From Terriglobia bacterium (GTDB lineage: Bacteria > Acidobacteriota > Terriglobia > Acidiferrales > UBA7541), in NCBI GenBank assembly GCA_020073705.1, contig JAIQES010000016.1, positions 1-64,000 of the forward strand: 64,000 nt of DNA, in the 5' to 3' direction. The position numbers and the translations under genes were made by a program. The notes under the pieces are model-generated. The model saw only the letters and a list, made by a program, of their open reading frames with translations. It had not been told where the DNA came from and did no database searches. Every line of letters starts with the position of its first letter. The stretch's first letter is position 1. This document shows positions 1 to 64,000 of the stretch, piece after piece.

Positions 1-1943
1 TCGGCTTGCTCGCGGTTCTGCTCCGGTTCCTGATCCGTATTTTGCAATTCGTCATCGCCGGGCGTTTCCCAGATCTCCGCCGCTCGCCGCTTCTCCCGGC
101 TGGAATAATAGAGCCACCATTCCAACCAAAGCGCGACGATACTCAGGACCACCAACCACCGCCACAGATTCCACCCCCCCTGCCGCAGCGGCTCCGACTC
201 GACCGACGCCAATTCGGGTGGAGACGCCTTCAAGCGCTGCGCAGGTAGCAGCGGGACGTTCACGGCGATGCTTGTCTCACCGTTTGGTGCGATTAGGCGA
301 TACATGCCGGTTTCCGTCGCGAGCAAATGAACGTCCGGCCCCTTGCGCGCAAATGGCACATTCTTCCCCGACGGGGCAATAATTTGGGTGACAGGACCTG
401 GCAGATCCAACTCGCCGGTAAAAAGCGAGTCGGCTGCTTCATCCACCGAATGCGTCATCCATTCGATTCCCCCAGCCATAAGCAGCGGGAAAGCCGATTG
501 AAGAGGAAAATTGGAGTTGTGAGGATCAAAGCCGATGATGAGAAGCCGGCACCCATTTTGTTCGCGAGCTAGAATCAACGGTACAGGCGGGTTCCCTTCG
601 GCGGAAGCCAATACCGTATCGGTAGGCAGCACATTGAGCAAAGCAGGATTACGGACACTGACGTCGTGTGTGCGTACCCAACGCGTCACCGAGTGATGTG
701 AGTTCCAATCCGTGACGCGAAGCGGATGTGAGGAATCCGATGCTTGTCCGCTCAGAAACCAAATGGAATTGAAGGCAGGCTGGGCCGGCAAGCTCGAACC
801 TTGGTATATGGCAACGTCGGGCGAATTGTCCATGCTCATTCCCGGGGCCACGATCTCAGTCTGCAAATAGGGGTTGCTGGAAAGCACAGTCATCAAATCG
901 TTTGCGAAGAGAGAATTACTGGTAAACACGGCCACTCGCACCACCCGGAACGTCGGGAGGTTGACGACGGCGCGGTTGTCGGCGTCCAACGCATCGGGCG
1001 GGCTGATTTCGGCCTGCAACAACCCACCCCTGTCCCAGATAAATTCATTCTCCGCATTGCCCAGTTCATGGGGGTCCAGCGAAAGTGTATTCTGACCAAG
1101 CGGTTGGCCATTAACCGAAAACTTCAGGACGAGGCTAACTTTAGAGTCACTGTAATTCTTCAGTCGCGTGAGCAGATGCCAGCGATTGGGTTGCGCCGCA
1201 TCGCGCCGCAAAGACAGACGCGTGATCCCGCGGTTCTGGATGGGCGCTTCACCACCCACCAGCCGGACAAGAAATTGGGGCTGGCCGCCTTTGCCACCAG
1301 GGGTTTCGATTGCCGTCCGAAACTCGTCGAGGCTGCGCGTCTGCTGCTCGTCAAGCATTCCGGGACCGACATAAACAAGCAACCCGCTCTGCGAGTCGGC
1401 CAAGGCAGCTCTGCCCACTTCGAGCGTGCGCGGAATATCCGCCGTGCCGCTGGAAAGCCGTGCTCCCGCGACAGCCCGGCGCAGGGCTACCCGGTCGGTC
1501 GTGAACGGCAGGATCGGCGGTGCATCGGCTTCCGCGGGAAGCAGCAACACCCGATCGCCCGGGGGCAGCGAGTTCAGCAAACGCTGGGCTTCATCACGCT
1601 CCCTATCGATCCAGGGGGATTCGCCAGCGGGCCGCATTTGCGACCAAATCGACGTATCCAGTACAATCACGACGCTGCGGCCCTCGAACGTGACACCCCA
1701 GCGGGGATTCGCCAGTGCAAGGATGAGCAGCAACAGGAACAGAACTTGCGCCAGCAACGCCCAGGGTTCCCGGAGCCGCCTGCGGCGAGGTTGCACGTCA
1801 GGCTGCACGCTGGCCCAGAAGCGCAGCGTGGAAACCCGCCGGTGCAGGGGCCGCCGTTGATGCAGGTAGAGCCATAGCGCCAGCGCCGCCAACGCCGACC
1901 ACACCGCAGCCACTTCAGCCGGAGTTAACGCAAGCCAGTTCAC
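1..1943 (-). CDS. BatA-like membrane protein with degenerate VWA domain (C-terminus beyond window)
   Basis: Reading the minus strand from a GTG at 1943 gives one open frame to the window edge (about 647 codons), so the gene is partial. The N-terminus has the usual BatA layout: a membrane segment near residues 8-26, a basic stretch, a second membrane segment near 61-79, then a von Willebrand A-type start (VVIVLDTSIW). The MIDAS motif is D-x-S-x-W at residues 96-100 instead of D-x-S-x-S, so metal binding may be weakened. A long extracytoplasmic part follows, then a third hydrophobic segment (WLVVLSIVALWLEWW) and a charged Glu/Gln-rich tail. The start overlaps the stop of the DUF58 gene (GTGA), so the two are probably translationally coupled. 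It belongs to the MoxR/DUF58/BatA group, whose exact function is poorly known (envelope stress or chaperone-like roles are proposed for relatives). Confidence 0.8.
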   Translation of the reverse strand, partial: MNWLALTPAEVAAVWSALAALALWLYLHQRRPLHRRVSTLRFWASVQPDVQPRRRRLREPWALLAQVLFLLLLILALANPRWGVTFEGRSVVIVLDTSIWSQMRPAGESPWIDRERDEAQRLLNSLPPGDRVLLLPAEADAPPILPFTTDRVALRRAVAGARLSSGTADIPRTLEVGRAALADSQSGLLVYVGPGMLDEQQTRSLDEFRTAIETPGGKGGQPQFLVRLVGGEAPIQNRGITRLSLRRDAAQPNRWHLLTRLKNYSDSKVSLVLKFSVNGQPLGQNTLSLDPHELGNAENEFIWDRGGLLQAEISPPDALDADNRAVVNLPTFRVVRVAVFTSNSLFANDLMTVLSSNPYLQTEIVAPGMSMDNSPDVAIYQGSSLPAQPAFNSIWFLSGQASDSSHPLRVTDWNSHHSVTRWVRTHDVSVRNPALLNVLPTDTVLASAEGNPPVPLILAREQNGCRLLIIGFDPHNSNFPLQSAFPLLMAGGIEWMTHSVDEAADSLFTGELDLPGPVTQIIAPSGKNVPFARKGPDVHLLATETGMYRLIAPNGETSIAVNVPLLPAQRLKASPPELASVESEPLRQGGWNLWRWLVVLSIVALWLEWWLYYSSREKRRAAEIWETPGDDELQNTDQEPEQNREQA

Positions 1944-2836
1944 GCCAGCACCTGGCCGCTACGCAGGCCCCGCAGCACAAAATCCTGGTAAGCAATGCTG
2001 GTCACCGCGCGGGCGTATCTTCCGCCATTGCGCAACGCGAGTTGCCGCAAACGCGCGGAGAATTCCAGGAACCTGCGCTCATAAAGCGCCGTGCTTTGCG
2101 GCGAGCAATCCACTGTGCGTTGCGCTCCGGTCTCGACGTCTTCCAAGATCAGTTCGCCGACAGCCGAGGGGTGCTGCTCTTCCGGGCTATGCACCTGCAC
2201 CAACACGAAATCGTGACCGCCCGAGCGCAGCATTTCCACTGCCCGCTCGCATCCCTGTTCATCGAAGAAGTCGGAGATCACGATGACAATTCCCCGGGAT
2301 GTAAAATTGCCCATGAACTCTTTGACTGCCCTAAATAGCCCGGTGCCGCCTCCGCACGACTGCTCGCTCAAAAACTGGAGCACCGGCCACAAGCGGTCGC
2401 GTCCGCCGGAAACCACCAATGGTTTGTCGAGCCGCTCCGCAAACGGCAACACTGCGGCGGTGTCCAGGTGCAGAAGAGCCAAATAGGCGAATGTAGCTGC
2501 CAGCCGCCGTGCGTAAAGGAATTTCGATTCATTGGCGCCTTCGCAATCCATCGATTCACTGCGGTCCAGCAAGATGCGCACGGGAATATGCTGCTCGGTC
2601 TCGTAGATCTTCAGAAAGAGCTTTCCCAACCGGAGATACGCGCTCCAATCAAGAGAACGTGGATCATCACCGAAGCTGTACCGGCGGTAATCGGTGAACT
2701 CGAGGCCGGGGCCATGTGTGCGGGAGCGGTGCTCGGCGCCCACAGCGCCGACCAGGTTGTTGCGGCACAGCAATGTGACTTCTTCGAGCGTCTTCAAAAA
2801 TTCTCGGTCGAGTAACAGCGGTGCAGTCATAACCAT
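1940..2836 (-). CDS. DUF58 domain protein (VWA-like)
   Basis: A 298-residue protein of the DUF58 family. The family signature GPGLEFTDYRRYSFGDDPR-SLDW lies near residues 42-64 and is followed by a VWA-like fold. The MIDAS triad is intact as D91-R-S-E-S95, unlike in the next gene downstream. No signal peptide is visible, so it is probably cytoplasmic. It sits between a MoxR ATPase and a BatA-like protein, the conserved order for this gene group, in which MoxR AAA+ proteins are thought to act with VWA proteins as chaperone modules. Two in-frame ATG codons (2836 and 2830) are possible starts; neither has a strong ribosome site. Confidence 0.88.
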   Translation of the reverse strand: MVMTAPLLLDREFLKTLEEVTLLCRNNLVGAVGAEHRSRTHGPGLEFTDYRRYSFGDDPRSLDWSAYLRLGKLFLKIYETEQHIPVRILLDRSESMDCEGANESKFLYARRLAATFAYLALLHLDTAAVLPFAERLDKPLVVSGGRDRLWPVLQFLSEQSCGGGTGLFRAVKEFMGNFTSRGIVIVISDFFDEQGCERAVEMLRSGGHDFVLVQVHSPEEQHPSAVGELILEDVETGAQRTVDCSPQSTALYERRFLEFSARLRQLALRNGGRYARAVTSIAYQDFVLRGLRSGQVLA

Positions 2837-2900
2837 CAGGCCAAAAGAGGAAAAGTAACTTTGTCCGGCACTCGCCGTACAACGCAGAGCTGCGTTTTCA

Positions 2901-3920
2901 CTAGCCTTGGCTTATCTTGTCGGCGATCTCCACCAGCAGGTCCTCGGTCGTCCGGCCATCCGCCTGGGCTTCGAAGTTCAAGATGATGCGGTGGCGCAGA
3001 GCGGGCAGCAGCAACGCGCGAATATCTTCCAGACTGACATTGAATCGTCCGTCCAATAGAGCGCGGACCTTGCCACCGAGGATTAAGGTCTGGGCGCCGC
3101 GCGGCGAACTGCCGTACCGAATGTACTTGTTCGCCAGAGTGTTTCCCCGTCCTTCGGGGTGTGTCGCCATCACTAATTTCACCCCGTACTCTTGCACGTG
3201 CCGCGCCACCGGAACTGTGCGCACCACTTGGCGCATCTCCATGATCTGCGTACCATTGATTACAGGGTGCACAACGGCGGCAGTACCCTGCGTTGTGCGG
3301 TCCAGGATGTCATGCAAATCCTCCCGGCCCGGGAACGGCACGCGCAGTTTAAATAGGAAGCGGTCCAACTGAGCTTCCGGCAACGGGTAGGTGCCTTCCA
3401 TCTCCAGTGGATTCTGCGTGGCCATCACAAAAAACGGTTCTTCAAGCTGGTGGGAGGTGTGTGCCACCGTGACCTGCTTTTCCTGCATCGCTTCAAGCAA
3501 CGCCGATTGCGTCTTGGGTGTGGCGCGATTGATTTCATCGGCGAGCAGCAGATTGGCGAAGATAGGACCAGGTTGGAAGCCGAGCGATTTTCTCCCATCG
3601 CCGTTTTCCTCCACGACCGCGGTGCCAATCACGTCGGCGGGCATCAGGTCGGGAGTAAATTGGATCCGCGAGTACTTCAATGCCACAGCCTGTGCCAGGG
3701 TGCGCACCAGCAGCGTCTTTCCGAGGCCAGGTGCGCCCTCCAGAAGCACATGGCCGCCCGCCAGTAGCGCAATCAGCACCCCATCCACCACTTCACTCTG
3801 GCCTACAATCGCCTTGGAAATCTCGTGGCGAACCTCTCCCATCTTTTCGGTTAGAGATTCGGCCTGTTGGCCAAGAGGCTTGACGCTCTTCTGACCTTCT
3901 GTTCCTACCGATTCTGTCAT
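2901..3920 (-). CDS. MoxR-family AAA+ ATPase
   Basis: A 339-residue AAA+ ATPase of the MoxR type. Walker A is GAPGLGKT (residues 62-69), Walker B is LLLADEI (124-130), followed by the family's TPKTQSALLEAMQEKQVT stretch and the MATQNP sensor-1 region. The frame stays open to 4172, but that would overlap the upstream gene by about 200 bases. The ATG at 3920 is chosen because AAGGGTGGG precedes it and it gives the usual MoxR length; an ATG at 3980 overlapping the upstream stop is an alternative. Role in the family: ATP-driven remodelling of, or metal insertion into, partner proteins that carry VWA domains, here most likely the DUF58 and BatA-like products next door. Confidence 0.92.
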   Translation of the reverse strand: MTESVGTEGQKSVKPLGQQAESLTEKMGEVRHEISKAIVGQSEVVDGVLIALLAGGHVLLEGAPGLGKTLLVRTLAQAVALKYSRIQFTPDLMPADVIGTAVVEENGDGRKSLGFQPGPIFANLLLADEINRATPKTQSALLEAMQEKQVTVAHTSHQLEEPFFVMATQNPLEMEGTYPLPEAQLDRFLFKLRVPFPGREDLHDILDRTTQGTAAVVHPVINGTQIMEMRQVVRTVPVARHVQEYGVKLVMATHPEGRGNTLANKYIRYGSSPRGAQTLILGGKVRALLDGRFNVSLEDIRALLLPALRHRIILNFEAQADGRTTEDLLVEIADKISQG

Positions 3921-3969
3921 GAACCCACCCTTATTGCCTGGCATCCAGTCTGTCCTTGACATAATTTCA

Positions 3970-5439
3970 CTATTGTCCATTTTTGTCGGCGTGCTCAAAA
4001 TAGTGCTGCACGTACAAACGGTAGCGTGCCGGGATATTTTCCTGCTCCGCGCCGTTAATAACCGCCACTGCCTGGGGAGACACGTTACGAACGGGGATCT
4101 GTGCCGTACCCGTTTCGGTGGTGGCGCGCACGTGCGTCTTCTCCTTGAACTTGTTGGATTCGAGCGCGACACGATCGGGCACCGCTTTTACTTCAAGTGC
4201 CGGCTGATCTTTCTGCATGTTCTTGTTCCCCTGCTGATTTCCCGCCCCGCTGCCGTTATTTTGCGCCTTCTGTGGATTAGGCGCCTGCTGATTATTCATC
4301 TGGTTGGGCATTTGCTGGCCCGGCGAGTTCGACAGCATGTTCTTCAGCGCCTGCATAAGTGATTGCGACAAAGATTGCCCCGAGTTCTGCGATCCCGATT
4401 GCTGCTGCGTGTTGCTGGTGGGGCTTTGGTTATCTTTGCCTTCCGATGATTGCTGGCTGTCACTCTGCTGCTGTGAATCCCCAGGCTTCATTTCGCCCTG
4501 GTCGCCCGACGCCCGGGATGAGGATTGATCTTGCTGTTGCTCGTCGAGATTGGCATCTTGCCAATTCTGTTGCCCATCTTCCGCCTTAATTCCGTTTTCA
4601 TCATTCGGTTGCCAGAGATCATCGGCGGGTGGTGTCGCATCATCGGGCCGGATTTCGTCGCCCAGCAAATCCGGTTTTAAATTCATGGAGGCGGCCGTTC
4701 TCCGGAGGTCCTGCTCCATGGCGTGCACAAAAGGAGGAAGTATCGATCGTACCAGTTGGGAGCGCGCCGTTGATTGCCATAGCGCCACCATCGGGGGCCT
4801 GTGGTGCATGCGGTAGACAAAGAGCCCGGCGACGGCCAGAGCCAGCACTAGCATGCGGCCAGTGGCGGCAGGCATCCGGATGGGAAACAATGCGCGCGGC
4901 TTCACCAGTGCCAACCGCGTTACAGCATCCCGGCGCTGGCGTAACATCATCCCGCTGGTATTCTCAATGGCCCCAAAGTAGACTGCCGTCGAGCCCCGGT
5001 CGTAAAGACCTGCAACCGAATCGACGCGACAAGCTGTATCGTAGGCGGAAGGTCGCGTCCGCCACGCCCAGGCGACAATGCCTAAGGCTCCAATCGTTAC
5101 CAAAATTGCAGCCAAAATCACCACGCCGGCCAATTTCGTACTGAACGCAGCGGCCACGATCAGGCCAACCAGAATCCAGGTCCACCATTTCATCCAACCC
5201 TGCAGGCAGGTGTTGGTAAGAATTCTTCGTCGGACCGCCGCAAGGGAATCAATCACACCGTGCAGTTCCGTTGCGTAGTCATGCTTTCCAAAGTCCCGTC
5301 CTTGAAAGACGAGGTTCGCAACAGGTTGCCTTTGGTTCTCGGCAGAGATGACCTTCCAGATTCTCTTTAAGGCAGGGAAGAAGGCTGGCCCGGATACAAT
5401 GCCGGGCGCCGCTGATTTTACTTTCTCATGCAAAGACAC
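3970..5439 (-). CDS. Membrane protein with Gln/Ser/Asn-rich region, first gene of the MoxR operon
   Basis: A 489-residue protein that I cannot name beyond a resemblance in layout to DUF4175-type proteins found in this operon. It starts at a GTG (5439) with AGAGGG six bases upstream. Two adjacent hydrophobic segments (about residues 85-130) and a third (about 195-210) anchor it in the membrane. A soluble stretch follows, then about 120 residues dominated by Gln, Ser, Asn and Gly, probably disordered, and a more ordered C-terminus. It starts the gene series that continues with MoxR, DUF58 and the BatA-like protein, so a structural role in the same membrane complex is an inference from position. 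Confidence 0.7.
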   Translation of the reverse strand: MSLHEKVKSAAPGIVSGPAFFPALKRIWKVISAENQRQPVANLVFQGRDFGKHDYATELHGVIDSLAAVRRRILTNTCLQGWMKWWTWILVGLIVAAAFSTKLAGVVILAAILVTIGALGIVAWAWRTRPSAYDTACRVDSVAGLYDRGSTAVYFGAIENTSGMMLRQRRDAVTRLALVKPRALFPIRMPAATGRMLVLALAVAGLFVYRMHHRPPMVALWQSTARSQLVRSILPPFVHAMEQDLRRTAASMNLKPDLLGDEIRPDDATPPADDLWQPNDENGIKAEDGQQNWQDANLDEQQQDQSSSRASGDQGEMKPGDSQQQSDSQQSSEGKDNQSPTSNTQQQSGSQNSGQSLSQSLMQALKNMLSNSPGQQMPNQMNNQQAPNPQKAQNNGSGAGNQQGNKNMQKDQPALEVKAVPDRVALESNKFKEKTHVRATTETGTAQIPVRNVSPQAVAVINGAEQENIPARYRLYVQHYFEHADKNGQ

Positions 5440-5868
5440 AAAATACCCTCTCCCACATGTTCGACCGGGGCATTTGATAACACCAATTTACCCCCAAGAT
5501 TCCCGCTTTCCAAACTAAATCCGCAAGTGCCCTGTATCGACCAATCTTGCCTATGGCCCCTGAACACCAGGACTAACGGGAGGAAGGGGGCAGGTGGATG
5601 TCCATATTCTTTGATACCGCACGGGGCAGATTGGTTTCCCAAATTCAATGTCTTCTGACCGTCCGAAAGACAGCCAGGGACCATGGTGCAAAGAGTTGCC
5701 CTAACGTGGAATCTAAGTACAACAATCAGTGGGCCTTGTCGTGTGCGATCTCTGGCTGAAGCGTTTCAAATATGCTGGCTGGAAATAACTTGCAAACGCT
5801 TTCGTTGCGTTGCTCGAAATCGGGCGACTCAGCCGGGCCTGAGAGGAGCCGCATTTCCGCAGGGTGCC
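5440..5868. other. Intergenic region, no gene seen
   Basis: About 430 bases between the RidA gene (minus, upstream in transcription) and the MoxR operon. No ORF here has a ribosome site or recognisable product. The promoter of the operon that starts at 5439 should lie here but no box is clear enough to place. An 8-base inverted repeat (AAGCGTTT at 5759-5766, AAACGCTT at 5794-5801) with a 27-base loop is the only structure noted; it could help end ridA transcription, but there is no T-run. Confidence 0.5.
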
Positions 5869-6246
5869 TCAAAGCAACGCGATGAGATCGATTTCGACGC
5901 GGACGTCGCGCGGCAGGCGTGCGACCTCGACAGTCGAGCGCGCCGGCGGATGCGCGGTGAAATAGCGTGCATACACTTCATTCATCGCGGCAAAATCATT
6001 TATGTCGGAGAGGAATACCGTGGTCTTTACGACGCGCTGGATGGATGAGCCCGCTGCTTCGACGATGCCCTTCAGATTTTCGAGCACGCGCTCGGTCTGC
6101 CGGGCGACGTCGCCCTCGACAATTTGCTGTGTCTGAGGGTCAAGCGCGATTTGTCCCGAAAGAAACACAAATCCATTCGCCTTGATGCCCTGCGAGTATG
6201 GGCCGATGGCTTTTGGCCCTCGATCCGTTGCGACAGTATCTATCAC
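5869..6246 (-). CDS. ridA: RidA/YjgF family enamine/imine deaminase
   Basis: A 125-residue protein of the RidA family, which hydrolyses reactive enamine and imine intermediates released by PLP enzymes such as threonine dehydratase. The start GPKAIGPYSQGIKANGFVF and later SGQIALDP are diagnostic, as is the C-terminal PARSTVEVARLP-VEIDLIAL stretch with the conserved Arg that binds the substrate carboxylate. The frame is open to 6384, but the GTG at 6246 is chosen because AGGAGG sits five bases upstream and the protein then has normal family length. It follows the M1-like lipoprotein gene by 59 bases on the same strand and may be cotranscribed. Confidence 0.93.
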   Translation of the reverse strand: MIDTVATDRGPKAIGPYSQGIKANGFVFLSGQIALDPQTQQIVEGDVARQTERVLENLKGIVEAAGSSIQRVVKTTVFLSDINDFAAMNEVYARYFTAHPPARSTVEVARLPRDVRVEIDLIALL

Positions 6247-6251
6247 ACGAT

Positions 6252-6257
6252 CCTCCT
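6252..6257 (-). promoter_or_regulatory. Ribosome binding site of ridA
   Basis: AGGAGG read on the minus strand, five bases before the GTG at 6246. It argues for that start over the upstream in-frame codons that would add 46 residues not seen in the family. Confidence 0.7.
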
Positions 6258-6305
6258 GAGGTGTTGCTCCTGCCGGGCGTGTGGCGCGGCGAGAACGCAA
6301 ATAAT

Positions 6306-7781
6306 CTAGTTTCCGCTGCGCGTGCCCGGTGGACTGCTGTAGCGAGCTCGAAACTCGTCCGGAATGCCGGGACGATTGAGCCATGTGCGAAACATTTCGG
6401 CAAGGTCACGGTGTGATGCTGCTTCCGCCGCAGCCCGCAGCTCTTCATCGCCCACGTCGTCACCGCCGCGAGCCCGAACGATATGCGTAAACGCCGTGCG
6501 GAGATTGTCGCGGCCGCACAGATCCTCCAACGCAACGAAAAACAATGCAGCCTTGTAGCCGCTGGTGACGCGCTCTGCGCGCGAATACCCGGCTGGCGGC
6601 TCGATCAGCCGCGTATCCGTTGCGGTGTGCTGCGCCTGATCGTAATGTTCGAGAAGAAACGCGGCCATCCGGCGGCGGGCATCCTCGCCGCGAGTCTCGG
6701 CAGCCACGATCCAGCTGAACAGTCCCAGGCCGCGACCCATCAGAACTTGCGCTTCCATGCGCGACCGCACACGCCAGCCAAACCACGTTCGGGCAAGCTC
6801 GTATTCGGCGAGCTCAAGCACTGCTTCGTTGGCGACGCCCTGCGCGAAGGCCCGATGATCGAGCAACGCACCCCCAGGGAAAGATGCGCCGCCGGGGTCT
6901 CCTGGTTCGCCGAATTCCGCAGGCAGATCTTCCGGTGCTTCCACGATATGAACCACGGTCTTGCCCTTCGACGCAGGGCCAAAATAATCCTTGAATGCCC
7001 GCACGGAGGATGCCAGGCGCAGAGCGGCCGTTTTCGCCGTTTGTGAGTCGAGAGGTTGGAACGTCCAGAAACTCACTGCGCCCCGCGGCGTGCCGATCAT
7101 CTGCTCCAGATAACGGCCCGCGACAACGTAGGGGAGAAAATCCTCCTTCGGTTGAATGCGAAAGCGGTGGGCAACCAAGCTTCCCTCGGCGCGGCGCTTG
7201 AGCATCTTGCCGGGTGCGAGCACGCGAAAATCCGAATGGGCAAACACAGTAAGACTCTCTTTTTTCGGATTTGGGCCGCCTCTGGCAAAGATGCCGCTCG
7301 GTGGCTGCCATAGCGGCAGCGCAGTTGCATCCGCAATGTAAAACGCCACAGCCGATGCTGCGACAGGGCCGCGGCTGGCGGGTCCGGGCGCCAGGTCCCA
7401 TTCGGTGACAATCTCGCGCGACTGCTGCTGTTTCCAGACGGGATCAAAGGATGTGCGCACCAAGCGGCGATCGGCATCAGAGGTTCGCTGCGGCGAGACC
7501 TCGCGGCCGTTGATGGTCACGCGCAAATTCTGCGTCCCGAAGGCGGGCCCTTCGGGCAGGCGCACTTCCAACGAGCGAAGCGGGCGATCGCCTGTATTGC
7601 CGAGGTGATCGACGACGCGCACATGAAGCCGGTCCGGCGCATCGGCAACGGCGCGAATTTCGGTTTGTCGATCGACAAAACGGAAGCCGGGACCGAGGGG
7701 CTGCACACAGCCTGCGGTCAGCAATGCCCACGCACAAAGCGCAGCGGGAAGCGGGATGCGAAGCCGTGTTTGTCCCGACAA
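6306..7781 (-). CDS. Lipoprotein with a degenerate M1-peptidase-like domain (probable pseudoenzyme)
   Basis: A 491-residue secreted lipoprotein read from a TTG at 7781. The signal peptide ends in the lipobox LTAGC (Cys25). The fold resembles gluzincin (M1 aminopeptidase-like) proteins: the segment at 327-335 reads YELARTWFG where active enzymes have HELAHxWFG. Both zinc histidines are replaced (Tyr327, Arg331). The third ligand, expected 19 residues after the second His in the WLNEGFA element, is Arg350 in LMGRGLG. The general-base Glu328 remains. It should therefore not bind zinc in the usual way and may have become a binding or scaffold protein. The family assignment rests on this one motif and its spacing, without a structural search. 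The gene is followed by ridA. Confidence 0.62.
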   Translation of the reverse strand: MSGQTRLRIPLPAALCAWALLTAGCVQPLGPGFRFVDRQTEIRAVADAPDRLHVRVVDHLGNTGDRPLRSLEVRLPEGPAFGTQNLRVTINGREVSPQRTSDADRRLVRTSFDPVWKQQQSREIVTEWDLAPGPASRGPVAASAVAFYIADATALPLWQPPSGIFARGGPNPKKESLTVFAHSDFRVLAPGKMLKRRAEGSLVAHRFRIQPKEDFLPYVVAGRYLEQMIGTPRGAVSFWTFQPLDSQTAKTAALRLASSVRAFKDYFGPASKGKTVVHIVEAPEDLPAEFGEPGDPGGASFPGGALLDHRAFAQGVANEAVLELAEYELARTWFGWRVRSRMEAQVLMGRGLGLFSWIVAAETRGEDARRRMAAFLLEHYDQAQHTATDTRLIEPPAGYSRAERVTSGYKAALFFVALEDLCGRDNLRTAFTHIVRARGGDDVGDEELRAAAEAASHRDLAEMFRTWLNRPGIPDEFRARYSSPPGTRSGN

Positions 7782-7850
7782 GATGAAACAATTCTACCGG
7801 GGGCTGGCAGTGTGGGTCAAAACATTGCTGGTGGGTATCGTCAATTGGGA

Positions 7851-8471
7851 TCATTCCGGCTCTAAGCGAAGTGCCGCGCTGATTGTACGAATCGGCCTGC
7901 CCTTCCAGAACCGATTCCAATTGTCGAGGGAGGTGAATGTGCGGGCATGCATGCGATCAATATAGAGAGTCCCGCGCAGGTGATCGATCTCGTGTTGGAG
8001 TATGCGCGCGTACCATCCGGATGCCTCAATCACTTCTTTCTTTCCACGTTCGTTGAGAAATTCCACTCGCACGGCGCGCGCTCTCGGGACGAGAGCGGAA
8101 AAACCCTGAAGGCTGAGGCATCCTTCGAAGAACTCGGCCGTTTCAGCATTCATCGCCGCAATTCTCGGATTGATGATGACGTGAAAGGGGACGGGCAGCC
8201 TGTCGCGCTCTCGGAGCTGCTCTGCGGGGACGTCCTTATGATATTCCTCCCGGTCTTCAATCACCGCTAGCTGCAAGGAAAGACCCACTTGAGGAGCCGC
8301 AAGCCCCACGCCCGGCGCATCGTGCATGATGTTTCGCATGGACTGGATCAGTTTCTGGATTTCCTTGCTGGCGATCTCTGCGGGGCTCAGAGGCCGGGCC
8401 TGTTCCCGCAGAACTGGGTTCCCGACTTGTACGATCTCGAGTTCCACAATGCTCTCGATTCCCGCGCGCAT
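7851..8471 (-). CDS. def: Peptide deformylase
   Basis: About 206 residues. Peptide deformylase removes the formyl group from the N-terminal methionine of new proteins, using Fe(II) or Zn(II). All three family motifs are present: GVGLAAPQVG, EGCLSLQGF (metal-binding Cys) and QHEIDHLRGTLYIDR (two metal-binding His and the catalytic Glu). The frame is open to a TTG at 8504; the ATG at 8471 is preferred, although its AAGGCGG lies directly against it, so the start is uncertain. The gene stands alone on the minus strand between two lipoprotein genes; the usual partner fmt is not in the window. Confidence 0.95.
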   Translation of the reverse strand: MRAGIESIVELEIVQVGNPVLREQARPLSPAEIASKEIQKLIQSMRNIMHDAPGVGLAAPQVGLSLQLAVIEDREEYHKDVPAEQLRERDRLPVPFHVIINPRIAAMNAETAEFFEGCLSLQGFSALVPRARAVRVEFLNERGKKEVIEASGWYARILQHEIDHLRGTLYIDRMHARTFTSLDNWNRFWKGRPIRTISAALRLEPE

Positions 8472-8565
8472 CCGCCTTGGGTGTGCGCTCGTTCGTGGGC
8501 TCAAATACTTACAGGGGATGCTCGCTCAGCCCCTGGCACAAACAGGGGCGGACTTTTGGGAACTG

Positions 8566-9216
8566 TCAGCGTTTCGTGTGGCCGCGTCCCTGATAGACAA
8601 AGCCGTGACCGCCGGCAGCCTGTTGGCGCTGGGTGATATAGTGCAAGGCCTGTTCCTCGGTGACGCCGTTCTGGACCATATCCTGGATTGCAGCGTCGCT
8701 CACGCCAGCATTTCTCAGCTCCCCGAGCCTTTCCCCGGAAAGCACAGGCAAGTTCTGCGAGCGGCGTCGCGCGACGGCCAATATCACGTTGTCGGAAAAA
8801 CCCGCGAAACGCAGGGCTTGCGCCTGACCAGCCCAGAGTCCCAACTGATTCAAGTGCGCCAGTTCAAGCACCGTCTGCTCAGAGGAGCCTGCGGAAAGCA
8901 AATCCGCGATGGACTGGCCGTCGGCGAAGGGCTTTTTGCGGCTACGCGCGAGCTTGATCAGATTGATGCAGGACAAATCGGACAGGCCCGCCTGGCGAGC
9001 CTTGGCGAGTTCGCCGATTTCGGCGTTGGAGACATTCAGGGTCCGAAGCTCGCTGACACTATTGAACCACATGCCTGCCTGGTCGAGCGGAGCAGTATCG
9101 GTTTGCAGGCCACGCTTACACGCTGAAAGCAGCAACAAGGATGCAAGCAGCAGACCAAGCAAGAGACGTGGCCTTTTCGAAACCTGGCGTTGGATAAGCA
9201 AAGGCATCACCTCCAT
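8566..9216 (-). CDS. Lipoprotein of unknown function
   Basis: About 216 residues, starting at an ATG at 9216 or 9207 (a GGAGGTG lies between them). The signal peptide LLLGLLLASLLLLSAC ends in a lipobox, predicting a lipid-anchored envelope protein. The mature part is helical-looking, with repeated short blocks of the type (Leu)-x-x-AGxSDxxI, seen three or four times (for example RQAGLSDLSC, RFAGFSDNVI, RNAGVSDAAI), which suggests tandem helical hairpins. I do not recognise the family. It lies between def and rel on the same strand. Confidence 0.72.
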   Translation of the reverse strand: MEVMPLLIQRQVSKRPRLLLGLLLASLLLLSACKRGLQTDTAPLDQAGMWFNSVSELRTLNVSNAEIGELAKARQAGLSDLSCINLIKLARSRKKPFADGQSIADLLSAGSSEQTVLELAHLNQLGLWAGQAQALRFAGFSDNVILAVARRRSQNLPVLSGERLGELRNAGVSDAAIQDMVQNGVTEEQALHYITQRQQAAGGHGFVYQGRGHTKR

Positions 9217-9313
9217 TGTAGCCGGGCTGGGCACAAGCGGCGATGACATGTGCTGGGAAGATTAACGGGAAGAATAGCGGAACAGTTCGCAAAAGGAGCA
9301 GATGCCGGAATGC

Positions 9314-11545
9314 TCAGACTTTATAGAGACGTTCGACACCGAAAATGCCGGATATCTTACGGATATTGGCCATGATGCGCTCAAGATGTTTGCGGTCGTT
9401 GATTTCGAGTGTGAGATCGATCCGGGCGTGCAGATTGTCGGGGTGGCTGCCAAAGGTGCGAATATTCGAACCGGTCTCGCTAATGACGGTGGTGATGTCA
9501 GCGAGCATCCCGGGACGGTCCTGCGCACGGATCAACAGCGTGACCGGGTAGATAGCCCCGGCGACGCCGCCCCAATCAACATCGATGCGCCTCTCGATTT
9601 GATAAAGCAGATTCTGGACGTTAGGACAGGACTTAGAATGGACGGCGACGCCGCGGCCACGCGTAACGTAACCGACGATCTCGTCTCCCGGAATCGGATT
9701 GCAGCACTTGGCGCGGAATGCCATCAGGTCGGCCTGGCCGCCGACCTGCAAAGTAGGTTCGCCGACCCTTAGCATGCGTTTGACTGTGGAGACAAGGCGC
9801 GCGGGGGCCGCCTCGGCTTGTTCGGGCTTGTCCCGGAGCGGCTCCCCCAGCGCATTCGAAAGAACTTGCCGCGCGGAAAACTTCCCGTAACCTAAATCGG
9901 CTAGCAAATCTTCGAGCTTCGCGCATCCATATTCGGTAGCCACACGGCGCAAATCCGCTTCGGGAATTTTCTTCAGGCTGCGCCCCACCTGGCGCGCTTC
10001 GCGATCCAACAAACGTCGGCCGACTTCCGTGGCCTGGCTGCGTTCGATGAAATTGATATGATGACGGATCTTGCTCCGGGCGCGAGAAGTGCGCACAAAG
10101 TTCAGCCAATCCCGGCTAGGGGCATGGCCCTTCTGCGTCAGGACCTCGACGACGTCACCGTTAGAAAGATGGTGCCGCAACGGGACAATCTGGCCATTCA
10201 CCTTTGCGCCGGCGCATTGATTGCCCACTTCGGTATGAACGGCATAGGCAAAATCGACCGGCGTGGCGCCGCGCGGGAGCGCGAACACCTTGCCCTTCGG
10301 GGTGAACGCATAAACTTCTTCGGGGTAGAGGTCCACCTTGAGCGTCGACATAAATTCCGACGGCTCCTGCATCTCCTTGACCCATTCAATCAATTGTCGC
10401 ATCCACAGAATGCGCTGATCGTCGGCGTCGGATACATCTTTGCCATCCTTGTATCTCCAGTGCGCGGCCACCCCTTGTTCGGCGATGCGATGCATTTCCT
10501 GGGTGCGGATCTGGACTTCAAAGGTCCGCCCGGCATGGATGACCGTCGTGTGGAGCGACTGGTACAGATTTGGCCGGGGCATCGCGATGTAATCCTTAAA
10601 ACGGCCGGGAACCGGACGCCAGACCTGGTGGATCACACCCAGGGTCGCGTAACAGTTGCGAATCGTGTCGGTGATCACGCGGACGGCAAGCAAATCGTAA
10701 ATCTGGTCAACCGTGCGGTGCTGGCGCAGACTTTTCTGATGAATCGAGTAGAGCCGCTTGAGGCGGCCTTCGACCTCGGCGACAATGCCATTTTCCTCCA
10801 GCTGCTTGCGAATCGTATCCTGCAATTCCGTGAGAAACACTTCGAACTCTTTCCTCTTCAAAACGACGGTTTTCTGAAGAGCCTGGTAGGCTTCAGGCTC
10901 CAGGTAGCTGAAGGCGAGATCTTCGAGCTCTCCGCGAATCAGGCCCATCCCAAGGCGATGCGCAATGGGAGCATAAATGTCGAGCGTCTCCCGGGCGATG
11001 CGTTGCTGTTTTTCGGGAGGAAGAAAACCGAGCGTGCGCATGTTGTGGAGCCGGTCGGCAAGTTTCACCACGACGACGCGAACGTCATTGACCATGGCAA
11101 GCAGCATCTTGCGGACGTTTTCGGCTTGGCGGGCTTCGGGAGCCAGCAGGTCCAGGCGGCTGATTTTCGTGACACCCTCGACCAGCCGGGCGATGTCCGG
11201 GCCGAAGCGTTCCACGACGCGCGCCGAGGAAATGCGCGTATCCTCGACCACATCGTGCAACAGGGCGGCACAAAGCGTCGTGATGTCCAGCTTCATGTCC
11301 GCCAGGATGTGCGCGACTTCCAGCGGATGCGAAAGATAAGGATCGCCAGACTGGCGCAACTGTGTGCGGTGCTGTTCTGCGGCAAATTCGAACGACCGCC
11401 GAAGTAACTCAATGTCGCTGGCCGGGCGCGTCTGCCGGACCTTCTCGACCAGTTCGAGGAATCGCGACTGCAGCGCGCGCGATGTGCGCTCTGTTCTGGG
11501 GCTGACAAGCGAAGGCAGACCCGCCGACTTTTCGATCGAAGACAT
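9314..11545 (-). CDS. rel: Bifunctional (p)ppGpp synthetase/hydrolase Rel
   Basis: A 743-residue RelA/SpoT homologue that makes and degrades the stringent-response alarmone (p)ppGpp. The N-terminal HD hydrolase domain is intact (His73; HDVVEDT at 97-103; KLADRLHNMRTL), so hydrolysis is expected. The synthetase domain follows (RFKDYIAMPR, NLYQSLHTTV), then a TGS domain (VYAFTPKGKVFALPRGATPVDFAY), a conserved helical region with zinc-finger-like Cys residues (AKCCNPIPGDEIVGY) and a C-terminal ACT domain. The first in-frame codon is further upstream, but the ATG at 11545 starts the conserved protein. As the only long RSH protein in the window it is probably the single ribosome-linked Rel. Confidence 0.96.
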   Translation of the reverse strand: MSSIEKSAGLPSLVSPRTERTSRALQSRFLELVEKVRQTRPASDIELLRRSFEFAAEQHRTQLRQSGDPYLSHPLEVAHILADMKLDITTLCAALLHDVVEDTRISSARVVERFGPDIARLVEGVTKISRLDLLAPEARQAENVRKMLLAMVNDVRVVVVKLADRLHNMRTLGFLPPEKQQRIARETLDIYAPIAHRLGMGLIRGELEDLAFSYLEPEAYQALQKTVVLKRKEFEVFLTELQDTIRKQLEENGIVAEVEGRLKRLYSIHQKSLRQHRTVDQIYDLLAVRVITDTIRNCYATLGVIHQVWRPVPGRFKDYIAMPRPNLYQSLHTTVIHAGRTFEVQIRTQEMHRIAEQGVAAHWRYKDGKDVSDADDQRILWMRQLIEWVKEMQEPSEFMSTLKVDLYPEEVYAFTPKGKVFALPRGATPVDFAYAVHTEVGNQCAGAKVNGQIVPLRHHLSNGDVVEVLTQKGHAPSRDWLNFVRTSRARSKIRHHINFIERSQATEVGRRLLDREARQVGRSLKKIPEADLRRVATEYGCAKLEDLLADLGYGKFSARQVLSNALGEPLRDKPEQAEAAPARLVSTVKRMLRVGEPTLQVGGQADLMAFRAKCCNPIPGDEIVGYVTRGRGVAVHSKSCPNVQNLLYQIERRIDVDWGGVAGAIYPVTLLIRAQDRPGMLADITTVISETGSNIRTFGSHPDNLHARIDLTLEINDRKHLERIMANIRKISGIFGVERLYKV

Positions 11546-11676
11546 TGCTCTATATTCTAATCTTAGGTCTATTTGATGCAACCGGCGAGGAAAGAGTTCC
11601 GCGCGCGATGAGGGACTGCGCACAACGGATTGCCGCCACGGGACTTACGACCGGAAAAACGGGCAGGCCAAAAATA

Positions 11677-11706
11677 AAGAGGCGGCCCTTTTGTGGACCG
11701 CCTCTT
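11677..11706 (-). terminator. Rho-independent terminator of the TPR lipoprotein gene
   Basis: A 9-base perfect stem (AAGAGGCGG at 11677-11685 pairing with CCGCCTCTT at 11698-11706) followed on the minus strand by TTATTTTT. It lies 38 bases past the stop at 11745 and separates the TPR gene from rel. Confidence 0.88.
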
Positions 11707-11744
11707 GTCCAAACAACTGTGTTGAAGGGTTTCCGTATAGTCCG

Positions 11745-12599
11745 TTAGGACGTCTTGGCCGGGGCTTCCATCTTCTTCTGCTTGATTTCTTTCGCCTTGT
11801 CGATCAAGTCGTCGGCTTGCTGAAGCAGAGAAGCGCGCTCATCAGGGGTGGCAGCTTCGTCGGCCTTGCGGCGGAGGAGAAGGTTCAGATAGGCCATGGC
11901 GTCGTCGTAGTCAGGGCGAAGCTCGATGGCCTTGCGCAGCTTCTCGATGCCTTCGTCAATCAGTTGACTGTTTGCCTTGACGTAATCTGCCCGGACGTCG
12001 GGCGGCATCAGCTCGTCATCCTTGAGCGGTTTGCCAGGGTGTGCCAGACGCCACTTGCCGCGCATCTCAAGGTGCGAGCGATACGCAAGCGTCCAGTCAA
12101 TGACGCCGACCCAGTAATAGGGATCCGGGTCCTCTGGCTTCAGGGCAATGTGCTTCATGTGATAGGTCTTCGATTCTTCAAACCGGGACGGTGTGAACGG
12201 CGTGCCAGCCATGTTGTAGAGAATCGACCCGACCCCATCGATCGCCGAGATATTGCCCGGATCCACCGAAAGAACGTCCTGGAATTCCTTGACGGCCTGC
12301 TCGCCCATACGGATATTCTCGTTCGAGGGCGCGCCTGGAATGTACTGAGTGGCATAGGCCGTGGCGAGATACAGGCGCGCATTCATCAACGTTGGATCGA
12401 GATCCTTGGCCTGCTTGAAGTCCTCAACCGCCTGGTCATATTTTCCGTTCGTATAGGCAACGACACCCTTATTGAGCAGGTCGCGGGCCTTGAGTTTGAC
12501 GCAGCCGCTGGCGCCGAAAGCGACGACAAGCGTGGCGGCGACTAGCATAGCCACGGACATAGTGTTCTTGGACTGCCGGAAATACAGAAAGGGATTCAT
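11745..12599 (-). CDS. TPR-repeat lipoprotein
   Basis: About 284 residues. An N-terminal hydrophobic segment ends in the lipobox FGASGC, so it should be an anchored envelope lipoprotein. The mature part carries tetratricopeptide repeats (LLNKGVVAYTNGKYDQAVED; NARLYLATAYATQYI; AVKEFQDVLSVDPGN; IEKLRKAIELRPDYDDAMAY), which are protein-protein interaction modules. The ATG at 12599 is chosen because it begins the signal peptide. It follows the tonB-exbBD cluster on the same strand and ends at a clear terminator. Its partner is unknown. Confidence 0.85.
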   Translation of the reverse strand: MNPFLYFRQSKNTMSVAMLVAATLVVAFGASGCVKLKARDLLNKGVVAYTNGKYDQAVEDFKQAKDLDPTLMNARLYLATAYATQYIPGAPSNENIRMGEQAVKEFQDVLSVDPGNISAIDGVGSILYNMAGTPFTPSRFEESKTYHMKHIALKPEDPDPYYWVGVIDWTLAYRSHLEMRGKWRLAHPGKPLKDDELMPPDVRADYVKANSQLIDEGIEKLRKAIELRPDYDDAMAYLNLLLRRKADEAATPDERASLLQQADDLIDKAKEIKQKKMEAPAKTS

Positions 12600-12861
12600 G
12601 GCAAACAAACCATCCTTGACGAACGAATATTTTGTGTAGCCCGATAGGGCAATGAAACATCTCACCAATGAGCCGGCAAAGGTTCCGCTTACGGGCCGGC
12701 CCTTTTCACTCCCACGTTACAGATGATGCTGCATACGCGGGCCCTAGCAGCATACTCTTCACTGGCATTGCTACAAAACAAAAACAACAACTTTTTTCTC
12801 TTCACGGACGACGGGAGGAACGACATCCGCATGTAGGAGAGGCCCGGTAAGCCGCCGCTCC

Positions 12862-13326
12862 TCACTTTCCGGCTTCGAGATTGGCCGTGATCAATCCAAC
12901 CTTATCGATGCCGGCGCCACGCATGACGTCTATCGCCCGCGCAATATCCGCAAAGCGGACCTTGTCATCCCCCTTGATGAAGGCGACTTTTTCAGCGCGC
13001 TCCTTGAAGACATCCGATAGACGCGGGCCGAGCGAATCCCAGGTGGCATCTTCCTCATTGATTTTCAGTGACACGCTCTGCGCCAACCCATCTTCGTCCA
13101 GTCGCCCTGCTTGAAGCACCTGGACGACGATCGTCCTCTGCGAAACTTCCTGTTGCGGCGTCTGGTTGGGCGGAGCCGGTTGCGGAACGATTGCGCTCAA
13201 CCCTTTTGGCGTCAGCGGCGTAATCACCATGAAAATGATGATCAGGACCAGCAGAATGTCAATCAGCGGCACGACGTTCGGGCTAGCCATCGAGCCGCCA
13301 CTCTTTTGACCAACATCCATTCCCAT
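12862..13326 (-). CDS. exbD: ExbD/TolR family protein (second copy)
   Basis: About 154 residues. One N-terminal membrane helix (VVPLIDILLVLIIIFMVIT) with the conserved Asp in PLIDI that carries protons, then a periplasmic ExbD/TolR domain ending AGIDKVGLIT. It acts with ExbB to transmit the proton-motive force to TonB. The ATG at 13326 has CGGAG upstream and gives normal length. It is the last gene of the tonB-exbB-exbD-exbD cluster. Its periplasmic domain differs clearly from the first copy (Pro/Gln-rich linker after the helix). Confidence 0.92.
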   Translation of the reverse strand: MGMDVGQKSGGSMASPNVVPLIDILLVLIIIFMVITPLTPKGLSAIVPQPAPPNQTPQQEVSQRTIVVQVLQAGRLDEDGLAQSVSLKINEEDATWDSLGPRLSDVFKERAEKVAFIKGDDKVRFADIARAIDVMRGAGIDKVGLITANLEAGK

Positions 13327-13443
13327 AGTCGTTGCTCCGTTCTGCGAATTCCCACGCCGTGAAGAAGGTCTTCCACGGCGGCTGCGATTCAAATGATGGC
13401 GCCGCGAGGCAAGGGCCGGCAGGCCCCCGCTTCTCGACGAGAA

Positions 13444-13893
13444 CTAGTCCCCTGCAGGTGGTGGCGGTGGCCTGAGACTTCGTTCGGCTTTATCGGTCAG
13501 CAAGCCGACGTTGTCCACGCCCGCCGAACGAATTTCGTCCACCACTTTGACCACATCGCCGTACTTGGCGCGACCGTCGCTTTTGATATAAACGGTCTTG
13601 TCCAATCTGTCGGAGATGAGGTCACGGACCCCCTCAGTAAGTTTCGAGATGTCGATTTTGTTCTTGAGCAGGAAAACGTCCCCGCTCGCGGAGATCGCCA
13701 CAATAACGGCGTCATCCTTATCGGCGTTTTTCATCTCCTCAGGATTGCTGACCTTCGCCAGATTCACCTGCACACCCTTCTGGAGCATGGGCGTGATCAC
13801 CATGAATATGATCAGCAGGACTAACATGATGTCGGCCATGGGGATGACGTTGGGTGCCGCCATCACCGCGCCGAGCTGAGGCTTGTAGGCCAT
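13444..13893 (-). CDS. exbD: ExbD/TolR family protein (first copy)
   Basis: 149 residues: a short cytoplasmic N-terminus, one membrane helix (VIPMADIMLVLLIIFMVIT) with the proton-path Asp in MADIM, and a periplasmic domain ending AGVDNVGLLTDK. It forms the ExbB/ExbD motor for TonB. The gene begins three bases after the exbB stop, so the two are almost certainly cotranscribed. Two non-identical ExbD subunits after one ExbB and one TonB suggest hetero-oligomeric or alternative motors. Confidence 0.94.
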   Translation of the reverse strand: MAYKPQLGAVMAAPNVIPMADIMLVLLIIFMVITPMLQKGVQVNLAKVSNPEEMKNADKDDAVIVAISASGDVFLLKNKIDISKLTEGVRDLISDRLDKTVYIKSDGRAKYGDVVKVVDEIRSAGVDNVGLLTDKAERSLRPPPPPAGD

Positions 13894-13896
13894 GGC

Positions 13897-14625
13897 TTAC
13901 TTCTTTCCGCCTGCACCACGGCGCGTAATAAAGTAGTTTACCAACTCCATCGAGGAGTTATCCATTTCCACGTCAAACGCCTCGACCTTGTTTGTGAAGT
14001 AGTTGTAGGCCCACACGGCGGGCACGGCGACAAGCAATCCAAGCGCGGTGGTGACCAGCGCTTCGGAAATCCCGCCGGCGACCGCCGACAACCCTGTGGC
14101 CTTGGTGGACTCGATGCCTTTAAACGCATTGATGATGCCGACCACGGTCCCGAACAGGCCGACGAAAGGCGCTGTAGAGCCGATCGTGGCTAGCCCGGAA
14201 AGTCCGCGCTTCATCTCCGCGTGCACGATGGCGACCGAGCGATCAAGGCCGCGCTTGGCAGCTTCAATCACTTCCATGTCGGCCACCTGCGAGGAAGCGG
14301 ATTGGAATTCGGATAGCCCCGTTGCGACAACCTTGGCGATATGGCTCTTCTTGTTGCGCTCAGCGATGGAGATTGCTTCGTCAAGTTTGCCCTCGCGCAG
14401 CGCCCCGGCAACCTGCTGAACGAAGATGCGGGACTGCTTGCGAGCCGCACTGTACATCAGCACGCGGTCGATCATCACGCCGAGCGACCACGCGGATAGA
14501 ACAAAGAGAAGGCCTACCACGATTTTTGCAATAATACTCATCGAGCCCCACATTGTCCTCAGGTCCCACTGGCCCGCCTGCAGGACAACCAAGTTCATTG
14601 CCACAACCGTTAGATTCCCAAGCAT
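13897..14625 (-). CDS. exbB: ExbB/TolQ/MotA family proton channel
   Basis: 242 residues with three membrane helices (about 30-52, 140-165 and 190-212), the typical ExbB topology, with the conserved GLFGTVVGIINAF and ALGLLVAVPAVWAYNYF segments that line the proton path. A good AAGGAG lies upstream of the ATG. It energises TonB with the ExbD proteins encoded downstream. Confidence 0.95.
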   Translation of the reverse strand: MLGNLTVVAMNLVVLQAGQWDLRTMWGSMSIIAKIVVGLLFVLSAWSLGVMIDRVLMYSAARKQSRIFVQQVAGALREGKLDEAISIAERNKKSHIAKVVATGLSEFQSASSQVADMEVIEAAKRGLDRSVAIVHAEMKRGLSGLATIGSTAPFVGLFGTVVGIINAFKGIESTKATGLSAVAGGISEALVTTALGLLVAVPAVWAYNYFTNKVEAFDVEMDNSSMELVNYFITRRGAGGKK

Positions 14626-14732
14626 GTGTTTCGCTCCTTTTTGTTTCGTTCGAAACTTACAGGCCGAGACCAGCGATTCGCTGTCCCCGGCCGACTCCCT
14701 GAATGGCGTCCGATAGACACTGCCGCCCTGAA

Positions 14733-15440
14733 CTAACCACCCATCGAGAACGTGACGGTAATCGTCGTATCCACTTCGACCGGGTCACCGTTGAGAAGCG
14801 TGGGCTTATAGAGCCACTGTTTAACCGCGTCCAGCGCCGCCTGCACTAGCAGCGGGTGACCAGAAACAACTTGAAGCTCCGCGACTTTGCCGTCCTTGTC
14901 GATAATCGCATGGAGGATGACGCTCCCCTGAATGCGCGCTTGGCGCGCCAGCGGGGGGTAAACCGGCCTAGTCTGATTGATAATCAATGCCGCCGTCACG
15001 TTACCACCCTGCTTGATGCGAGCCGGAGCCACCGGCTTTGGCGGCGGTGGAAGTGCAGCGCTACCAACCATAATCCCCTGCCCGGCAAGTCCGGTGAACA
15101 TTCCGCCCTGGACGCCCAAGTCCGGGGGAGGCGCCGCTTCCTTAAGGATGGTTACTTCTTTCGGGATGGCGCGGGGCGCCAACAGTTTATTTCCCTGGAT
15201 CAGTTTGACGATGGGCTTGACTTTCACCATCGCCTCCACTGGAGGAGGTGGTGGTGGTGGAGGCGGCGGAGCAACGAGCAAAGTCGTAAGAAACGCTTTG
15301 GGAAGCGCCTGGGTATAGATCAATGGGATCAGGATCAGGATGCCCAAAATAAGGCACTGAACAATTGCGGAAACAATCATTCCCCAGCCCGTGTTGCTCT
15401 TTTTCCCCACCGTTGTGGATTCAACTAGATCGTCAAACAT
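14733..15440 (-). CDS. tonB: Energy transducer TonB
   Basis: 235 residues: a cytoplasmic N-terminus, one membrane anchor (about 20-44), a run of ten prolines that forms the start of a rigid periplasmic linker, and a C-terminal TonB domain (RPVYPPLARQARIQGSV, then VVSGHPLLVQAALDAVKQWLYKP). It contacts TonB boxes of outer-membrane receptors to drive uptake. AGGAGG precedes the ATG. It begins the cluster with exbB and two exbD genes, 107 bases upstream of exbB. Confidence 0.95.
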   Translation of the reverse strand: MFDDLVESTTVGKKSNTGWGMIVSAIVQCLILGILILIPLIYTQALPKAFLTTLLVAPPPPPPPPPPVEAMVKVKPIVKLIQGNKLLAPRAIPKEVTILKEAAPPPDLGVQGGMFTGLAGQGIMVGSAALPPPPKPVAPARIKQGGNVTAALIINQTRPVYPPLARQARIQGSVILHAIIDKDGKVAELQVVSGHPLLVQAALDAVKQWLYKPTLLNGDPVEVDTTITVTFSMGG

Positions 15441-15491
15441 TGTACTTTCCTCCTGCCGAAAGCACTAGGCGTGCCCTAGCTCTTCCGGAGC

Positions 15492-16694
15492 TTATTGCCG
15501 GCTGCGGGTTCCGGTTACTGCTGCAGTCGCGCCCTGGCCCTTCCAATGGTTCCAAGCAACAACAAGAGGCGCGGCAATCCCAAAACTGGAGTATGTTCCT
15601 ACCATAATTCCGATCACCAGAGCAAACGAGAAAGCGCGCAGAACCTGACCGCCCATCAGGAACAGCACCATCACCGTCAGGAACGTCAGCCCACTGGTCA
15701 GGATGGTGCGCGAGAGCGTCTGGTTAATCGAACGGTTCACGATCGCGTGAAATGGTTCGCGCCGCATGAGCCGCATGTTTTCACGAATACGGTCGAAGAT
15801 CACGATCGTGTCGTTCATCGAATAACCGACCAAGGTCAGGAGCGCCGCAATTACAGTCAGCGAAATCTCAAAATGGAAAATCGAAAACAAACCCAATGTA
15901 ATGAGAACATCGTGAAAGACTGCCAACACGGCAGCGGCACCATACACCCACTCGAAACGAAATGCAATATAAACTAACATGCCCCCCAGGGCGTAGAGGG
16001 TGACCAAGACGGCCTGGCGCCGAAGCTCGGAGCCGACCTTCGGGCCCACAATTTCCACATTCGTGATGGCAAAGTTACTCGTATAGAAGGCAGCGCGGAG
16101 CGCGGCGATGACGGCCGCGCTTGCACCTGCAGAAGAGAGGTTGTCAAGGCTGGTTACGATGCCGCGGCTGTCCTTGTCGCGGAATGCGACGAGTTGGCGC
16201 GCGAGCTGGGCATAGCGATCCGCGGCGGCAGAGCCCAGACTTAGCGGATCCTTGCGAATCAGCACGTCCGAGATTGCCGCGGGACCGGCTGCGTTGAAAT
16301 CCTGTTTCCCTACTTCGCCGGAACCCAGGGTGGCGTGGAGCGCGTTCAGAATCGCTGTCTTCCCGGCATCCAGGGCCTCCGAACCCTGGCCCTTCTGCTC
16401 AAGCCCGATCATAACTTCGTTCGAATTCCGGGTGGCAATGTCGCTGATCGGCTGGATGACGCTCTCGCCCAGACCTTCTTTTACGAGGCCACCGCGCAGC
16501 TGATCGACCGGCGGAGTCCCGGCAAACCGGACATAAACCAGTGTGCCACCTTTGAAATCGATGCCATAGTAGAGGCCCCCCTTAGCTATCCAGGAGACGC
16601 ATCCGATCACCAGTAGGGCCAGGGAAAGAGCAAAAAAGTACTTCGCTTTGCCCATCCAGTCCAGATCAACCTGTTTGAAGAATTCCATGCGCAC
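15492..16694 (-). CDS. secF: Protein translocase subunit SecF
   Basis: 400 residues, the SecF half of the RND-type SecDF complex, which uses the proton gradient to pull secreted proteins through SecYEG from the periplasmic side. It shows the family start (YYGIDFKGGTLVYVRF) and six membrane helices, with the helix-4 region GYSMNDTIVIFDRIREN and the SLSRTILTSG-type segment (here TLSRTILTSGLTFLTVM). The start is ATG at 16694 or, two codons on, 16688. It directly follows secD on the same strand. Confidence 0.96.
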   Translation of the reverse strand: MRMEFFKQVDLDWMGKAKYFFALSLALLVIGCVSWIAKGGLYYGIDFKGGTLVYVRFAGTPPVDQLRGGLVKEGLGESVIQPISDIATRNSNEVMIGLEQKGQGSEALDAGKTAILNALHATLGSGEVGKQDFNAAGPAAISDVLIRKDPLSLGSAAADRYAQLARQLVAFRDKDSRGIVTSLDNLSSAGASAAVIAALRAAFYTSNFAITNVEIVGPKVGSELRRQAVLVTLYALGGMLVYIAFRFEWVYGAAAVLAVFHDVLITLGLFSIFHFEISLTVIAALLTLVGYSMNDTIVIFDRIRENMRLMRREPFHAIVNRSINQTLSRTILTSGLTFLTVMVLFLMGGQVLRAFSFALVIGIMVGTYSSFGIAAPLVVAWNHWKGQGATAAVTGTRSRQ

Positions 16695-16756
16695 TCTGAC
16701 CCGTTAGAGTTTGACACCGACTCTGAATGATTTGTTCCCGAATTCCAACTTCTTCG

Positions 16757-18382
16757 CTAAATACTCAATTCCGCCTCGCGAGGCATCCTGGCCAGATGCC
16801 AATCAAAAATGACCCGCGAGACATAGACCGACGTGAAGAGGTTTGCCAATAGCCCGATGACCAGGGTGATGGCAAAACCACGCACCGGACCTGTCCCGAA
16901 CAAGCCCAGAAACAGCGCTGAAACAACCGTCGTCACATGCGTATCAATAATTGTCAGAAAGGCGCGCTTGAATCCAAGGTCCACGGCGGAGACCGGGGCC
17001 TTTGAGGCACGCAGTTCTTCCCGGATGCGCTCGAAGATCAGCACGTTCGAATCCACGCCCATACCGATCGTCAGGATGACTCCGGCGATGCCGGGCAAGG
17101 TAAGCACGGCGCCGAAATAAGCCAATGCCGCGAGCAAGATGACCAGGTTCAGAATCAGCGCGAGGACCGCATTTGCACCGGAGAGCCGGTAGTAAACCAG
17201 CATGAACACCATCACCACCAACAGACTGACGATCGAAGCCCGCACGCCGTGGCGGATGGAGTCCGCGCCGAGCGATGGACCGACGGTGCGTTCTTCGAGA
17301 TACTTGATCGAGGCTGGAAGAGCGCCGGAACGCAACACCAGGGCGAGATCGTTGGCTTCTTGCTCGCCGAACTGTCCTTCGATCACACCCGTGTCATCGA
17401 TGCGGCCATTAATGACGGGGGCGGTTTGCAGTCTGTGCTCGAGGACGATTCCCAACTCTTTGCCGATATTCTGCTCGGTGAAGGGACCAAAGCGGCGGCC
17501 AGCTTCGGTAGAAAGCGTGAAATCCACATCGTAAAAACCGATATTTTTCGTGCTGCGCACGGCTGTGGCGCTGCGCAGGTCGCGGCCCGTCACAACCGGA
17601 ACGCGGTCGACCACGTACCAGCTCTCCGCAGACGGTTGGCTGGAACTGGCAGCTGAACTCTTGCCCTGCACCAGTTGCGAATTCGGCGGCAACACGCCTC
17701 CATGCGCGGCCATGGCGGCTGCTTCGGAGGAATACGGGGTCGAATCCAAAACCAAGTGTAGCTCCAATTGCCCGCCGGCCTGAATCACGCTCTTGGCGCG
17801 ATTAGGATCGCCTTCACCGGGCAGTTCAACGATGATTTCGTTATCTCCCTGGCCATAGGGAGCTACCAAAGGCTCCGTCAGACCAAGCGCATCGATGCGA
17901 CGTCTGATTGTTTCCTCGGCTTGGTCCATGGTCTGCTGCCGAATATTGGAAATTCGCGACGGCTTCATCGTTAGCAGGTAGCCGGAGGCCTCTCCGGGGG
18001 CTGGAGTAATATCCCAATCGGGAAACTGGTCGGAAACAAGATTGCGAGCGGCGCCAGCTTGTTCGGGAGCAATGTTATGCACCAAAATTTGCGTGTCGCT
18101 CAGCTTGCGAAGCTCATCATACCGAATGGCCTTGTCTTGAAACTGTGTTTTCAGATGGTCAAGAACCTGATCGGCTTCCTGGCTGACCGCCTCCTGCACC
18201 TGCACCTGCAGGATCAGGTGCGTTCCGCCCTGTAAGTCCAAACCGAGCTTGATGCGGTCTGAAAAATTCGATTTCATGGCGGATAAGGAGGTAGGAGTAT
18301 TGGGAATACCCACCAAACCGAAAATACAAATAACAATGATGGCTACAATGAAAACCGCTTTCCACTTGAGATTCGAATTCAT
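16757..18382 (-). CDS. secD: Protein translocase subunit SecD
   Basis: 541 residues. SecD has the GLDLQGGTHLILQV motif after the first membrane helix, a large periplasmic region, and the C-terminal five-helix bundle with GVDSNVLIFERIREELR. The SecDF complex supports the late steps of Sec export. Order tgt-yajC-secD-secF on one strand is the classic bacterial arrangement. The periplasmic region contains a short Gln/Ser-rich stretch (GKSSAASSSQPSAES), typical of linker variation. Confidence 0.97.
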   Translation of the reverse strand: MNSNLKWKAVFIVAIIVICIFGLVGIPNTPTSLSAMKSNFSDRIKLGLDLQGGTHLILQVQVQEAVSQEADQVLDHLKTQFQDKAIRYDELRKLSDTQILVHNIAPEQAGAARNLVSDQFPDWDITPAPGEASGYLLTMKPSRISNIRQQTMDQAEETIRRRIDALGLTEPLVAPYGQGDNEIIVELPGEGDPNRAKSVIQAGGQLELHLVLDSTPYSSEAAAMAAHGGVLPPNSQLVQGKSSAASSSQPSAESWYVVDRVPVVTGRDLRSATAVRSTKNIGFYDVDFTLSTEAGRRFGPFTEQNIGKELGIVLEHRLQTAPVINGRIDDTGVIEGQFGEQEANDLALVLRSGALPASIKYLEERTVGPSLGADSIRHGVRASIVSLLVVMVFMLVYYRLSGANAVLALILNLVILLAALAYFGAVLTLPGIAGVILTIGMGVDSNVLIFERIREELRASKAPVSAVDLGFKRAFLTIIDTHVTTVVSALFLGLFGTGPVRGFAITLVIGLLANLFTSVYVSRVIFDWHLARMPREAELSI

Positions 18383-18433
18383 GGTTTGGACTGGCTCAGG
18401 ACTCCGTAGGAACGCGTCGTTAACCCGGCCTTG

Positions 18434-18754
18434 CTACTCCTCCTTGCCTTCTGGCTGGAGGGAGGCCACCGCGGAACGCAGTACTTTCACCTTTACTTGA
18501 TCGGCGATGCGAAGCTGAATGGTATCGCCTTCGAGTCCCACGATTGTGCCAAATAAACCGCCGGATGTAACCACCTTGTCTCCGTTCTTGAGGGCGCTGA
18601 GCATTTGCTGGGTCTTCTTCTGCCGCCGCTGTGCGGGAAGGATGAGCAGCAAATAAAAGATGACCATGATGATGAGAAGCGGCGCGAAGGCCATCAGGCC
18701 TCCGGTGCCCTGAGCCATTAGAGAGAGAGTTGCGTGTGAAAACATCGTAGACAT
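18434..18754 (-). CDS. yajC: Sec translocon accessory protein YajC
   Basis: 106 residues with one N-terminal membrane helix (LLIIMVIFYLLLI), then the conserved RRQKKTQQMLSALKNGDKVVTSGGLFGTIVG. YajC associates with SecDF and SecYEG. It sits 51 bases upstream of secD and downstream of tgt, as in many bacteria. Confidence 0.96.
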   Translation of the reverse strand: MSTMFSHATLSLMAQGTGGLMAFAPLLIIMVIFYLLLILPAQRRQKKTQQMLSALKNGDKVVTSGGLFGTIVGLEGDTIQLRIADQVKVKVLRSAVASLQPEGKEE

Positions 18755-18933
18755 CGCATCGACCTTATGCTTAATCTTTTCGTTTCGACCGTTCCCTCAC
18801 CCGGCTGCGCGGACAAAAAGCCCCCCGCCACTCTTGCTATGTCAGGAGGGCAGGACTGCAAACTCTGTTCCCTTATTTACTCTATCACACCCACCAGCGG
18901 CGCGGACCCGGCATGCCCGGCGGTCGTTTTGCT

Positions 18934-20145
<1,212 letters not shown>

Positions 20146-20188
20146 TCACAGACACAATGTGCGGCACGATTTTGCTATCATCCCACCC

Positions 20189-22990
20189 ATGCCTCTTTCT
20201 TGGAATGAGATCCGCCATCGCGCGATCGCTTTTTCAAAGGAATGGACGGGCGTCAAGAGCGAACAAGCAGAAAAGCAAACATTCTGGAACGAATTTTTCA
20301 ATGTCTTCGATATCCGCCGTCGCGTCGTCGCTAGCTTTGAAGAGCCAGTGAAGAAAATCTCCGGCGAGTACGGCTATATTGATTTGTTCTGGCGCGGCAT
20401 TGTGCTCATCGAGCATAAGAGCTTGGGCAAAGACCTCGGCAAGGCGGGGTCTCAGGCGTTCCGTTATATCCAAGACCTCGCGCGCGAAGGACGCACCAAT
20501 GAAATCCCCCGCTACGTGATCGTTTCTGACTTTGCCCGCATCGCCCTGCACGACCTCGAGCCCGAAGATCAGCGTGTATTGCCGCTTCTCGACAACAGCC
20601 GTGTGGCTACCATCGAATTTCCGCTCGCTGAATTTCACAAACACATCCATGACTTCGCCTTCATCCCCGGCTACAAACAGCACAAGTTCGAGGATCGCGA
20701 CCCCATCAACATTGAAGCTGTCGAGATCATGGGGCGCCTCCACGACGCGCTCGAAGCGGGCGGTTACTCGGGACATCAACTTGAACGGTTCCTTGTTCGC
20801 ATTCTCTTTTGCCTCTTCGGCGAAGACACGGGCATTTTCGAACGTGAATCGTTCAAGCTCTATCTGCTGAACCGAACGGCCGAAGACGGCTCCGACCTCG
20901 GCTTGCACCTTGCGCATCTCTTTGATGTGCTGAATACGCCGCCAGAGAAGCGGCAGAAAAACCTCGACGAAACTCTTGCGGCTTTTGCCTATGTCAACGG
21001 GGAGCTTTTTAGCGAAAACCTTGGTTTCGCCGACTTCAACCGCGACATGCGTAACGCCCTGCTTGCTTGCACGGGCTTTGACTGGTCGCGCATCTCACCC
21101 GCCATTTTCGGTTCGCTCTTTCAGGCTGTCATGGAGCCGAGGGAACGGCGGCAAATCGGAGGCCACTACACCAACGAGCGCGACATTCTCAAAGTCATCC
21201 GTTCACTCTTCCTCGACGACCTGCGGGCAGAATTCGAGCGCGCCAAGAGCAGCAAAGCGGAACTGAGGCGCTTCCACGAAAAAATCGCGGGACTCCGCTT
21301 CCTCGACCCCGCCTGTGGTTGCGGGAATTTCCTCGTCATCACCTACCGTGAGTTGCGCTTGCTGGAAACCGAAATTCTCAAGGCGCTTTACAGCGGCACA
21401 CAACAGGAACTCGATATCCAGCGCCTCTCCCTCGTTGACGTGGACGCCTTCTACGGCATCGAGATCAGCGAATGGCCCGTGCGCATAGCCGAAGTCGCAA
21501 TGTGGCTAATGGACCACCAGATGAACATTCTGCTTTCCGAGGCCTTCGGCCAGTATTTCGTGCGGTTGCCGCTCAAGAAGTCCCCCACCATCGTCTGCGG
21601 CAATGCGCTCCGGCTCGACTGGAAGAAGGTTCTACCGTCCGACCAATGTAACTACGTTCTTGGCAATCCGCCGTTTGTTGGGAAGCAATTTGCGACAGCC
21701 GAGCAAAAAACCGACATGGAAATCGTTTGCGGCAATGTCAAAGGCGGCGGCGTTCTCGACTACGTTACGGCGTGGTATTTCAAGGCAGGCGAATATATTC
21801 AAAACACGCGGATCATGGTCGGCTTCGTGTCAACGAACTCAATCTCTCAAGGCGAGCAAGTCGGCATTCTCTGGAACGAACTCTTCAAACGCTACCACCT
21901 CAAAATCCATTTCGCTCACCGCACCTTTTCGTGGGAAAGCGAAGCGCGCGGCAAGGCCCACGTCCATGTTGTCATCATCGGCTTTGGCACGTTCGACACG
22001 GACAATAAGCTCATTTACGACTATGATGACGAAACCGGACAGGCACACGTCACTCCCGCCAGAAATATCAGCCCGTATCTCATCGAAGGCAGCGACGTGG
22101 TTGTGTTATCGCATTCAACGCCCGCCTCTGCCGTTCCCGAAATCGTTTTCGGCAATATGCCCAACGATGGCGGACATCTCTTGCTGACGGATTCCGAAAG
22201 AAAAGAACTACTCAAGAATGAACCTGACGCCAAGAAATTCATCCGCCCATTCCTCGGGTCACAGGAATTTATCAACGGCAAAGACCGCTGGTGTCTTTGG
22301 CTAAAAGACGCTCCGCCCGACCAGGTGCGTGCATTGCCCGAAGTGATGAAGCGCGTCGAAGCGGTGAAAAGGCATCGCCTCGAAAGTGCACGCGAGACGA
22401 CACGAGAATTGGCAAGAACGCCGATGCTGTTTGGCGAAATTCGTCAGCCGTCTGGAAAATACTTGGCGATTCCAAAGACATCCTCCGAGCGTAGACCTTA
22501 CATTCCTATGGCTTTTCTCGACTCACGAGTCATCGCGAGCACGGAGCTCTTTACTATGGCCGACGCCACGCTGTTCCATTTCGGTGTTCTCTCCTCCGCA
22601 ATGCAAATGGCATGGGTCAGACAAGTCTGTGGGCGTTTGAAATCGGACTTCCGCTATTCTGCGTCGCTTGTCTATAACAACTACCCGTGGCCCGAAACGC
22701 CGAGCACCAAACAGCGGGCCGCTGTGGAAGCCGCCGCGAAAGGGGTGTTAGACGCACGCAAGGAATTTCCCGATGCCACGCTGGCGGATCTTTATGATCC
22801 TCTTTCGATGCCGCTTGCGCTGGTCAAAGCCCACGCCGAGTTGGATCGCGCCGTTGACCTCTGCTACCGCCCGCAACCTTTCGAGAACGACCGCTTGCGC
22901 ATCGAACACCTCTTCGCACTCTACGAAAAACTCACCGCGCCTCTCATTGCTACCCCCAAGAAAGGGCGACGAAAAACGCACTCAAATTAG
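20189..22990 (+). CDS. MmeI-type (type IIL) restriction-modification enzyme
   Basis: A 933-residue single-chain enzyme with endonuclease and adenine methyltransferase parts. The N-terminal nuclease shows D65-x9-E75-x-K77 (YIDLF...LIEHK), the same spacing as the MmeI nuclease site. A helical linker follows, then a gamma-class N6-adenine methyltransferase with motif I DPACGCGNF (about residue 372) and motif IV NPPFVG (about 492), and a C-terminal region of about 300 residues expected to recognise DNA. In this family one recognition module serves both cutting and one-strand methylation, so no separate methyltransferase is needed, and none is seen nearby. The ATG at 20189 is chosen over 20159 because it starts the conserved region. 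The specificity cannot be read from sequence. Both catalytic sites look intact, so it may be active. Confidence 0.9.
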   Translation: MPLSWNEIRHRAIAFSKEWTGVKSEQAEKQTFWNEFFNVFDIRRRVVASFEEPVKKISGEYGYIDLFWRGIVLIEHKSLGKDLGKAGSQAFRYIQDLAREGRTNEIPRYVIVSDFARIALHDLEPEDQRVLPLLDNSRVATIEFPLAEFHKHIHDFAFIPGYKQHKFEDRDPINIEAVEIMGRLHDALEAGGYSGHQLERFLVRILFCLFGEDTGIFERESFKLYLLNRTAEDGSDLGLHLAHLFDVLNTPPEKRQKNLDETLAAFAYVNGELFSENLGFADFNRDMRNALLACTGFDWSRISPAIFGSLFQAVMEPRERRQIGGHYTNERDILKVIRSLFLDDLRAEFERAKSSKAELRRFHEKIAGLRFLDPACGCGNFLVITYRELRLLETEILKALYSGTQQELDIQRLSLVDVDAFYGIEISEWPVRIAEVAMWLMDHQMNILLSEAFGQYFVRLPLKKSPTIVCGNALRLDWKKVLPSDQCNYVLGNPPFVGKQFATAEQKTDMEIVCGNVKGGGVLDYVTAWYFKAGEYIQNTRIMVGFVSTNSISQGEQVGILWNELFKRYHLKIHFAHRTFSWESEARGKAHVHVVIIGFGTFDTDNKLIYDYDDETGQAHVTPARNISPYLIEGSDVVVLSHSTPASAVPEIVFGNMPNDGGHLLLTDSERKELLKNEPDAKKFIRPFLGSQEFINGKDRWCLWLKDAPPDQVRALPEVMKRVEAVKRHRLESARETTRELARTPMLFGEIRQPSGKYLAIPKTSSERRPYIPMAFLDSRVIASTELFTMADATLFHFGVLSSAMQMAWVRQVCGRLKSDFRYSASLVYNNYPWPETPSTKQRAAVEAAAKGVLDARKEFPDATLADLYDPLSMPLALVKAHAELDRAVDLCYRPQPFENDRLRIEHLFALYEKLTAPLIATPKKGRRKTHSN

Positions 22991-23017
22991 CCCGCATTTC
23001 TCACCGCGAGCACAGCG

Positions 23018-23225
23018 CCGGAGGCGCGAAAGAATCTAGCCCAGGGCGTCAGCCCTGGGAAACGAGGGTTTCGTCCAGCAAGCCCCGGTAGGGGCGAAAG
23101 AAAAGAATTCTACCGGAATGTAAGAACAGCATTTCTGCCGCCCCTTCTGGGGCTCCGGTGCTTTTTCGAAGGTTTCCCAGCACTTGCGTGCTGGGCTAAA
23201 TTCTTTCGCCCCTTCCAGGGGCTCG
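23018..23225. repeat. Compound palindromic repeat (nested hairpins)
   Basis: About 208 bases built of five GC-rich hairpins with 4-5-base loops: 23040-23059, 23082-23095, 23140-23153, 23176-23195 and 23208-23222. The outer parts are also inverted copies of each other: GCGAAAGAATCTAGCCCAG on the left matches, in reverse complement, CTGGGCTAAATTCTTTCGC on the right, so the whole element folds as one large imperfect palindrome. It lies between the MmeI-type gene and the stop of a convergent ABC ATPase gene, and may also end transcription from both sides. It looks like a REP/BIME-like element; no coding capacity. Confidence 0.85.
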
Positions 23226-23260
23226 CGTGGTGAAAAATCCGGTTTAGGGCACTACCAGCG

Positions 23261-24049
23261 TTACGAGGCTATTGGCAGCACCGGAATCGCGGCGATCAGC
23301 GACTGCGTGTAGGGATGCGTGGGCGCGCCGAGGATCTGCGCGGCGGTTCCCGTTTCCACGATGCGCCCGCCCTGCATGACGGCGATGCGCGTGGCGAGTT
23401 GTGCGACGACGGGCAGGCTGTGTGAAATCAACAGGTAGGTGAGCGAAAAATCGCGCTGCAAATTCTGGAGCAGCTCCAGGATCTGCGCGCCGACGGAAAC
23501 ATCGAGCGCCGAGACTGGTTCGTCGGCCACCACCAGGCGCGGACGCAGGACCAGCGCGCGCGCGATGCCGATGCGCTGCCGCTGGCCGCCGGAAAATTCG
23601 TGCGGATAGCGCGTGAGTGCGTCTTCGCCCATGCCGACGGCGCGCAGAGCTTCGCTGACGCGCTCGCGGCGCTGGGCGCGGGCGAGTTGCGGTTCGTGAA
23701 TCTCGAGCGGCTCGCTGATAATGGCCGCGATACGCATTCTCGGATCGAGCGAAGCGAATGGGTCCTGGAACACCATCTGCATTTCGCGCCGGAGCGCGCG
23801 CAACGCGGCTCCGCGCGCAGCCAGGAAATCGCGGCCGTCAACGCGCAACTCACCCGAGTCCGGTTCGATCAGCCGCAACAACATGCGCGCGAGTGTTGTC
23901 TTGCCGCTGCCGGATTCGCCGACAATCGCGAGGGTTTCCCCGGCAGCGAGGTCGAGACTCACCCCATCCACGGCCGTGACGCGGCCGCGCGTGCGAGCCA
24001 GAGCGGGAAACGACTTTCGCAACTCCCTGGCTTCGAGCAGCGTGGTCAT
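23261..24049 (-). CDS. Peptide-type ABC transporter ATP-binding protein (OppF/DppF-like)
   Basis: 262 residues, one ABC ATPase domain: Walker A GESGSGKT (44-51), Q-loop [12 protein letters not shown], signature [15 protein letters not shown], Walker [14 protein letters not shown], and H-loop ISHSL. The FASLDP and PVSALDVS phrases are typical of oligopeptide/nickel/glutathione importers. The C-terminal zinc or Fe-S type extension often seen in this group is short here. With the DppD-like ATPase at 24884 it would form a heterodimer, but no permease or binding-protein gene is in the window, so the substrate is unknown. Confidence 0.9.
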
Positions 24050-24083
24050 GCGCGCATACCACCGTCTGCAGCGCGGAAGAGGC

Positions 24084-24887
24084 TCACTTCGTTTTCTCTC
24101 CCACCAACAGCAGGATCGTACTTACAAACTCCAGCGCGCCGGTGGTTGCCGAGTAGCTCGGATGGAATCCTGCGGCGTCGTCGGGAATCGTGTCCTCCAT
24201 CATGCGGCGTGTTTTCACATAACAGGGATCGCCGGGCGCGCTGCCGGCGCTCTGCATCCATTCGTCAAAATCGTACCGACGCTCGGATACTTCCTCGGTG
24301 AGCACGCGCAATCCTGCGGCCGCATAGAGCGCGCGGAATTGCGCACCGGTTTGCTTTGTGGTGTGGGAAGGGTCCCGAACGCGCTCGATGGCATTGTTCG
24401 CGGCCGGGTTAGGACTATCGATCAAGACAAGATCCATAATCGCGAGCCGACCGCCCGGATTCAGAATTCTCGCCATTTCTGACACAGCCTTCGCCGGCTC
24501 CAGCATGTGATGCACGGAAAAACCGCACGAAACGATCCCGGCGGCGCCGTCATTGAACGGCAGTGACCTCGCATCGCCCAGAATGAACTCGACATTTTGC
24601 AGACCCTTCCGCGCCGCCTTCCCGCGCGCGCTCTCGATCATCGCAGGAGTTATATCGATTCCAATCACCCTGCCAACGCGTGCCGCCAGCGGGAATGTCA
24701 GAGTGCCAGGGCCGCAAGCAACATCCACGGCAAGCAGGGCAGAAGTATCCAGCAATCCTGCCGTCACGCATTCGGCCAGGTGATCGGCTTCGGCGCCGCG
24801 TTTCGTGCCCGCGAAGGCATTGAATTTGTCGACGGTCGCTGTGAATCGCTCGCGTACTGTATCAGCGTGTTTCGTTTCGGAAGTCAT
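24084..24887 (-). CDS. Class I SAM-dependent methyltransferase (UbiE/MenG-like)
   Basis: 267 residues with a Rossmann-type methyltransferase fold: motif [16 protein letters not shown], acidic loop IGIDITPAM, motif II region [19 protein letters not shown], and the post-motif phrase [27 protein letters not shown], which is close to the ubiquinone/menaquinone methyltransferase group. The substrate is not predictable. Its ATG overlaps the stop of the upstream ABC ATPase gene (ATGA), and the second ATPase gene starts 34 bases after its stop, so it is sandwiched in one operon with two transporter ATPases. Confidence 0.87.
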
Positions 24888-25963
24888 CGGATAGCCTTCT
24901 CCAGTTTCTCTTCGACTAGGATGCAGCGCGCGCGGTGCTCCGGACTGGCGGCGCGCAGTTCAGGCATTGTGGCAGCGCACTCGGCGCGACGCAACGCGCA
25001 ACGCGGCTCAAACGCGCAGCCCGGGGGCAGCGCGGCGAGTGAGGGCACGGTTCCGGGGATCGGCTCGAGCTTCTGCCGCGCCAGTTGCGGAGAAGCGCGC
25101 AGAAGCCCGGCTGTATAAGGGTGTTGCGGACGCTCCAGCACTTCGCGCGCAGGGCCTTCTTCCACAATGCGCCCGGCGTAGGTGACCGCGATGCGATCCG
25201 CCACCTGCGCGACCACTCCGAGGTCGTGTGTGATAAATAGAAGCGTAAGGCCAAGATCACGCCGCAGGCGCGCCAGCAGCTCGAGAATTTGTTTCTGCAC
25301 GGTGACGTCGAGGGCCGTCGTGGGCTCGTCAGCGATGAGCAGGCGCGGCGCGCCGCGAGCACTCGCCGTAAGCGGCGCGGTCCGCCCCCGAGCGCGGGAG
25401 GATTCGCGGGCGTCGCCGCCGGCGCCTCCGGCCAGCGCCATCGCGATCATCACGCGCTGCCGCAAGCCGCCGGACAGTTGGTGCGGATACTGCCGCGCGC
25501 GAAGCTCGGGCTCCGGCACAGCGGCGCGCTCGAGAGCAGCGAGCACCTGGTGATTCACTTCCTCGCGCGGGAGCCCCGCGTGGTGCGCGCGAACCGCTTC
25601 GGCGATCTGCGCGCCGGCGCGCATCACGGGATTGAGCGCAGTCATCGGCTCCTGAAAGATCATGGCGATGTCGCGTCCGCGCGTGGCTACTCGTTCGCGT
25701 TCGGGAAGTGTGAGCAGATTCACTCGCGAAGAGCCGGAGCCGTTTGCGCCCGCAAGCCATGCCTCGCCGTGAATTCTCGCGCCCGGCGGCAGCAAACCCA
25801 TCAGCACGAGCGCAAGCATGGATTTCCCGCTGCCCGATTCGCCAACCAAGCCGAGCGACTCGCCGGTTTCGATTGCGAACGAAACGTCGTCCACGGGACG
25901 AATCCATCCCGATGGCGTGGGAAGCTCGACCGTGAGACCGCGCAACTCGATGAGTGCCGCCAT
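24884..25963 (-). CDS. Peptide-type ABC transporter ATP-binding protein (OppD/DppD-like) with an internal insertion
   Basis: 359 residues from the ATG at 25963. Walker A GESGSGKS (41-48), Q-loop MIFQEPMTALNP, signature QLSGGLRQRVMIAMAL (162-177), Walker B LLIADEPTTALD, H-loop FITHDL, and the C-terminal oligopeptide-transporter domain with Cys residues (CAFEPRCALRRAEC). Between the signature and Walker B there are about 22-26 extra residues rich in Gly, Ala, Arg and Ser (about 179-204) where relatives have a four-residue link; this stretch is encoded by GC-rich sequence at about 25352-25429. Whether ATPase function survives is uncertain. Coupled by ATGA to the methyltransferase gene. Confidence 0.88.
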   Translation of the reverse strand: MAALIELRGLTVELPTPSGWIRPVDDVSFAIETGESLGLVGESGSGKSMLALVLMGLLPPGARIHGEAWLAGANGSGSSRVNLLTLPERERVATRGRDIAMIFQEPMTALNPVMRAGAQIAEAVRAHHAGLPREEVNHQVLAALERAAVPEPELRARQYPHQLSGGLRQRVMIAMALAGGAGGDARESSRARGRTAPLTASARGAPRLLIADEPTTALDVTVQKQILELLARLRRDLGLTLLFITHDLGVVAQVADRIAVTYAGRIVEEGPAREVLERPQHPYTAGLLRASPQLARQKLEPIPGTVPSLAALPPGCAFEPRCALRRAECAATMPELRAASPEHRARCILVEEKLEKAIR

Positions 25964-26268
25964 CAGTACATCATAAGACGGATTTTGCGCCGCGGCACAC
26001 AAACGGAATATAGTGACGCCATGCCGTCGAATATCCTGAATGTCACATGCCCACGGCGAGTCCCATGGGCAAGACGTATCGCCCGCAGTGCAAGTGGAAC
26101 CGCGAGGCGGCCGAAAAGGCAGGTCGCGCTATGCGCTTCTTTCTATGAAATTATGTTGTCCGTAGAAGAGAGAGTAGGAAGGCTGAAATCATTCGGCATT
26201 GAACCTGCCGTACGAATGCCATTACACTGATCCCAGAGAACCTGGCAGACGGTTCGCCAAATTCCGAC
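25964..26268. other. Divergent intergenic region
   Basis: About 305 bases between the minus-strand ABC operon and the plus-strand MFS gene; promoters for both should lie here. A 33-codon frame at 26047-26148 was examined and is not supported. No repeat or RNA gene was seen. Confidence 0.5.
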
Positions 26269-27615
26269 ATGGACTCCGGCCTTAATCCCACCTTGAAATG
26301 GAAAGCGCTTTCCCGCGTTCCGGGATTCCCATTCTTTTTTTTCGCGATGCTCGTGTCGTTGTTCGGCACGGGAATGAATTTCGCGGGTGTCACCTGGTAT
26401 GTCCTTGGAGCGACGCATTCCACGGTAAAAGTCAGCCTGATCGTGATCCTGGTGACGCTGCCGGGACTGGTGGTGCCCCCGTTCGGGGGAGTGCTGATCG
26501 ACCGCGTGGACCGGCGATACCTGTGTGTCACGCTCGACGCGGCGCGCGCCGTGATCGTGCTGGGAACGGCGGCGCTGGCCTATGCCGGGCGTCTGGCGAT
26601 GTGGGAACTGTACTCGATGGTTCTGCTGCTGGGTGTGGGGTTCGCCATATACTGGTCAACGACGAACGCTCTCGTGCAGGAACTCATCCCGAGAGAACAA
26701 TTGTTAACGGCGAATGCTACCGTGCTCATCGCGGTGCAGGGCGGGATGACGGCAGCGGGTGCGCTGGTTGGATTCATCTTCGAGCGCTTCGGCCTCGCGG
26801 GAGTTCTGGGAATTGACGGCACGACGTATCTGATCTCGGCCATTTGTCTGTTGCTGTTGCGGCACGGGTATCACGCACCGCAGGACTCCTACAACACGCT
26901 GCTCGCTGCCGCCTCCCCCACCATTGAAGCGCCTCCGGAAATGTCGGAGCCATCGCTGCTGCGTGCCGACGGGGAAACGCCTGCCACGTCAGGTGTTTTC
27001 GCAGACATCGCCGAAGGGCTGAGGTATCTGCGGGAGCAACCGCGCGTGCTGGCGATTGGGATCACGTATGCATGCATGATGGCCGGGGTGATCAGCGCGA
27101 ACGTGCTCGTGGTGGCGCTCGCGAAGGACTTGCTCTCCGCGGGCGCTCGCGGATACGGATACATTGAGGCCGGGTGGGCGATCGGCGCGGTGGCGGGGGG
27201 GCTGGCCGCGGGCATGCTGGCGCGAAAGAGGCCGTACAACGTCCTGGTCTTGGCGCTGGCCACGCTGGCCATCGGCCATGCGCTGTTTCCCTATGCACGA
27301 ATCCTGGCCACGGCAGTGGCAATGAATGTGCTATTCGGCGTGTGCCGCGCGCTGGGCGGCGTACTGACGCAATCCTCGATCATGGCGGCGGTGCCGCAGC
27401 GGCTCATGGGGCGGACGCAATCTGCATTTTCAGTGATCGCGACGGTCCTGCAGCTGATCATGAGTTTCACGCTCGGATGGTTTGCACAACACGTTACGCT
27501 TTCGATCGCCTTTCTGCTGCTCGGGGCGATCTATGGCGGCGGGGTCGTGGCGGCGCTGCGGGCAAGGGCGCTCTCCGTGGGCACACAGGAGGCGCCGACA
27601 CCGGCCGAGGGTTGA
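26269..27615 (+). CDS. MFS transporter (EntS/MFS_3-type exporter)
   Basis: 448 residues with about 11-12 hydrophobic helices. The loop between helices 2 and 3 reads GGVLIDRVDRRYL, the MFS signature G-x3-D-x-x-D/R-R, and the second half repeats a GG-x-AAGML-x-RKRPYN loop. The closest recognisable group is the MFS_3/EntS-like set of drug or siderophore exporters. The central loop (about 205-240) is long and Pro/Ser/Glu-rich. No regulator is adjacent. The substrate is not predictable. Confidence 0.88.
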   Translation: MDSGLNPTLKWKALSRVPGFPFFFFAMLVSLFGTGMNFAGVTWYVLGATHSTVKVSLIVILVTLPGLVVPPFGGVLIDRVDRRYLCVTLDAARAVIVLGTAALAYAGRLAMWELYSMVLLLGVGFAIYWSTTNALVQELIPREQLLTANATVLIAVQGGMTAAGALVGFIFERFGLAGVLGIDGTTYLISAICLLLLRHGYHAPQDSYNTLLAAASPTIEAPPEMSEPSLLRADGETPATSGVFADIAEGLRYLREQPRVLAIGITYACMMAGVISANVLVVALAKDLLSAGARGYGYIEAGWAIGAVAGGLAAGMLARKRPYNVLVLALATLAIGHALFPYARILATAVAMNVLFGVCRALGGVLTQSSIMAAVPQRLMGRTQSAFSVIATVLQLIMSFTLGWFAQHVTLSIAFLLLGAIYGGGVVAALRARALSVGTQEAPTPAEG

Positions 27616-27630
27616 GAGGTTTTTTGTAGC

Positions 27631-27648
27631 GCCGCCCTTCAGGGCGGC
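27631..27648. repeat. Small GC-rich hairpin after the MFS gene
   Basis: GCCGCCC (27631-27637), loop TTCA, GGGCGGC (27642-27648): a perfect 7-base stem 15 bases past the MFS stop. No T-run follows on the plus strand, so it looks more like a REP-type palindrome than a classical terminator, though it could slow polymerase or stabilise the mRNA end. Confidence 0.6.
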
Positions 27649-27676
27649 CCTGCAGATCCGAAAAGACTCTTGAGAC

Positions 27677-28072
27677 ATGCGCAGGAGTGATTCCGTGAGA
27701 GTTTTCATTGCGGGGGCATCCGGAGTGCTGGGCAGACGGCTGATCCAGCAACTGACCGCGCGAGGCCACTCTGTCATCGGACAGGTTCGCAGCCCGAGGG
27801 GGGAAAGCGTTGTCCGGGCGATGGGCGGCGAGCCGCGTCACGCGGATTTGTTTGACGCCGACGCGCTGGCAAAGGCCGCGGAAGGCTGCGACACCATGAT
27901 TCACGCGGCTATGGCCATTCCCACAAAGCACAATGTCGTTCCCGCCGACTGGGCGTTAAAACTGGATCAACGGCACCGGAAGCGTCATCAACTCGAACAC
28001 GTCGCCGGGTGCTGGATGGCAGCGACTCAAGCCTCACGAATAGCGCAGGCAGGACTGGCAGAAACGAATTGA
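27677..28072 (+). pseudogene. Truncated NAD(P)-dependent epimerase/dehydratase
   Basis: 131 residues. The first 95 form the start of an extended SDR: VRVFIAGASGVLGRRLIQQL (nucleotide-binding G-x-x-G-x-x-G), then the HADLFDADALAKAAEGCDTMIHAA segment and PADWAL. After this the homology stops and the remaining residues (LDQRHRKRHQLEH...) do not look like the family, which normally runs to about 300 residues with a YxxxK active site. The active site is absent, so it is a remnant. The breakpoint is near 27958. No intact continuation was found in the other frames before the convergent esterase gene. Confidence 0.72.
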
Positions 28073-28109
28073 TTGTTCGGCCCGCCGGCCAGCCACCCGA
28101 CCATGAAGC

Positions 28110-29381
28110 TCAGCTCAGGTCTTTCGGCGGCTTCACGTCCAAGTGACGCGCAAGATAGGGAATGATGACCTGGCGGAAGATCTTGGGATCAGGCCAGACT
28201 CCCGTCTGGCGCCCCAGATGACCTCCCTGGGGATTGATCCACGCATCCTTGGGAACATCTCCGTTGGAAAGGATCAGCCAAGTGTCCGAGATGGGCACGA
28301 GCGTATCCTTCAGGCCAGCGATGATCAGCATGGGAGTGGTTGGCTTGCCGATCAAGCCTTGATTGACCAGAGAAAGCTTGGGATAGAGCGCCGCCAGATC
28401 GTCGAAATTCTTGGTCCCTTCGTAGAGAGACAACACTACGTCCTGCAAACCAAACAAGTACTCCCTGTTCCTTAGCAGCGCTTCCTTGCTCGGCGGATGC
28501 TGGAACCCGGCGTCGACTCCCGCAGACTGGGCCACGACCACTCGCAGCCGGGCGCGCTCGACGATGGCCAGCTTTACGGCCCAATACGCGCCGTAGCTTT
28601 GTCCTTCGGCTGCGATCCTGTCCTTGTCCACGTCGCGCCTGGTGAGCAGATAATCGATCACGCGCGAGTAGATTCGTTCCGCCGTGGGGCTGCCCTTGAT
28701 GGGGCACTCGCCCGTGCCAGGCGTGTCCACTGCGAGATAGCCGATGCCCCAGGAAATTGCCGCATCGAAATTGTCAGACATGTTTTCCTTGCGGCTGTCC
28801 GCACCGTTGATGGCAATTACGACCGGCACGGGACCCGGCGCGTTTTTTGGCATGCGCATGTAGCCGTGGATCTCGGAGCCCTCGAAGGGTATACGAACCA
28901 TCTCAATCGGAGGGTCGAGCAAACGCCCGTGGGCTGCGAACGCTTCCAGGGCTTTGGCAGCCGCACGCTGTTTGCCCGCCGAGAGGGGATACGGCCAGTT
29001 ACCAAAATAGTAGAGGCGCCACGCGCGCAGATAGTCGGTGTTAGCCTGGGCGGGATCGGTCTTCTCTTCGGCCTTCGCTCGCGCCATGTAACGATCGGCG
29101 ACGCCGCTAAAGCCGGCGGCCCATTCATCCGGGTCTTTTGAGTGGATGGAGTTGAAGGCCTCTTGCACGTCGGCGGGATCGAGTCCGATCAACGGATACA
29201 TTCCGGCTTTGGAGCGGGCAATCGATTCCGTTTTGATCTCGTCCAGCGTGCGTTCACCAGTCTCCTGGGCAAAAGCCGCGCCGGTAGGCAGAAACGTGGC
29301 GGCCAATAACAATAGGACCACGCCAGAAGCGCCGGGCCCCGAACCCAATCTCAGTGGATGTCGCTCAAGCAAATGAGACAT
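28110..29381 (-). CDS. Secreted alpha/beta-hydrolase (FrsA/DUF1100-like esterase)
   Basis: 423 residues from the ATG at 29381, which has AAGGAGG ten bases upstream. An N-terminal signal peptide ends near AAFAQE. The hydrolase domain has the nucleophile elbow GQSYGAYW (Ser), a late Asp in GLKDTLVP and a His in QGGHLGRQ, completing a plausible Ser-Asp-His triad. The layout with a helical N-terminal part and VVIAINGADSRKEN before the triad resembles the FrsA-like group of esterases. The substrate is unknown. It stands alone downstream of rpoD on the same strand. Confidence 0.85.
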   Translation of the reverse strand: MSHLLERHPLRLGSGPGASGVVLLLLAATFLPTGAAFAQETGERTLDEIKTESIARSKAGMYPLIGLDPADVQEAFNSIHSKDPDEWAAGFSGVADRYMARAKAEEKTDPAQANTDYLRAWRLYYFGNWPYPLSAGKQRAAAKALEAFAAHGRLLDPPIEMVRIPFEGSEIHGYMRMPKNAPGPVPVVIAINGADSRKENMSDNFDAAISWGIGYLAVDTPGTGECPIKGSPTAERIYSRVIDYLLTRRDVDKDRIAAEGQSYGAYWAVKLAIVERARLRVVVAQSAGVDAGFQHPPSKEALLRNREYLFGLQDVVLSLYEGTKNFDDLAALYPKLSLVNQGLIGKPTTPMLIIAGLKDTLVPISDTWLILSNGDVPKDAWINPQGGHLGRQTGVWPDPKIFRQVIIPYLARHLDVKPPKDLS

Positions 29382-29734
29382 AAGCCGGAACCTCCTTTTT
29401 AGCTTCAAACCGGGATTTCCATTTTGACTTCCCGGCCGACCGATAACGTACACCCAACCCCGTCAGTCTGCAATGCTCCAGCCAGATTCTTGAGTGCAGA
29501 GTCTTTCAGACGGCTGCGGCAAAATCTCAAAGCCAAAAACTGACGCTTCTTGCACTCATTCGTCAAACACTTTTTCTTCCTGGCTGGGTTTCCACTGGGA
29601 AAACGCGCGAAGAAGCGGAACGGAACATGGGCGCAGCCATCGAATTTCACATTGACGGATTGAGGGAGGATGGATATCCCGTCCCGGAACCACAGGCATC
29701 CTCATCGTACGTCGAACTTCCTGCCTAATTTGAT
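29382..29734. other. Intergenic region between rpoD and the esterase gene
   Basis: About 350 bases. Frames here (including one of 81 codons on the minus strand from a GTG at 29650) have no ribosome site and no recognisable product. A short palindrome CCGGGA...TCCCGG lies near 29409-29435. The esterase promoter and rpoD terminator presumably lie here but are not evident. Confidence 0.45.
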
Positions 29735-31471
<1,737 letters not shown>

Positions 31472-31476
31472 GAGAT

Positions 31477-31483
31477 CCTCCCC
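31477..31483 (-). promoter_or_regulatory. Ribosome binding site of rpoD (TTG start)
   Basis: GGGGAGG on the minus strand, followed by ATCTC and the TTG at 31471. No ATG or GTG near this site would begin region 1.1 properly, so the site decides for TTG. Confidence 0.7.
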
Positions 31484-31829
31484 AAATCAAGCACGAACCT
31501 CCATGCACGCGAGTGCGCGACCCTGCCGCCCCCGGGATCCCTTGCCAGCGGAATCCAAAAACACCGGGCCGCCAGCTTCGCGATTCGTGCTGATATTGAG
31601 AATGAACGCCCACCGGTGAGGTGACCCTATGCCTCGCGCGCACGACACCTTCGGCCCCACCTGCCCTCGAACTCCCAAGGGTTGTGCCGAGCATCATTCA
31701 TTTATGATGCACGCCGCCCTTCATTCGTTACAACGTCTACTTGGCGAATCCTTAACAAGTTACATGCGGGCGGGCAAATGCGTCAACTACTTTGTTCGGG
31801 ATTGTCGAAGCTCTTTAAAAATGTCCCCT

Positions 31830-32040
31830 CTGTTACCTCGTTTGAAATGTCCCCTTGCCGTGGTGTTTTCCTTGGTATTGCTTTGTTCCTGTTTCGAGTT
31901 GCGGTCTGCGGCCGTAGCGGCGCGCTGGCGATCTCCCGCCAAGCCAGCTTCCTTCCCCGATATGCGATCTCGATCCTTCCGTCCTGCCACTGGCAGACCA
32001 CCACCTTGCCCTTTGCCGGTGCGTAGTTCCGGCTCTGCGC
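31830..32040 (-). pseudogene. Insertion-sequence remnant: C-terminus of an integrase-type transposase
   Basis: Minus-strand translation at about 32030-31909 gives NYAPAKGKVVVCQWQDG then RIEIAYRGRKLAWREI, the kind of C-terminal beta-domain found after the DDE core in ISNCY/IS481-like transposases (a basic K-V-x-V...DG-x-I-x-I-x-YRG-x-x-L pattern). No DDE core is present. Downstream on the same strand the DNA reads AGGGGACATTT twice within 35 bases, similar to the ends of such elements. The rest of the 31472-32186 gap holds nothing recognisable apart from the upstream region of rpoD. Family assignment is by pattern only. Confidence 0.55.
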
Positions 32041-32186
32041 ATGCAACTGGGAAAATCGCTTCTTCGAGTATTGGTTTGTTGACGTGCCGTGCGGGCTGGT
32101 GCTACCCTTTTCCAGTCGCAAATGTGAATGCTTTCGAGTGGCAACCAAGGCAGACCGAGTAATCTTGCTGTTCTGGAGTTAACACC

Positions 32187-32696
32187 ATGCCCTTCAAATT
32201 GATTGTCAATGGACGCCCTACTACCGTAGACGTGCCTGCGGACATGCCTCTGTTGTGGGTGATCCGGGATGTTCTCAATCTTCGTGGCACGAAGTTCGGC
32301 TGCGGCGCAGGGCTGTGCGGTGCCTGCACAGTACATCTCAACGGACAGGCGGTGCGCTCGTGCCAAACGCTGGTTTCTGCGGCGGCGAACGCGCAGATCA
32401 CCACGCTGGAAGGGCTGTCGCCGAACGCGTCACACGCGGTACAGCTCGCGTGGCAGGAACTTGACGTGCCGCAATGCGGCTACTGCCAAGCCGGCCAGAT
32501 GATGTCTGCTGCGGCGTTGCTCGCGCATACGCCAAGTCCCACGGACCAGGATATCGATGACGCAATGAATGGCAACATTTGCCGCTGTGGAACCTATTTG
32601 CGCATCCGCCCGGCAATTCACAGAGCAGCCGTGATCGCCCAAAATGGATCGCCGCAGCCCGCTCAATCGGCCCAGAACCTGGCCGGGAAAGATTGA
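32187..32696 (+). CDS. iorA: (2Fe-2S) subunit of a molybdenum hydroxylase (isoquinoline 1-oxidoreductase alpha type)
   Basis: 169 residues. A plant-type ferredoxin domain ([22 protein letters not shown]) binds one 2Fe-2S cluster, and the C-terminal helical domain (CGYCQAGQM... [14 protein letters not shown]) binds the second. This subunit passes electrons from the molybdenum site to an acceptor. It is followed 13 bases later by the large subunit, an arrangement typical of two-subunit aldehyde or isoquinoline oxidoreductases without a FAD subunit. The electron acceptor (often a c-type cytochrome) and the true substrate are unknown. Confidence 0.92.
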
Positions 32697-32709
32697 TTAA
32701 GGAGGCCTT

Positions 32710-34941
32710 GTGGAAACCATGCTTATCGGCCGTCGTTCCTTTCTTCATGTAACCGCGCTGGGTGGAGGTGGTTTGCTGCTTGCCCTCTACGCCGATCCAG
32801 TGACAAAGGTGTTCGCGCAAGGACCCCAGGCACCCGCGTTCATGGCCACGGCATTCATTCGCGTCGCTTCGGATGGCACCGTGACGATCATGGCCAAGAA
32901 TCCCGAGGTCGGGCAGGGGGTCAAGACCTCGCTGCCCATGATTATCGCGGACGAGCTCGACGTGGACTGGAAGGACGTGAAAATCGAGCAAGCCGACCTC
33001 GATGAATCGAAATATGGCCCGCAACGCGCCGGAGGCAGCACGGCAACGCCGGTCAACTGGGATCCGCTACGGCAGGTGGGTGCCGCTGGCCGGCAGATGT
33101 TTCTGACTGCGGCCGCGGAGACGTGGAATGTGCCGGAATCCGAATGCTATACCTCCTCGGGCCGCGTGATTCATCGGCCCACGAACCGCTCACTCAGCTA
33201 CGGCGAGGTGGCAGCCAAAGCTGCGGCGTTGACGCCGCCCGATCTGAAGACAGTCAAGCTGAAGAATCCAAAAGACTACAAAATCATCGGTCAGCCGATG
33301 CACGGCGTCGACAATGCCTCTATTTTCGCAGGCAAGCCAATCTACAGCATCGACTTTACGTTGCCCGGCATGCTGTTCGCCGTGTTCGAGAAGTGCCCCG
33401 TCTTTGGCGGCAAAGTAGTCAGCGCGAATTTGGATGTGATCAAGGCGATGCCCGGCGTTCGTCACGCATTCGTGGTGGACGGCGGAACAGATCTAGAGGG
33501 TCTGCTTCCTGGTGTCGCGATCGTTGCCGACAGTTGGTGGCAGGCGCACACCGCGAGGCAGAAGTTGCAGGTCAAATGGGACGAAGGCGCGACGGCAATG
33601 CAGAGCAGCGAAGGATTCGCGCGACGGGCTGCGGAAATTTCGCAGCAGCCGCCAGCATTTGCGTTGCGCAATGATGGCAATGCCGACGCCGCGCTGCAAA
33701 ACGCCGCCAAGGTTGTCGAGGCGGCATACTCCTATCCTTTTATTTCCCACGCGCAGCTCGAACCGGAGAACTGCGCGGCACATTACAAGGACGGAAAGCT
33801 CGAGATCTGGGCTCCGAGCCAAACCCCGGAGAGGGGCCACCAGCTCGTCGCAAAGACGATGGGCATGTCGGAACGCGATATTACCATTCATCAAATACGT
33901 GCCGGCGGCGGTTTCGGCCGGCGCTTGACTAACGACTACATGGTCGAGGCCGCATGGATTGCGAAGATTGTCGGCGTGCCGGTAAAGGTCCTCTGGACAC
34001 GCGAAGACGATATGGCGCACGACTTCTATCGGCCGGCGGGCTTCCATTTCCTCAAAGGAGGAGTCGATGCCTCTGGAAGGCTCGTCGGATGGCAAAATCG
34101 CTTCGTGAGCTTCGGCGAGGGGCAGCAATTTGCGCCCTCGGCGAACATTCCGTCAAATGAGTTTCCGGCAACATTCCTGCCGAACTTTTCCTTCCAGGCC
34201 ACGCTGATGCCGTTGGGCGTGCCTACCGGGGCGCTCCGCGCGCCACGCAGCAATGCGTTTTGTTTCGTGTTCCAGTCCTTCCTCGACGAGCTGGCACACG
34301 CGGCGGGCAAAGATCCGATTCAGTTCCGGCTGGAATTGCTCAACGCACCGCGCGTTGTGAACCCCATTCCCAATACTCCGAATCCGGGAACAGGACTGCC
34401 TGAGCCCGACATTGATGCGGCCCGCATGCGCGGCGTACTCGAACTGGTCGCGGAGAAGTCCGGCTGGAACTCCCGCAATCAGTTACCGAAGGGCAGGGCC
34501 AAGGGCGTGGCGTTCCAGTTCGCTCACCGCGGGTACTTCGCCGAAGTCGTAGAACTCAGCGTTGACACGAACAACAGAGTGAAGGTCCACAAGGTATGGG
34601 TGGCGGGCGATGTCGGCCGCCAGATTGTTAACCCGAGTAACGCCGTCAATCAGGTTCAGGGAGCTATCATCGAAGGGCTAAGCCACCTCATGGGCTACGA
34701 AATCACCATTGAGCACGGCCGGGCGTTGCAGACCAATTTCGACCAATATCCTCCAGTCCGCATGACGCAAGCGCCCCCCGAGATTGAGGTCCATTTCCTG
34801 CAGACGCAGAACTCGCCCACTGGCCTTGGAGAGCCTGCGCTGCCGCCCATCCTGCCAGCGATGTGCAATGCAATTTTTGAACTGACCGGCAAACGAATCC
34901 GTTCGCTGCCGCTGGCAAAACAGGGATTCGGCTGGGCGTAG
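32710..34941 (+). CDS. iorB: Molybdopterin-binding subunit of a xanthine dehydrogenase-family oxidoreductase (IorB-like)
   Basis: 743 residues. A twin-arginine signal ([20 protein letters not shown]) near the start predicts export of the folded enzyme with its small partner. The molybdopterin-binding domains follow, with RAGGGFGRR and the late [16 protein letters not shown] and [10 protein letters not shown] segments; the Glu in GLGEPALPP is the likely catalytic base. Starts at GTG 32710 (GGAGG four bases away) or ATG 32719. The substrate is not predictable; relatives oxidise aldehydes or N-heterocycles. Maturation would need a XdhC-type factor, not seen here. Confidence 0.92.
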
Positions 34942-35085
34942 GCCTGCCTTTCACGTTGTGCTGTAGCACAACAGAAAACTAGTTCACCAAACGAGCCCGC
35001 CCCATCACTGGGAGTGCGTCGGGTGTGGCTTGACAATCCCGCCATAGGCAGCGCACCATTCAAGGTCTTCGCTGGTTTGTTTCTA

Positions 35086-36093
35086 ATGAACATTGGCAGG
35101 CGCCTCCGCATAGCGGGCATTTTGCTCGGCAGTGTATTGCTCCTGGGTACGGCTGGGTTCCGTATCATCGAGGGATGGACGTGGTTTGACGGGTTCTACA
35201 TGACCCTAACCACGATGACCACAATCGGCTACGGTGAAGTTCATCCTCTTTCCCATCCCGGCCGGATTTTCAATTCTTTTCTGATTGTTGCGTCCGTCAT
35301 GGCGAGCGGGTTCACAATTGCCATGATCTCGCAAGCACTGCTAGAATTCGAATTCGGAAAGGCGCTTGGGCGGCGACGCATGGAACGCGAACTGGCCAAA
35401 CTCTCCGGGCATTACATCATCTGCGGCGCCGGGCGCGTGGGGCGTACCGTGACGCGCCAACTGCGGGCGCGCGGCCAGACCTGCGTCATCATCGAGAAGG
35501 ATCCGGCCCGTGCGGCCTGGGCCGATAAGGAGAATATCCCGGTAATCATTGGAAACGCATCAAGCGAAGAAAATTTGCGCAAGGCGCGCATTGAGCAGGC
35601 GGTCGGATTTGTGGCGGCTGTCAGTTCCGACGCAGAAAATCTTTATATCGTGCTCACAGCGCGTGGATTCCGTTCGGACCTGAAAATCATTGCCCGAGCC
35701 AGCGAAGAGGATGCAACTTCCAAACTGATGCGAGCCGGCGCCTCTCAGGTGCTCTCACCCTATTACTTTATTGGCCATCGCATTGCTCAGCTACTGCTCC
35801 GTCCCAACGTGCTGGACTTCATCGACACGGCGATCGGCACTGAGCGTTTGGACATTGAAATCGGTGAAGTGCAGATTCCCGACCGGTCCGTATTGGTCAA
35901 TAAATCCTTGGCGGACTCCGCGATTCGCCAACAAGCCGGTGTGATTGTTGTGGCCGTGAAAAGCGCTGGAGGCACGATGAAATTCAATCCTGCACCCGAC
36001 ATGATCATTCATGGAGGCGACTGCCTAATCGTCATCGGTGGAGACGAACAGTTGAAGAAGCTCGAGACCTTGACCTCAACCTTTAGCGCCTAG
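35086..36093 (+). CDS. Potassium channel with RCK/TrkA domains (MthK/Kch-like)
   Basis: 335 residues from the ATG at 35086. Two membrane helices flank the pore loop with selectivity filter TTIGYG (45-50), which marks a K+ channel. A Rossmann RCK-N domain follows (YIICGAGRVGRTV; nucleotide-binding G-x-G-x-x-G) and then RCK-C (TrkA-C) at about 240-330. Ligand-gated K+ flux across the inner membrane is expected. The frame is open upstream to 35014, but that adds a stretch without homology. Confidence 0.92.
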   Translation: MNIGRRLRIAGILLGSVLLLGTAGFRIIEGWTWFDGFYMTLTTMTTIGYGEVHPLSHPGRIFNSFLIVASVMASGFTIAMISQALLEFEFGKALGRRRMERELAKLSGHYIICGAGRVGRTVTRQLRARGQTCVIIEKDPARAAWADKENIPVIIGNASSEENLRKARIEQAVGFVAAVSSDAENLYIVLTARGFRSDLKIIARASEEDATSKLMRAGASQVLSPYYFIGHRIAQLLLRPNVLDFIDTAIGTERLDIEIGEVQIPDRSVLVNKSLADSAIRQQAGVIVVAVKSAGGTMKFNPAPDMIIHGGDCLIVIGGDEQLKKLETLTSTFSA

Positions 36094-36324
36094 TGAAACT
36101 GCTTGCGATTTGTCGTGGGCTCATGGGCCGCGGGAGCCCATGTAAGCGGCGATCTTCGGCTCACACAAAAATTTCCCGTTAGGCCAGGCCGGTCAGGGCT
36201 GCCGTTGCAGGTAGCTCTTGGCCTCCGCTTCCTTTCCAGGTTTTGCCTCCAATCGAACGGCTCCCCGGATTTCTTGCTTCTCCCGCTACCCTGTGCTACT
36301 TTCGAGGCCTTAAGGAGGCAAGCC

Positions 36325-36618
36325 ATGACGGACAATGTCGGATCGAAAATCAGTTTCTTCCTGGTTGGTCTCGGAATCGGCGCACTGGTGGGAATTTTGT
36401 TTGCGCCGAAATCGGGAGAGGAGACCCGCGAATTCCTCTCGAAGAAGGCTGATGAAGGCCGCGAGTATGCTCAGCGCAAAGCAAAGGAACTTCGCGAGCG
36501 CGCCGAAGACCTGGTCGAGCAAAGCAAGCAGGTCGTAACGCGCCAGAAGGATTCCTTTACCGCAGCGGTGGATGCCGGCCGCGATGCCTATCAGCGGGAG
36601 AAAGCCAAAGCGCAGTAA
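36325..36618 (+). CDS. YtxH-like small membrane protein
   Basis: 97 residues. The N-terminus SFFLVGLGIGALVGILFAPKSGEE is the YtxH/GvpP-type glycine-rich membrane segment, followed by about 70 residues of charged, strongly helical, coiled-coil-like sequence. TAAGGAGG at 36311-36318 sets the start at 36325; the longer frame to 36103 lacks homology. Its partner in many genomes is the DUF948 protein, and here that gene follows 18 bases later. Function is unknown, possibly general stress. Confidence 0.9.
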   Translation: MTDNVGSKISFFLVGLGIGALVGILFAPKSGEETREFLSKKADEGREYAQRKAKELRERAEDLVEQSKQVVTRQKDSFTAAVDAGRDAYQREKAKAQ

Positions 36619-36636
36619 TCGCGTCGAGGCAAACGC

Positions 36637-37152
36637 ATGGAAAGCTGGATGCCCTTTTTCGTGGTGGTAACCACGCTTGCCGTAGTAGTGCAGGCGTTTG
36701 TTCTGGTTTTACTATTCCTTCAACTTCGCCGCACTGCCGCGCGCGTTGAGCGAACCGTTGCGGATCTAAGCGTGCAGTTGGCCCCCGTTGTTTCCCGAAT
36801 CCAAATTCTTGTGGAGGATGTCACCCCTCGCATTTCGGACATCGTCTCAGACGCCGCCGAACTCACTCGTTTGGCTCGCGGCCAGGCGCAGAAAGTAGAT
36901 CGTATCTTAACGGAGACCATGGAACGGCTGCGTTTCCAGCTCATCCACGTCGATCAGATCCTGACCGGCGCCATGGAAGCCGTTGAAGAAGCAGGGTCGC
37001 GCTTGAGAAAGACAATCTGGGGCCCCGTTGCCGAAGCCTCTGCCCTGATCCGGGGCATTCAGACCGGCCTCGAATTCTTCCGCGCCGCCCGGCACGGCCG
37101 CGAACCTGCGGAATCACCCGGCGAGCGCCATGACGAAGGAATGTTTATTTAG
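36637..37152 (+). CDS. DUF948-like membrane protein
   Basis: 171 residues: one N-terminal membrane helix (FFVVVTTLAVVVQAFVLVLLFL) and a long amphipathic helical region resembling DUF948/YtxG proteins, with repeated apolar heptad positions. It is encoded 18 bases after the YtxH-like gene and most likely shares a transcript and function. It has no enzyme motif. Confidence 0.82.
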   Translation: MESWMPFFVVVTTLAVVVQAFVLVLLFLQLRRTAARVERTVADLSVQLAPVVSRIQILVEDVTPRISDIVSDAAELTRLARGQAQKVDRILTETMERLRFQLIHVDQILTGAMEAVEEAGSRLRKTIWGPVAEASALIRGIQTGLEFFRAARHGREPAESPGERHDEGMFI

Positions 37153-37283
37153 CCTGCGGGAGAAATCTCCATCAGAATAGTCAAGAAGACTGCTGCTTGA
37201 ATCAAGGTGTGGGTTTTTCCTGCTGCCTTCAGCGATGCCGGGAGAAAATTCCTGCCCCCTGCTATAGAGTTCCCGTCTGCGCG

Positions 37284-38408
37284 CTACCGAATCCACCCGC
37301 CGCCCAGGACGACTTCACCGGAATAAAACACCGCGGCCTGTCCCGGAGTAATCGCGCGCTGCGGCACATCGAACTTTACTCGAGCCGTAGTGGCGCCGAT
37401 TGGCTCGACGGTAGCCGCTGCGGGTTCGTGCCGGTGGCGGATTTTAACCATCACGCGCGCGGCCTGTTCGAAAACGGCGACGGAAATCCAATTGACGTCG
37501 CGCACCTCGCACGACTCCGACCGCAACTCCGCGTCATCGCCGACAACCACGCGGTTTGCCGCGCGGTCGAGCTCGACCACGTAGAGCGGCCTCCCGGCGG
37601 CGACCCCCAGCCCCTTACGCTGCCCGACGGTGTAATGGTGCATTCCGCGATGGCGCCCGATGACCTCGCCGCTGGTCGTCACCAGATCGCCTTCTTCCTC
37701 CGGCAGCGCCTCGCCGCGCTCGCCTAAATACGCCTCGATAAATTGAACGTAATTTCCCGACGGCACGAAGCAAATTTCCTGGCTTTCCGCTTTCTCCGCC
37801 ACGGGCAGCGCCGCACGGCGCGCGATTTCCCGCACTGCGCTCTTGTCGAGCTCGCCGAGCGGAAAGTCCGTGCGCGACATCTGCTCCTGGGTCAGGCCGA
37901 ACAGGAAATAGGTTTGGTCCTTGGTCCCGTCCACGGCGCGCAGCAGCTCGTAGCGCCCGGTCGCCTCGTTGCGGCGAATACGGGCATAGTGGCCGGTCGC
38001 CAGTCGGCCGGCTCCGATCTGCCGCGACGTCGTCAGCAAGGGATCGAACTTCACATGGTTGTTGCACCGCGTGCACGGAATCGGCGTGCGGCCCGCCAGA
38101 TACTCCTCGACGAACGGCTGCACCACGGTGTCCTCGAATCGCTGCTCGTAGTTCACCACGTAGTGCGGCATCCCCAGGTGCTGCGCCACGCGCTTGGCAT
38201 CGTAAACATCATCGAGCGAGCAGCAGCGCTGTCCGTGGGCGCCGTCACGGTCGAGCTCCGGCAATCGGCGCTGGTTCCAGAGCTGCATCGTCAGACCGAC
38301 AACTGGAAGTCCGCGCTCTACCAGGATCGCCGCGACAGCCGAGCTGTCCACGCCGCCGCTCATGGCGACGGCAGTCAACGCCGCCGGATTGTTGTTTGCC
38401 GAAGTCAT
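37284..38408 (-). CDS. mnmA: tRNA-specific 2-thiouridylase MnmA
   Basis: 374 residues. MnmA uses ATP and relayed sulfur to thiolate U34 in tRNA-Lys, -Glu and -Gln. The PP-loop SGGVDSS is at 17-23, the two catalytic Cys are in IPCTRCN and EICFVP, and the C-terminal domain carries the usual VGQRKGLG and aminoacyl-contact segments. Its neighbour upstream on the same strand is a cysteine desulfurase (30-base gap), which would supply the sulfur. It converges with the DUF948 gene. Confidence 0.97.
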
Positions 38409-38438
38409 TTTGAGGGCCGGGACAAATTCTATCAGAGT

Positions 38439-39620
38439 CTATCGGGCCGGCGCTGTTACCGGCTTCTTGTAAGTCGGGGAAAGCTGGCGCAGCCGCTCGA
38501 TCACCGGGGGAATCGTATCGAGAGCGTAATCGATTTCCTCATTGGTCGTCTGATGCCCCAGGCTGAGGCGCAATGTCGCGCGGGCATCTTCCGGCGCCAA
38601 GCCGATGGCCGTCAGGACGTGGGACGGTTTGACCGCTCCCGACGAGCACGCCGCCCCCGTGGAGCAAGCGATGCCTTGCAAGTCGAGCGCGATTACCATG
38701 GCCTCGCCTTCGACAAACGGAAACGTCAGATTCGTGGTGTTGGGCATGCGATGCGCCCGTGAACCGTTCACTCTGGCGTACGGAACGCGCTCAAGCAACC
38801 CCTTCTCCAAACGGTCGCGGAGCGCCGCAATACGCTGGCGTTCTTCCTTCATGCGCATCATGGCCAGCTCCGCGGCTTTTCCCAGGCCAGCAATGCCGGG
38901 GACGTCCTCTGTCCCGGGGCGCCGGTCGCGCTCGGAATGTCCGCCATACATCAGTGGTTCGAGCCGCGTTCCCTTCCGAACATACAGAGCGCCCACGCCC
39001 TTCGGACCGTACAACTTGTGCGCGGAAATCGAGAGCAAGTGCACGCCGAGCCGCGTCACATCGATCGGAACCTTGCCGGCAGCTTGGACGGCGTCGGTGT
39101 GCACCGTGACACCCGTTTCGGCGGCGATCTTGCCGATCTCTTCGATGGGCTCGAGCGTCCCCAACTCATTATTCGCCAGCATGATCGTGATCAGCACGGT
39201 CTCGGGACGAATCGCTCGCCGCACGTCCTCCGGATTCACGAGGCCCTCGCGGTCCACCGGCAGAACCGTCACCGCGACCCCGCGCCGCTGCAAGGCCTCG
39301 CAGGGGTCCAGAACCGCGCTGTGCTCGATCGCGGAAGTAATCACATGTTTGCGCTCACCGGAAGCCGCGCCGACGACGCCGAAAATGGCATGATTGTTCG
39401 ACTCGGTGCCGCCGCTCGAAAACATGATTTCCGCCGGACGAGCCCCTAGCAGAGCAGCCACCGACTCGCGCGCCTGTTCCACAGCTCCCCGCCCGCGCTG
39501 CCCGAACGTATGGATCGAGCTCGCATTGCCGTATTCTTCGCTGAAATACGGCAGCATGGCGGCCAGGACTTCCGGAGCCACCGGCGTCGTCGCATTATGG
39601 TCGAAATAGACTCGCATCAT
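38439..39620 (-). CDS. iscS: Cysteine desulfurase (IscS/NifS type)
   Basis: About 393 residues. A PLP enzyme that takes sulfur from cysteine. It starts with VYFDHNATTP, carries the PLP lysine in SISAHKLYGPKG, and has the persulfide-bearing Cys in the loop GIACSTGAACSSG. Two start codons (39620, 39617) are next to each other; the frame to 39653 lacks homology at its beginning. With mnmA downstream it forms a tRNA-thiolation sulfur relay, although it may serve Fe-S assembly as well because no isc genes are in the window. Confidence 0.95.
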   Translation of the reverse strand: MMRVYFDHNATTPVAPEVLAAMLPYFSEEYGNASSIHTFGQRGRGAVEQARESVAALLGARPAEIMFSSGGTESNNHAIFGVVGAASGERKHVITSAIEHSAVLDPCEALQRRGVAVTVLPVDREGLVNPEDVRRAIRPETVLITIMLANNELGTLEPIEEIGKIAAETGVTVHTDAVQAAGKVPIDVTRLGVHLLSISAHKLYGPKGVGALYVRKGTRLEPLMYGGHSERDRRPGTEDVPGIAGLGKAAELAMMRMKEERQRIAALRDRLEKGLLERVPYARVNGSRAHRMPNTTNLTFPFVEGEAMVIALDLQGIACSTGAACSSGAVKPSHVLTAIGLAPEDARATLRLSLGHQTTNEEIDYALDTIPPVIERLRQLSPTYKKPVTAPAR

Positions 39621-39848
39621 CTCTCGTCTTCCCGGTGCTTGCGAAAGAAACAATCTCTATTAGTAATCAGAATATCGTCCGCGCTCAGCGCGGTCAAGGC
39701 GGCGGCAAGACATGGAGTCCGAGTGTCCAGATCCAGTTTGGGCATCGACATTTTCTTTTGAGGAGGGGTATTATCGGGCGTTCGGCAACGGAATGCAAAG
39801 TTCACTGAAAGAATCACCAGTAAAGTCGCTGATTGAGGGGGGAACATC

Positions 39849-40712
39849 TTGCGAATGTGCCGTTTCGGGGAAGATAGACTCGGTGTGGTTGAGGGCGCTG
39901 GTGTCCGCGACGTTACGCCGGCACTCGAGCTACTTGAGAGCTATCGGTATCCGTTACCGCCATTCGATCCACTGATTGCTAACCTCGGCAAATTACGCAG
40001 CCGCATCGAGGAGCTGGCCGTTCGAGCACCCTTGCAGCCACTTTCTGAGGTCAAGCTCTTAAGTCCCGTGGCCAACCCGCGAAAAATCATCGGCGCCCCA
40101 ATGAACTATACCAAGCACGTGCAGGAGGTACGCCAAAATCACGAGATCCACCACGACAACGCTAGCCACAAAAATGACATTCACCGGGCTGGTCTGTTCT
40201 TAAAAGCAACGAGTTCTTTGGTTGGACCCAGCGAAGGCGTGATCATCCGCCATCGCGACAGGCGAAACGATCACGAAGTGGAACTCGCGGTGGTGATCGG
40301 CAGTCGCACAAATCGCGTGAGTCGCTTTCGTGCGCTTGAGAGCGTTGCCGGATATTGTATCGGATTGGATATGGTCACGCGGGGACCGGAGGAACGCAGT
40401 TTCCGGAAGTCCATTGATACCTATAGTGTAATGGGGCCCTGGTTGGTTACGGCGGACGAGATTCCCGACCCTTCCAATCTCGAATTGGCGATCACAGTAA
40501 ACGGTGAACTAAGGCAGAAGGCAAACACGCGCGATCTGATTCTTAGTGTGGCCGAGCTCATTGAGCTGGCGTCGTCTTTTTACACACTCGAGCCGGGGGA
40601 TATACTGATGACAGGAACCCCGGATGGAGTCGGGCCTGTACAGGCTGGGGACCTGATGATCGCGTCCATTGAGAGGATTGGGAGCATGGAAGTGCCGGTC
40701 CGCGCGGCCTAA
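39849..40712 (+). CDS. Fumarylacetoacetate hydrolase-family protein (likely fumarylpyruvate hydrolase)
   Basis: 287 residues. The FAH fold is shown by PRKIIGAPMNYTKH, LKATSSLVGP, the metal-binding acidic set in DHEVELAVVIG and GYCIGLDMVTRGP, and the terminal PGDILMTGTPDGVGP. The metal-dependent enzyme cleaves carbon-carbon bonds in fumaryl or maleyl ketones. Beside a gentisate dioxygenase it most probably cleaves the product of that pathway (maleylpyruvate or fumarylpyruvate) to pyruvate. The start is TTG at 39849 (GAGGGGGG six bases away) or the ATG at 39855. Confidence 0.9.
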   Translation: MRMCRFGEDRLGVVEGAGVRDVTPALELLESYRYPLPPFDPLIANLGKLRSRIEELAVRAPLQPLSEVKLLSPVANPRKIIGAPMNYTKHVQEVRQNHEIHHDNASHKNDIHRAGLFLKATSSLVGPSEGVIIRHRDRRNDHEVELAVVIGSRTNRVSRFRALESVAGYCIGLDMVTRGPEERSFRKSIDTYSVMGPWLVTADEIPDPSNLELAITVNGELRQKANTRDLILSVAELIELASSFYTLEPGDILMTGTPDGVGPVQAGDLMIASIERIGSMEVPVRAA

Positions 40713-41018
40713 CCGGCAATTGAAATCGATGGCAAATAAACGAAGACCGGTACGCAGGATTGTAGGACCATTTCCACGTTGTGGAATCAGCCTGTCATCC
40801 CGAGCGGAGCGAGGGATCTCTCCTTCTTACTTTCAAACAAAGAGAGATTCCTCCCTTCGTTCGGAATGACAACCGGTGGTGTAATTGCAACCAGTTGCTG
40901 GCCGCGCGAACACCGAAGGAGGCATACGCGATAGCCTAGCTTGGCTCTATGATGCTTAGCGCCTGCCCTCATAAGGCTGGGCTCGAAGGCTGCGGAGCGC
41001 CCGGGCTGGCTCATCGAT
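40713..41018. other. Intergenic region in the gentisate operon
   Basis: About 300 bases holding the palindromic repeat at 40793-40871. No gene was seen. It separates the hydrolase and dioxygenase genes, so cotranscription across it is uncertain. Confidence 0.5.
40793..40871. repeat. Palindromic repeat with TGTCATTCCGA-type ends
   Basis: The left end TGTCATCCCGAGCGGAGCG matches, in reverse complement, the right end ...CGTTCGGAATGACA; the middle (GAGGGATCTCTCC... AGAGATTCCTCCCTT) is also partly inverted. The whole 79-base unit folds into one long hairpin. A second member lies at 62335-62403. This is the common REP/MITE-like type of bacterial intergenic palindrome. Confidence 0.82.
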
Positions 41019-42077
41019 GTGAAAATTATGACGATTGCACTCGGAACGCTTGAAGATCTTCCTGCTGATTACAGGAAATCAATGGAGGAGGTCCACGTAT
41101 CGCCGCTCTGGCCAGCGTTACGCAACCTGCTGCCGCTCCACCGGCCTATTGCGGTCACAAAATCCAGTCTTTGGTCTTTCGGACGCATCCGGCCGCTCGT
41201 ACTTCGCGCAGGCGAACTGACGCCGATTGAAAAGGCTGAGCGGCGAGTATTGGTGCTCTGCGATCCGGGGCGCGGTACCGCATTCCCTCAGGCGACTGCG
41301 ACGATCTACGTGGGTTTCCAGCTTTTGCTCCCTGGTGAGCATGCTCCGGCGCATCGCCATATCCCCAGTGCCGCTCGCATCATCGTCGAAGGCGAGGGCG
41401 CGTACACGACTGTGAACGGCGAGAAGTGCGCGATGCACCCTGGCGATTTGATTCTAACGCCCGGCGGGATGTGGCACGAGCACGGCCACGAAGGTACGGA
41501 GCCTGTCATCTGGCTCGACGCACTCGACGTGCCCATTCTTGCTTACCTGGAAGGGTCGTATAGGGAAGAAGGTAAACCCCAAATTGTGCCTAGCCGGCCC
41601 GACGGCTCCGCTGTCGAATATAGCCAAGCGGGTCTCGTGCCCAGCCGTCATTATCGTGCTCCGCGACCAAACTATCCCCTGCTGCGTTATCCTTGGGAGC
41701 GGACAGAGGCAGGACTCCGAGCGATTGCGAAGCACGCTAGCTCCAGCGAGATCGCAGAGCTCGAATACATTAACCCCGAAACCGGGGATTCCTGTCTGCC
41801 CACTTTAGGCTTCACGGCGATGATGCTCTTGCCGGGCCGTGTAGCACGGCCGCCAATCCGCTCGTCGAGCGCGGTGTTTCATGTAATTCATGGCTCAGGT
41901 CGCTCCACAGTCGATGGCGAGATCCTAGCTTGGAAGAGCGGCGACACCTTTTCCGCATCCGTTTTTGCGGAAGTGGAGCACATTGCGTCGGGCACCGAGC
42001 CCGCTTTCCTAATTCGTATCCACGATGCACCCTTGCAGCAGAAGCTCGGCTTTTACGAAGAGCGGCCTAGGTCATGA
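41019..42077 (+). CDS. Gentisate 1,2-dioxygenase-like cupin
   Basis: 352 residues, a bicupin. The first cupin has the Fe-binding set in APAHRHIPSAARIIVEGEG and PGGMWHEHGHEGTEP, close to gentisate 1,2-dioxygenase (ring cleavage of gentisate to maleylpyruvate); salicylate or 1-hydroxy-2-naphthoate dioxygenases are near relatives. The second cupin (FHVIHGSGRSTVDGE) has lost metal ligands, as in the family. GTG 41019 or ATG 41028 is the start. It lies downstream of the FAH-family gene, and its stop overlaps the ATG of a third gene that is now truncated. No gentisate regulator was seen. Confidence 0.88.
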   Translation: MKIMTIALGTLEDLPADYRKSMEEVHVSPLWPALRNLLPLHRPIAVTKSSLWSFGRIRPLVLRAGELTPIEKAERRVLVLCDPGRGTAFPQATATIYVGFQLLLPGEHAPAHRHIPSAARIIVEGEGAYTTVNGEKCAMHPGDLILTPGGMWHEHGHEGTEPVIWLDALDVPILAYLEGSYREEGKPQIVPSRPDGSAVEYSQAGLVPSRHYRAPRPNYPLLRYPWERTEAGLRAIAKHASSSEIAELEYINPETGDSCLPTLGFTAMMLLPGRVARPPIRSSSAVFHVIHGSGRSTVDGEILAWKSGDTFSASVFAEVEHIASGTEPAFLIRIHDAPLQQKLGFYEERPRS

Positions 42078-42142
42078 AGGAGACGAAGGGCAGCGGACCG
42101 CTCGCCGGGACGCTAGTGGTCGAGCTGGGCACCTTCATTGGG
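42074..42142 (+). pseudogene. N-terminal stub of a family III (CaiB/BaiF) CoA-transferase cut by a repeat
   Basis: The frame opens with an ATG at 42074 that overlaps the gentisate gene stop (ATGA) and reads MKETKGSGPLAGTLVVELGT: GPLAG-x-x-VVELG is the diagnostic start of family III CoA-transferases (about 400 residues). After about 23 codons the sequence becomes the dispersed repeat described at 42143-42333, and the frame stops at 42211. The third gene of this operon has therefore been interrupted, or deleted from here on; no further piece was found downstream. Confidence 0.66.
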
Positions 42143-42333
42143 CGCGTGGGCCAGGCTTTGGGGTTGAATTTTCAGGCGCCCTTCCCCTCGCGATTTTCGA
42201 GGGGTGGGTAGTTTTTGGTTCTTGGTCGAGTTCTTGTTTTCACTGGACCGGATCGATACGGATCAGTTCTTTATTCATGGAACGGAGAGAACACCCAACC
42301 CTTCCAAAAAGTGTGAATGGGTTGGCCACCCGC
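42143..42333 (+). repeat. Dispersed repeat family, copy 1 (internally deleted)
   Basis: It starts with GCGCGTGGGCCAGGCTTTGG, contains the common core (TTGGTTCTTGGTCGAG, GATCGATACGGATCAG, GGAGAGAACACCCAACC) and ends in GGGTTGGCCACCCGC. The part between the two AAAAA tracts (about 85 bases, present in copies 2 and 3) is missing, as if lost by recombination at AAAAA. It replaces the rest of the CoA-transferase gene. Confidence 0.88.
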
Positions 42334-42708
42334 ATGGTGACACGCGGCTGGCGATTGATTGAGAGAAAGCGGTGCGGGATATTAAAACGCAGGAATTTCG
42401 TATCGCGCGAATCGCCATCGCCGTTACGGAAACTACTGTTAAGCCACCAACACTAAATTGATGCGGGAATAGTTGGGCGGCCCCGTGCCCAATTTGTGTC
42501 CAATTCCTACAAAAACCTACCAACAGCATCAACGCCCTAGATCAACACAGCGCATGTGCTGTAGTAACTATAGTAGGTATATAGAGGGGGTGAGACCCCC
42601 CCACTGGCCGTCCTCTTGATTCCTTTGCCCGCTTCTTCCTCCGGCACCTACTACACCTTCTACAAGGGCAATTCCGAAGCGCTGCGATTGGCCACTCGCC
42701 CAGTGCCG
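42334..42708. other. Gene-free stretch
   Basis: About 375 bases with no supported gene. The notable structure is a hairpin at 42586-42600 (GGGGG, loop TGAGA, CCCCC) shortly past the stop of the Met-rich gene in its direction of transcription, plus a short palindrome AGCGCATGTGCT (42549-42560). No T-run follows the hairpin on the minus strand. Confidence 0.5.
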
Positions 42709-43128
42709 CTATTTCGAAGCTGGTGGCGTGCTACCGCCCATCATCCTCTGCATCATGTTCTGCATCGTGTTGCCCTGCTCCATCATCTGGTTCTGCATCT
42801 GCTCGAGCAGGGCGCGATGTTCGGCTAGCTTTGATTTCAGCGCGTTCTTGTCTTTCTCGTTTTGGATCGCAGTCATGCTCTGCATCAGCTTGTTCATTGT
42901 TTCCGTCATCTCTTCATGATGGGCCGCTATCTGCCCCATCGACATGCCCATCATCATGCCCATCATCATACCGTCGCCCATCATCCCCTGACCAGTGGCT
43001 CGGGGCTTGGATTGATCTTGTGTAGTCTGATCCTGAGGATCTTTCTGTGAACGCTGAGCGGCACCGGCAATCGTGAATGCCGAAAGAGTTGCAGCAAGGA
43101 TTGAAGCGGTGACCACTTTGTATCTCAT
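42709..43128 (-). CDS. Methionine-rich secreted protein
   Basis: 139 residues with a cleavable signal peptide (ending near IAGAAQR). The mature part begins Gln/Asp-rich, then has a cluster GMMGDGMMMGMMMGMSMGQ, and ends as an amphipathic helix with further Met pairs (MEQGNTMQNMMQRMMGG); about one residue in five is Met. Met-rich periplasmic segments are known to bind Cu(I) or Ag(I), and His residues (AAHHEEM) are also present. No copper-exporter gene is near, so a metal role is only suggested. AGGAGG precedes the ATG. Confidence 0.8.
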   Translation of the reverse strand: MRYKVVTASILAATLSAFTIAGAAQRSQKDPQDQTTQDQSKPRATGQGMMGDGMMMGMMMGMSMGQIAAHHEEMTETMNKLMQSMTAIQNEKDKNALKSKLAEHRALLEQMQNQMMEQGNTMQNMMQRMMGGSTPPASK

Positions 43129-43226
43129 GGTTTTCCTCCTGAACGGATAGATGCTGCCAAACGTTTCAATTCGTTTAAGTGACCTGCAACGCGCCTAACA
43201 TTCCCAGCATACTTGAAGTAAAGGGC

Positions 43227-43513
43227 GTGTGGCGCACCCTTTGGGGTTGCAGTTTCGAGTGCCGCACCCCGCGCGATTTTCGAGGAATGGGTGGTTCTTG
43301 GTCGAGTTCTCGTTTTCGATGGGCCGGATCGACGCGGATCAGTCCTTTACTCATGGAACGGAGAGAACACCCAACCCCGACTCTTTCAAGAACCTGAAGG
43401 GTCTGGCGCCCGAAAAGCCAAACCAGTCACTCGGCATTAAAATGCCGGAGTGGCATGATTCAACCGTGAGTATTAGCCAACTGAAAAAGTGTGAATGGGT
43501 TGGCTACCCACCC
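43227..43513 (+). repeat. Dispersed repeat family, copy 2
   Basis: Near full-length: GTGTGGCGCACCCTTTGGGG at the left, core CTTGGTCGAGTTCTCG, hairpin region ACTCTTTC-AAGAACCT-GAAGGGTC, then GGCATGATTCAACCGTGAG and the common tail ending GGGTTGGCTACCCACC. It encodes a 96-codon frame (43229-43519) that has no ribosome site. The rest of 43129-43726 has no gene. Confidence 0.88.
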
Positions 43514-43726
43514 CACTAACTGCTGGGTGACTGACCCGGCGCCCTGACACAAAGTGCCACCATGAAAGATGATTCATAGAACATCGAGCATTTCTGAATT
43601 CACCGTTGTACGAATCCAACAGGTACATTTGTCCTATAGGCACGTAGGCACGCGACGTCCCCCGGATGCCAAGTTGCATGGGATATCCGGCCCTCCAGTT
43701 TAAGTCCAAGAACGAGGACGCGATTT

Positions 43727-44578
43727 ATGACCAATGGGCCGTCACCAAGCTCTCTCACCGGTGAGTTACAGATTGAAGTATTCGGGGCGGACCTCGATGG
43801 ACGTCAATTCATCGAACAGACTCGACCTCTGACGATTACTCGAGACGGCGCAATCATCCTCTTGGCGAGCAAGCTGGCCCCTGAATCCGAATTGATTGTT
43901 CGCAATCCGGTGACCAAGGAGGAAGCCGTCGCTCGCGTGGTGGACCTTATTCGGGACGCCATTTTCGTTCACGTGTATGGCATTGCTTTCATCGATCCGT
44001 CAGTGAATCTATGGCAGGTCGAATTCCCGGAAATACAGGGCAAGAAGACGGTCATCATGGAGTGCAGCGGTTGTCACGCCGTTGACGCTGTCTTGCTTAG
44101 TGAAATTGAAATGGAGATTCTTAAATCGAAGCAAGCGCTAAGGCGGCACTGCGAGTGCAGCAATTCCTCGACGATCTGGAAGCAGTCGGATCGAAAAGTG
44201 ACGGAACGAAAGGCCACAGAACGCCGAGTGAGCGATCGGCCGCGACAAATCTCCCCTATAGAGAAACCGACTACACGAGCCCCACAGGAAAGACGAAGAG
44301 AAAAACGCACGGCCATGAAAGCCCCTGCGTGCATTCGGTGCTACGGTGGGGAAATAGTCGTCGAGTGTGAAGACGTGTCTCGGGGCGGCTTCCGCTTCAA
44401 GAGCCGCAATGCATATCCGGCAGGGATGCAGATCGAAGCAGCGGTCCCCTACACGAAAAGTAGCGTCAACATATTCGTAACTGCTCAAATTGTCTATCAA
44501 CAGGAATTGTCCGGCGGGTTCTATAGGCACGGCGTGGCCTACGTGGAATCCATCAAAGAGCCTGACTCAAAATCATAA
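43727..44578 (+). CDS. Protein with two PilZ-like domains
   Basis: 283 residues. The N-terminal part (about 10-110) has a PilZ-like beta-barrel pattern, similar to the N-terminus of the protein at 58757, but lacks the R-x3-R c-di-GMP signature. The linker holds four Cys (MECSGCHAV; HCECS), a possible metal site. The C-terminal domain has ERRREKRTAMKAP and DVSRGGFRFKS, the R-x3-R and D/N-x-S-x-x-G motifs of a c-di-GMP-binding PilZ domain. Cytoplasmic; it could link c-di-GMP to an unknown output. A second PilZ gene lies convergently at 44704. Confidence 0.85.
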   Translation: MTNGPSPSSLTGELQIEVFGADLDGRQFIEQTRPLTITRDGAIILLASKLAPESELIVRNPVTKEEAVARVVDLIRDAIFVHVYGIAFIDPSVNLWQVEFPEIQGKKTVIMECSGCHAVDAVLLSEIEMEILKSKQALRRHCECSNSSTIWKQSDRKVTERKATERRVSDRPRQISPIEKPTTRAPQERRREKRTAMKAPACIRCYGGEIVVECEDVSRGGFRFKSRNAYPAGMQIEAAVPYTKSSVNIFVTAQIVYQQELSGGFYRHGVAYVESIKEPDSKS

Positions 44579-44703
44579 TTCGCTCGGCGGAAGACACACA
44601 TGGCGACCCAACCTTCCTGGCTTGCATCGCGAGCGGTTGCTCAGTTGGCCTATCTCACAGGAATCGGCAGCGATCCGATCTGCAATCAGTCGGAAGGGTG
44701 CTG

Positions 44704-45153
44704 CTAGCTTTCTGAATCTTGTTCGGACATGGATGACGGGATGTGTCCTACTAGCGCGAATGATTGGAATGCCGACTTTGCAACCGTCGAAGCGTTCAAT
44801 ACAGAATTGCCAATACGGATCAACTGGACAGCGATGCCGTACTCGCCAAAGGGTAGCTGTTCAATCCGCACGACCTCACCTAGGTACTCGAAGTTGAAAC
44901 AGCCGAACGCGGGTGTCACGTACAACTGCATCCCTTTGCGATAAGGCTCTATCCGGGCGGTGATGAAGTAAAACCCAATCCGGCTGAAGTCGGTCATGGT
45001 CCGCACTTCCTCGAAGCCAGCGTCACTCGGGTCGGCTGGCCTCACGTAAACGGGGCGGGCGCTTCGAGTCCGAGGCTCTCGACGCCGGTCCGCCTGGCCT
45101 GCCAGTGAATCTTGTGCTTCCCGAGAAAAAATCCTTTGCTGCAGCTCGTTCAT
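44704..45153 (-). CDS. PilZ domain protein
   Basis: 149 residues from the ATG at 45153, with GGGAGG upstream. It has RRREPRTRSARPVYVRP and MTDFSRIGFYFIT, the two c-di-GMP-binding motifs of PilZ domains (R-x3-R and D-x-S-x-x-G). A single domain with a short tail; no membrane segment. It faces the two-domain PilZ protein at 43727 across about 125 bases, suggesting both were kept for signalling, though no c-di-GMP enzyme is in the window. Confidence 0.85.
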   Translation of the reverse strand: MNELQQRIFSREAQDSLAGQADRRREPRTRSARPVYVRPADPSDAGFEEVRTMTDFSRIGFYFITARIEPYRKGMQLYVTPAFGCFNFEYLGEVVRIEQLPFGEYGIAVQLIRIGNSVLNASTVAKSAFQSFALVGHIPSSMSEQDSES

Positions 45154-45420
45154 CACACCTCCCGCCTAAAATCCAGGCTTGGTGCTTCAGGGTCTTACGG
45201 CGCTCGATTTTATCTATATTCCGCTGTTGTCCGCTGACCGACGAGAGAGGGTAACGTTCCGCCCAAGATTGTGTCTATAGAGCAATGGTACCGTGCGCAA
45301 TGGCCCTAAAGTTTTTGGGGAAGCCGGAATTGCGGAAATTACCATGCGACTTCGACCTAATGGGCCAATCCTGGGATGCCGGTAGCAAATTAAAATGTAT
45401 GCTTTGAGGTTGAGAGACCG

Positions 45421-45719
45421 GCGGGTGGACCAGGCTTTGGGGTTGAATTTTCGGGTGTCTTTCCCCTCACGATTTTTCGAGGGGTGGGTGGGTTTTTGGT
45501 TCTTGGTCGAGTCCTCGTTTTCAATGGATCGGATCGATGCGGATCAGTCCTTTACTCCTGGAACGGAGAGAACACCCAACCCCGACCCTTCCAAAAACCT
45601 GAACGGTCGGGCACCCTCAAAAGCCAAACCAGTCAATCGGCGTTCACGTGCCGGAGTGGCATGATCCAACCGTGAGCGTTAGTCAACTGAAAAAGTGTGA
45701 ATGGGTTGGCCACCCGTCC
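45421..45719 (+). repeat. Dispersed repeat family, copy 3 (most complete)
   Basis: It runs from GCGGGTGGACCAGGCTTTGG to GGGTTGGCCACCCGTCC. It contains an arm with the palindrome CCCCTCACGATTTTTCGAGGGG, the core, the hairpin CCGACCC (45582-45588) / GGTCGG (45605-45610), the middle block GGCGTTCACGTGCCGGAGTG and the tail GTGAGCGTTAGTCAACTG. It ends five bases from the stop codon of the next minus-strand gene (45725). The remaining part of 45154-45420 holds the PilZ gene's upstream region and no gene. Confidence 0.9.
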
Positions 45720-45724
45720 ACGGT

Positions 45725-46120
45725 TCATCCCATGGCATGAATGGCTTGGGGCTCGATCTTATAAAGGACGCGCACTTCACCCGGCGCGCGGAAGGGATAG
45801 TGATCCTGGCCGAGATATTTCTTAGCCTGCTTGTCAATGTGCCCGTCCGCACCCTTTTCGGTGATCTCAGCTACGCGACCGCGAATCGAGAGGTGCCGGT
45901 AAGGGTTGTCCGGATCGAGAAGGTCAATCCCAACTCGCGGATCGCGCCGCATATTGCGATCCTTGACGCGGCCCTTGGCGGTATTGATCACAATGTATCG
46001 GCCATCATAGTCGACCCAAACGGGTGTCACATGGGGGCTTCCGTCCGGCATTAAAGTAGCGAGCTGCGCAAAAGATTTTTTCTGAAAAATATCGAGATAC
46101 TTTTCGGGGATCGTGGTCAT
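45725..46120 (-). CDS. PPOX-class (pyridoxamine 5'-phosphate oxidase-like) F420/flavin oxidoreductase
   Basis: 131 residues from the ATG at 46120. Split-barrel fold shown by FAQLATLMPDGSPHVTPVWVDYDG, the cofactor-binding INTAKGRVKDRNMRRDPRVGID and YRHLSIRGRVAEI. Proteins of this size and start (PEKYLDIFQKKSFAQL) belong to the F420-dependent PPOX group, though FMN binding is possible. The substrate is unknown. Single gene, ending against repeat copy 3. Confidence 0.85.
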   Translation of the reverse strand: MTTIPEKYLDIFQKKSFAQLATLMPDGSPHVTPVWVDYDGRYIVINTAKGRVKDRNMRRDPRVGIDLLDPDNPYRHLSIRGRVAEITEKGADGHIDKQAKKYLGQDHYPFRAPGEVRVLYKIEPQAIHAMG

Positions 46121-46277
46121 AGAGAACCTCGCAAATTCAATTAAAGTGTACACCTTTGATCAATAAACGTCCGAAGATGCAGCCTAAACCGGAATTTGCG
46201 ATTTGGACGTCTAGTTCGCACATCGTATGCTTCTCCTGCCTACGACACAACGAATTTCCCACTAGAGCAGGCGCGTA

Positions 46278-46326
46278 GCGAGCGTTCGTCAACTGAAAAA
46301 GTGCGAATGGGCTGGCCACCCGCCCG
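46278..46326 (+). repeat. Dispersed repeat family, copy 4 (tail only)
   Basis: Only the last 49 bases of the repeat: GCGAGCGTTCGTCAACTG... GGGCTGGCCACCCGC. It ends eight bases from the stop of the next minus-strand gene (46334). Confidence 0.82.
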
Positions 46327-46333
46327 CATATAC

Positions 46334-46978
46334 CTATTTGATTGGCTTTAGCTCGGGCTGAGCGCCGTCCGGCAGCGGATAGCGGTCGACATTGAGAAGC
46401 ATCGAGACGAGGTGGTAATAACCCATTACACCGATAAGATCGACGACACCGCGCTCGCCCAGTTTGTCCACAGCGGCTTTGAATGTGGCGTCGCTCACCT
46501 GCCGGGTGTTGAGCAGCTCGGTGCAGAAGTTGTAGACGACTTCCTCATCTGGCTGCATCGAGACTGGCCGCTTCCCTGTCGCCACGGCGTCGATGACTGC
46601 CGGACTCAAGCCGGCCTGGAGAGCGTATTGGTGGTGGGCGTACCACTCATACTGCGAGTTCCAGAAGCGCCCGGTGATGAGGATCGCGAACTCATTGAGT
46701 TTGTTCGGGATCGATGAGTGAAAGCGCGTGTAGGATCCGTACTTCTGCGCCAGATCACCCATCTCCGGGCTGCGCAGGAAGACGTTGTACGGCCCGTTCA
46801 TGGAGCCGCGCTCTCCCGCCAGCACATGATCGGTCATCGTTTTCTGTTCGGGGGTCATCTGCTCGTACGTGAGCGGCTTGAAGCGGTCCCCTCGGAGTTG
46901 AAACACAGGACCGGACTGGGCGAATGCCATTGCCACACCAAAACCCAAAAGGTCTGCCAAGACAAGCTTGAAAATCAT
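46334..46978 (-). CDS. Exported carboxymuconolactone decarboxylase/AhpD-like protein
   Basis: 214 residues from the ATG at 46978, with AAAGGCGGG upstream. A hydrophobic N-terminus ending in AFAQS looks like a signal peptide. The mature part has an AhpD-like helical fold, with FAILITGRFWNSQYEWYAHH where AhpD-type enzymes have a CxxC pair; here the Cys are absent, so a peroxidase role is unlikely. CMD relatives act on lactones. The protein therefore has an unknown, probably non-redox, role. Confidence 0.8.
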   Translation of the reverse strand: MIFKLVLADLLGFGVAMAFAQSGPVFQLRGDRFKPLTYEQMTPEQKTMTDHVLAGERGSMNGPYNVFLRSPEMGDLAQKYGSYTRFHSSIPNKLNEFAILITGRFWNSQYEWYAHHQYALQAGLSPAVIDAVATGKRPVSMQPDEEVVYNFCTELLNTRQVSDATFKAAVDKLGERGVVDLIGVMGYYHLVSMLLNVDRYPLPDGAQPELKPIK

Positions 46979-47053
46979 CGCGTCCCGCCTTTCTTCATGA
47001 GGATCGGTAACATATCGAAATCTTATAAGCTGGTCCATCCGGTTGGCAATTAT

Positions 47054-47282
47054 CTTGGTTCTTTGTTCTTGTTCGAGTTCTCGCTTTCAACGGACCGGAT
47101 CGATGCGGATCAGTCCTTTCATGGAACAGAGGGAACACCCAACCCCGACTCTCCCAAGAACCTGAAAGGTCGGCCACCCGGCATGATGAGGAAAAACCAA
47201 GAAACCTCCCAACGCTCGAAAACCGCGAGCACTACGGCACCCCAAAATTCGCGCCCCGTAAAGGCACGGCCACCCGCCTGTC
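47054..47282 (+). repeat. Dispersed repeat family, copy 5 with an inverted left arm
   Basis: The core (TCTTGGTTCTTTG...GATCGATGCGGATCAG...AACACCCAACCCCGAC) is in the usual direction up to about 47180. From about 47196 to 47276 the sequence is the reverse complement of the left arm of the other copies (reading GGCGGGTGGCCGTGCC... GCGGTTTTCGAG... TTTCTTGG on the minus strand). The normal tail is absent. It ends eleven bases from the stop at 47293. Confidence 0.82.
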
Positions 47283-47292
47283 GACAAGGGTT

Positions 47293-48843
47293 TCATGGTT
47301 GTACACTCTCGACTTTCTCGATTGACCACGCTTCAGTGTGGAAGTCACCCTTGTATGGTCCACCCGGCGAATAATTCGGGCCTTTGCGGAGTTCTCCCAA
47401 CGAAAGGTGGCTCGAGTGTTCCAACATAAAGTAGCCTTCGAATTTTTCACCAAGGCTAGCCTCTTCTAAAGCGCCGGGGATATCTTGACCGACGAGTCTT
47501 CCTGCAACCGAGGGAACACTTTTGCAATCTTTCTTTGAATCGAACTCCTCCACTGGCTTCGTGTGGCATACAACCGCATCCACCACGGTGGCTGTATATA
47601 GTCTGTTGCCGTACCGAACCACCACGACGTTTGTGTTTGGGTTGTATGCCACGACGTGGTACCTAATGAAGGCATTCGGCGTTTCTTTCGGCTCGGTTGC
47701 CTTCGGCTCCGCTTCGTTAGGCAAGTTCTGGAGCCTGGACGATTGATTTTGGAGTATGCGTTTCGCTTCATTGACGGGGACTGCGAAATTCAGATTTTCT
47801 CCACCCTTGAGGTACAAAGTCGTAATACCAACGACCTCTCCCGCCATGTTAAACAACGGGCCGCCACTGCTGCCCGGCGAGATCGGGGCAGTGATTTGCA
47901 AAAATTTCCCGCCCAGCTCCTTATCTGTTCGAATTCCGCTGACTATGCCGTTTGAAACGGTCGATTCGAGCGAAAGCGGATTGCCAATAGCAACGACTTC
48001 TTCGCCCACCTGAACATGATCCGAGTTCCCAAGCGTGAGCGTCCGGAAGTTGTTGCCGTGTGCTTTGATGACGGCAATATCACGTACTCTATCGGATGCG
48101 AGAACTCCATCGACAACAAAGAAAGCTCCGTCAGGAAGCTTAACGACAGCGGAGCTACCCTCGGCAATCACATGATAGTTCGTTACGATGACGCCGTCCT
48201 TGCTCACAAGGAAACCGCTGCCTTGGGCTATAGGACTGCCCTTGTCCGACATGATGATTGAGACAACCGCCCCGTTTGCGACTTTGGCTATTGCAGGTAT
48301 GTCGTTTCCGGGCGTCACCGACTGCGCTCTTGTAGCCGTCGACGGCGTGGTCATCGTCTCGGACAAGATGTCAAAAGCCACATAGGCATAGACATCGGCG
48401 TTCCAGGACGGCCTATACTGCAACACATTTCCAATGCGGGCCATACACGGCGCTGCCGTAGGTTGTGTAGCGATCGCTGGTTCTCCCCCAAAAACCTTTG
48501 TCATTAGGCAGGCGTGAATCTTCATGCCCAAGGGCGGTATCTGGGACAGATCGGGATCACGTTCACTAAAGTGCAGGTGAATTCCTGTGGGTTCGAACTC
48601 GCCCTGCTTTCCGCTGTGGGTCTGCGACATTGAGTATGTGACCTTCAGAATCTCTGCCCCATGTTCGATGGTGTAGACCTCAGCGTTCGGCAAGAAGTCT
48701 TTTTGGGGGACACTGTCGTGCGTTGTTATCACGTATGTGCCTTGCGACGATATGGCCTGCGCATTGGACGTTTCCCGAGATTGCTGCGCAGCAGTATTCC
48801 ACCCGATTAGCGCAACGAGAAGAATCAGACGTAGGAATTTCAT
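47293..48843 (-). CDS. Secreted trypsin-like (S1C, HtrA-type) serine protease without PDZ
   Basis: 516 residues from the ATG at 48843. A signal peptide (FLRLILLVALIGWNTAAQQ) is followed by a novel N-terminal domain of about 160 residues. The protease domain has VTNYHVI (His), RDIAVIKAHG (Asp) and GSSGGPLFN (Ser) in S1C order. PDZ domains, typical of DegP/HtrA, are missing; instead about 120 C-terminal residues of unknown type follow, with VVVRYGNRLYTATVVDAVVCHT. The catalytic triad is intact. It ends against repeat copy 5. Confidence 0.88.
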   Translation of the reverse strand: MKFLRLILLVALIGWNTAAQQSRETSNAQAISSQGTYVITTHDSVPQKDFLPNAEVYTIEHGAEILKVTYSMSQTHSGKQGEFEPTGIHLHFSERDPDLSQIPPLGMKIHACLMTKVFGGEPAIATQPTAAPCMARIGNVLQYRPSWNADVYAYVAFDILSETMTTPSTATRAQSVTPGNDIPAIAKVANGAVVSIIMSDKGSPIAQGSGFLVSKDGVIVTNYHVIAEGSSAVVKLPDGAFFVVDGVLASDRVRDIAVIKAHGNNFRTLTLGNSDHVQVGEEVVAIGNPLSLESTVSNGIVSGIRTDKELGGKFLQITAPISPGSSGGPLFNMAGEVVGITTLYLKGGENLNFAVPVNEAKRILQNQSSRLQNLPNEAEPKATEPKETPNAFIRYHVVAYNPNTNVVVVRYGNRLYTATVVDAVVCHTKPVEEFDSKKDCKSVPSVAGRLVGQDIPGALEEASLGEKFEGYFMLEHSSHLSLGELRKGPNYSPGGPYKGDFHTEAWSIEKVESVQP

Positions 48844-49201
48844 CGCTTTAACCCCGCCGACGACTGTGGCCGATTCATCGTCGAAAGCTCCCACCACCGG
48901 CACCGTACGCCGCCAACCAAAATAGTAGGCAGACAGTAAATACCTTCACAGGACATTTCCCCTTTCTGACCTAGGATCATCGTATTGTGGAGTTCGATCA
49001 AGCAGTTGTGTTTCTTTGCATAATTACTGAGGGGGCACATTAATGTGTCGGCTCAAGATTGGGGCGGCGGGAGCATTAAGTCTGCAGCCGAGCCAGCCAG
49101 TGGCCACTCGGCTGCCGAAATGCGGTCTGGTTCTCAGACGGAGTGACGGCACAGGTCTAGCTGTGGCAAGATCCCAAGGTTCGCAACGCAATGGAGGGAA
49201 G
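48844..49201. other. Divergent upstream region of the protease and SDR genes
   Basis: About 358 bases. A frame from 49043 runs into the SDR gene but lacks homology before 49202. Promoters for both divergent genes should lie here; none was placed with confidence. Confidence 0.45.
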
Positions 49202-49906
49202 ATGAACCTGAAAAATAAAGTTGCATTGATCACTGGTGGCAGTAGCGGCATTGGGCGCGCCATTGCTCAAACACTTGTCACCAGCGGGGCGCGCGTAGCC
49301 ATCACGGGGCGCGACAAACAACGGCTGACGGAGACGGCGCGAGAACTGGGGGCACATCCAATTCATGCGGACGTGGCGCTGGAGGCGGATGTTGAGCGGA
49401 CCTATCGTGAAGTTCTGCAGCAATTCGGCGATCTGGACGTCCTTGTGAACAACGCTGGGATCGGTGTCTTCAAGAACCTCGTTGATTTCGACCGAAAAGA
49501 TTTCGAAGCCGTGTTTGCCACGAACGTTACTGGAGCGATGCTTATGGCCCGCGAGGCCGCCAAGCATTTTATAAAGCGGCAGCGCGGAAACATCGTGAAT
49601 ATCGCCTCAACCGCTGCGCTGCGCGGGGCTCCGAAGGGCACCGCATACTATGCCAGTAAGTTCGCCCTTCGGGGCATGTCTGAGTGCTGGCGAGCGGAGC
49701 TTCGGCAACACAACGTCCGGGTGTTTCTGATCAACCCAAGCGAGGTTTTGACAAACTTCTACCCCAGGGCGGGGTTAGCACAAAAGGAGAATGCGACCAA
49801 ACTGCGCGCGGAAGATATCGCATACGTAGTGAAATCGATGCTGGAGATGGATGACCGTGGGTTTGCGCCCGAGTTGTCCATTTTTGCCACGAATCCCAAG
49901 GATTGA
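49202..49906 (+). CDS. Short-chain dehydrogenase/reductase (3-ketoacyl-ACP reductase-like)
   Basis: 234 residues from the ATG at 49202, with GGAGGGAAG before it. NAD(P)-binding TGGSSGIGRAIAQ, NNAGIG, active-site Ser (NIASTAALRG) and YYASKFAL (Y-x3-K). The C-terminus (ELSIFATNPKD) is typical of the FabG-like/YdfG group. The substrate is unknown. Single gene in the repeat-rich region. Confidence 0.9.
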   Translation: MNLKNKVALITGGSSGIGRAIAQTLVTSGARVAITGRDKQRLTETARELGAHPIHADVALEADVERTYREVLQQFGDLDVLVNNAGIGVFKNLVDFDRKDFEAVFATNVTGAMLMAREAAKHFIKRQRGNIVNIASTAALRGAPKGTAYYASKFALRGMSECWRAELRQHNVRVFLINPSEVLTNFYPRAGLAQKENATKLRAEDIAYVVKSMLEMDDRGFAPELSIFATNPKD

Positions 49907-49927
49907 CCCGGAATTCCCATTTTGATG

Positions 49928-50130
49928 GTGGCCCAGCCTTTCGCTTCACGGAAGGATGATAACACTTCCCCTAGATGAACATCTCTCGGGGTGGATGGTT
50001 TTTGGTTCTTGGTCGAGTTCTCGTTTTCAATGGACCAGATCGATGCGGATCAGTCCTTTACTCATAGAACGGAGAGAACACCCAACCCCGCCCTTCCAAG
50101 AACCTGAAGGGTCGGGCCCCCGGCCCAAGC
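49928..50130 (+). repeat. Dispersed repeat family, copy 6
   Basis: A left extension shared with copy 8 (GGCCCAGCCTTTCGCTTCACG, TAGATGAACAT), then the core and the hairpin CCCTTC (50091-50096) / GAAGGG (50106-50111) ending GTCGGGCCCCCGG. The tail block is missing. It ends about 30 bases from the stop at 50158. Confidence 0.85.
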
Positions 50131-50157
50131 CAATGGAAACCCCGGGCCAGGCCAGGA

Positions 50158-50715
50158 CTACCAGGGGACGCCCGAATCTACGTAACCGCGATGCAGGAGA
50201 TTCATTCGCGTCGTTAAGGCCCAAAGGTCGAGCTGGATTTCGGGCTGGATTGTCTTCGGGTCGATCTTCCTCGCAAGCACCGCCTGGCCGCAAACGCGCA
50301 GATCCACGCCGGCGTTTTTCAAACTTCGAATCAGAGCGATGTTGGGATTGTCATGGCCGTCGTTGCGCGCCTTGAACGCCTCGTTGTTTTGGACGATATC
50401 GGTGGCGTCTTGATGGAATATGATGGCGATCTTGCGATGATCAGCCGGGACGCCATTCTTGACAAGAGTATTGAAGTACCGCGCGACACCGGCGAGGCCT
50501 GGATTCACTTCGTCAGGTTTCGGAGCCGCTTTGCCGATGTCGAAGACGATTTTATAGGTCACACTTGGATCGGGCAGTTCTTTCGCGCCGGGTATATCCT
50601 TAGCCGCCTCGTAGCCGGGGATCGCCAGGGTTTGCGCCGACTGCGCAAACGCGGAGCTGGAAAGTCCAATCAACACGGCCAACACGGTCGCACCACCGAT
50701 CAATAATCTTCTCAT
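50158..50715 (-). CDS. Secreted DsrE/DsrF-like protein
   Basis: 185 residues from the ATG at 50715, with GGAGG upstream. Signal peptide ends at AFAQS. The mature part is a DsrE-like fold (VTYKIVFDIG, IAIIFHQDATDIVQNNEAF, and VDLRVCGQAVLAR with the single Cys that in DsrE proteins carries a persulfide). Periplasmic DsrE-like proteins of this type are found near sulfur genes, but none are here. The function is unknown. Confidence 0.82.
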   Translation of the reverse strand: MRRLLIGGATVLAVLIGLSSSAFAQSAQTLAIPGYEAAKDIPGAKELPDPSVTYKIVFDIGKAAPKPDEVNPGLAGVARYFNTLVKNGVPADHRKIAIIFHQDATDIVQNNEAFKARNDGHDNPNIALIRSLKNAGVDLRVCGQAVLARKIDPKTIQPEIQLDLWALTTRMNLLHRGYVDSGVPW

Positions 50716-50822
50716 CGTAACCTCCATCAACAAAGATTTCCGTCCTCAGGTTCCGAGACCTGATCCTGTCACCTATACGTCCCACACCGGCGCGTGTCAA
50801 CGACTTTGAGACCAGTGGTCAT

Positions 50823-50907
50823 GGAATCGGCGTTGACGCGCCGGATTGGTATGATCCAAATGTGAGCGTTAGTCAACTGAAAAAGTGCGAATGGCCACCC
50901 GCCCGTG
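50823..50907 (+). repeat. Dispersed repeat family, copy 7 (right half only)
   Basis: It holds only the right part: GGAATCGGCGTTGACGCGCC, GATTGGTATGATCCAAATGTGAG, AGTCAACTG and a tail shortened to GAATGGCCACCCGCCC. It ends eleven bases from the stop at 50918. Confidence 0.82.
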
Positions 50908-50917
50908 AATGAATTCA

Positions 50918-51247
50918 TCACGTCTTTGCAGTGTGCCCGACTGGCGCACTGGCCGGTGTGGTCCCTGGTAGTGGACCCTTGGGAATAATGATCCAAGCAA
51001 ACAGGTAAGCCAGGATTCCACCCACAAACCCGCCGGGAACCACAGACAGTGCCGCCCAAATCAGCCGCACGATTGTAGGATCAACGTTGAAATACTCGGC
51101 GATGCCTCCGCAAACACCTGCGATCTTGGAGTCAGTACTTGAGAGCATCAACCGCCTGCACGAGGTAGCTAATCTTAGCCGGGCACCGCAGAAGGGGCAA
51201 TAATTCGCATACTCCGCAATTTCTCTTGAGCAATGTGAACAAACCAT
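50918..51247 (-). CDS. PspC domain protein with N-terminal zinc ribbon
   Basis: 109 residues from the ATG at 51247. It starts with a zinc ribbon (CSHCSREIAEYANYCPFCG, two CxxC pairs) and continues with a PspC domain (DSKIAGVCGGIAEYFNVDP, then membrane segment WAALSVVPGGFVGGILAYLFAW). PspC-type membrane proteins relate to envelope stress. The Cys4 ribbon fused to PspC is common in these bacteria. Single gene. Confidence 0.87.
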   Translation of the reverse strand: MVCSHCSREIAEYANYCPFCGARLRLATSCRRLMLSSTDSKIAGVCGGIAEYFNVDPTIVRLIWAALSVVPGGFVGGILAYLFAWIIIPKGPLPGTTPASAPVGHTAKT

Positions 51248-51559
51248 TTTGGGCCTCCAATGAAGATGGCCATCGGCCTGCAATATTGTGAATCAAATCC
51301 CATCCGCTGCCAATGCTATCTTCGTCATCACGATTCTCGTGGCATCTCATTAGGCTCGCTCCTCTGCCCGTCTGCGGTGAGTTGCATCACACAGTACGGT
51401 AACGGCCATCACCAGCAGCGCGTGGCTGTGGCCGGTGTCAGGTCCCTCCTAGGAGACGACTTTAGAACTCTGCTCTTGCATTGGCATCGCTTGTATAAGG
51501 CGATGGGTACCATTTTATTTTTCGCTTCCGGATTGTTGAGATAAAATACGCAAAGCCCA
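51248..51559. other. Divergent upstream region
   Basis: About 310 bases between the PspC gene (minus) and the PAS gene (plus). No gene, repeat copy or RNA was seen. The frame at 51260-51544 has no ribosome site or recognisable product. Confidence 0.45.
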
Positions 51560-52237
51560 ATGCACCATTATGGGGCTGACACCCGGAAGTCAGTCCGGCA
51601 AGTTATGTCCGGCAAATTCAGCAGTTGCATGAATTCAACCCGATTACCAGTTTTCTCCGATACCTTGCGCAGCGCCCTGGACGAGCGCAAAGATGTGATC
51701 TGTGTCTTGAGTTCCGATTTGCGCATCGCCTATTGCAATCCCGCCTGGGATCGCTTCGCTTTAGATAATCAAGGGGAAGAAGCCGTTGGCAGCCGCGTGC
51801 TCGGCACAAATCTGCTCGATGTTGCCGGGGAGTCCCTTCAACGCTTCTACAGGCACGTTTTCGACGCAGTGGCATCTTCCAGTAAGCCCTTCGACTTCGA
51901 TTATGAATGTTCGAGCGCAGATCGCTTCCGTATGTTCCGTATGGAGATCATGCCCCTTCGACCGACCGGGTTCTTGGTCGTCCATTCGCTGCGTGTCGAA
52001 GAACCACACTCTCGTAAGGCAGAATCCCCCGACGCGCAGCACTATCGGAATTCGAGCGGGATCGTCACCATGTGTAGCCATTGCCGCAGGACTCGACGGG
52101 TGGGGGAACCCCAGAGGTGGGACTGGGTCCCCGCTCACTTGGGTGATCGCTCCCTGAGTGTCAGCCATGGTCTGTGCCAGGTGTGCCGTGTTTACTATTA
52201 CCCCTCGGTTCCATCAAGCTCTCCCTCGTTGACGTAG
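51560..52237 (+). CDS. PAS-domain protein with C-terminal Cys motif
   Basis: 225 residues. A PAS-like domain (about 40-140: VICVLSSDLRIAYCNPAWD, then VLGTNLLDVAGES) is followed by a C-terminal module with CSHCRRTRRVGEP and SVSHGLCQVCRVYYYP, a pattern seen at the ends of some PAS sensors. No kinase, GGDEF or DNA-binding output is encoded, so it may bind a partner protein. The start could be 51560 or an internal ATG (51605). Signal sensed is unknown. Confidence 0.72.
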   Translation: MHHYGADTRKSVRQVMSGKFSSCMNSTRLPVFSDTLRSALDERKDVICVLSSDLRIAYCNPAWDRFALDNQGEEAVGSRVLGTNLLDVAGESLQRFYRHVFDAVASSSKPFDFDYECSSADRFRMFRMEIMPLRPTGFLVVHSLRVEEPHSRKAESPDAQHYRNSSGIVTMCSHCRRTRRVGEPQRWDWVPAHLGDRSLSVSHGLCQVCRVYYYPSVPSSSPSLT

Positions 52238-52312
52238 CTGATAAAACACCACTTAGATCAACACGAAGTTAGCATGCCGGGTTTGCGGGTGCCGCATCTG
52301 TCGCGTGGCGAC
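52238..52312 (+). repeat. Dispersed repeat family, left-extension fragment
   Basis: About 75 bases similar to the left extension of copy 8: CTGATAAAACACCACTTAG, ATCAACACGAAGTTAGCATG, CCGGGTTTGCGGGTGCC, CATCTGTCG. The core of the repeat is absent. Confidence 0.7.
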
Positions 52313-52446
52313 GGTACCGGCGGCGGTAGTGTGATGCCCGTCACAGAATGACGCGGGCGCCCAGGTATTTACTCGACGGCGATGGGTTGTGCGCGGAGAC
52401 CCGCAGCCCCAGCGCAGACAGCTTCCGAAACTTGAAAGGGCCGCCG

Positions 52447-54105
52447 ATGACAAGCACAGACGGGAACTCCGACATCCTGGTCAGGCAGATGACCCGGGAA
52501 GACATTCCGGCCGTGGTGGATTTGCAGAAACGCGTGTATTCCCGGATGCCCACGTGGACGTCCGAGGAACTCACCCACCACCTGGAGGTGTTTCCGGAAG
52601 GCCAGCTTGTGGCCGTCGACCGGACCGGACGGCTGCTAGGTTCGGCGAGCTCCCTGATCATCGACTGGGACGACTACTCCGAGTCAGCGAAATGGTCGAC
52701 CATCACCGGCGACGGATCTTTTGACACCCACAATCCTCTGGGCAGGACGCTTTACGGCGCGGATGTGGCCGTCGATCCTCTCGCCCGACGGAAGGGAGTA
52801 GGTTCCCTGTTCTATGAGGCGCGCAAGAAGCTAATACGCGAGCGCGGGCTGAAGCGGCTGCTCACCGGCGGGCGGATTCCGAGCTACGTGGAAGCCGGCG
52901 GCGAAATAACGCCGCAGCAATACGTGGCCGAGGTGGTCACGGGCAAGCGGAAGGACCCGACGCTCAGCTTCCAACTCGCAAATGGGATGGTGGTCCTCGA
53001 TGTGGTTCCGGACTATCTGGAGGACGCCGAGTCCCGCGGCTTCGCCACACTGCTGGAATGGCTGAATCCCGAGTACGTGACCACGGTAAGCCTGGGGGCC
53101 AGCGAGCAGCAGGCAGCGCTGGGCGAACTCGGCGAGGAGGCTCTTCGCGAGCGTCCGCGGCCAGCCCGCGTGCGGATCGCAGCCATGCAATACCTTCTGC
53201 GGCCGATCACGCACTTCGAGGATTTCGCGACCCAGGTGGAGTTCTTTGTCCGCAGCGCCAAAGAGTATGGCAGCCAGTTCGCGGTCTTCCCCGAATACTT
53301 CACGATGCAGATTCTGAGCTATCTGCGCGAACCCGCGCCCGGCCGGGCAGTGCGCCGCCTGGCCCAGTTGACCGCTGATTATGAAAACCTTTTCAAGCGC
53401 TTGGCGATGGAGAGCAGACTGTACATTATCGCGGGGACCCATCCCGTGATTCAGCAAGGCGAGTTGTTCAATGCGGCGCACTTGTTTACTCCGAACGGGC
53501 GCGTGTTTCGCCAGAAGAAGGTGCACCTGACCGCGACCGAAAAAGGTCCCTACCAGATGAGCCGGGGGCACGGCTTCTACGTCTATCACACCGACTTCGG
53601 CAAGATTGCCATCCTGGTGTGCTACGACGTGGAGTTTCCGGAGGCGGCGCGGGTATTAGCGGAAGCCGGCGCGGAAATCATGTTCGTTCCCTCATGCACG
53701 GATGAGCGCCAGGCATTCTGCCGGGTCCGCTATTGCGCCCAGGCCCGGGCCATCGAGAATCAAATCTACGTCGCGATGGCCGGCACGGTAGGCAATCTCC
53801 CCGAGGTGCCCTATATGGCTACGCATTATGGCCAGGCAGCCATCCTTACGCCCTCCGATTATTTTTTTTCACGGGACGGAATCGCGGCAGAGGGCATCGT
53901 CAATCAGGAGCAAATGGTGGTCTCGGATGTGGATTTGGATCTGCTCAATGAACAACGAGTCAACGGCACCGTGATTCCGTTGAACGACCTGATCCGCGAC
54001 GCCTACGACCGAGTGTTCCATTACGTGGACCAGCGGGAAGGCGGTAAGTCGGCCCCGGCGGGGCCTTCGCAGCCGTCAGGGAGCGTGGTCGTTCAGCGAG
54101 CCTGA
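52447..54105 (+). CDS. GNAT acetyltransferase fused to a carbon-nitrogen hydrolase
   Basis: 552 residues from the ATG at 52447. The N-terminal GNAT domain (ILVRQMTREDIPAVVDLQKR, then GADVAVDPLARRKGVGSLFYEARK acetyl-CoA loop) is joined to a nitrilase-type hydrolase with the triad Glu in FPEYF, Lys in QKKVHL and Cys in LVCYDVEFPEAARVL. Such fusions are known in a nitrilase branch; the substrate is unknown. Why acetyl transfer and C-N hydrolysis are joined is unclear. RBS is weak (AAAGGG). Confidence 0.9.
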   Translation: MTSTDGNSDILVRQMTREDIPAVVDLQKRVYSRMPTWTSEELTHHLEVFPEGQLVAVDRTGRLLGSASSLIIDWDDYSESAKWSTITGDGSFDTHNPLGRTLYGADVAVDPLARRKGVGSLFYEARKKLIRERGLKRLLTGGRIPSYVEAGGEITPQQYVAEVVTGKRKDPTLSFQLANGMVVLDVVPDYLEDAESRGFATLLEWLNPEYVTTVSLGASEQQAALGELGEEALRERPRPARVRIAAMQYLLRPITHFEDFATQVEFFVRSAKEYGSQFAVFPEYFTMQILSYLREPAPGRAVRRLAQLTADYENLFKRLAMESRLYIIAGTHPVIQQGELFNAAHLFTPNGRVFRQKKVHLTATEKGPYQMSRGHGFYVYHTDFGKIAILVCYDVEFPEAARVLAEAGAEIMFVPSCTDERQAFCRVRYCAQARAIENQIYVAMAGTVGNLPEVPYMATHYGQAAILTPSDYFFSRDGIAAEGIVNQEQMVVSDVDLDLLNEQRVNGTVIPLNDLIRDAYDRVFHYVDQREGGKSAPAGPSQPSGSVVVQRA

Positions 54106-54171
54106 CAACGGTATTGAATGACTCCCTAGAGAGAAGCGAGGCGACTAGCCTGCATTAGGGCCAGGTCGGCG

Positions 54172-54477
54172 GGGCCGAGCCTTTCGCTTCACGGCAGGCT
54201 GATAATACTCCCATTAGATCAACACGAAGTCACTATACCGGGTATGCGTGTGCCCTATCTGTCGGAAGGTGGAGCAGGCTTTGGAGTTGAGTTTTCGGGT
54301 ACCCTTCCGCTCGCGGTTTTCGAGGGGGTGGTTTTTGATTCTTGGTCGAGTTCCTGTTTTCAATGGACCGGATCGATGCGGATCAGTCCTTTACTCATGG
54401 AACAGAGAGAACGCCCAACGCCGACCCTTGAGCGTTAGTCAACTGAAAAAGTATGAATTGGGTTGGCCACCCGCCGG
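54172..54477 (+). repeat. Dispersed repeat family, copy 8 (longest left extension)
   Basis: It includes the left extension (GGGCCGAGCCTTTCGCTTCAC, TAGATCAACACGAAGTCAC), the arm (GGAGTTGAGTTTTCGGG... CTCGCGGTTTTCGAGGGG), the core, and a tail joined directly after CCGACCCTT, so the middle block is deleted with a breakpoint different from copy 1. It ends 33 bases from the stop at 54510. Confidence 0.88.
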
Positions 54478-54509
54478 CATGGCGCACGTTTTTCGGCTAG
54501 CGCAAGGAG

Positions 54510-55055
54510 CTATTTCGCGCGTTTGGCGCGTTGGGATGTGCGGTGGATCACCCAATCAAGAATAGGCAGGAACACGTTGAAGCGGTCCGTGCCGCGCGCA
54601 TGGTGCAGCAGGTGATGCCTCGCCGCTGGCCGGAGCCACTTGGGCAGCCATCCCCCCATGTGCGTGCGCCAGTGAATCTCCTCAAAAGCCATATAATAGA
54701 GCGCGAAGCTCGCAAATACTCCGGCAATCCAGCCAATGTGAAAGAACCACTGAAGAATCAAGAACGGAACCGCATTCGCACAAAACAGCGCCACCACTCC
54801 CCACGGATTACTCGAAAAATTGACGTATCGAGCGGCATCAGGAGACTGCAACGTGGTGTGATGCACCATGTGTTGCTCGGAGAAGATTCCGTGACCGGCG
54901 TGCAATAAGAATCTGTGCAAGCAGTATTCAAAACCGTTGGCATAAAGAAGACCTGCCACCATGCCAAACAGGAAGCCCCTGGTGGAAATTGCAGAATCGG
55001 GAAAACACTTGAGGGAAATGAGCAGGAGCACTGAACCGGACAGCAAGGCGGCCAT
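54510..55055 (-). CDS. Fatty acid hydroxylase/sterol desaturase-like membrane protein
   Basis: 181 residues from the ATG at 55055, with AAGAGGA upstream (an in-frame ATG at 55124 is possible). Several membrane segments and the His-rich motifs HRFLLH, HMVHH and HHLLHH expected for a di-iron centre of the fatty-acid hydroxylase superfamily. The eight-His set appears intact. The substrate (fatty acid, carotenoid or sterol-like lipid) is unknown. It ends against repeat copy 8. Confidence 0.86.
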   Translation of the reverse strand: MAALLSGSVLLLISLKCFPDSAISTRGFLFGMVAGLLYANGFEYCLHRFLLHAGHGIFSEQHMVHHTTLQSPDAARYVNFSSNPWGVVALFCANAVPFLILQWFFHIGWIAGVFASFALYYMAFEEIHWRTHMGGWLPKWLRPAARHHLLHHARGTDRFNVFLPILDWVIHRTSQRAKRAK

Positions 55056-55192
55056 CAGATTATTCCTCTTAATTCTTACCCCCTGGGCGTTCGCCAATGT
55101 CCGAATTGCGCCATCCGAATGCATTTCAGAACAAGCTAACGCTTTCGACGGTCTGCGGCAAGGGAGGTATCCTCGGGGCTCTGTCCAGGGCG

Positions 55193-55294
55193 GGTGGACC
55201 ATCGATAAGAGCGAAGGCGTTGACGCGCCAGAGCGGTAAGATCCAATCGTGAGCGTTAGTCAACCGAGAAAGTGTGAATGGGTTAGCCACCCGC
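55193..55294 (+). repeat. Dispersed repeat family, copy 9 (right half only)
   Basis: Contains GGCGTTGACGCGCCAGAGCG, AAGATCCAATCGTGAGCG, AGTCAACCGAGAAAGTGTG and the tail end GGGTTAGCCACCCGCC. It is like copy 7, but the next gene (55355) is on the plus strand. Confidence 0.82.
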
Positions 55295-55341
55295 CAGTTA
55301 CAATCACATACTAAAGTTCCCGTACATTTCGCTCGATCGAT

Positions 55342-55347
55342 GGGAGG
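55342..55347 (+). promoter_or_regulatory. Ribosome binding site of the SDR gene
   Basis: GGGAGG seven bases before the GTG at 55355. It overlaps an in-frame ATG at 55340, which therefore is unlikely to be the start. Confidence 0.6.
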
Positions 55348-55354
55348 ATTTGCC

Positions 55355-56092
55355 GTGGCCGCAACGCACAGCGCAGAGCAAGTGGCATTGATTACCGGCG
55401 CAAACAAGGGAATTGGATTCGAGATCGCACGTCAACTGGGGAAGCAGGGAATCACCGTCCTGGTAGGCGCGAGGGACAGTCACCGAGGCCGGAAAGCAGT
55501 TGAAACTCTGCAAGGAGAAGGCATCCGGGCGCAAGAGCTCATTCTGGACGTAACAAACCAGCGCACGATCGATGCTGCTGTTGCTGAAGTTGACCGAAAG
55601 TTCGGGAAATTAGATATCTTGGTGAACAACGCCGGAATTCTAGTTGAAACCGCGCCTCCGAGCGAATGCCAGATCGAGAATCTTCGAAAGACCTTCGAGA
55701 CGAACCTGTTTGGCCTATTTGCAGTCACGAAGGCATTTCTACCGTTGATTCGCAAAGCCGCCGCAGGCCGCATCGTCAACGTGAGCAGTGCTCTGGGCTC
55801 GCTTACGAGCGTAGCGGACCCGCAGCAGACACGTCTCAAAAACAGGTACCTCGCGTACGGCGCGTCCAAAGCGGCTGTGAACTCGCTGACCATAGCCTTC
55901 GCCAGGGAGATCCGGAATACATCAATCAAAGTGAACGCTGCCGCGCCGGGACTCACACCTACCGCTATGAGCAATTTCGCCGGACATCAAACTGTCGAGC
56001 AAGGCGCCGTTGCTGCGGTCCGATTGGCCACCCTGCCTCCAGATGGGCCTACCGGCAGCTTCGTCGATGGGAACGGCACCGTGCCTTGGTGA
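55355..56092 (+). CDS. Short-chain dehydrogenase/reductase (carbonyl reductase-like)
   Basis: 245 residues from the GTG at 55355. TGANKGIGFEIARQLG (NADP-binding TG-x3-G-x-G), NNAGIL, NVSSALGS, and YGASKAAVN (Y-x3-K is Y-G-A-S-K). The opening ALITGANKGIG is typical of the classical SDR branch that includes carbonyl reductases and fungal/plant-like SDRs. The substrate is unknown. It follows repeat copy 9. Confidence 0.88.
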   Translation: MAATHSAEQVALITGANKGIGFEIARQLGKQGITVLVGARDSHRGRKAVETLQGEGIRAQELILDVTNQRTIDAAVAEVDRKFGKLDILVNNAGILVETAPPSECQIENLRKTFETNLFGLFAVTKAFLPLIRKAAAGRIVNVSSALGSLTSVADPQQTRLKNRYLAYGASKAAVNSLTIAFAREIRNTSIKVNAAAPGLTPTAMSNFAGHQTVEQGAVAAVRLATLPPDGPTGSFVDGNGTVPW

Positions 56093-56201
56093 CAGCTTCG
56101 GCCTAGCACATGTCCAGGTTTCCAGCATTTGCGGGACCGTGGTTGCGCATGGTGTGAGTGAGATCACATACAAGCAAACTCACAGTCTGGATAATGAAAT
56201 T

Positions 56202-56501
56202 ATGAAACGAAGTGATTCATACAAAGTCATCAAAGCTGCCGTGGGCGCCATAGCGGTGGCTCTGACCGCCGTGGCTTTCTACCCCGTCCGCGAGTTCTTG
56301 GCAGCGTTGCTCATTTTTGCCGTTCTGTCCGGCGCAGTGGGAATGGCTCTCTTGATCGTATTCTTAGTCCAGGAACTCGTTTTCCAGGGAGTGGCCCAGC
56401 TTGAAGCACGATTGGCTTGTGTTCGTGCGCGGCATGCCGCCATATCGGGTCAGCCTGAGGACGATCACGTGTTGAGGGGCCCGCGATTGACCGCGCAATG
56501 A
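56202..56501 (+). CDS. Small membrane protein of unknown function
   Basis: 99 residues with two hydrophobic stretches (AAVGAIAVALTAVAFY and FLAALLIFAVLSGAVG MALLIVFLV, here split by a space) near residues 11-60, then a charged tail. The family is not recognised. The stop overlaps the ATG of a truncated nitroreductase (ATGA), suggesting a former operon. The start has no strong ribosome site. Confidence 0.6.
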   Translation: MKRSDSYKVIKAAVGAIAVALTAVAFYPVREFLAALLIFAVLSGAVGMALLIVFLVQELVFQGVAQLEARLACVRARHAAISGQPEDDHVLRGPRLTAQ

Positions 56502-56650
56502 TCGAGCGCCTCATCGAGGTTGCAATCCTGGCGTCGAGCGCGATGAATCTGCAGCCGTGGGCGTTCGCTGTCCTGCCTGGCCGCGAACGGATCGTCACAC
56601 AAAACTCATTCAAGATCGCATGCTTCCGCTTCCGGTCCGACTGGCGGTAA
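56498..56650 (+). pseudogene. N-terminal fragment of a nitroreductase
   Basis: 50 codons reading MIERLIEVAILASSAMNLQP then WAFAVLPGRERIV: the R-x-L-I-x-x-A-x-x-A-x-S-x-x-N-x-QPW-x-F pattern is the FMN-binding start of nitroreductases (about 180-200 residues). Homology ends near codon 38, and a stop follows at 56648. No downstream remainder was found, so the gene is truncated. Confidence 0.7.
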
Positions 56651-57028
56651 CGCTGGTAGATCGCCCGGAAGTACACCCACTTCGCCTTTTGTCCCATTGG
56701 CAACCTTCTTCAGAACACCTCCGAGTTGGGTTACATTTTGCTTAAATCGCCCGACCATACTCCCTTCGGTTACATTTTCCACGGCGCGATACGTACCATT
56801 GCAAAGTCGATGGTTTCGGTAGAGAATAATTAATATCGAGGGAACGATTTCCTCCCGATGGTGTCTAATCAAAATGAAGCACTCATCAACGACTCAGATA
56901 CGGCCGAATGGGTTTCTTAACCAGGATCCGGGTGAGCGGCTTCAACACCTGCTGCGCTCGTCACGAAGCGTTTGGCGCGAGTCTTCCGCGAAAACGTTTG
57001 GCGCATGCGGGCGAGAGAGGTGGTAAAC
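56651..57028. other. Gene-free stretch before the sigma-factor operon
   Basis: About 380 bases. A minus-strand frame (56606-56872, 88 codons) has no homology that I recognise and is left out. CGTTTGGCGC occurs twice (56969-56978 and 56995-57004), 26 bases apart, just before the sigma gene; this could be an operator. Confidence 0.4.
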
Positions 57029-57829
57029 GTGTCTGACTTGGCACGCGTCCTTCCCTGGTCCCAGGACGAAGCCGATCTTGTGACGGAGTTGCAGGGCGGC
57101 TCCGACGCAGCCTTTGACTGGCTGGTGACGCACTATTCAGGGTCGGTTTACAGTCTCGTTTCCGGAATGGTATCCGAGTCATGCGATGCGGCTGACATTA
57201 CGCAGGATGTATTTCTCAAAGCGTTTCGCGGCATTCCCGGATTCCGGCGCGGCAGTTCGCTGAAGACCTGGCTCTATCGGATCGCAGTCCGGGAAGCATT
57301 GAACCACCGCCGCTGGTTGTGGCGGCACCACCGCCAGCAGGCTTCGATTGACGCGGAACCAGCGAACGGCCAGGCGTCGATTGAAATCGAGAACGTCGGC
57401 AGAACGCCGTTTGATGAGGCTGCTTCCCACGAAGTTCAAGAAGCGGTCCAACAAGCTATGCGCGACGTGCCGGAAGTTTTTCGCAGTGCCGTGATTCTGA
57501 GAGACCTCGAGGGGATGTCGTACGAAGAAGTGGCAGAAGTGCTGGATGTTTCGATCGGTACCGTGAAGTCGCGCATTCTGCGGGGGCGCCGTTTGTTGCG
57601 TGAGATACTGAAGCCGTTGCATGGAGATCCACATAGGGTCCATGCCTCGGCACTCCAGGAAGCCGGAAGGGCTGCCAGCGATAACTGTGGGGTGAAAGCA
57701 CGGCATCAATCGGAAGCGGTTTTGCATTCATCTTTATTTTCGATGGTGAAGGATGAGAATTCCAGCCGGTCTGACACAGCGGGCTGGGCGGATCCCGGCA
57801 AACTGGGCGACGCTGAAGGAGGTGTCTGA
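57029..57829 (+). CDS. ECF-type RNA polymerase sigma factor
   Basis: 266 residues from the GTG at 57029, with GAGAGAGG eight bases upstream (longer in-frame starts at 57005 and 56972 exist). Region 2 (AAFDWLVTHYSGSVYSL, DAADITQDVFLKAFRGIPGFRRGSSLKTWLYRIA) and region 4 (VPEVFRSAVILRDLEGMSYEEVAEVLDVSIGTVKSRILRGR) are intact, RpoE-like. It has about 65 C-terminal residues beyond the normal end, of unknown function. The stop overlaps the anti-sigma ATG by one base (TGATG), so expression is coupled. Confidence 0.92.
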   Translation: MSDLARVLPWSQDEADLVTELQGGSDAAFDWLVTHYSGSVYSLVSGMVSESCDAADITQDVFLKAFRGIPGFRRGSSLKTWLYRIAVREALNHRRWLWRHHRQQASIDAEPANGQASIEIENVGRTPFDEAASHEVQEAVQQAMRDVPEVFRSAVILRDLEGMSYEEVAEVLDVSIGTVKSRILRGRRLLREILKPLHGDPHRVHASALQEAGRAASDNCGVKARHQSEAVLHSSLFSMVKDENSSRSDTAGWADPGKLGDAEGGV

Positions 57830-58542
57830 TGGAATGCAACAGGGTGAGACAGTTGTTGCCGGGTTACTTGGATGGCGCGTTGCCGTCAGGTGCTTGGTCC
57901 GAAACCCATCTGATGGTCGGACATCATCTGGAACATTGCGGGGAATGCCGTGAGGAACTGCAGGAATACCTTGAATTGTCGTCGTTGATGTCGCGCGTGC
58001 AGCGTCCCGCGCCCCCTGCGGATCTGGCGCTGCGGATTCGGGTGGCGGTCGCGCAGCGTCTCGCGGATAACCCTTGGCTGCATTACACGCGTCTCGCGCG
58101 CACTCGCGCATACATGGTCCTGAAGAATATCCTCGAACCGCTGGCTCTGCCGGCGACAGCCGGCTTCACTGTAGCACTGGTCGTATTTGTCCTGGTCTGC
58201 CAGGTGCTCGGAATGGGCATGCCGCTTCGCGCCGTGACGAATGATTCGCCAACCAATCTCCTCCAGCCGGCGCGGCTTGAGGCACTGGCGCCGTTCCCGG
58301 TCACGGGTCTGGAGGAATCGGGCCATTCGGGTCCCCACGGATTATTGGTGAAAGCAACGATTAACGCAGAGGGCGGGGCTGTGACCTACGAGATTCTCTC
58401 AGGGCCGGATAACCCTAGGGTACGCCGCCAGCTTGACCAGGTGCTCCTATTTTCGCGCTTCCGCCCGCAGATGAGTTTCGGACGGTTTATGTCCGGTGGC
58501 CACGTCATTCTGAGTTTTAGCGACATTTCCGTCAAAGGGTAG
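57829..58542 (+). CDS. Anti-sigma factor: zinc finger, membrane helix and TonB-C-like domain
   Basis: 237 residues. The N-terminus has the ZAS-type anti-sigma zinc motif (H33-x3-C37-x2-C40: HHLEHCGEC). A membrane helix follows (about 102-125: AGFTVALVVFVLVCQVLG). The periplasmic C-terminus (LLVKATINAEGGAVTYEIL, SGPDNPRVRRQLDQVLLFSRFRP, GHVILSF) matches the pattern of a TonB C-terminal domain. It should hold the ECF sigma factor at the membrane until a periplasmic signal arrives. The TonB-C-like sensor part is unusual. Confidence 0.82.
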   Translation: MECNRVRQLLPGYLDGALPSGAWSETHLMVGHHLEHCGECREELQEYLELSSLMSRVQRPAPPADLALRIRVAVAQRLADNPWLHYTRLARTRAYMVLKNILEPLALPATAGFTVALVVFVLVCQVLGMGMPLRAVTNDSPTNLLQPARLEALAPFPVTGLEESGHSGPHGLLVKATINAEGGAVTYEILSGPDNPRVRRQLDQVLLFSRFRPQMSFGRFMSGGHVILSFSDISVKG

Positions 58543-58756
58543 GCTGCGACTGAGATCAAATTCCTTCCGGGTGCGCCCGCGCGATTTTGCGAGGTTCCAC
58601 CAGTCCTCAAATTGGTTTCCCTTGAGATTGTTTGTTAACGAAAATGTTGTATTTCCTGACGATTCGCCAGCCATGTTTCCAATGTAGTACCCACGTACTA
58701 TAGCGCCATTTCTGGTCCGCGGTCGAAAATGAGGTCATTGTAATGGGTGCGCGCAA

Positions 58757-60484
58757 ATGTACGGGCCCGAGGCTGCGGTAATTTGGAATGCCATGACGCT
58801 GACGACCAAGGAAACTTCGCAATTGAATAGCTTGGCCAAGCCCGGCTCGACCCCAGAGAGTTCTGAGAGTAACTCCATTCAGAACCCACGGTCCAATCCC
58901 GTTTGTCTGGAACTTCCCGTCACGATCCGAAGTTTGCCTGGGGAGAAGGGAGAGACATCCTCCGAACCAGCTAAGTCCAACCGGGAAGAAGCCAGAACTG
59001 TGATTGTGTTCGACAACGGAGCGGTTCTGCGGATTGCAGGCAATTTTCCGCCCGGCCAAACGATCATCGTTACGAACCCGCAAGGGCGTGACGTCGTTTG
59101 TCGAGTGGGCAGCGCGCGAAATCTTCCAACCGTAAAGGGATATATCGAGGTTGAATTTATAGAACCAGTAAACAATTTCTGGGGCATCCACCAATCCACA
59201 AAGCAAACGAGTGCTTCGAATCCGCCGACTCCGGTCTTAGCACAGCCGCAAGTCGTTCCGAGTGAGCCAGTCCCGGCGCCACCCACGCCTCCTCGTGTGG
59301 CGCCAACCGTGACGCAAACAATTGCCCCATCCGGGGATGCCCCATCGTTTGAAGACATCGCTGGGCTGGTGCGCATGTGGCCGCCGCCCACCACACTTGG
59401 CAGAGCACTCAAGTCAGCTCCTCGCCCTGGCGCTCTCAAGAATGATGAGTTAGCACAGGGCCTAGTCGCAGCAGAGAAACCCGCCTCGCCGGTCAGCGTG
59501 ACGACGCCTGCCGCAGACCCGCCGCCATTTTCAACAAAGTGGGAAAGCCCGTCGGTTCCGGTTCGGAAACTGTCCCCACCCAGCGACTTTCTGGGCAAGA
59601 GCATTTTGTCCTCGTCCCGGCCTTCCTCGGTATCCTCATCGAGCGGATCTCGAGGGAGAATGCCGCTGATGCTTGCTGCTGCCGTTGCGGTCCTCGTTGG
59701 GTTTGGTGTGGGATTCTTCTTTAGGAACCGAGGGAACGTTGTTTCTACGAGTGCCTCAGTGCCTGCGGTCACTCAATCGTCTACACCTTCGCTTCCAGCG
59801 GCGGCCAACGTGCCTGAACCTGCTGTGAACGCCCAAAGTGTGGTGGATCAAGCGTCACCATTATCTCCGGCTGTTTTCCCAGTCTCCTCGACCTCCACCG
59901 ACAGCGTGGTGGATCCGGGTTCCTCCGTGTCACAGGCCCCTCGCCGACCGGCAAATAACGTGGACGCGAAACAGCCCGTCCGTTTGGGTACGCCGCGCCA
60001 GCCGATTCCCGACCTCAAAATGAGCGCGCCAACTGCTGCGAGCCGGAATTCGGGAAAACTGGTGGATGGATCTGTGCCTGGCATCACGGATCTGGCTTCG
60101 GCCGGTGCGGCCAGCGGGGCGCCTGCTGGCGCCATGCTCTCACCTATTGGGCACACGGAGAGTCAGCCTGCACCACCACCGCCAGGGGTGGGTTCGTCGG
60201 GGTCTTCAGCCAGGGTCGTACACGATCCGAAGCTGATCTCATCCACTCGTCCCCTGTATCCTGAATTGGCCAAACAATCAAATGTACAGGGTGTGGTCGT
60301 AGTTTTCGCACAGGTCGATGCAAGCGGAAACGTCACTGGGACAAAAGCCATAAGTGGGCCGATCCTTCTTCGTCAGGCGGCGGTCGATGCAGTGCGCCAC
60401 TGGAAATACGACCCCGCGATCATCAACGGAAAACCTGCTGCGGCGCAGGTGACGGTTAGCATTGATTTCCACCTCAATCAGTAG
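58757..60484 (+). CDS. PilZ-like/TonB fusion protein
   Basis: 575 residues from ATG 58757 (or 58793, with GGA upstream). The N-terminal domain (about 50-145) resembles PilZ-type beta-barrels and the N-terminus of the protein at 43727 (shared N-P-x-x-K/R-D and VEF-x-E/P phrases), without an R-x3-R motif. A Pro/Ser-rich linker follows, then a membrane helix (about 302-322: LMLAAAVAVLVGFGVGFFF), a second Pro/Ser-rich linker and a C-terminal TonB domain (TRPLYPELAKQSNVQGVVVV, AISGPILLRQAAVDAVRHWKY). Cytoplasmic PilZ-like and periplasmic TonB parts are thus joined across the membrane. No ExbB/ExbD is next to it. Confidence 0.82.
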   Translation: MYGPEAAVIWNAMTLTTKETSQLNSLAKPGSTPESSESNSIQNPRSNPVCLELPVTIRSLPGEKGETSSEPAKSNREEARTVIVFDNGAVLRIAGNFPPGQTIIVTNPQGRDVVCRVGSARNLPTVKGYIEVEFIEPVNNFWGIHQSTKQTSASNPPTPVLAQPQVVPSEPVPAPPTPPRVAPTVTQTIAPSGDAPSFEDIAGLVRMWPPPTTLGRALKSAPRPGALKNDELAQGLVAAEKPASPVSVTTPAADPPPFSTKWESPSVPVRKLSPPSDFLGKSILSSSRPSSVSSSSGSRGRMPLMLAAAVAVLVGFGVGFFFRNRGNVVSTSASVPAVTQSSTPSLPAAANVPEPAVNAQSVVDQASPLSPAVFPVSSTSTDSVVDPGSSVSQAPRRPANNVDAKQPVRLGTPRQPIPDLKMSAPTAASRNSGKLVDGSVPGITDLASAGAASGAPAGAMLSPIGHTESQPAPPPPGVGSSGSSARVVHDPKLISSTRPLYPELAKQSNVQGVVVVFAQVDASGNVTGTKAISGPILLRQAAVDAVRHWKYDPAIINGKPAAAQVTVSIDFHLNQ

Positions 60485-60950
60485 TTCTTGAATTCTCGCT
60501 GCCATCCCGCCTTTCCACTATTACAGTCACATCCACAATCCCGACGATTCGTTGGCGACACCAATTCAGGAACGCTATGAGTTTTTCCCTGGACAGGTCC
60601 GTGACTCTCACATCCCCTCCGTTCCTCCCGTCCTTTTACGAATTCGGGTTAGCTGCGTGCGTTCCCGGGTTCGTCCGGTGATTCTAGACTCGCTGAGGCT
60701 TCCGACAAATATCTGAACAAAAGCGCGCGTGCTTCCGCATTCGGTTAGCCAAGCATAACTCCCTCTATGAGAAGGCCGGCATGAGTCAAATTAGTTTTGT
60801 CTTTCTCGTGTTGCCGAGTCGCCACGTATCGAGCCGATCCGCCTCTGCCGCCATCCCGACAAACGCGTTTAACGGAATGTGGCGCACTGCCGACTCGTGT
60901 CAGTGGTTGACAGTGACGTTAGCGGCGGTCAAACTCCAAGCCATGTCCCG
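60485..60950. other. Gene-free stretch before rph
   Basis: About 470 bases. The frame from 60781 that runs into rph has no homology before 60961. Promoter of rph-rdgB should lie here; no box is clear enough to place. Confidence 0.45.
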
Positions 60951-60956
60951 AGGAGG
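60951..60956 (+). promoter_or_regulatory. Ribosome binding site of rph (TTG start)
   Basis: AGGAGG, four bases before the TTG at 60961. It decides for that start over upstream ATG codons (60943 overlaps the site region). Confidence 0.75.
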
Positions 60957-60960
60957 AACC

Positions 60961-61698
60961 TTGCGAAGCGATGGACGCGCTCATGATCAGATGCGCCCTG
61001 TAAAAATGACACCGGACTTTATCACGAGTGCCGAAGGGAGCGTGCTGATCGAGATCGGCAACACGCGCGTGATCTGCACCGCGACCGTGGACGACGGCGT
61101 GCCATCGTTTTTGAAGGGCCAGGGCAAGGGCTGGGTAACGGGCGAGTACGGCATGCTCCCGCGTGCCACCGAGCAGCGTACGGCTCGCGAGTCCATGCGC
61201 GGCCGGCCATCGGGGCGCACGCTCGAAATCCAGCGGCTGATCGGCCGGTCCTTGCGGGCCATCACGGATCAGGAAAAGCTGGGCGAGAGAACCGTGTGGC
61301 TCGATTGCGACGTGATCCAGGCGGACGGCGGCACGCGGACGGCTTCGATCACCGGCGCGTACGTGGCGCTGGCGCTGGCGATGGAACGCATGGTCGCAGC
61401 CGGGATTTTGAAAACCCTTCCGCTGATCGATTCCGTGGCGGCGACGAGCGTCGGGCTGGTGGACGGCACGGCACTGCTGGACCTGGCCTACGACGAAGAT
61501 TCCCGCGCTGGTGTGGACATGAACGTGGTGATGACTGGAAACGGACGGTTCGTCGAAGTGCAGGCCACGGCCGAGGGCCAGCCGTTTGCCGGCGCAGAAT
61601 TGCAGGACTTGCTGGCGCTGGCGGCCGCCGGAATCCGCCGTCTTACCGAGCATCAATCCACGCTGGTACAGACCAACTTCCGTGCTCGTACAAAGTAA
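60961..61698 (+). CDS. rph: Ribonuclease PH
   Basis: 245 residues from a TTG at 60961 with AGGAGG four bases upstream; this gives the conserved RNase PH opening (x-R-x-DGR-x-x-DQMRPV). RNase PH trims tRNA 3' ends by phosphorolysis. Further family marks: [11 protein letters not shown][14 protein letters not shown], [19 protein letters not shown]. It overlaps the rdgB start by 17 bases, the common rph-rdgB pair. Confidence 0.96.
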
Positions 61699-62299
61699 GC
61701 CCATCCGCTTGTGGGTTGCTTCGTCGAATGAAGGCAAGCTGCGCGAATATCGCGCGCTTGCCGCTTCTGCCGGTGTATCCCTCGATCTGGCGTTGATTCC
61801 GAATTTTGAGGCACTGCCGAAATTCGACGAGGCCGCGTCCACATTCGCGGAAAATGCCGCGGGCAAGGCCTTGCACTACAGCCGTTTTTCTGAGGGGCTC
61901 GTGATGGCCGATGATTCGGGACTGGTTGTGCCGGCGTTGGGCGGCGCGCCGGGCGTGCATTCCGCTCGCTACGCAGGGCCGGGAGCATCGGACGCGGACC
62001 GCATAGGCAAATTGCTCGGCGAAATGCGCGGCAAGCAGGGCGAAGACCGCCGCGCGCGGTTTGTGTGCGTCATTGCGCTGGCCGAAAGAGGCGAGGCTCG
62101 CGGCGTGTTTTCGGCTTCGACCGAGGGAGAACTGCTGGATGCGCCACGCGGGGAGGGCGGGTTTGGCTACGATCCGATTTTCTTCTTCCCGGCTTTCGGA
62201 AAAACATATGCGGAAATCTCGCGCGAAGAAAAGAATCAACACAGCCACCGCGGGAAAGCCTTTCGCAAGGCGCTCGATTTCCTTGTCTCCGCCCCTTAA
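61682..62299 (+). CDS. rdgB: ITP/XTP pyrophosphatase (RdgB/HAM1)
   Basis: 205 residues from the GTG at 61682. [13 protein letters not shown] (NTP-binding), [37 protein letters not shown] and [10 protein letters not shown] are the RdgB/HAM1 motifs. It removes non-canonical purine nucleotides (ITP, XTP) from the pool. It overlaps rph by 17 bases. The exact start is uncertain; the GTG is the only good candidate before the conserved region. Confidence 0.95.
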
Positions 62300-62334
62300 A
62301 CCCCTTGGCAGGCTGCGGAAAAACTCCCTTTGTG

Positions 62335-62403
62335 TGTCATTCCGAGGAGCGCTCGCACCGAGAACGTTCGCCGTGTACGGTGCGAGCGCTTTCAGAGATG
62401 ACA
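62335..62403. repeat. Palindromic repeat with TGTCATTCCGA-type ends
   Basis: Outer TGTCAT (62335-62340) / ATGACA (62398-62403) and an inner perfect 12-base stem AGCGCTCGCACC (62348-62359) / GGTGCGAGCGCT (62379-62390). Same ends as the element at 40793-40871. It could also end rdgB transcription. Confidence 0.85.
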
Positions 62404-62540
62404 GAGCCAGAAGCCTTTTCCCGCATCCTGCTAAGGCCTTTCACGTAACTTTGGGCCATAATCTTACGTGGTCAGAATGTTTCATGAAAGACAAATAGAA
62501 CTTAGCCCAACACTAAGCCGGCTTGAGGAGAGACAGAGCC

Positions 62541-62927
62541 ATGGACGATGCGAACCGATATGAGCGTGGTTTGGCGAAGCTGCAGGAAATATATGGGGAG
62601 CGAGCGCAGATACTTATCGCTTCGTTGAAAGACATTGCACCCGATCTCGGCCGCTACATCGTGGAGTTCGGGTTCGGAGATATTCACTGCCGGCCTGGAT
62701 TAAACTTGAAATCTCGGGAGATCGCCACGGTCGCTGCTCTAACCGCATTAGGTAACGCAGCACCACAACTTCGTGCGCATATCCACGCTGCCCTAAACGT
62801 TGGCTGTTCCGAGCAAGAAGTCATTGAGATCATCATGCAGATGGCTCTTTATGCCGGTTTTCCAGCAGCGCTTAATGGAATTCAAGCGGCAAGAGAAGTT
62901 TTCATGGAGAGAGCTGGGAAGAAATAA
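62541..62927 (+). CDS. Carboxymuconolactone decarboxylase-family protein
   Basis: 128 residues from the ATG at 62541. The CMD fold (LNLKSREIATVAALTALGNAAPQLRAHIHAALNVGCSEQEVIEIIMQMALYAGFPAALNGIQAAREV) is complete and close to PcaC-type proteins; no CxxC is present, so it is not an AhpD peroxidase. The substrate is unknown; no protocatechuate genes are in the window. Single gene. Confidence 0.9.
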   Translation: MDDANRYERGLAKLQEIYGERAQILIASLKDIAPDLGRYIVEFGFGDIHCRPGLNLKSREIATVAALTALGNAAPQLRAHIHAALNVGCSEQEVIEIIMQMALYAGFPAALNGIQAAREVFMERAGKK

Positions 62928-63320
62928 CTCTCTCTGTATCTGCGTCGATTACCGGGTGATGAGAACATCGGTTACCGGAGCCACTGCTAGCCGCAATAGG
63001 AATTCTAACTGATCGCGGCTTGCTGACTCCAATCGTTGAGAGCCGCCCACACAGGCCTTGGAAATAAGAAAATCTACTGCTAAGCGGTTGGTCTGAGGGT
63101 CGAATCCCTGCGGACGCACATGGGAAAATAAATTGCTGGCACCTTTTCAAGAACCATACACCATTTTCTGTGCCCGCGAGTTCAAGTGGATCGTTGAGGG
63201 CTCTGAAGAAGAGAGGATTGACATGGGGCCGCTTTGCTTCTTAAGATCGGGTTTTGCTTTTTAATTTTGCAGGCGTGAAACGATTTCAGTCTATATACGT
63301 CTCTCTAAGAGTGAATTCCT
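62928..63320. other. Gene-free stretch with a tRNA-like fragment
   Basis: About 390 bases between the CMD gene and the ABC gene. The only item noted is the tRNA-like piece at 63073-63119. Confidence 0.45.
63073..63119 (+). other. tRNA-like 3' fragment (possible relic)
   Basis: The sequence has an anticodon-loop-like CTGCTAA (as in tRNA-Ser with anticodon GCU), then a T-arm-like GAGGG-TCGAATC-CCTG and GCGGACGCACA. The T-loop lacks one T (GGGTCGAATCCC instead of GGGTTCGAATCCC), no 5' half pairs properly nearby, and no D-arm is visible. It may be a decayed tRNA or an old attachment-site relic. Confidence 0.35.
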
Positions 63321-64000
63321 ATGATTACAGTCAAAAGCCTGACGAAGAGGTACGCCCATAATACTGCTGTCGACCAGATCTCCTTCGAGGTGCAGAAGGG
63401 GCAAATCGTCGGTTTTCTCGGACCCAACGGGGCGGGCAAGACGACGACCATGCGGATGCTGACGTGTTTTCTGACGCCATCGGCCGGGACGGCCACGGTA
63501 GCAGGGTTCGACATTTTCGAGCAGCCTCTCGAAGTGAAGAGGCACATCGGTTATCTCCCTGAAACGCCACCTCTTTACCCCGAAATGCGTACCGCTGAGT
63601 ACCTGTCCTTTGTCGGCCAACTCAAGGGACTTAGCGGGGTCGAACTGCGCAGTCGGGTTGATTACGCCTGCGAGCGTTGCGCGGTCACCGACGTCAAGAA
63701 CAAGCTTATCGGGAAGCTGTCGAGAGGCTACCGCCAGCGCGTTGGCCTGGCGCAGGCCATTATTCATAACCCAGATGTGCTGATCCTCGACGAGCCGACA
63801 GCGGGCCTGGATCCCAAGCAGATCAATGAGACCCGGGATCTGATCAAAGGTCTGGCCGGCGACCACACCATCATTCTGAGCACTCATATCCTTCCTGAAG
63901 TCAGCCAAACCTGCGAGCAAGTCATCATCATTAACAAGGGGAAGGTCGTCGCGACGGACTCGGTGAGCAATCTGCAAAACCGCGCCCGCTCTGGCGAATC
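63321..64000 (+). CDS. ABC transporter ATP-binding protein (partial, runs off window)
   Basis: At least 226 residues from the ATG at 63321. Walker A GPNGAGKT, Q-loop YLPETPPLYPEM, signature KLSRGYRQRVGLAQAI (an LSRGYRQR form typical of GldA/CcmA-type exporters), Walker B VLILDEPTAGLDP and H-loop STHI. Such ATPases pair with an ABC-2 membrane protein, probably encoded beyond the window end. In relatives, the locus includes GldG-like auxiliary proteins. Confidence 0.92.
   Translation, partial: MITVKSLTKRYAHNTAVDQISFEVQKGQIVGFLGPNGAGKTTTMRMLTCFLTPSAGTATVAGFDIFEQPLEVKRHIGYLPETPPLYPEMRTAEYLSFVGQLKGLSGVELRSRVDYACERCAVTDVKNKLIGKLSRGYRQRVGLAQAIIHNPDVLILDEPTAGLDPKQINETRDLIKGLAGDHTIILSTHILPEVSQTCEQVIIINKGKVVATDSVSNLQNRARSGE

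Follow-up and report, generated by a model that had tools for sequence, protein, structure and literature searches.

The locus analysed here carries a gentisate 1,2-dioxygenase-like gene (GDO) followed directly by a very short reading frame that begins like a CoA-transferase and then runs into a repeat, which raises the question of how this frame came to be cut and where the rest of the gene went. We examined the 64,000-nucleotide stretch that contains the locus (the window), which derives from a contig of 77,596 bp in a draft genome of 3.79 Mb and 78 contigs. The features discussed below are collected in Table 1.

Table 1 Features at and around the junction
Feature	Positions	Strand	Basis
FAH-family hydrolase gene, intact	39849..40712	+	Pfam FAA_hydrolase (E 5e-53); plasmid-borne Cupriavidus homologue at 62%
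Gentisate 1,2-dioxygenase-like bicupin ring-cleavage dioxygenase (GDO), intact, 352 aa	41019..42077	+	Cupin_2, TIGR02272, sequence matches
Codons 1-22 of a family III (CaiB/BaiF) CoA-transferase gene, presumed pseudogene stub	42074..42139	+	PSSM, leave-one-out controls, direct sequence
Hybrid 45-codon ORF: 22 CoA-transferase codons and 23 read-through codons of the repeat	42074..42211	+	Sequence
Repeat copy 1, 194 bp, both termini, lacking ~100 bp internally compared with copies 2 and 3	42140..42333	+	Alignment, blastn among copies, ends
Repeat copy 2, near full length	43223..43512	+	Repeat finding, alignment, blastn
Repeat copy 3, full-length reference, ~299 bp	45420..45718	+	Repeat finding, alignment, blastn
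Repeat fragment, 3' end only	46280..46325	+	blastn
Repeat fragment, middle	47056..47180	+	blastn
Weak inverted 5'-end fragment, following the fragment 47056..47180	47192-47278	-	blastn
Repeat fragment, middle	49988..50133	+	blastn
Repeat fragment, 3' half	50809..50909	+	blastn
Repeat copy 6, both ends, internally deleted	54264..54475	+	Alignment, blastn, ends
Repeat fragment, 3' half	55215..55297	+	blastn

A CoA-transferase stub is coupled to the dioxygenase gene

A preliminary description of this DNA had proposed that an ATGA overlap joins GDO to a new frame with the start of a family III CoA-transferase. The overlap is indeed present, with the GDO stop codon (TGA, 42075-42077) overlapping the ATG of the next frame (42074-42076), the translation of which is MKETKGSGPLAGTLVVELGTFIGRVGQALGLNFQAPFPSRFSRGG. 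A position-specific scoring matrix (PSSM) was built from 15 family III CoA-transferase N-termini, taken from five other genomes and the source genome. The 15-residue stretch GPLAGTLVVELGTFI scored 28.6 bits against this matrix, while the runner-up among the 89,726 stop-free six-frame 15-mers of the window reached 9.2 bits; the 15 family members themselves scored between 11.3 and 33.6 bits when left out one at a time. The ORF has no match in Pfam or PHROGs. Pfam requires longer matches than a 22-codon stub can offer, and despite its silence the sequence allows a firm assignment of the stub as the N-terminus of a family III CoA-transferase. With respect to PF02515 membership, the N-terminal motif is present and the full-length protein with its catalytic part is absent, the frame leaving the family after codon 22. 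The cut had been placed after 23 codons; 22 are certain, and codon 23 (GGG) already belongs to the repeat, so that the original count holds to within one codon. The overall span given for the hybrid structure, from the ORF start to the end of repeat copy 1 (42074-42333), is correct. We presume that the stub is dead.

The break coincides with a repeat terminus and the remainder of the gene is gone from the assembly

The frame meets the left end of repeat copy 1 at 42139/42140, placing the break on the element terminus to within ~1 bp and agreeing with the earlier observation of a clean junction, in which the frame turns into the repeat within one codon. From 42140 onwards, the sequence can be aligned to the 5' termini of copies 2 (43223), 3 (45420) and 6 (54264). 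Copy 1 shares its starting point with copies 2 and 3 and with the elements of congeners (GGCGGGTGG-like) and stops at 42333 with the common GGCCACCCGC end, hence both of its termini are present.

To the right of copy 1, a PSSM scan found no CoA-transferase motif or continuation in any frame, and a simple insertion with the gene resuming beyond the repeat was rejected on this basis. A weaker test of the right flank, which at three of five CoA-transferase loci picked a longest frame other than the CoA-transferase, likewise gave no motif; we place the weight on the genome search and the PSSM scan. The genome contains five PF02515 matches, each covering essentially the whole profile and all located on other contigs, and no orphan CoA-transferase piece was found elsewhere in the assembly. 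As the right flank is empty and all five genomic CoA-transferases are essentially full length, the remaining ~370 codons are gone from this assembly and not merely displaced. This search for the missing C-terminal part had been recommended in the preliminary description. Since the right flank bears no trace of the gene, insertion alone does not suffice; there must also have been a deletion, or a join to unrelated DNA. The earlier view that the gene was reshaped by the element itself, or by a deletion with one end in it, is supported. No plasmid homologue of the junction was found. The region immediately right of copy 1 (42334-42700) is non-coding and gives no sign of where it came from; the far end of the deletion is expected here.

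The repeat is MITE-like and, in this genome, confined to 13 kb

Repeat finding in the window returned families of 4-7 copies, and a 19-nt end motif of the repeat occurs 6 times against 0.02 expected from shuffles, confirming that the repeat is real. Copies possessing both ends are non-coding and span 194-299 bp, with the near-full-length ones at ~290-300 bp, and the copies differ among themselves by roughly 10-30%. The element ends are GGCGGGTGGCC/GGCCACCCGCC, and the terminal inverted repeats are imperfect, as seen in copy 3 from comparison of the 5' end (GGCGGGTGGAC) with the reverse complement of the 3' end (GACGGGTGGCC). Copy 3 folds into one long hairpin closed by the ends (-120.8 kcal/mol, z -2.3); the fold of copy 1, which is shorter, is unremarkable (z -1.3). 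Genome-wide, all clear copies lie in 42140-55297 and share one orientation, save for the weak fragment at 47192-47278. Such confinement to 13 kb in a single orientation is odd for a mobile element. Congeners and two other genera of the family possess repeat pieces that are 69-89% identical, dispersed over contigs and found in both orientations.

No target-site duplication of 4-10 bp was detected at copies 1, 2, 3 or 6, possibly reflecting decay of such duplications in old copies, and no transposase linked to the repeat was found. Transposition is thus unproven, and we refer to the repeat as MITE-like as opposed to a MITE. Integron-type attC sites were considered, the copies being directional and intergenic, and rejected by eye only, since the conserved 7-mers do not fit. 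Integration linked to a tRNA was likewise rejected, there being no tRNA in the window. A literature search did not reveal a published acidobacterial repeat of this kind.

The copies sit in many intergenic gaps, some of them as halves that flank a minus-strand gene; the halves at 49988-50133 and 50809-50909, for example, lie either side of the minus-strand gene 50158-50733. A further local repeat (49930-49981, 52237-52303 and 54173-54264) occurs directly left of both copy 5 and copy 6, which suggests segmental duplication in that stretch. Elsewhere in the window, two Acido-Lenti-1 RNAs occur in opposite orientation ~120 bp apart (23014-23059 on the minus strand and 23176-23223 on the plus strand); their presence makes it likely that the genome is that of an acidobacterium.

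The dioxygenase gene resembles proteobacterial homologues

GDO is a full-length bicupin with two cupin stretches (Pfam Cupin_2, E 7e-23) and covers positions 5-334 of the 336 in the TIGR02272 profile (E 2e-80). The TIGR02272 score of 270 bits falls below the equivalog cut-off of 442 bits and does not fix the exact substrate; GDO is related to the gentisate 1,2-dioxygenase equivalog, and we describe its substrate as putatively gentisate-type. The best relative is found in an alphaproteobacterial Microvirga MAG (69%), with further relatives from the same class and order at 64-66% and 61-65%. Among 399 genomes of the bacterium's own class, the top full-length match is 42%, with a partial stretch of up to 47%. 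No match was detected in five congeners, two of which are only about 70% complete. Upstream of GDO lie mnmA-like and nifS-like genes (identified by eye) whose arrangement is conserved in three congeners. This synteny stops at 39653-39849, directly after the nifS-like gene, and GDO is located just past the break. Given both the proteobacterial affinity and this position, the simplest reading suggests that GDO is DNA imported from Proteobacteria. No virus-borne relatives of GDO were confirmed.

The FAH-family hydrolase gene possibly encodes the maleyl/fumarylpyruvate hydrolase of the GDO pathway. It ends ~300 bp upstream of GDO, with another repeat in between (40797-40870). The term gentisate operon used previously is therefore loose. 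The intervening sequence is a different inverted repeat (TCATCCCGAGCGGAGCGAGGGATCTC ... GAGATTCCTCCCTTCGTTCGGAATGACA), and a similar one occurs at a congener locus (L060).

No family III CoA-transferase near the dioxygenases scanned

We inspected 64 GDO loci (53 + 11) from genomes of the same class, near proteobacterial relatives and nine plasmid regions; two of these (L025 and L084) represent one location, and many extend just ~1.5 kb to each side of the gene. A family III CoA-transferase was within reach of GDO in none of the 64, using a detector that recovered nine out of ten held-out controls (scores 51-87) and missed the tenth, L057, at 12.9. The neighbours, identified partly by eye, include genes for FAH hydrolase, maleylpyruvate isomerase, hydroxybenzoate monooxygenase, Rieske oxygenase and TctC-type transporters. 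The proposal that the lost gene activated an aromatic substrate upstream of gentisate, which is a guess, finds no support in these loci. As no intact dioxygenase/CoA-transferase pair was found in the 64 loci, we infer the earlier state of this locus. The preliminary description had named two findings that would count against it, a conserved 45-codon gene and related genomes in which the third gene is intact and belongs to another family. Neither turned up: the fetched dioxygenase loci contain no homologue of the 45-codon ORF, and no close relative with such a third gene at this locus was found, although near dioxygenase relatives do carry other genes at the position after GDO.

Origin of the junction

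The observations are probably best explained by a resident MITE-like repeat having entered acquired dioxygenase/CoA-transferase DNA, followed by loss of the gene beyond the repeat. The genome would have acquired a gentisate-type dioxygenase gene, apparently proteobacterial, together with a coupled family III CoA-transferase gene. The resident, non-coding repeat of ~300 bp would then have landed in codon 23 of the latter; the terminus-exact left junction points to the element itself having made that join, and the missing right side to a later deletion. All of the gene to the right of the repeat would then have been lost. The simplest route is recombination between a pair of same-oriented copies, with one partner inside the CoA-transferase gene and the other further right, which would yield one hybrid copy; alternatively, a deletion may have started at the element's end. 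The outcome would be a dead 22-codon stub whose frame continues into the repeat. This sequence of steps, entry by transposition, loss by recombination and lack of function all belong to the proposed scenario.

It is possible, albeit unlikely, that an intact gene was never present here, and that the incoming fragment, on arrival, was fused within its CoA-transferase gene to a repeat copy in the resident DNA. In keeping with such a join, only short distances separate the stub, the repeat and the synteny break, the dioxygenases most similar to GDO are proteobacterial, and the right-hand DNA contains at least one genus-typical gene (46334-47038, 66-71% in four congeners). However, a random fragment end would rarely fall on an element terminus to within ~1 bp unless the element took part. 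A contig wrongly joined at the repeat is a good deal less probable: the genome is a draft of 78 contigs and the junction coincides with a repeat, but copies roughly 10-30% apart are poor material for a false join, and no contig holds a dangling CoA-transferase remainder. We consider it highly improbable that the 45-codon ORF is a genuine small gene that is conserved in its present form. Its ATGA coupling to the dioxygenase would suit a gene, but the second half of the ORF belongs to the repeat, close copies of which occur at non-coding sites, and neither the fetched loci nor Pfam and PHROGs provide a counterpart.

In the preferred reading, entry of the repeat followed by deletion, the junction offers a relative date. 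As GDO looks like a proteobacterial import and the repeat sits in the neighbouring gene, the repeat would have moved or recombined after import, and the repeat family would thus have been active at that time. Beyond this relative dating, the locus illustrates ordinary gene decay following horizontal transfer: the stub is what remains of a gene that decayed in an ordinary way, at the border of DNA that is probably imported, and represents no new kind of system. A broader and rather doubtful speculation is that a MITE-like repeat, shared at the level of the genus or family and lacking any known partner, gathers locally in one orientation in recently acquired DNA, where recombination between copies trims foreign operons, the stub being one product.

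Comparison with known systems

Proteobacterial gentisate catabolic clusters likewise combine a ring-cleavage bicupin dioxygenase with a nearby FAH hydrolase gene. They differ in that none of the 64 loci scanned has a family III CoA-transferase coupled to its dioxygenase gene. Here, the FAH gene precedes GDO, at a distance of ~300 bp and with another repeat between. Family III (CaiB/BaiF, PF02515) CoA-transferases share the N-terminal motif PLxGxxVxELxxxI, which the 22-residue stub fits; they comprise ~400 codons, of which just the first 22 are left here, the catalytic part being gone. MITE-type elements are non-autonomous elements of bacteria (reviewed in PMC10969869). Like them, the repeat is small (~300 bp) and non-coding, has imperfect terminal inverted repeats, and exists in several diverged copies, one of which interrupts a gene. 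Unlike such elements, it shows neither target-site duplications nor an identified partner transposase, and its copies in this genome lie within 13 kb, nearly all of them in one orientation.
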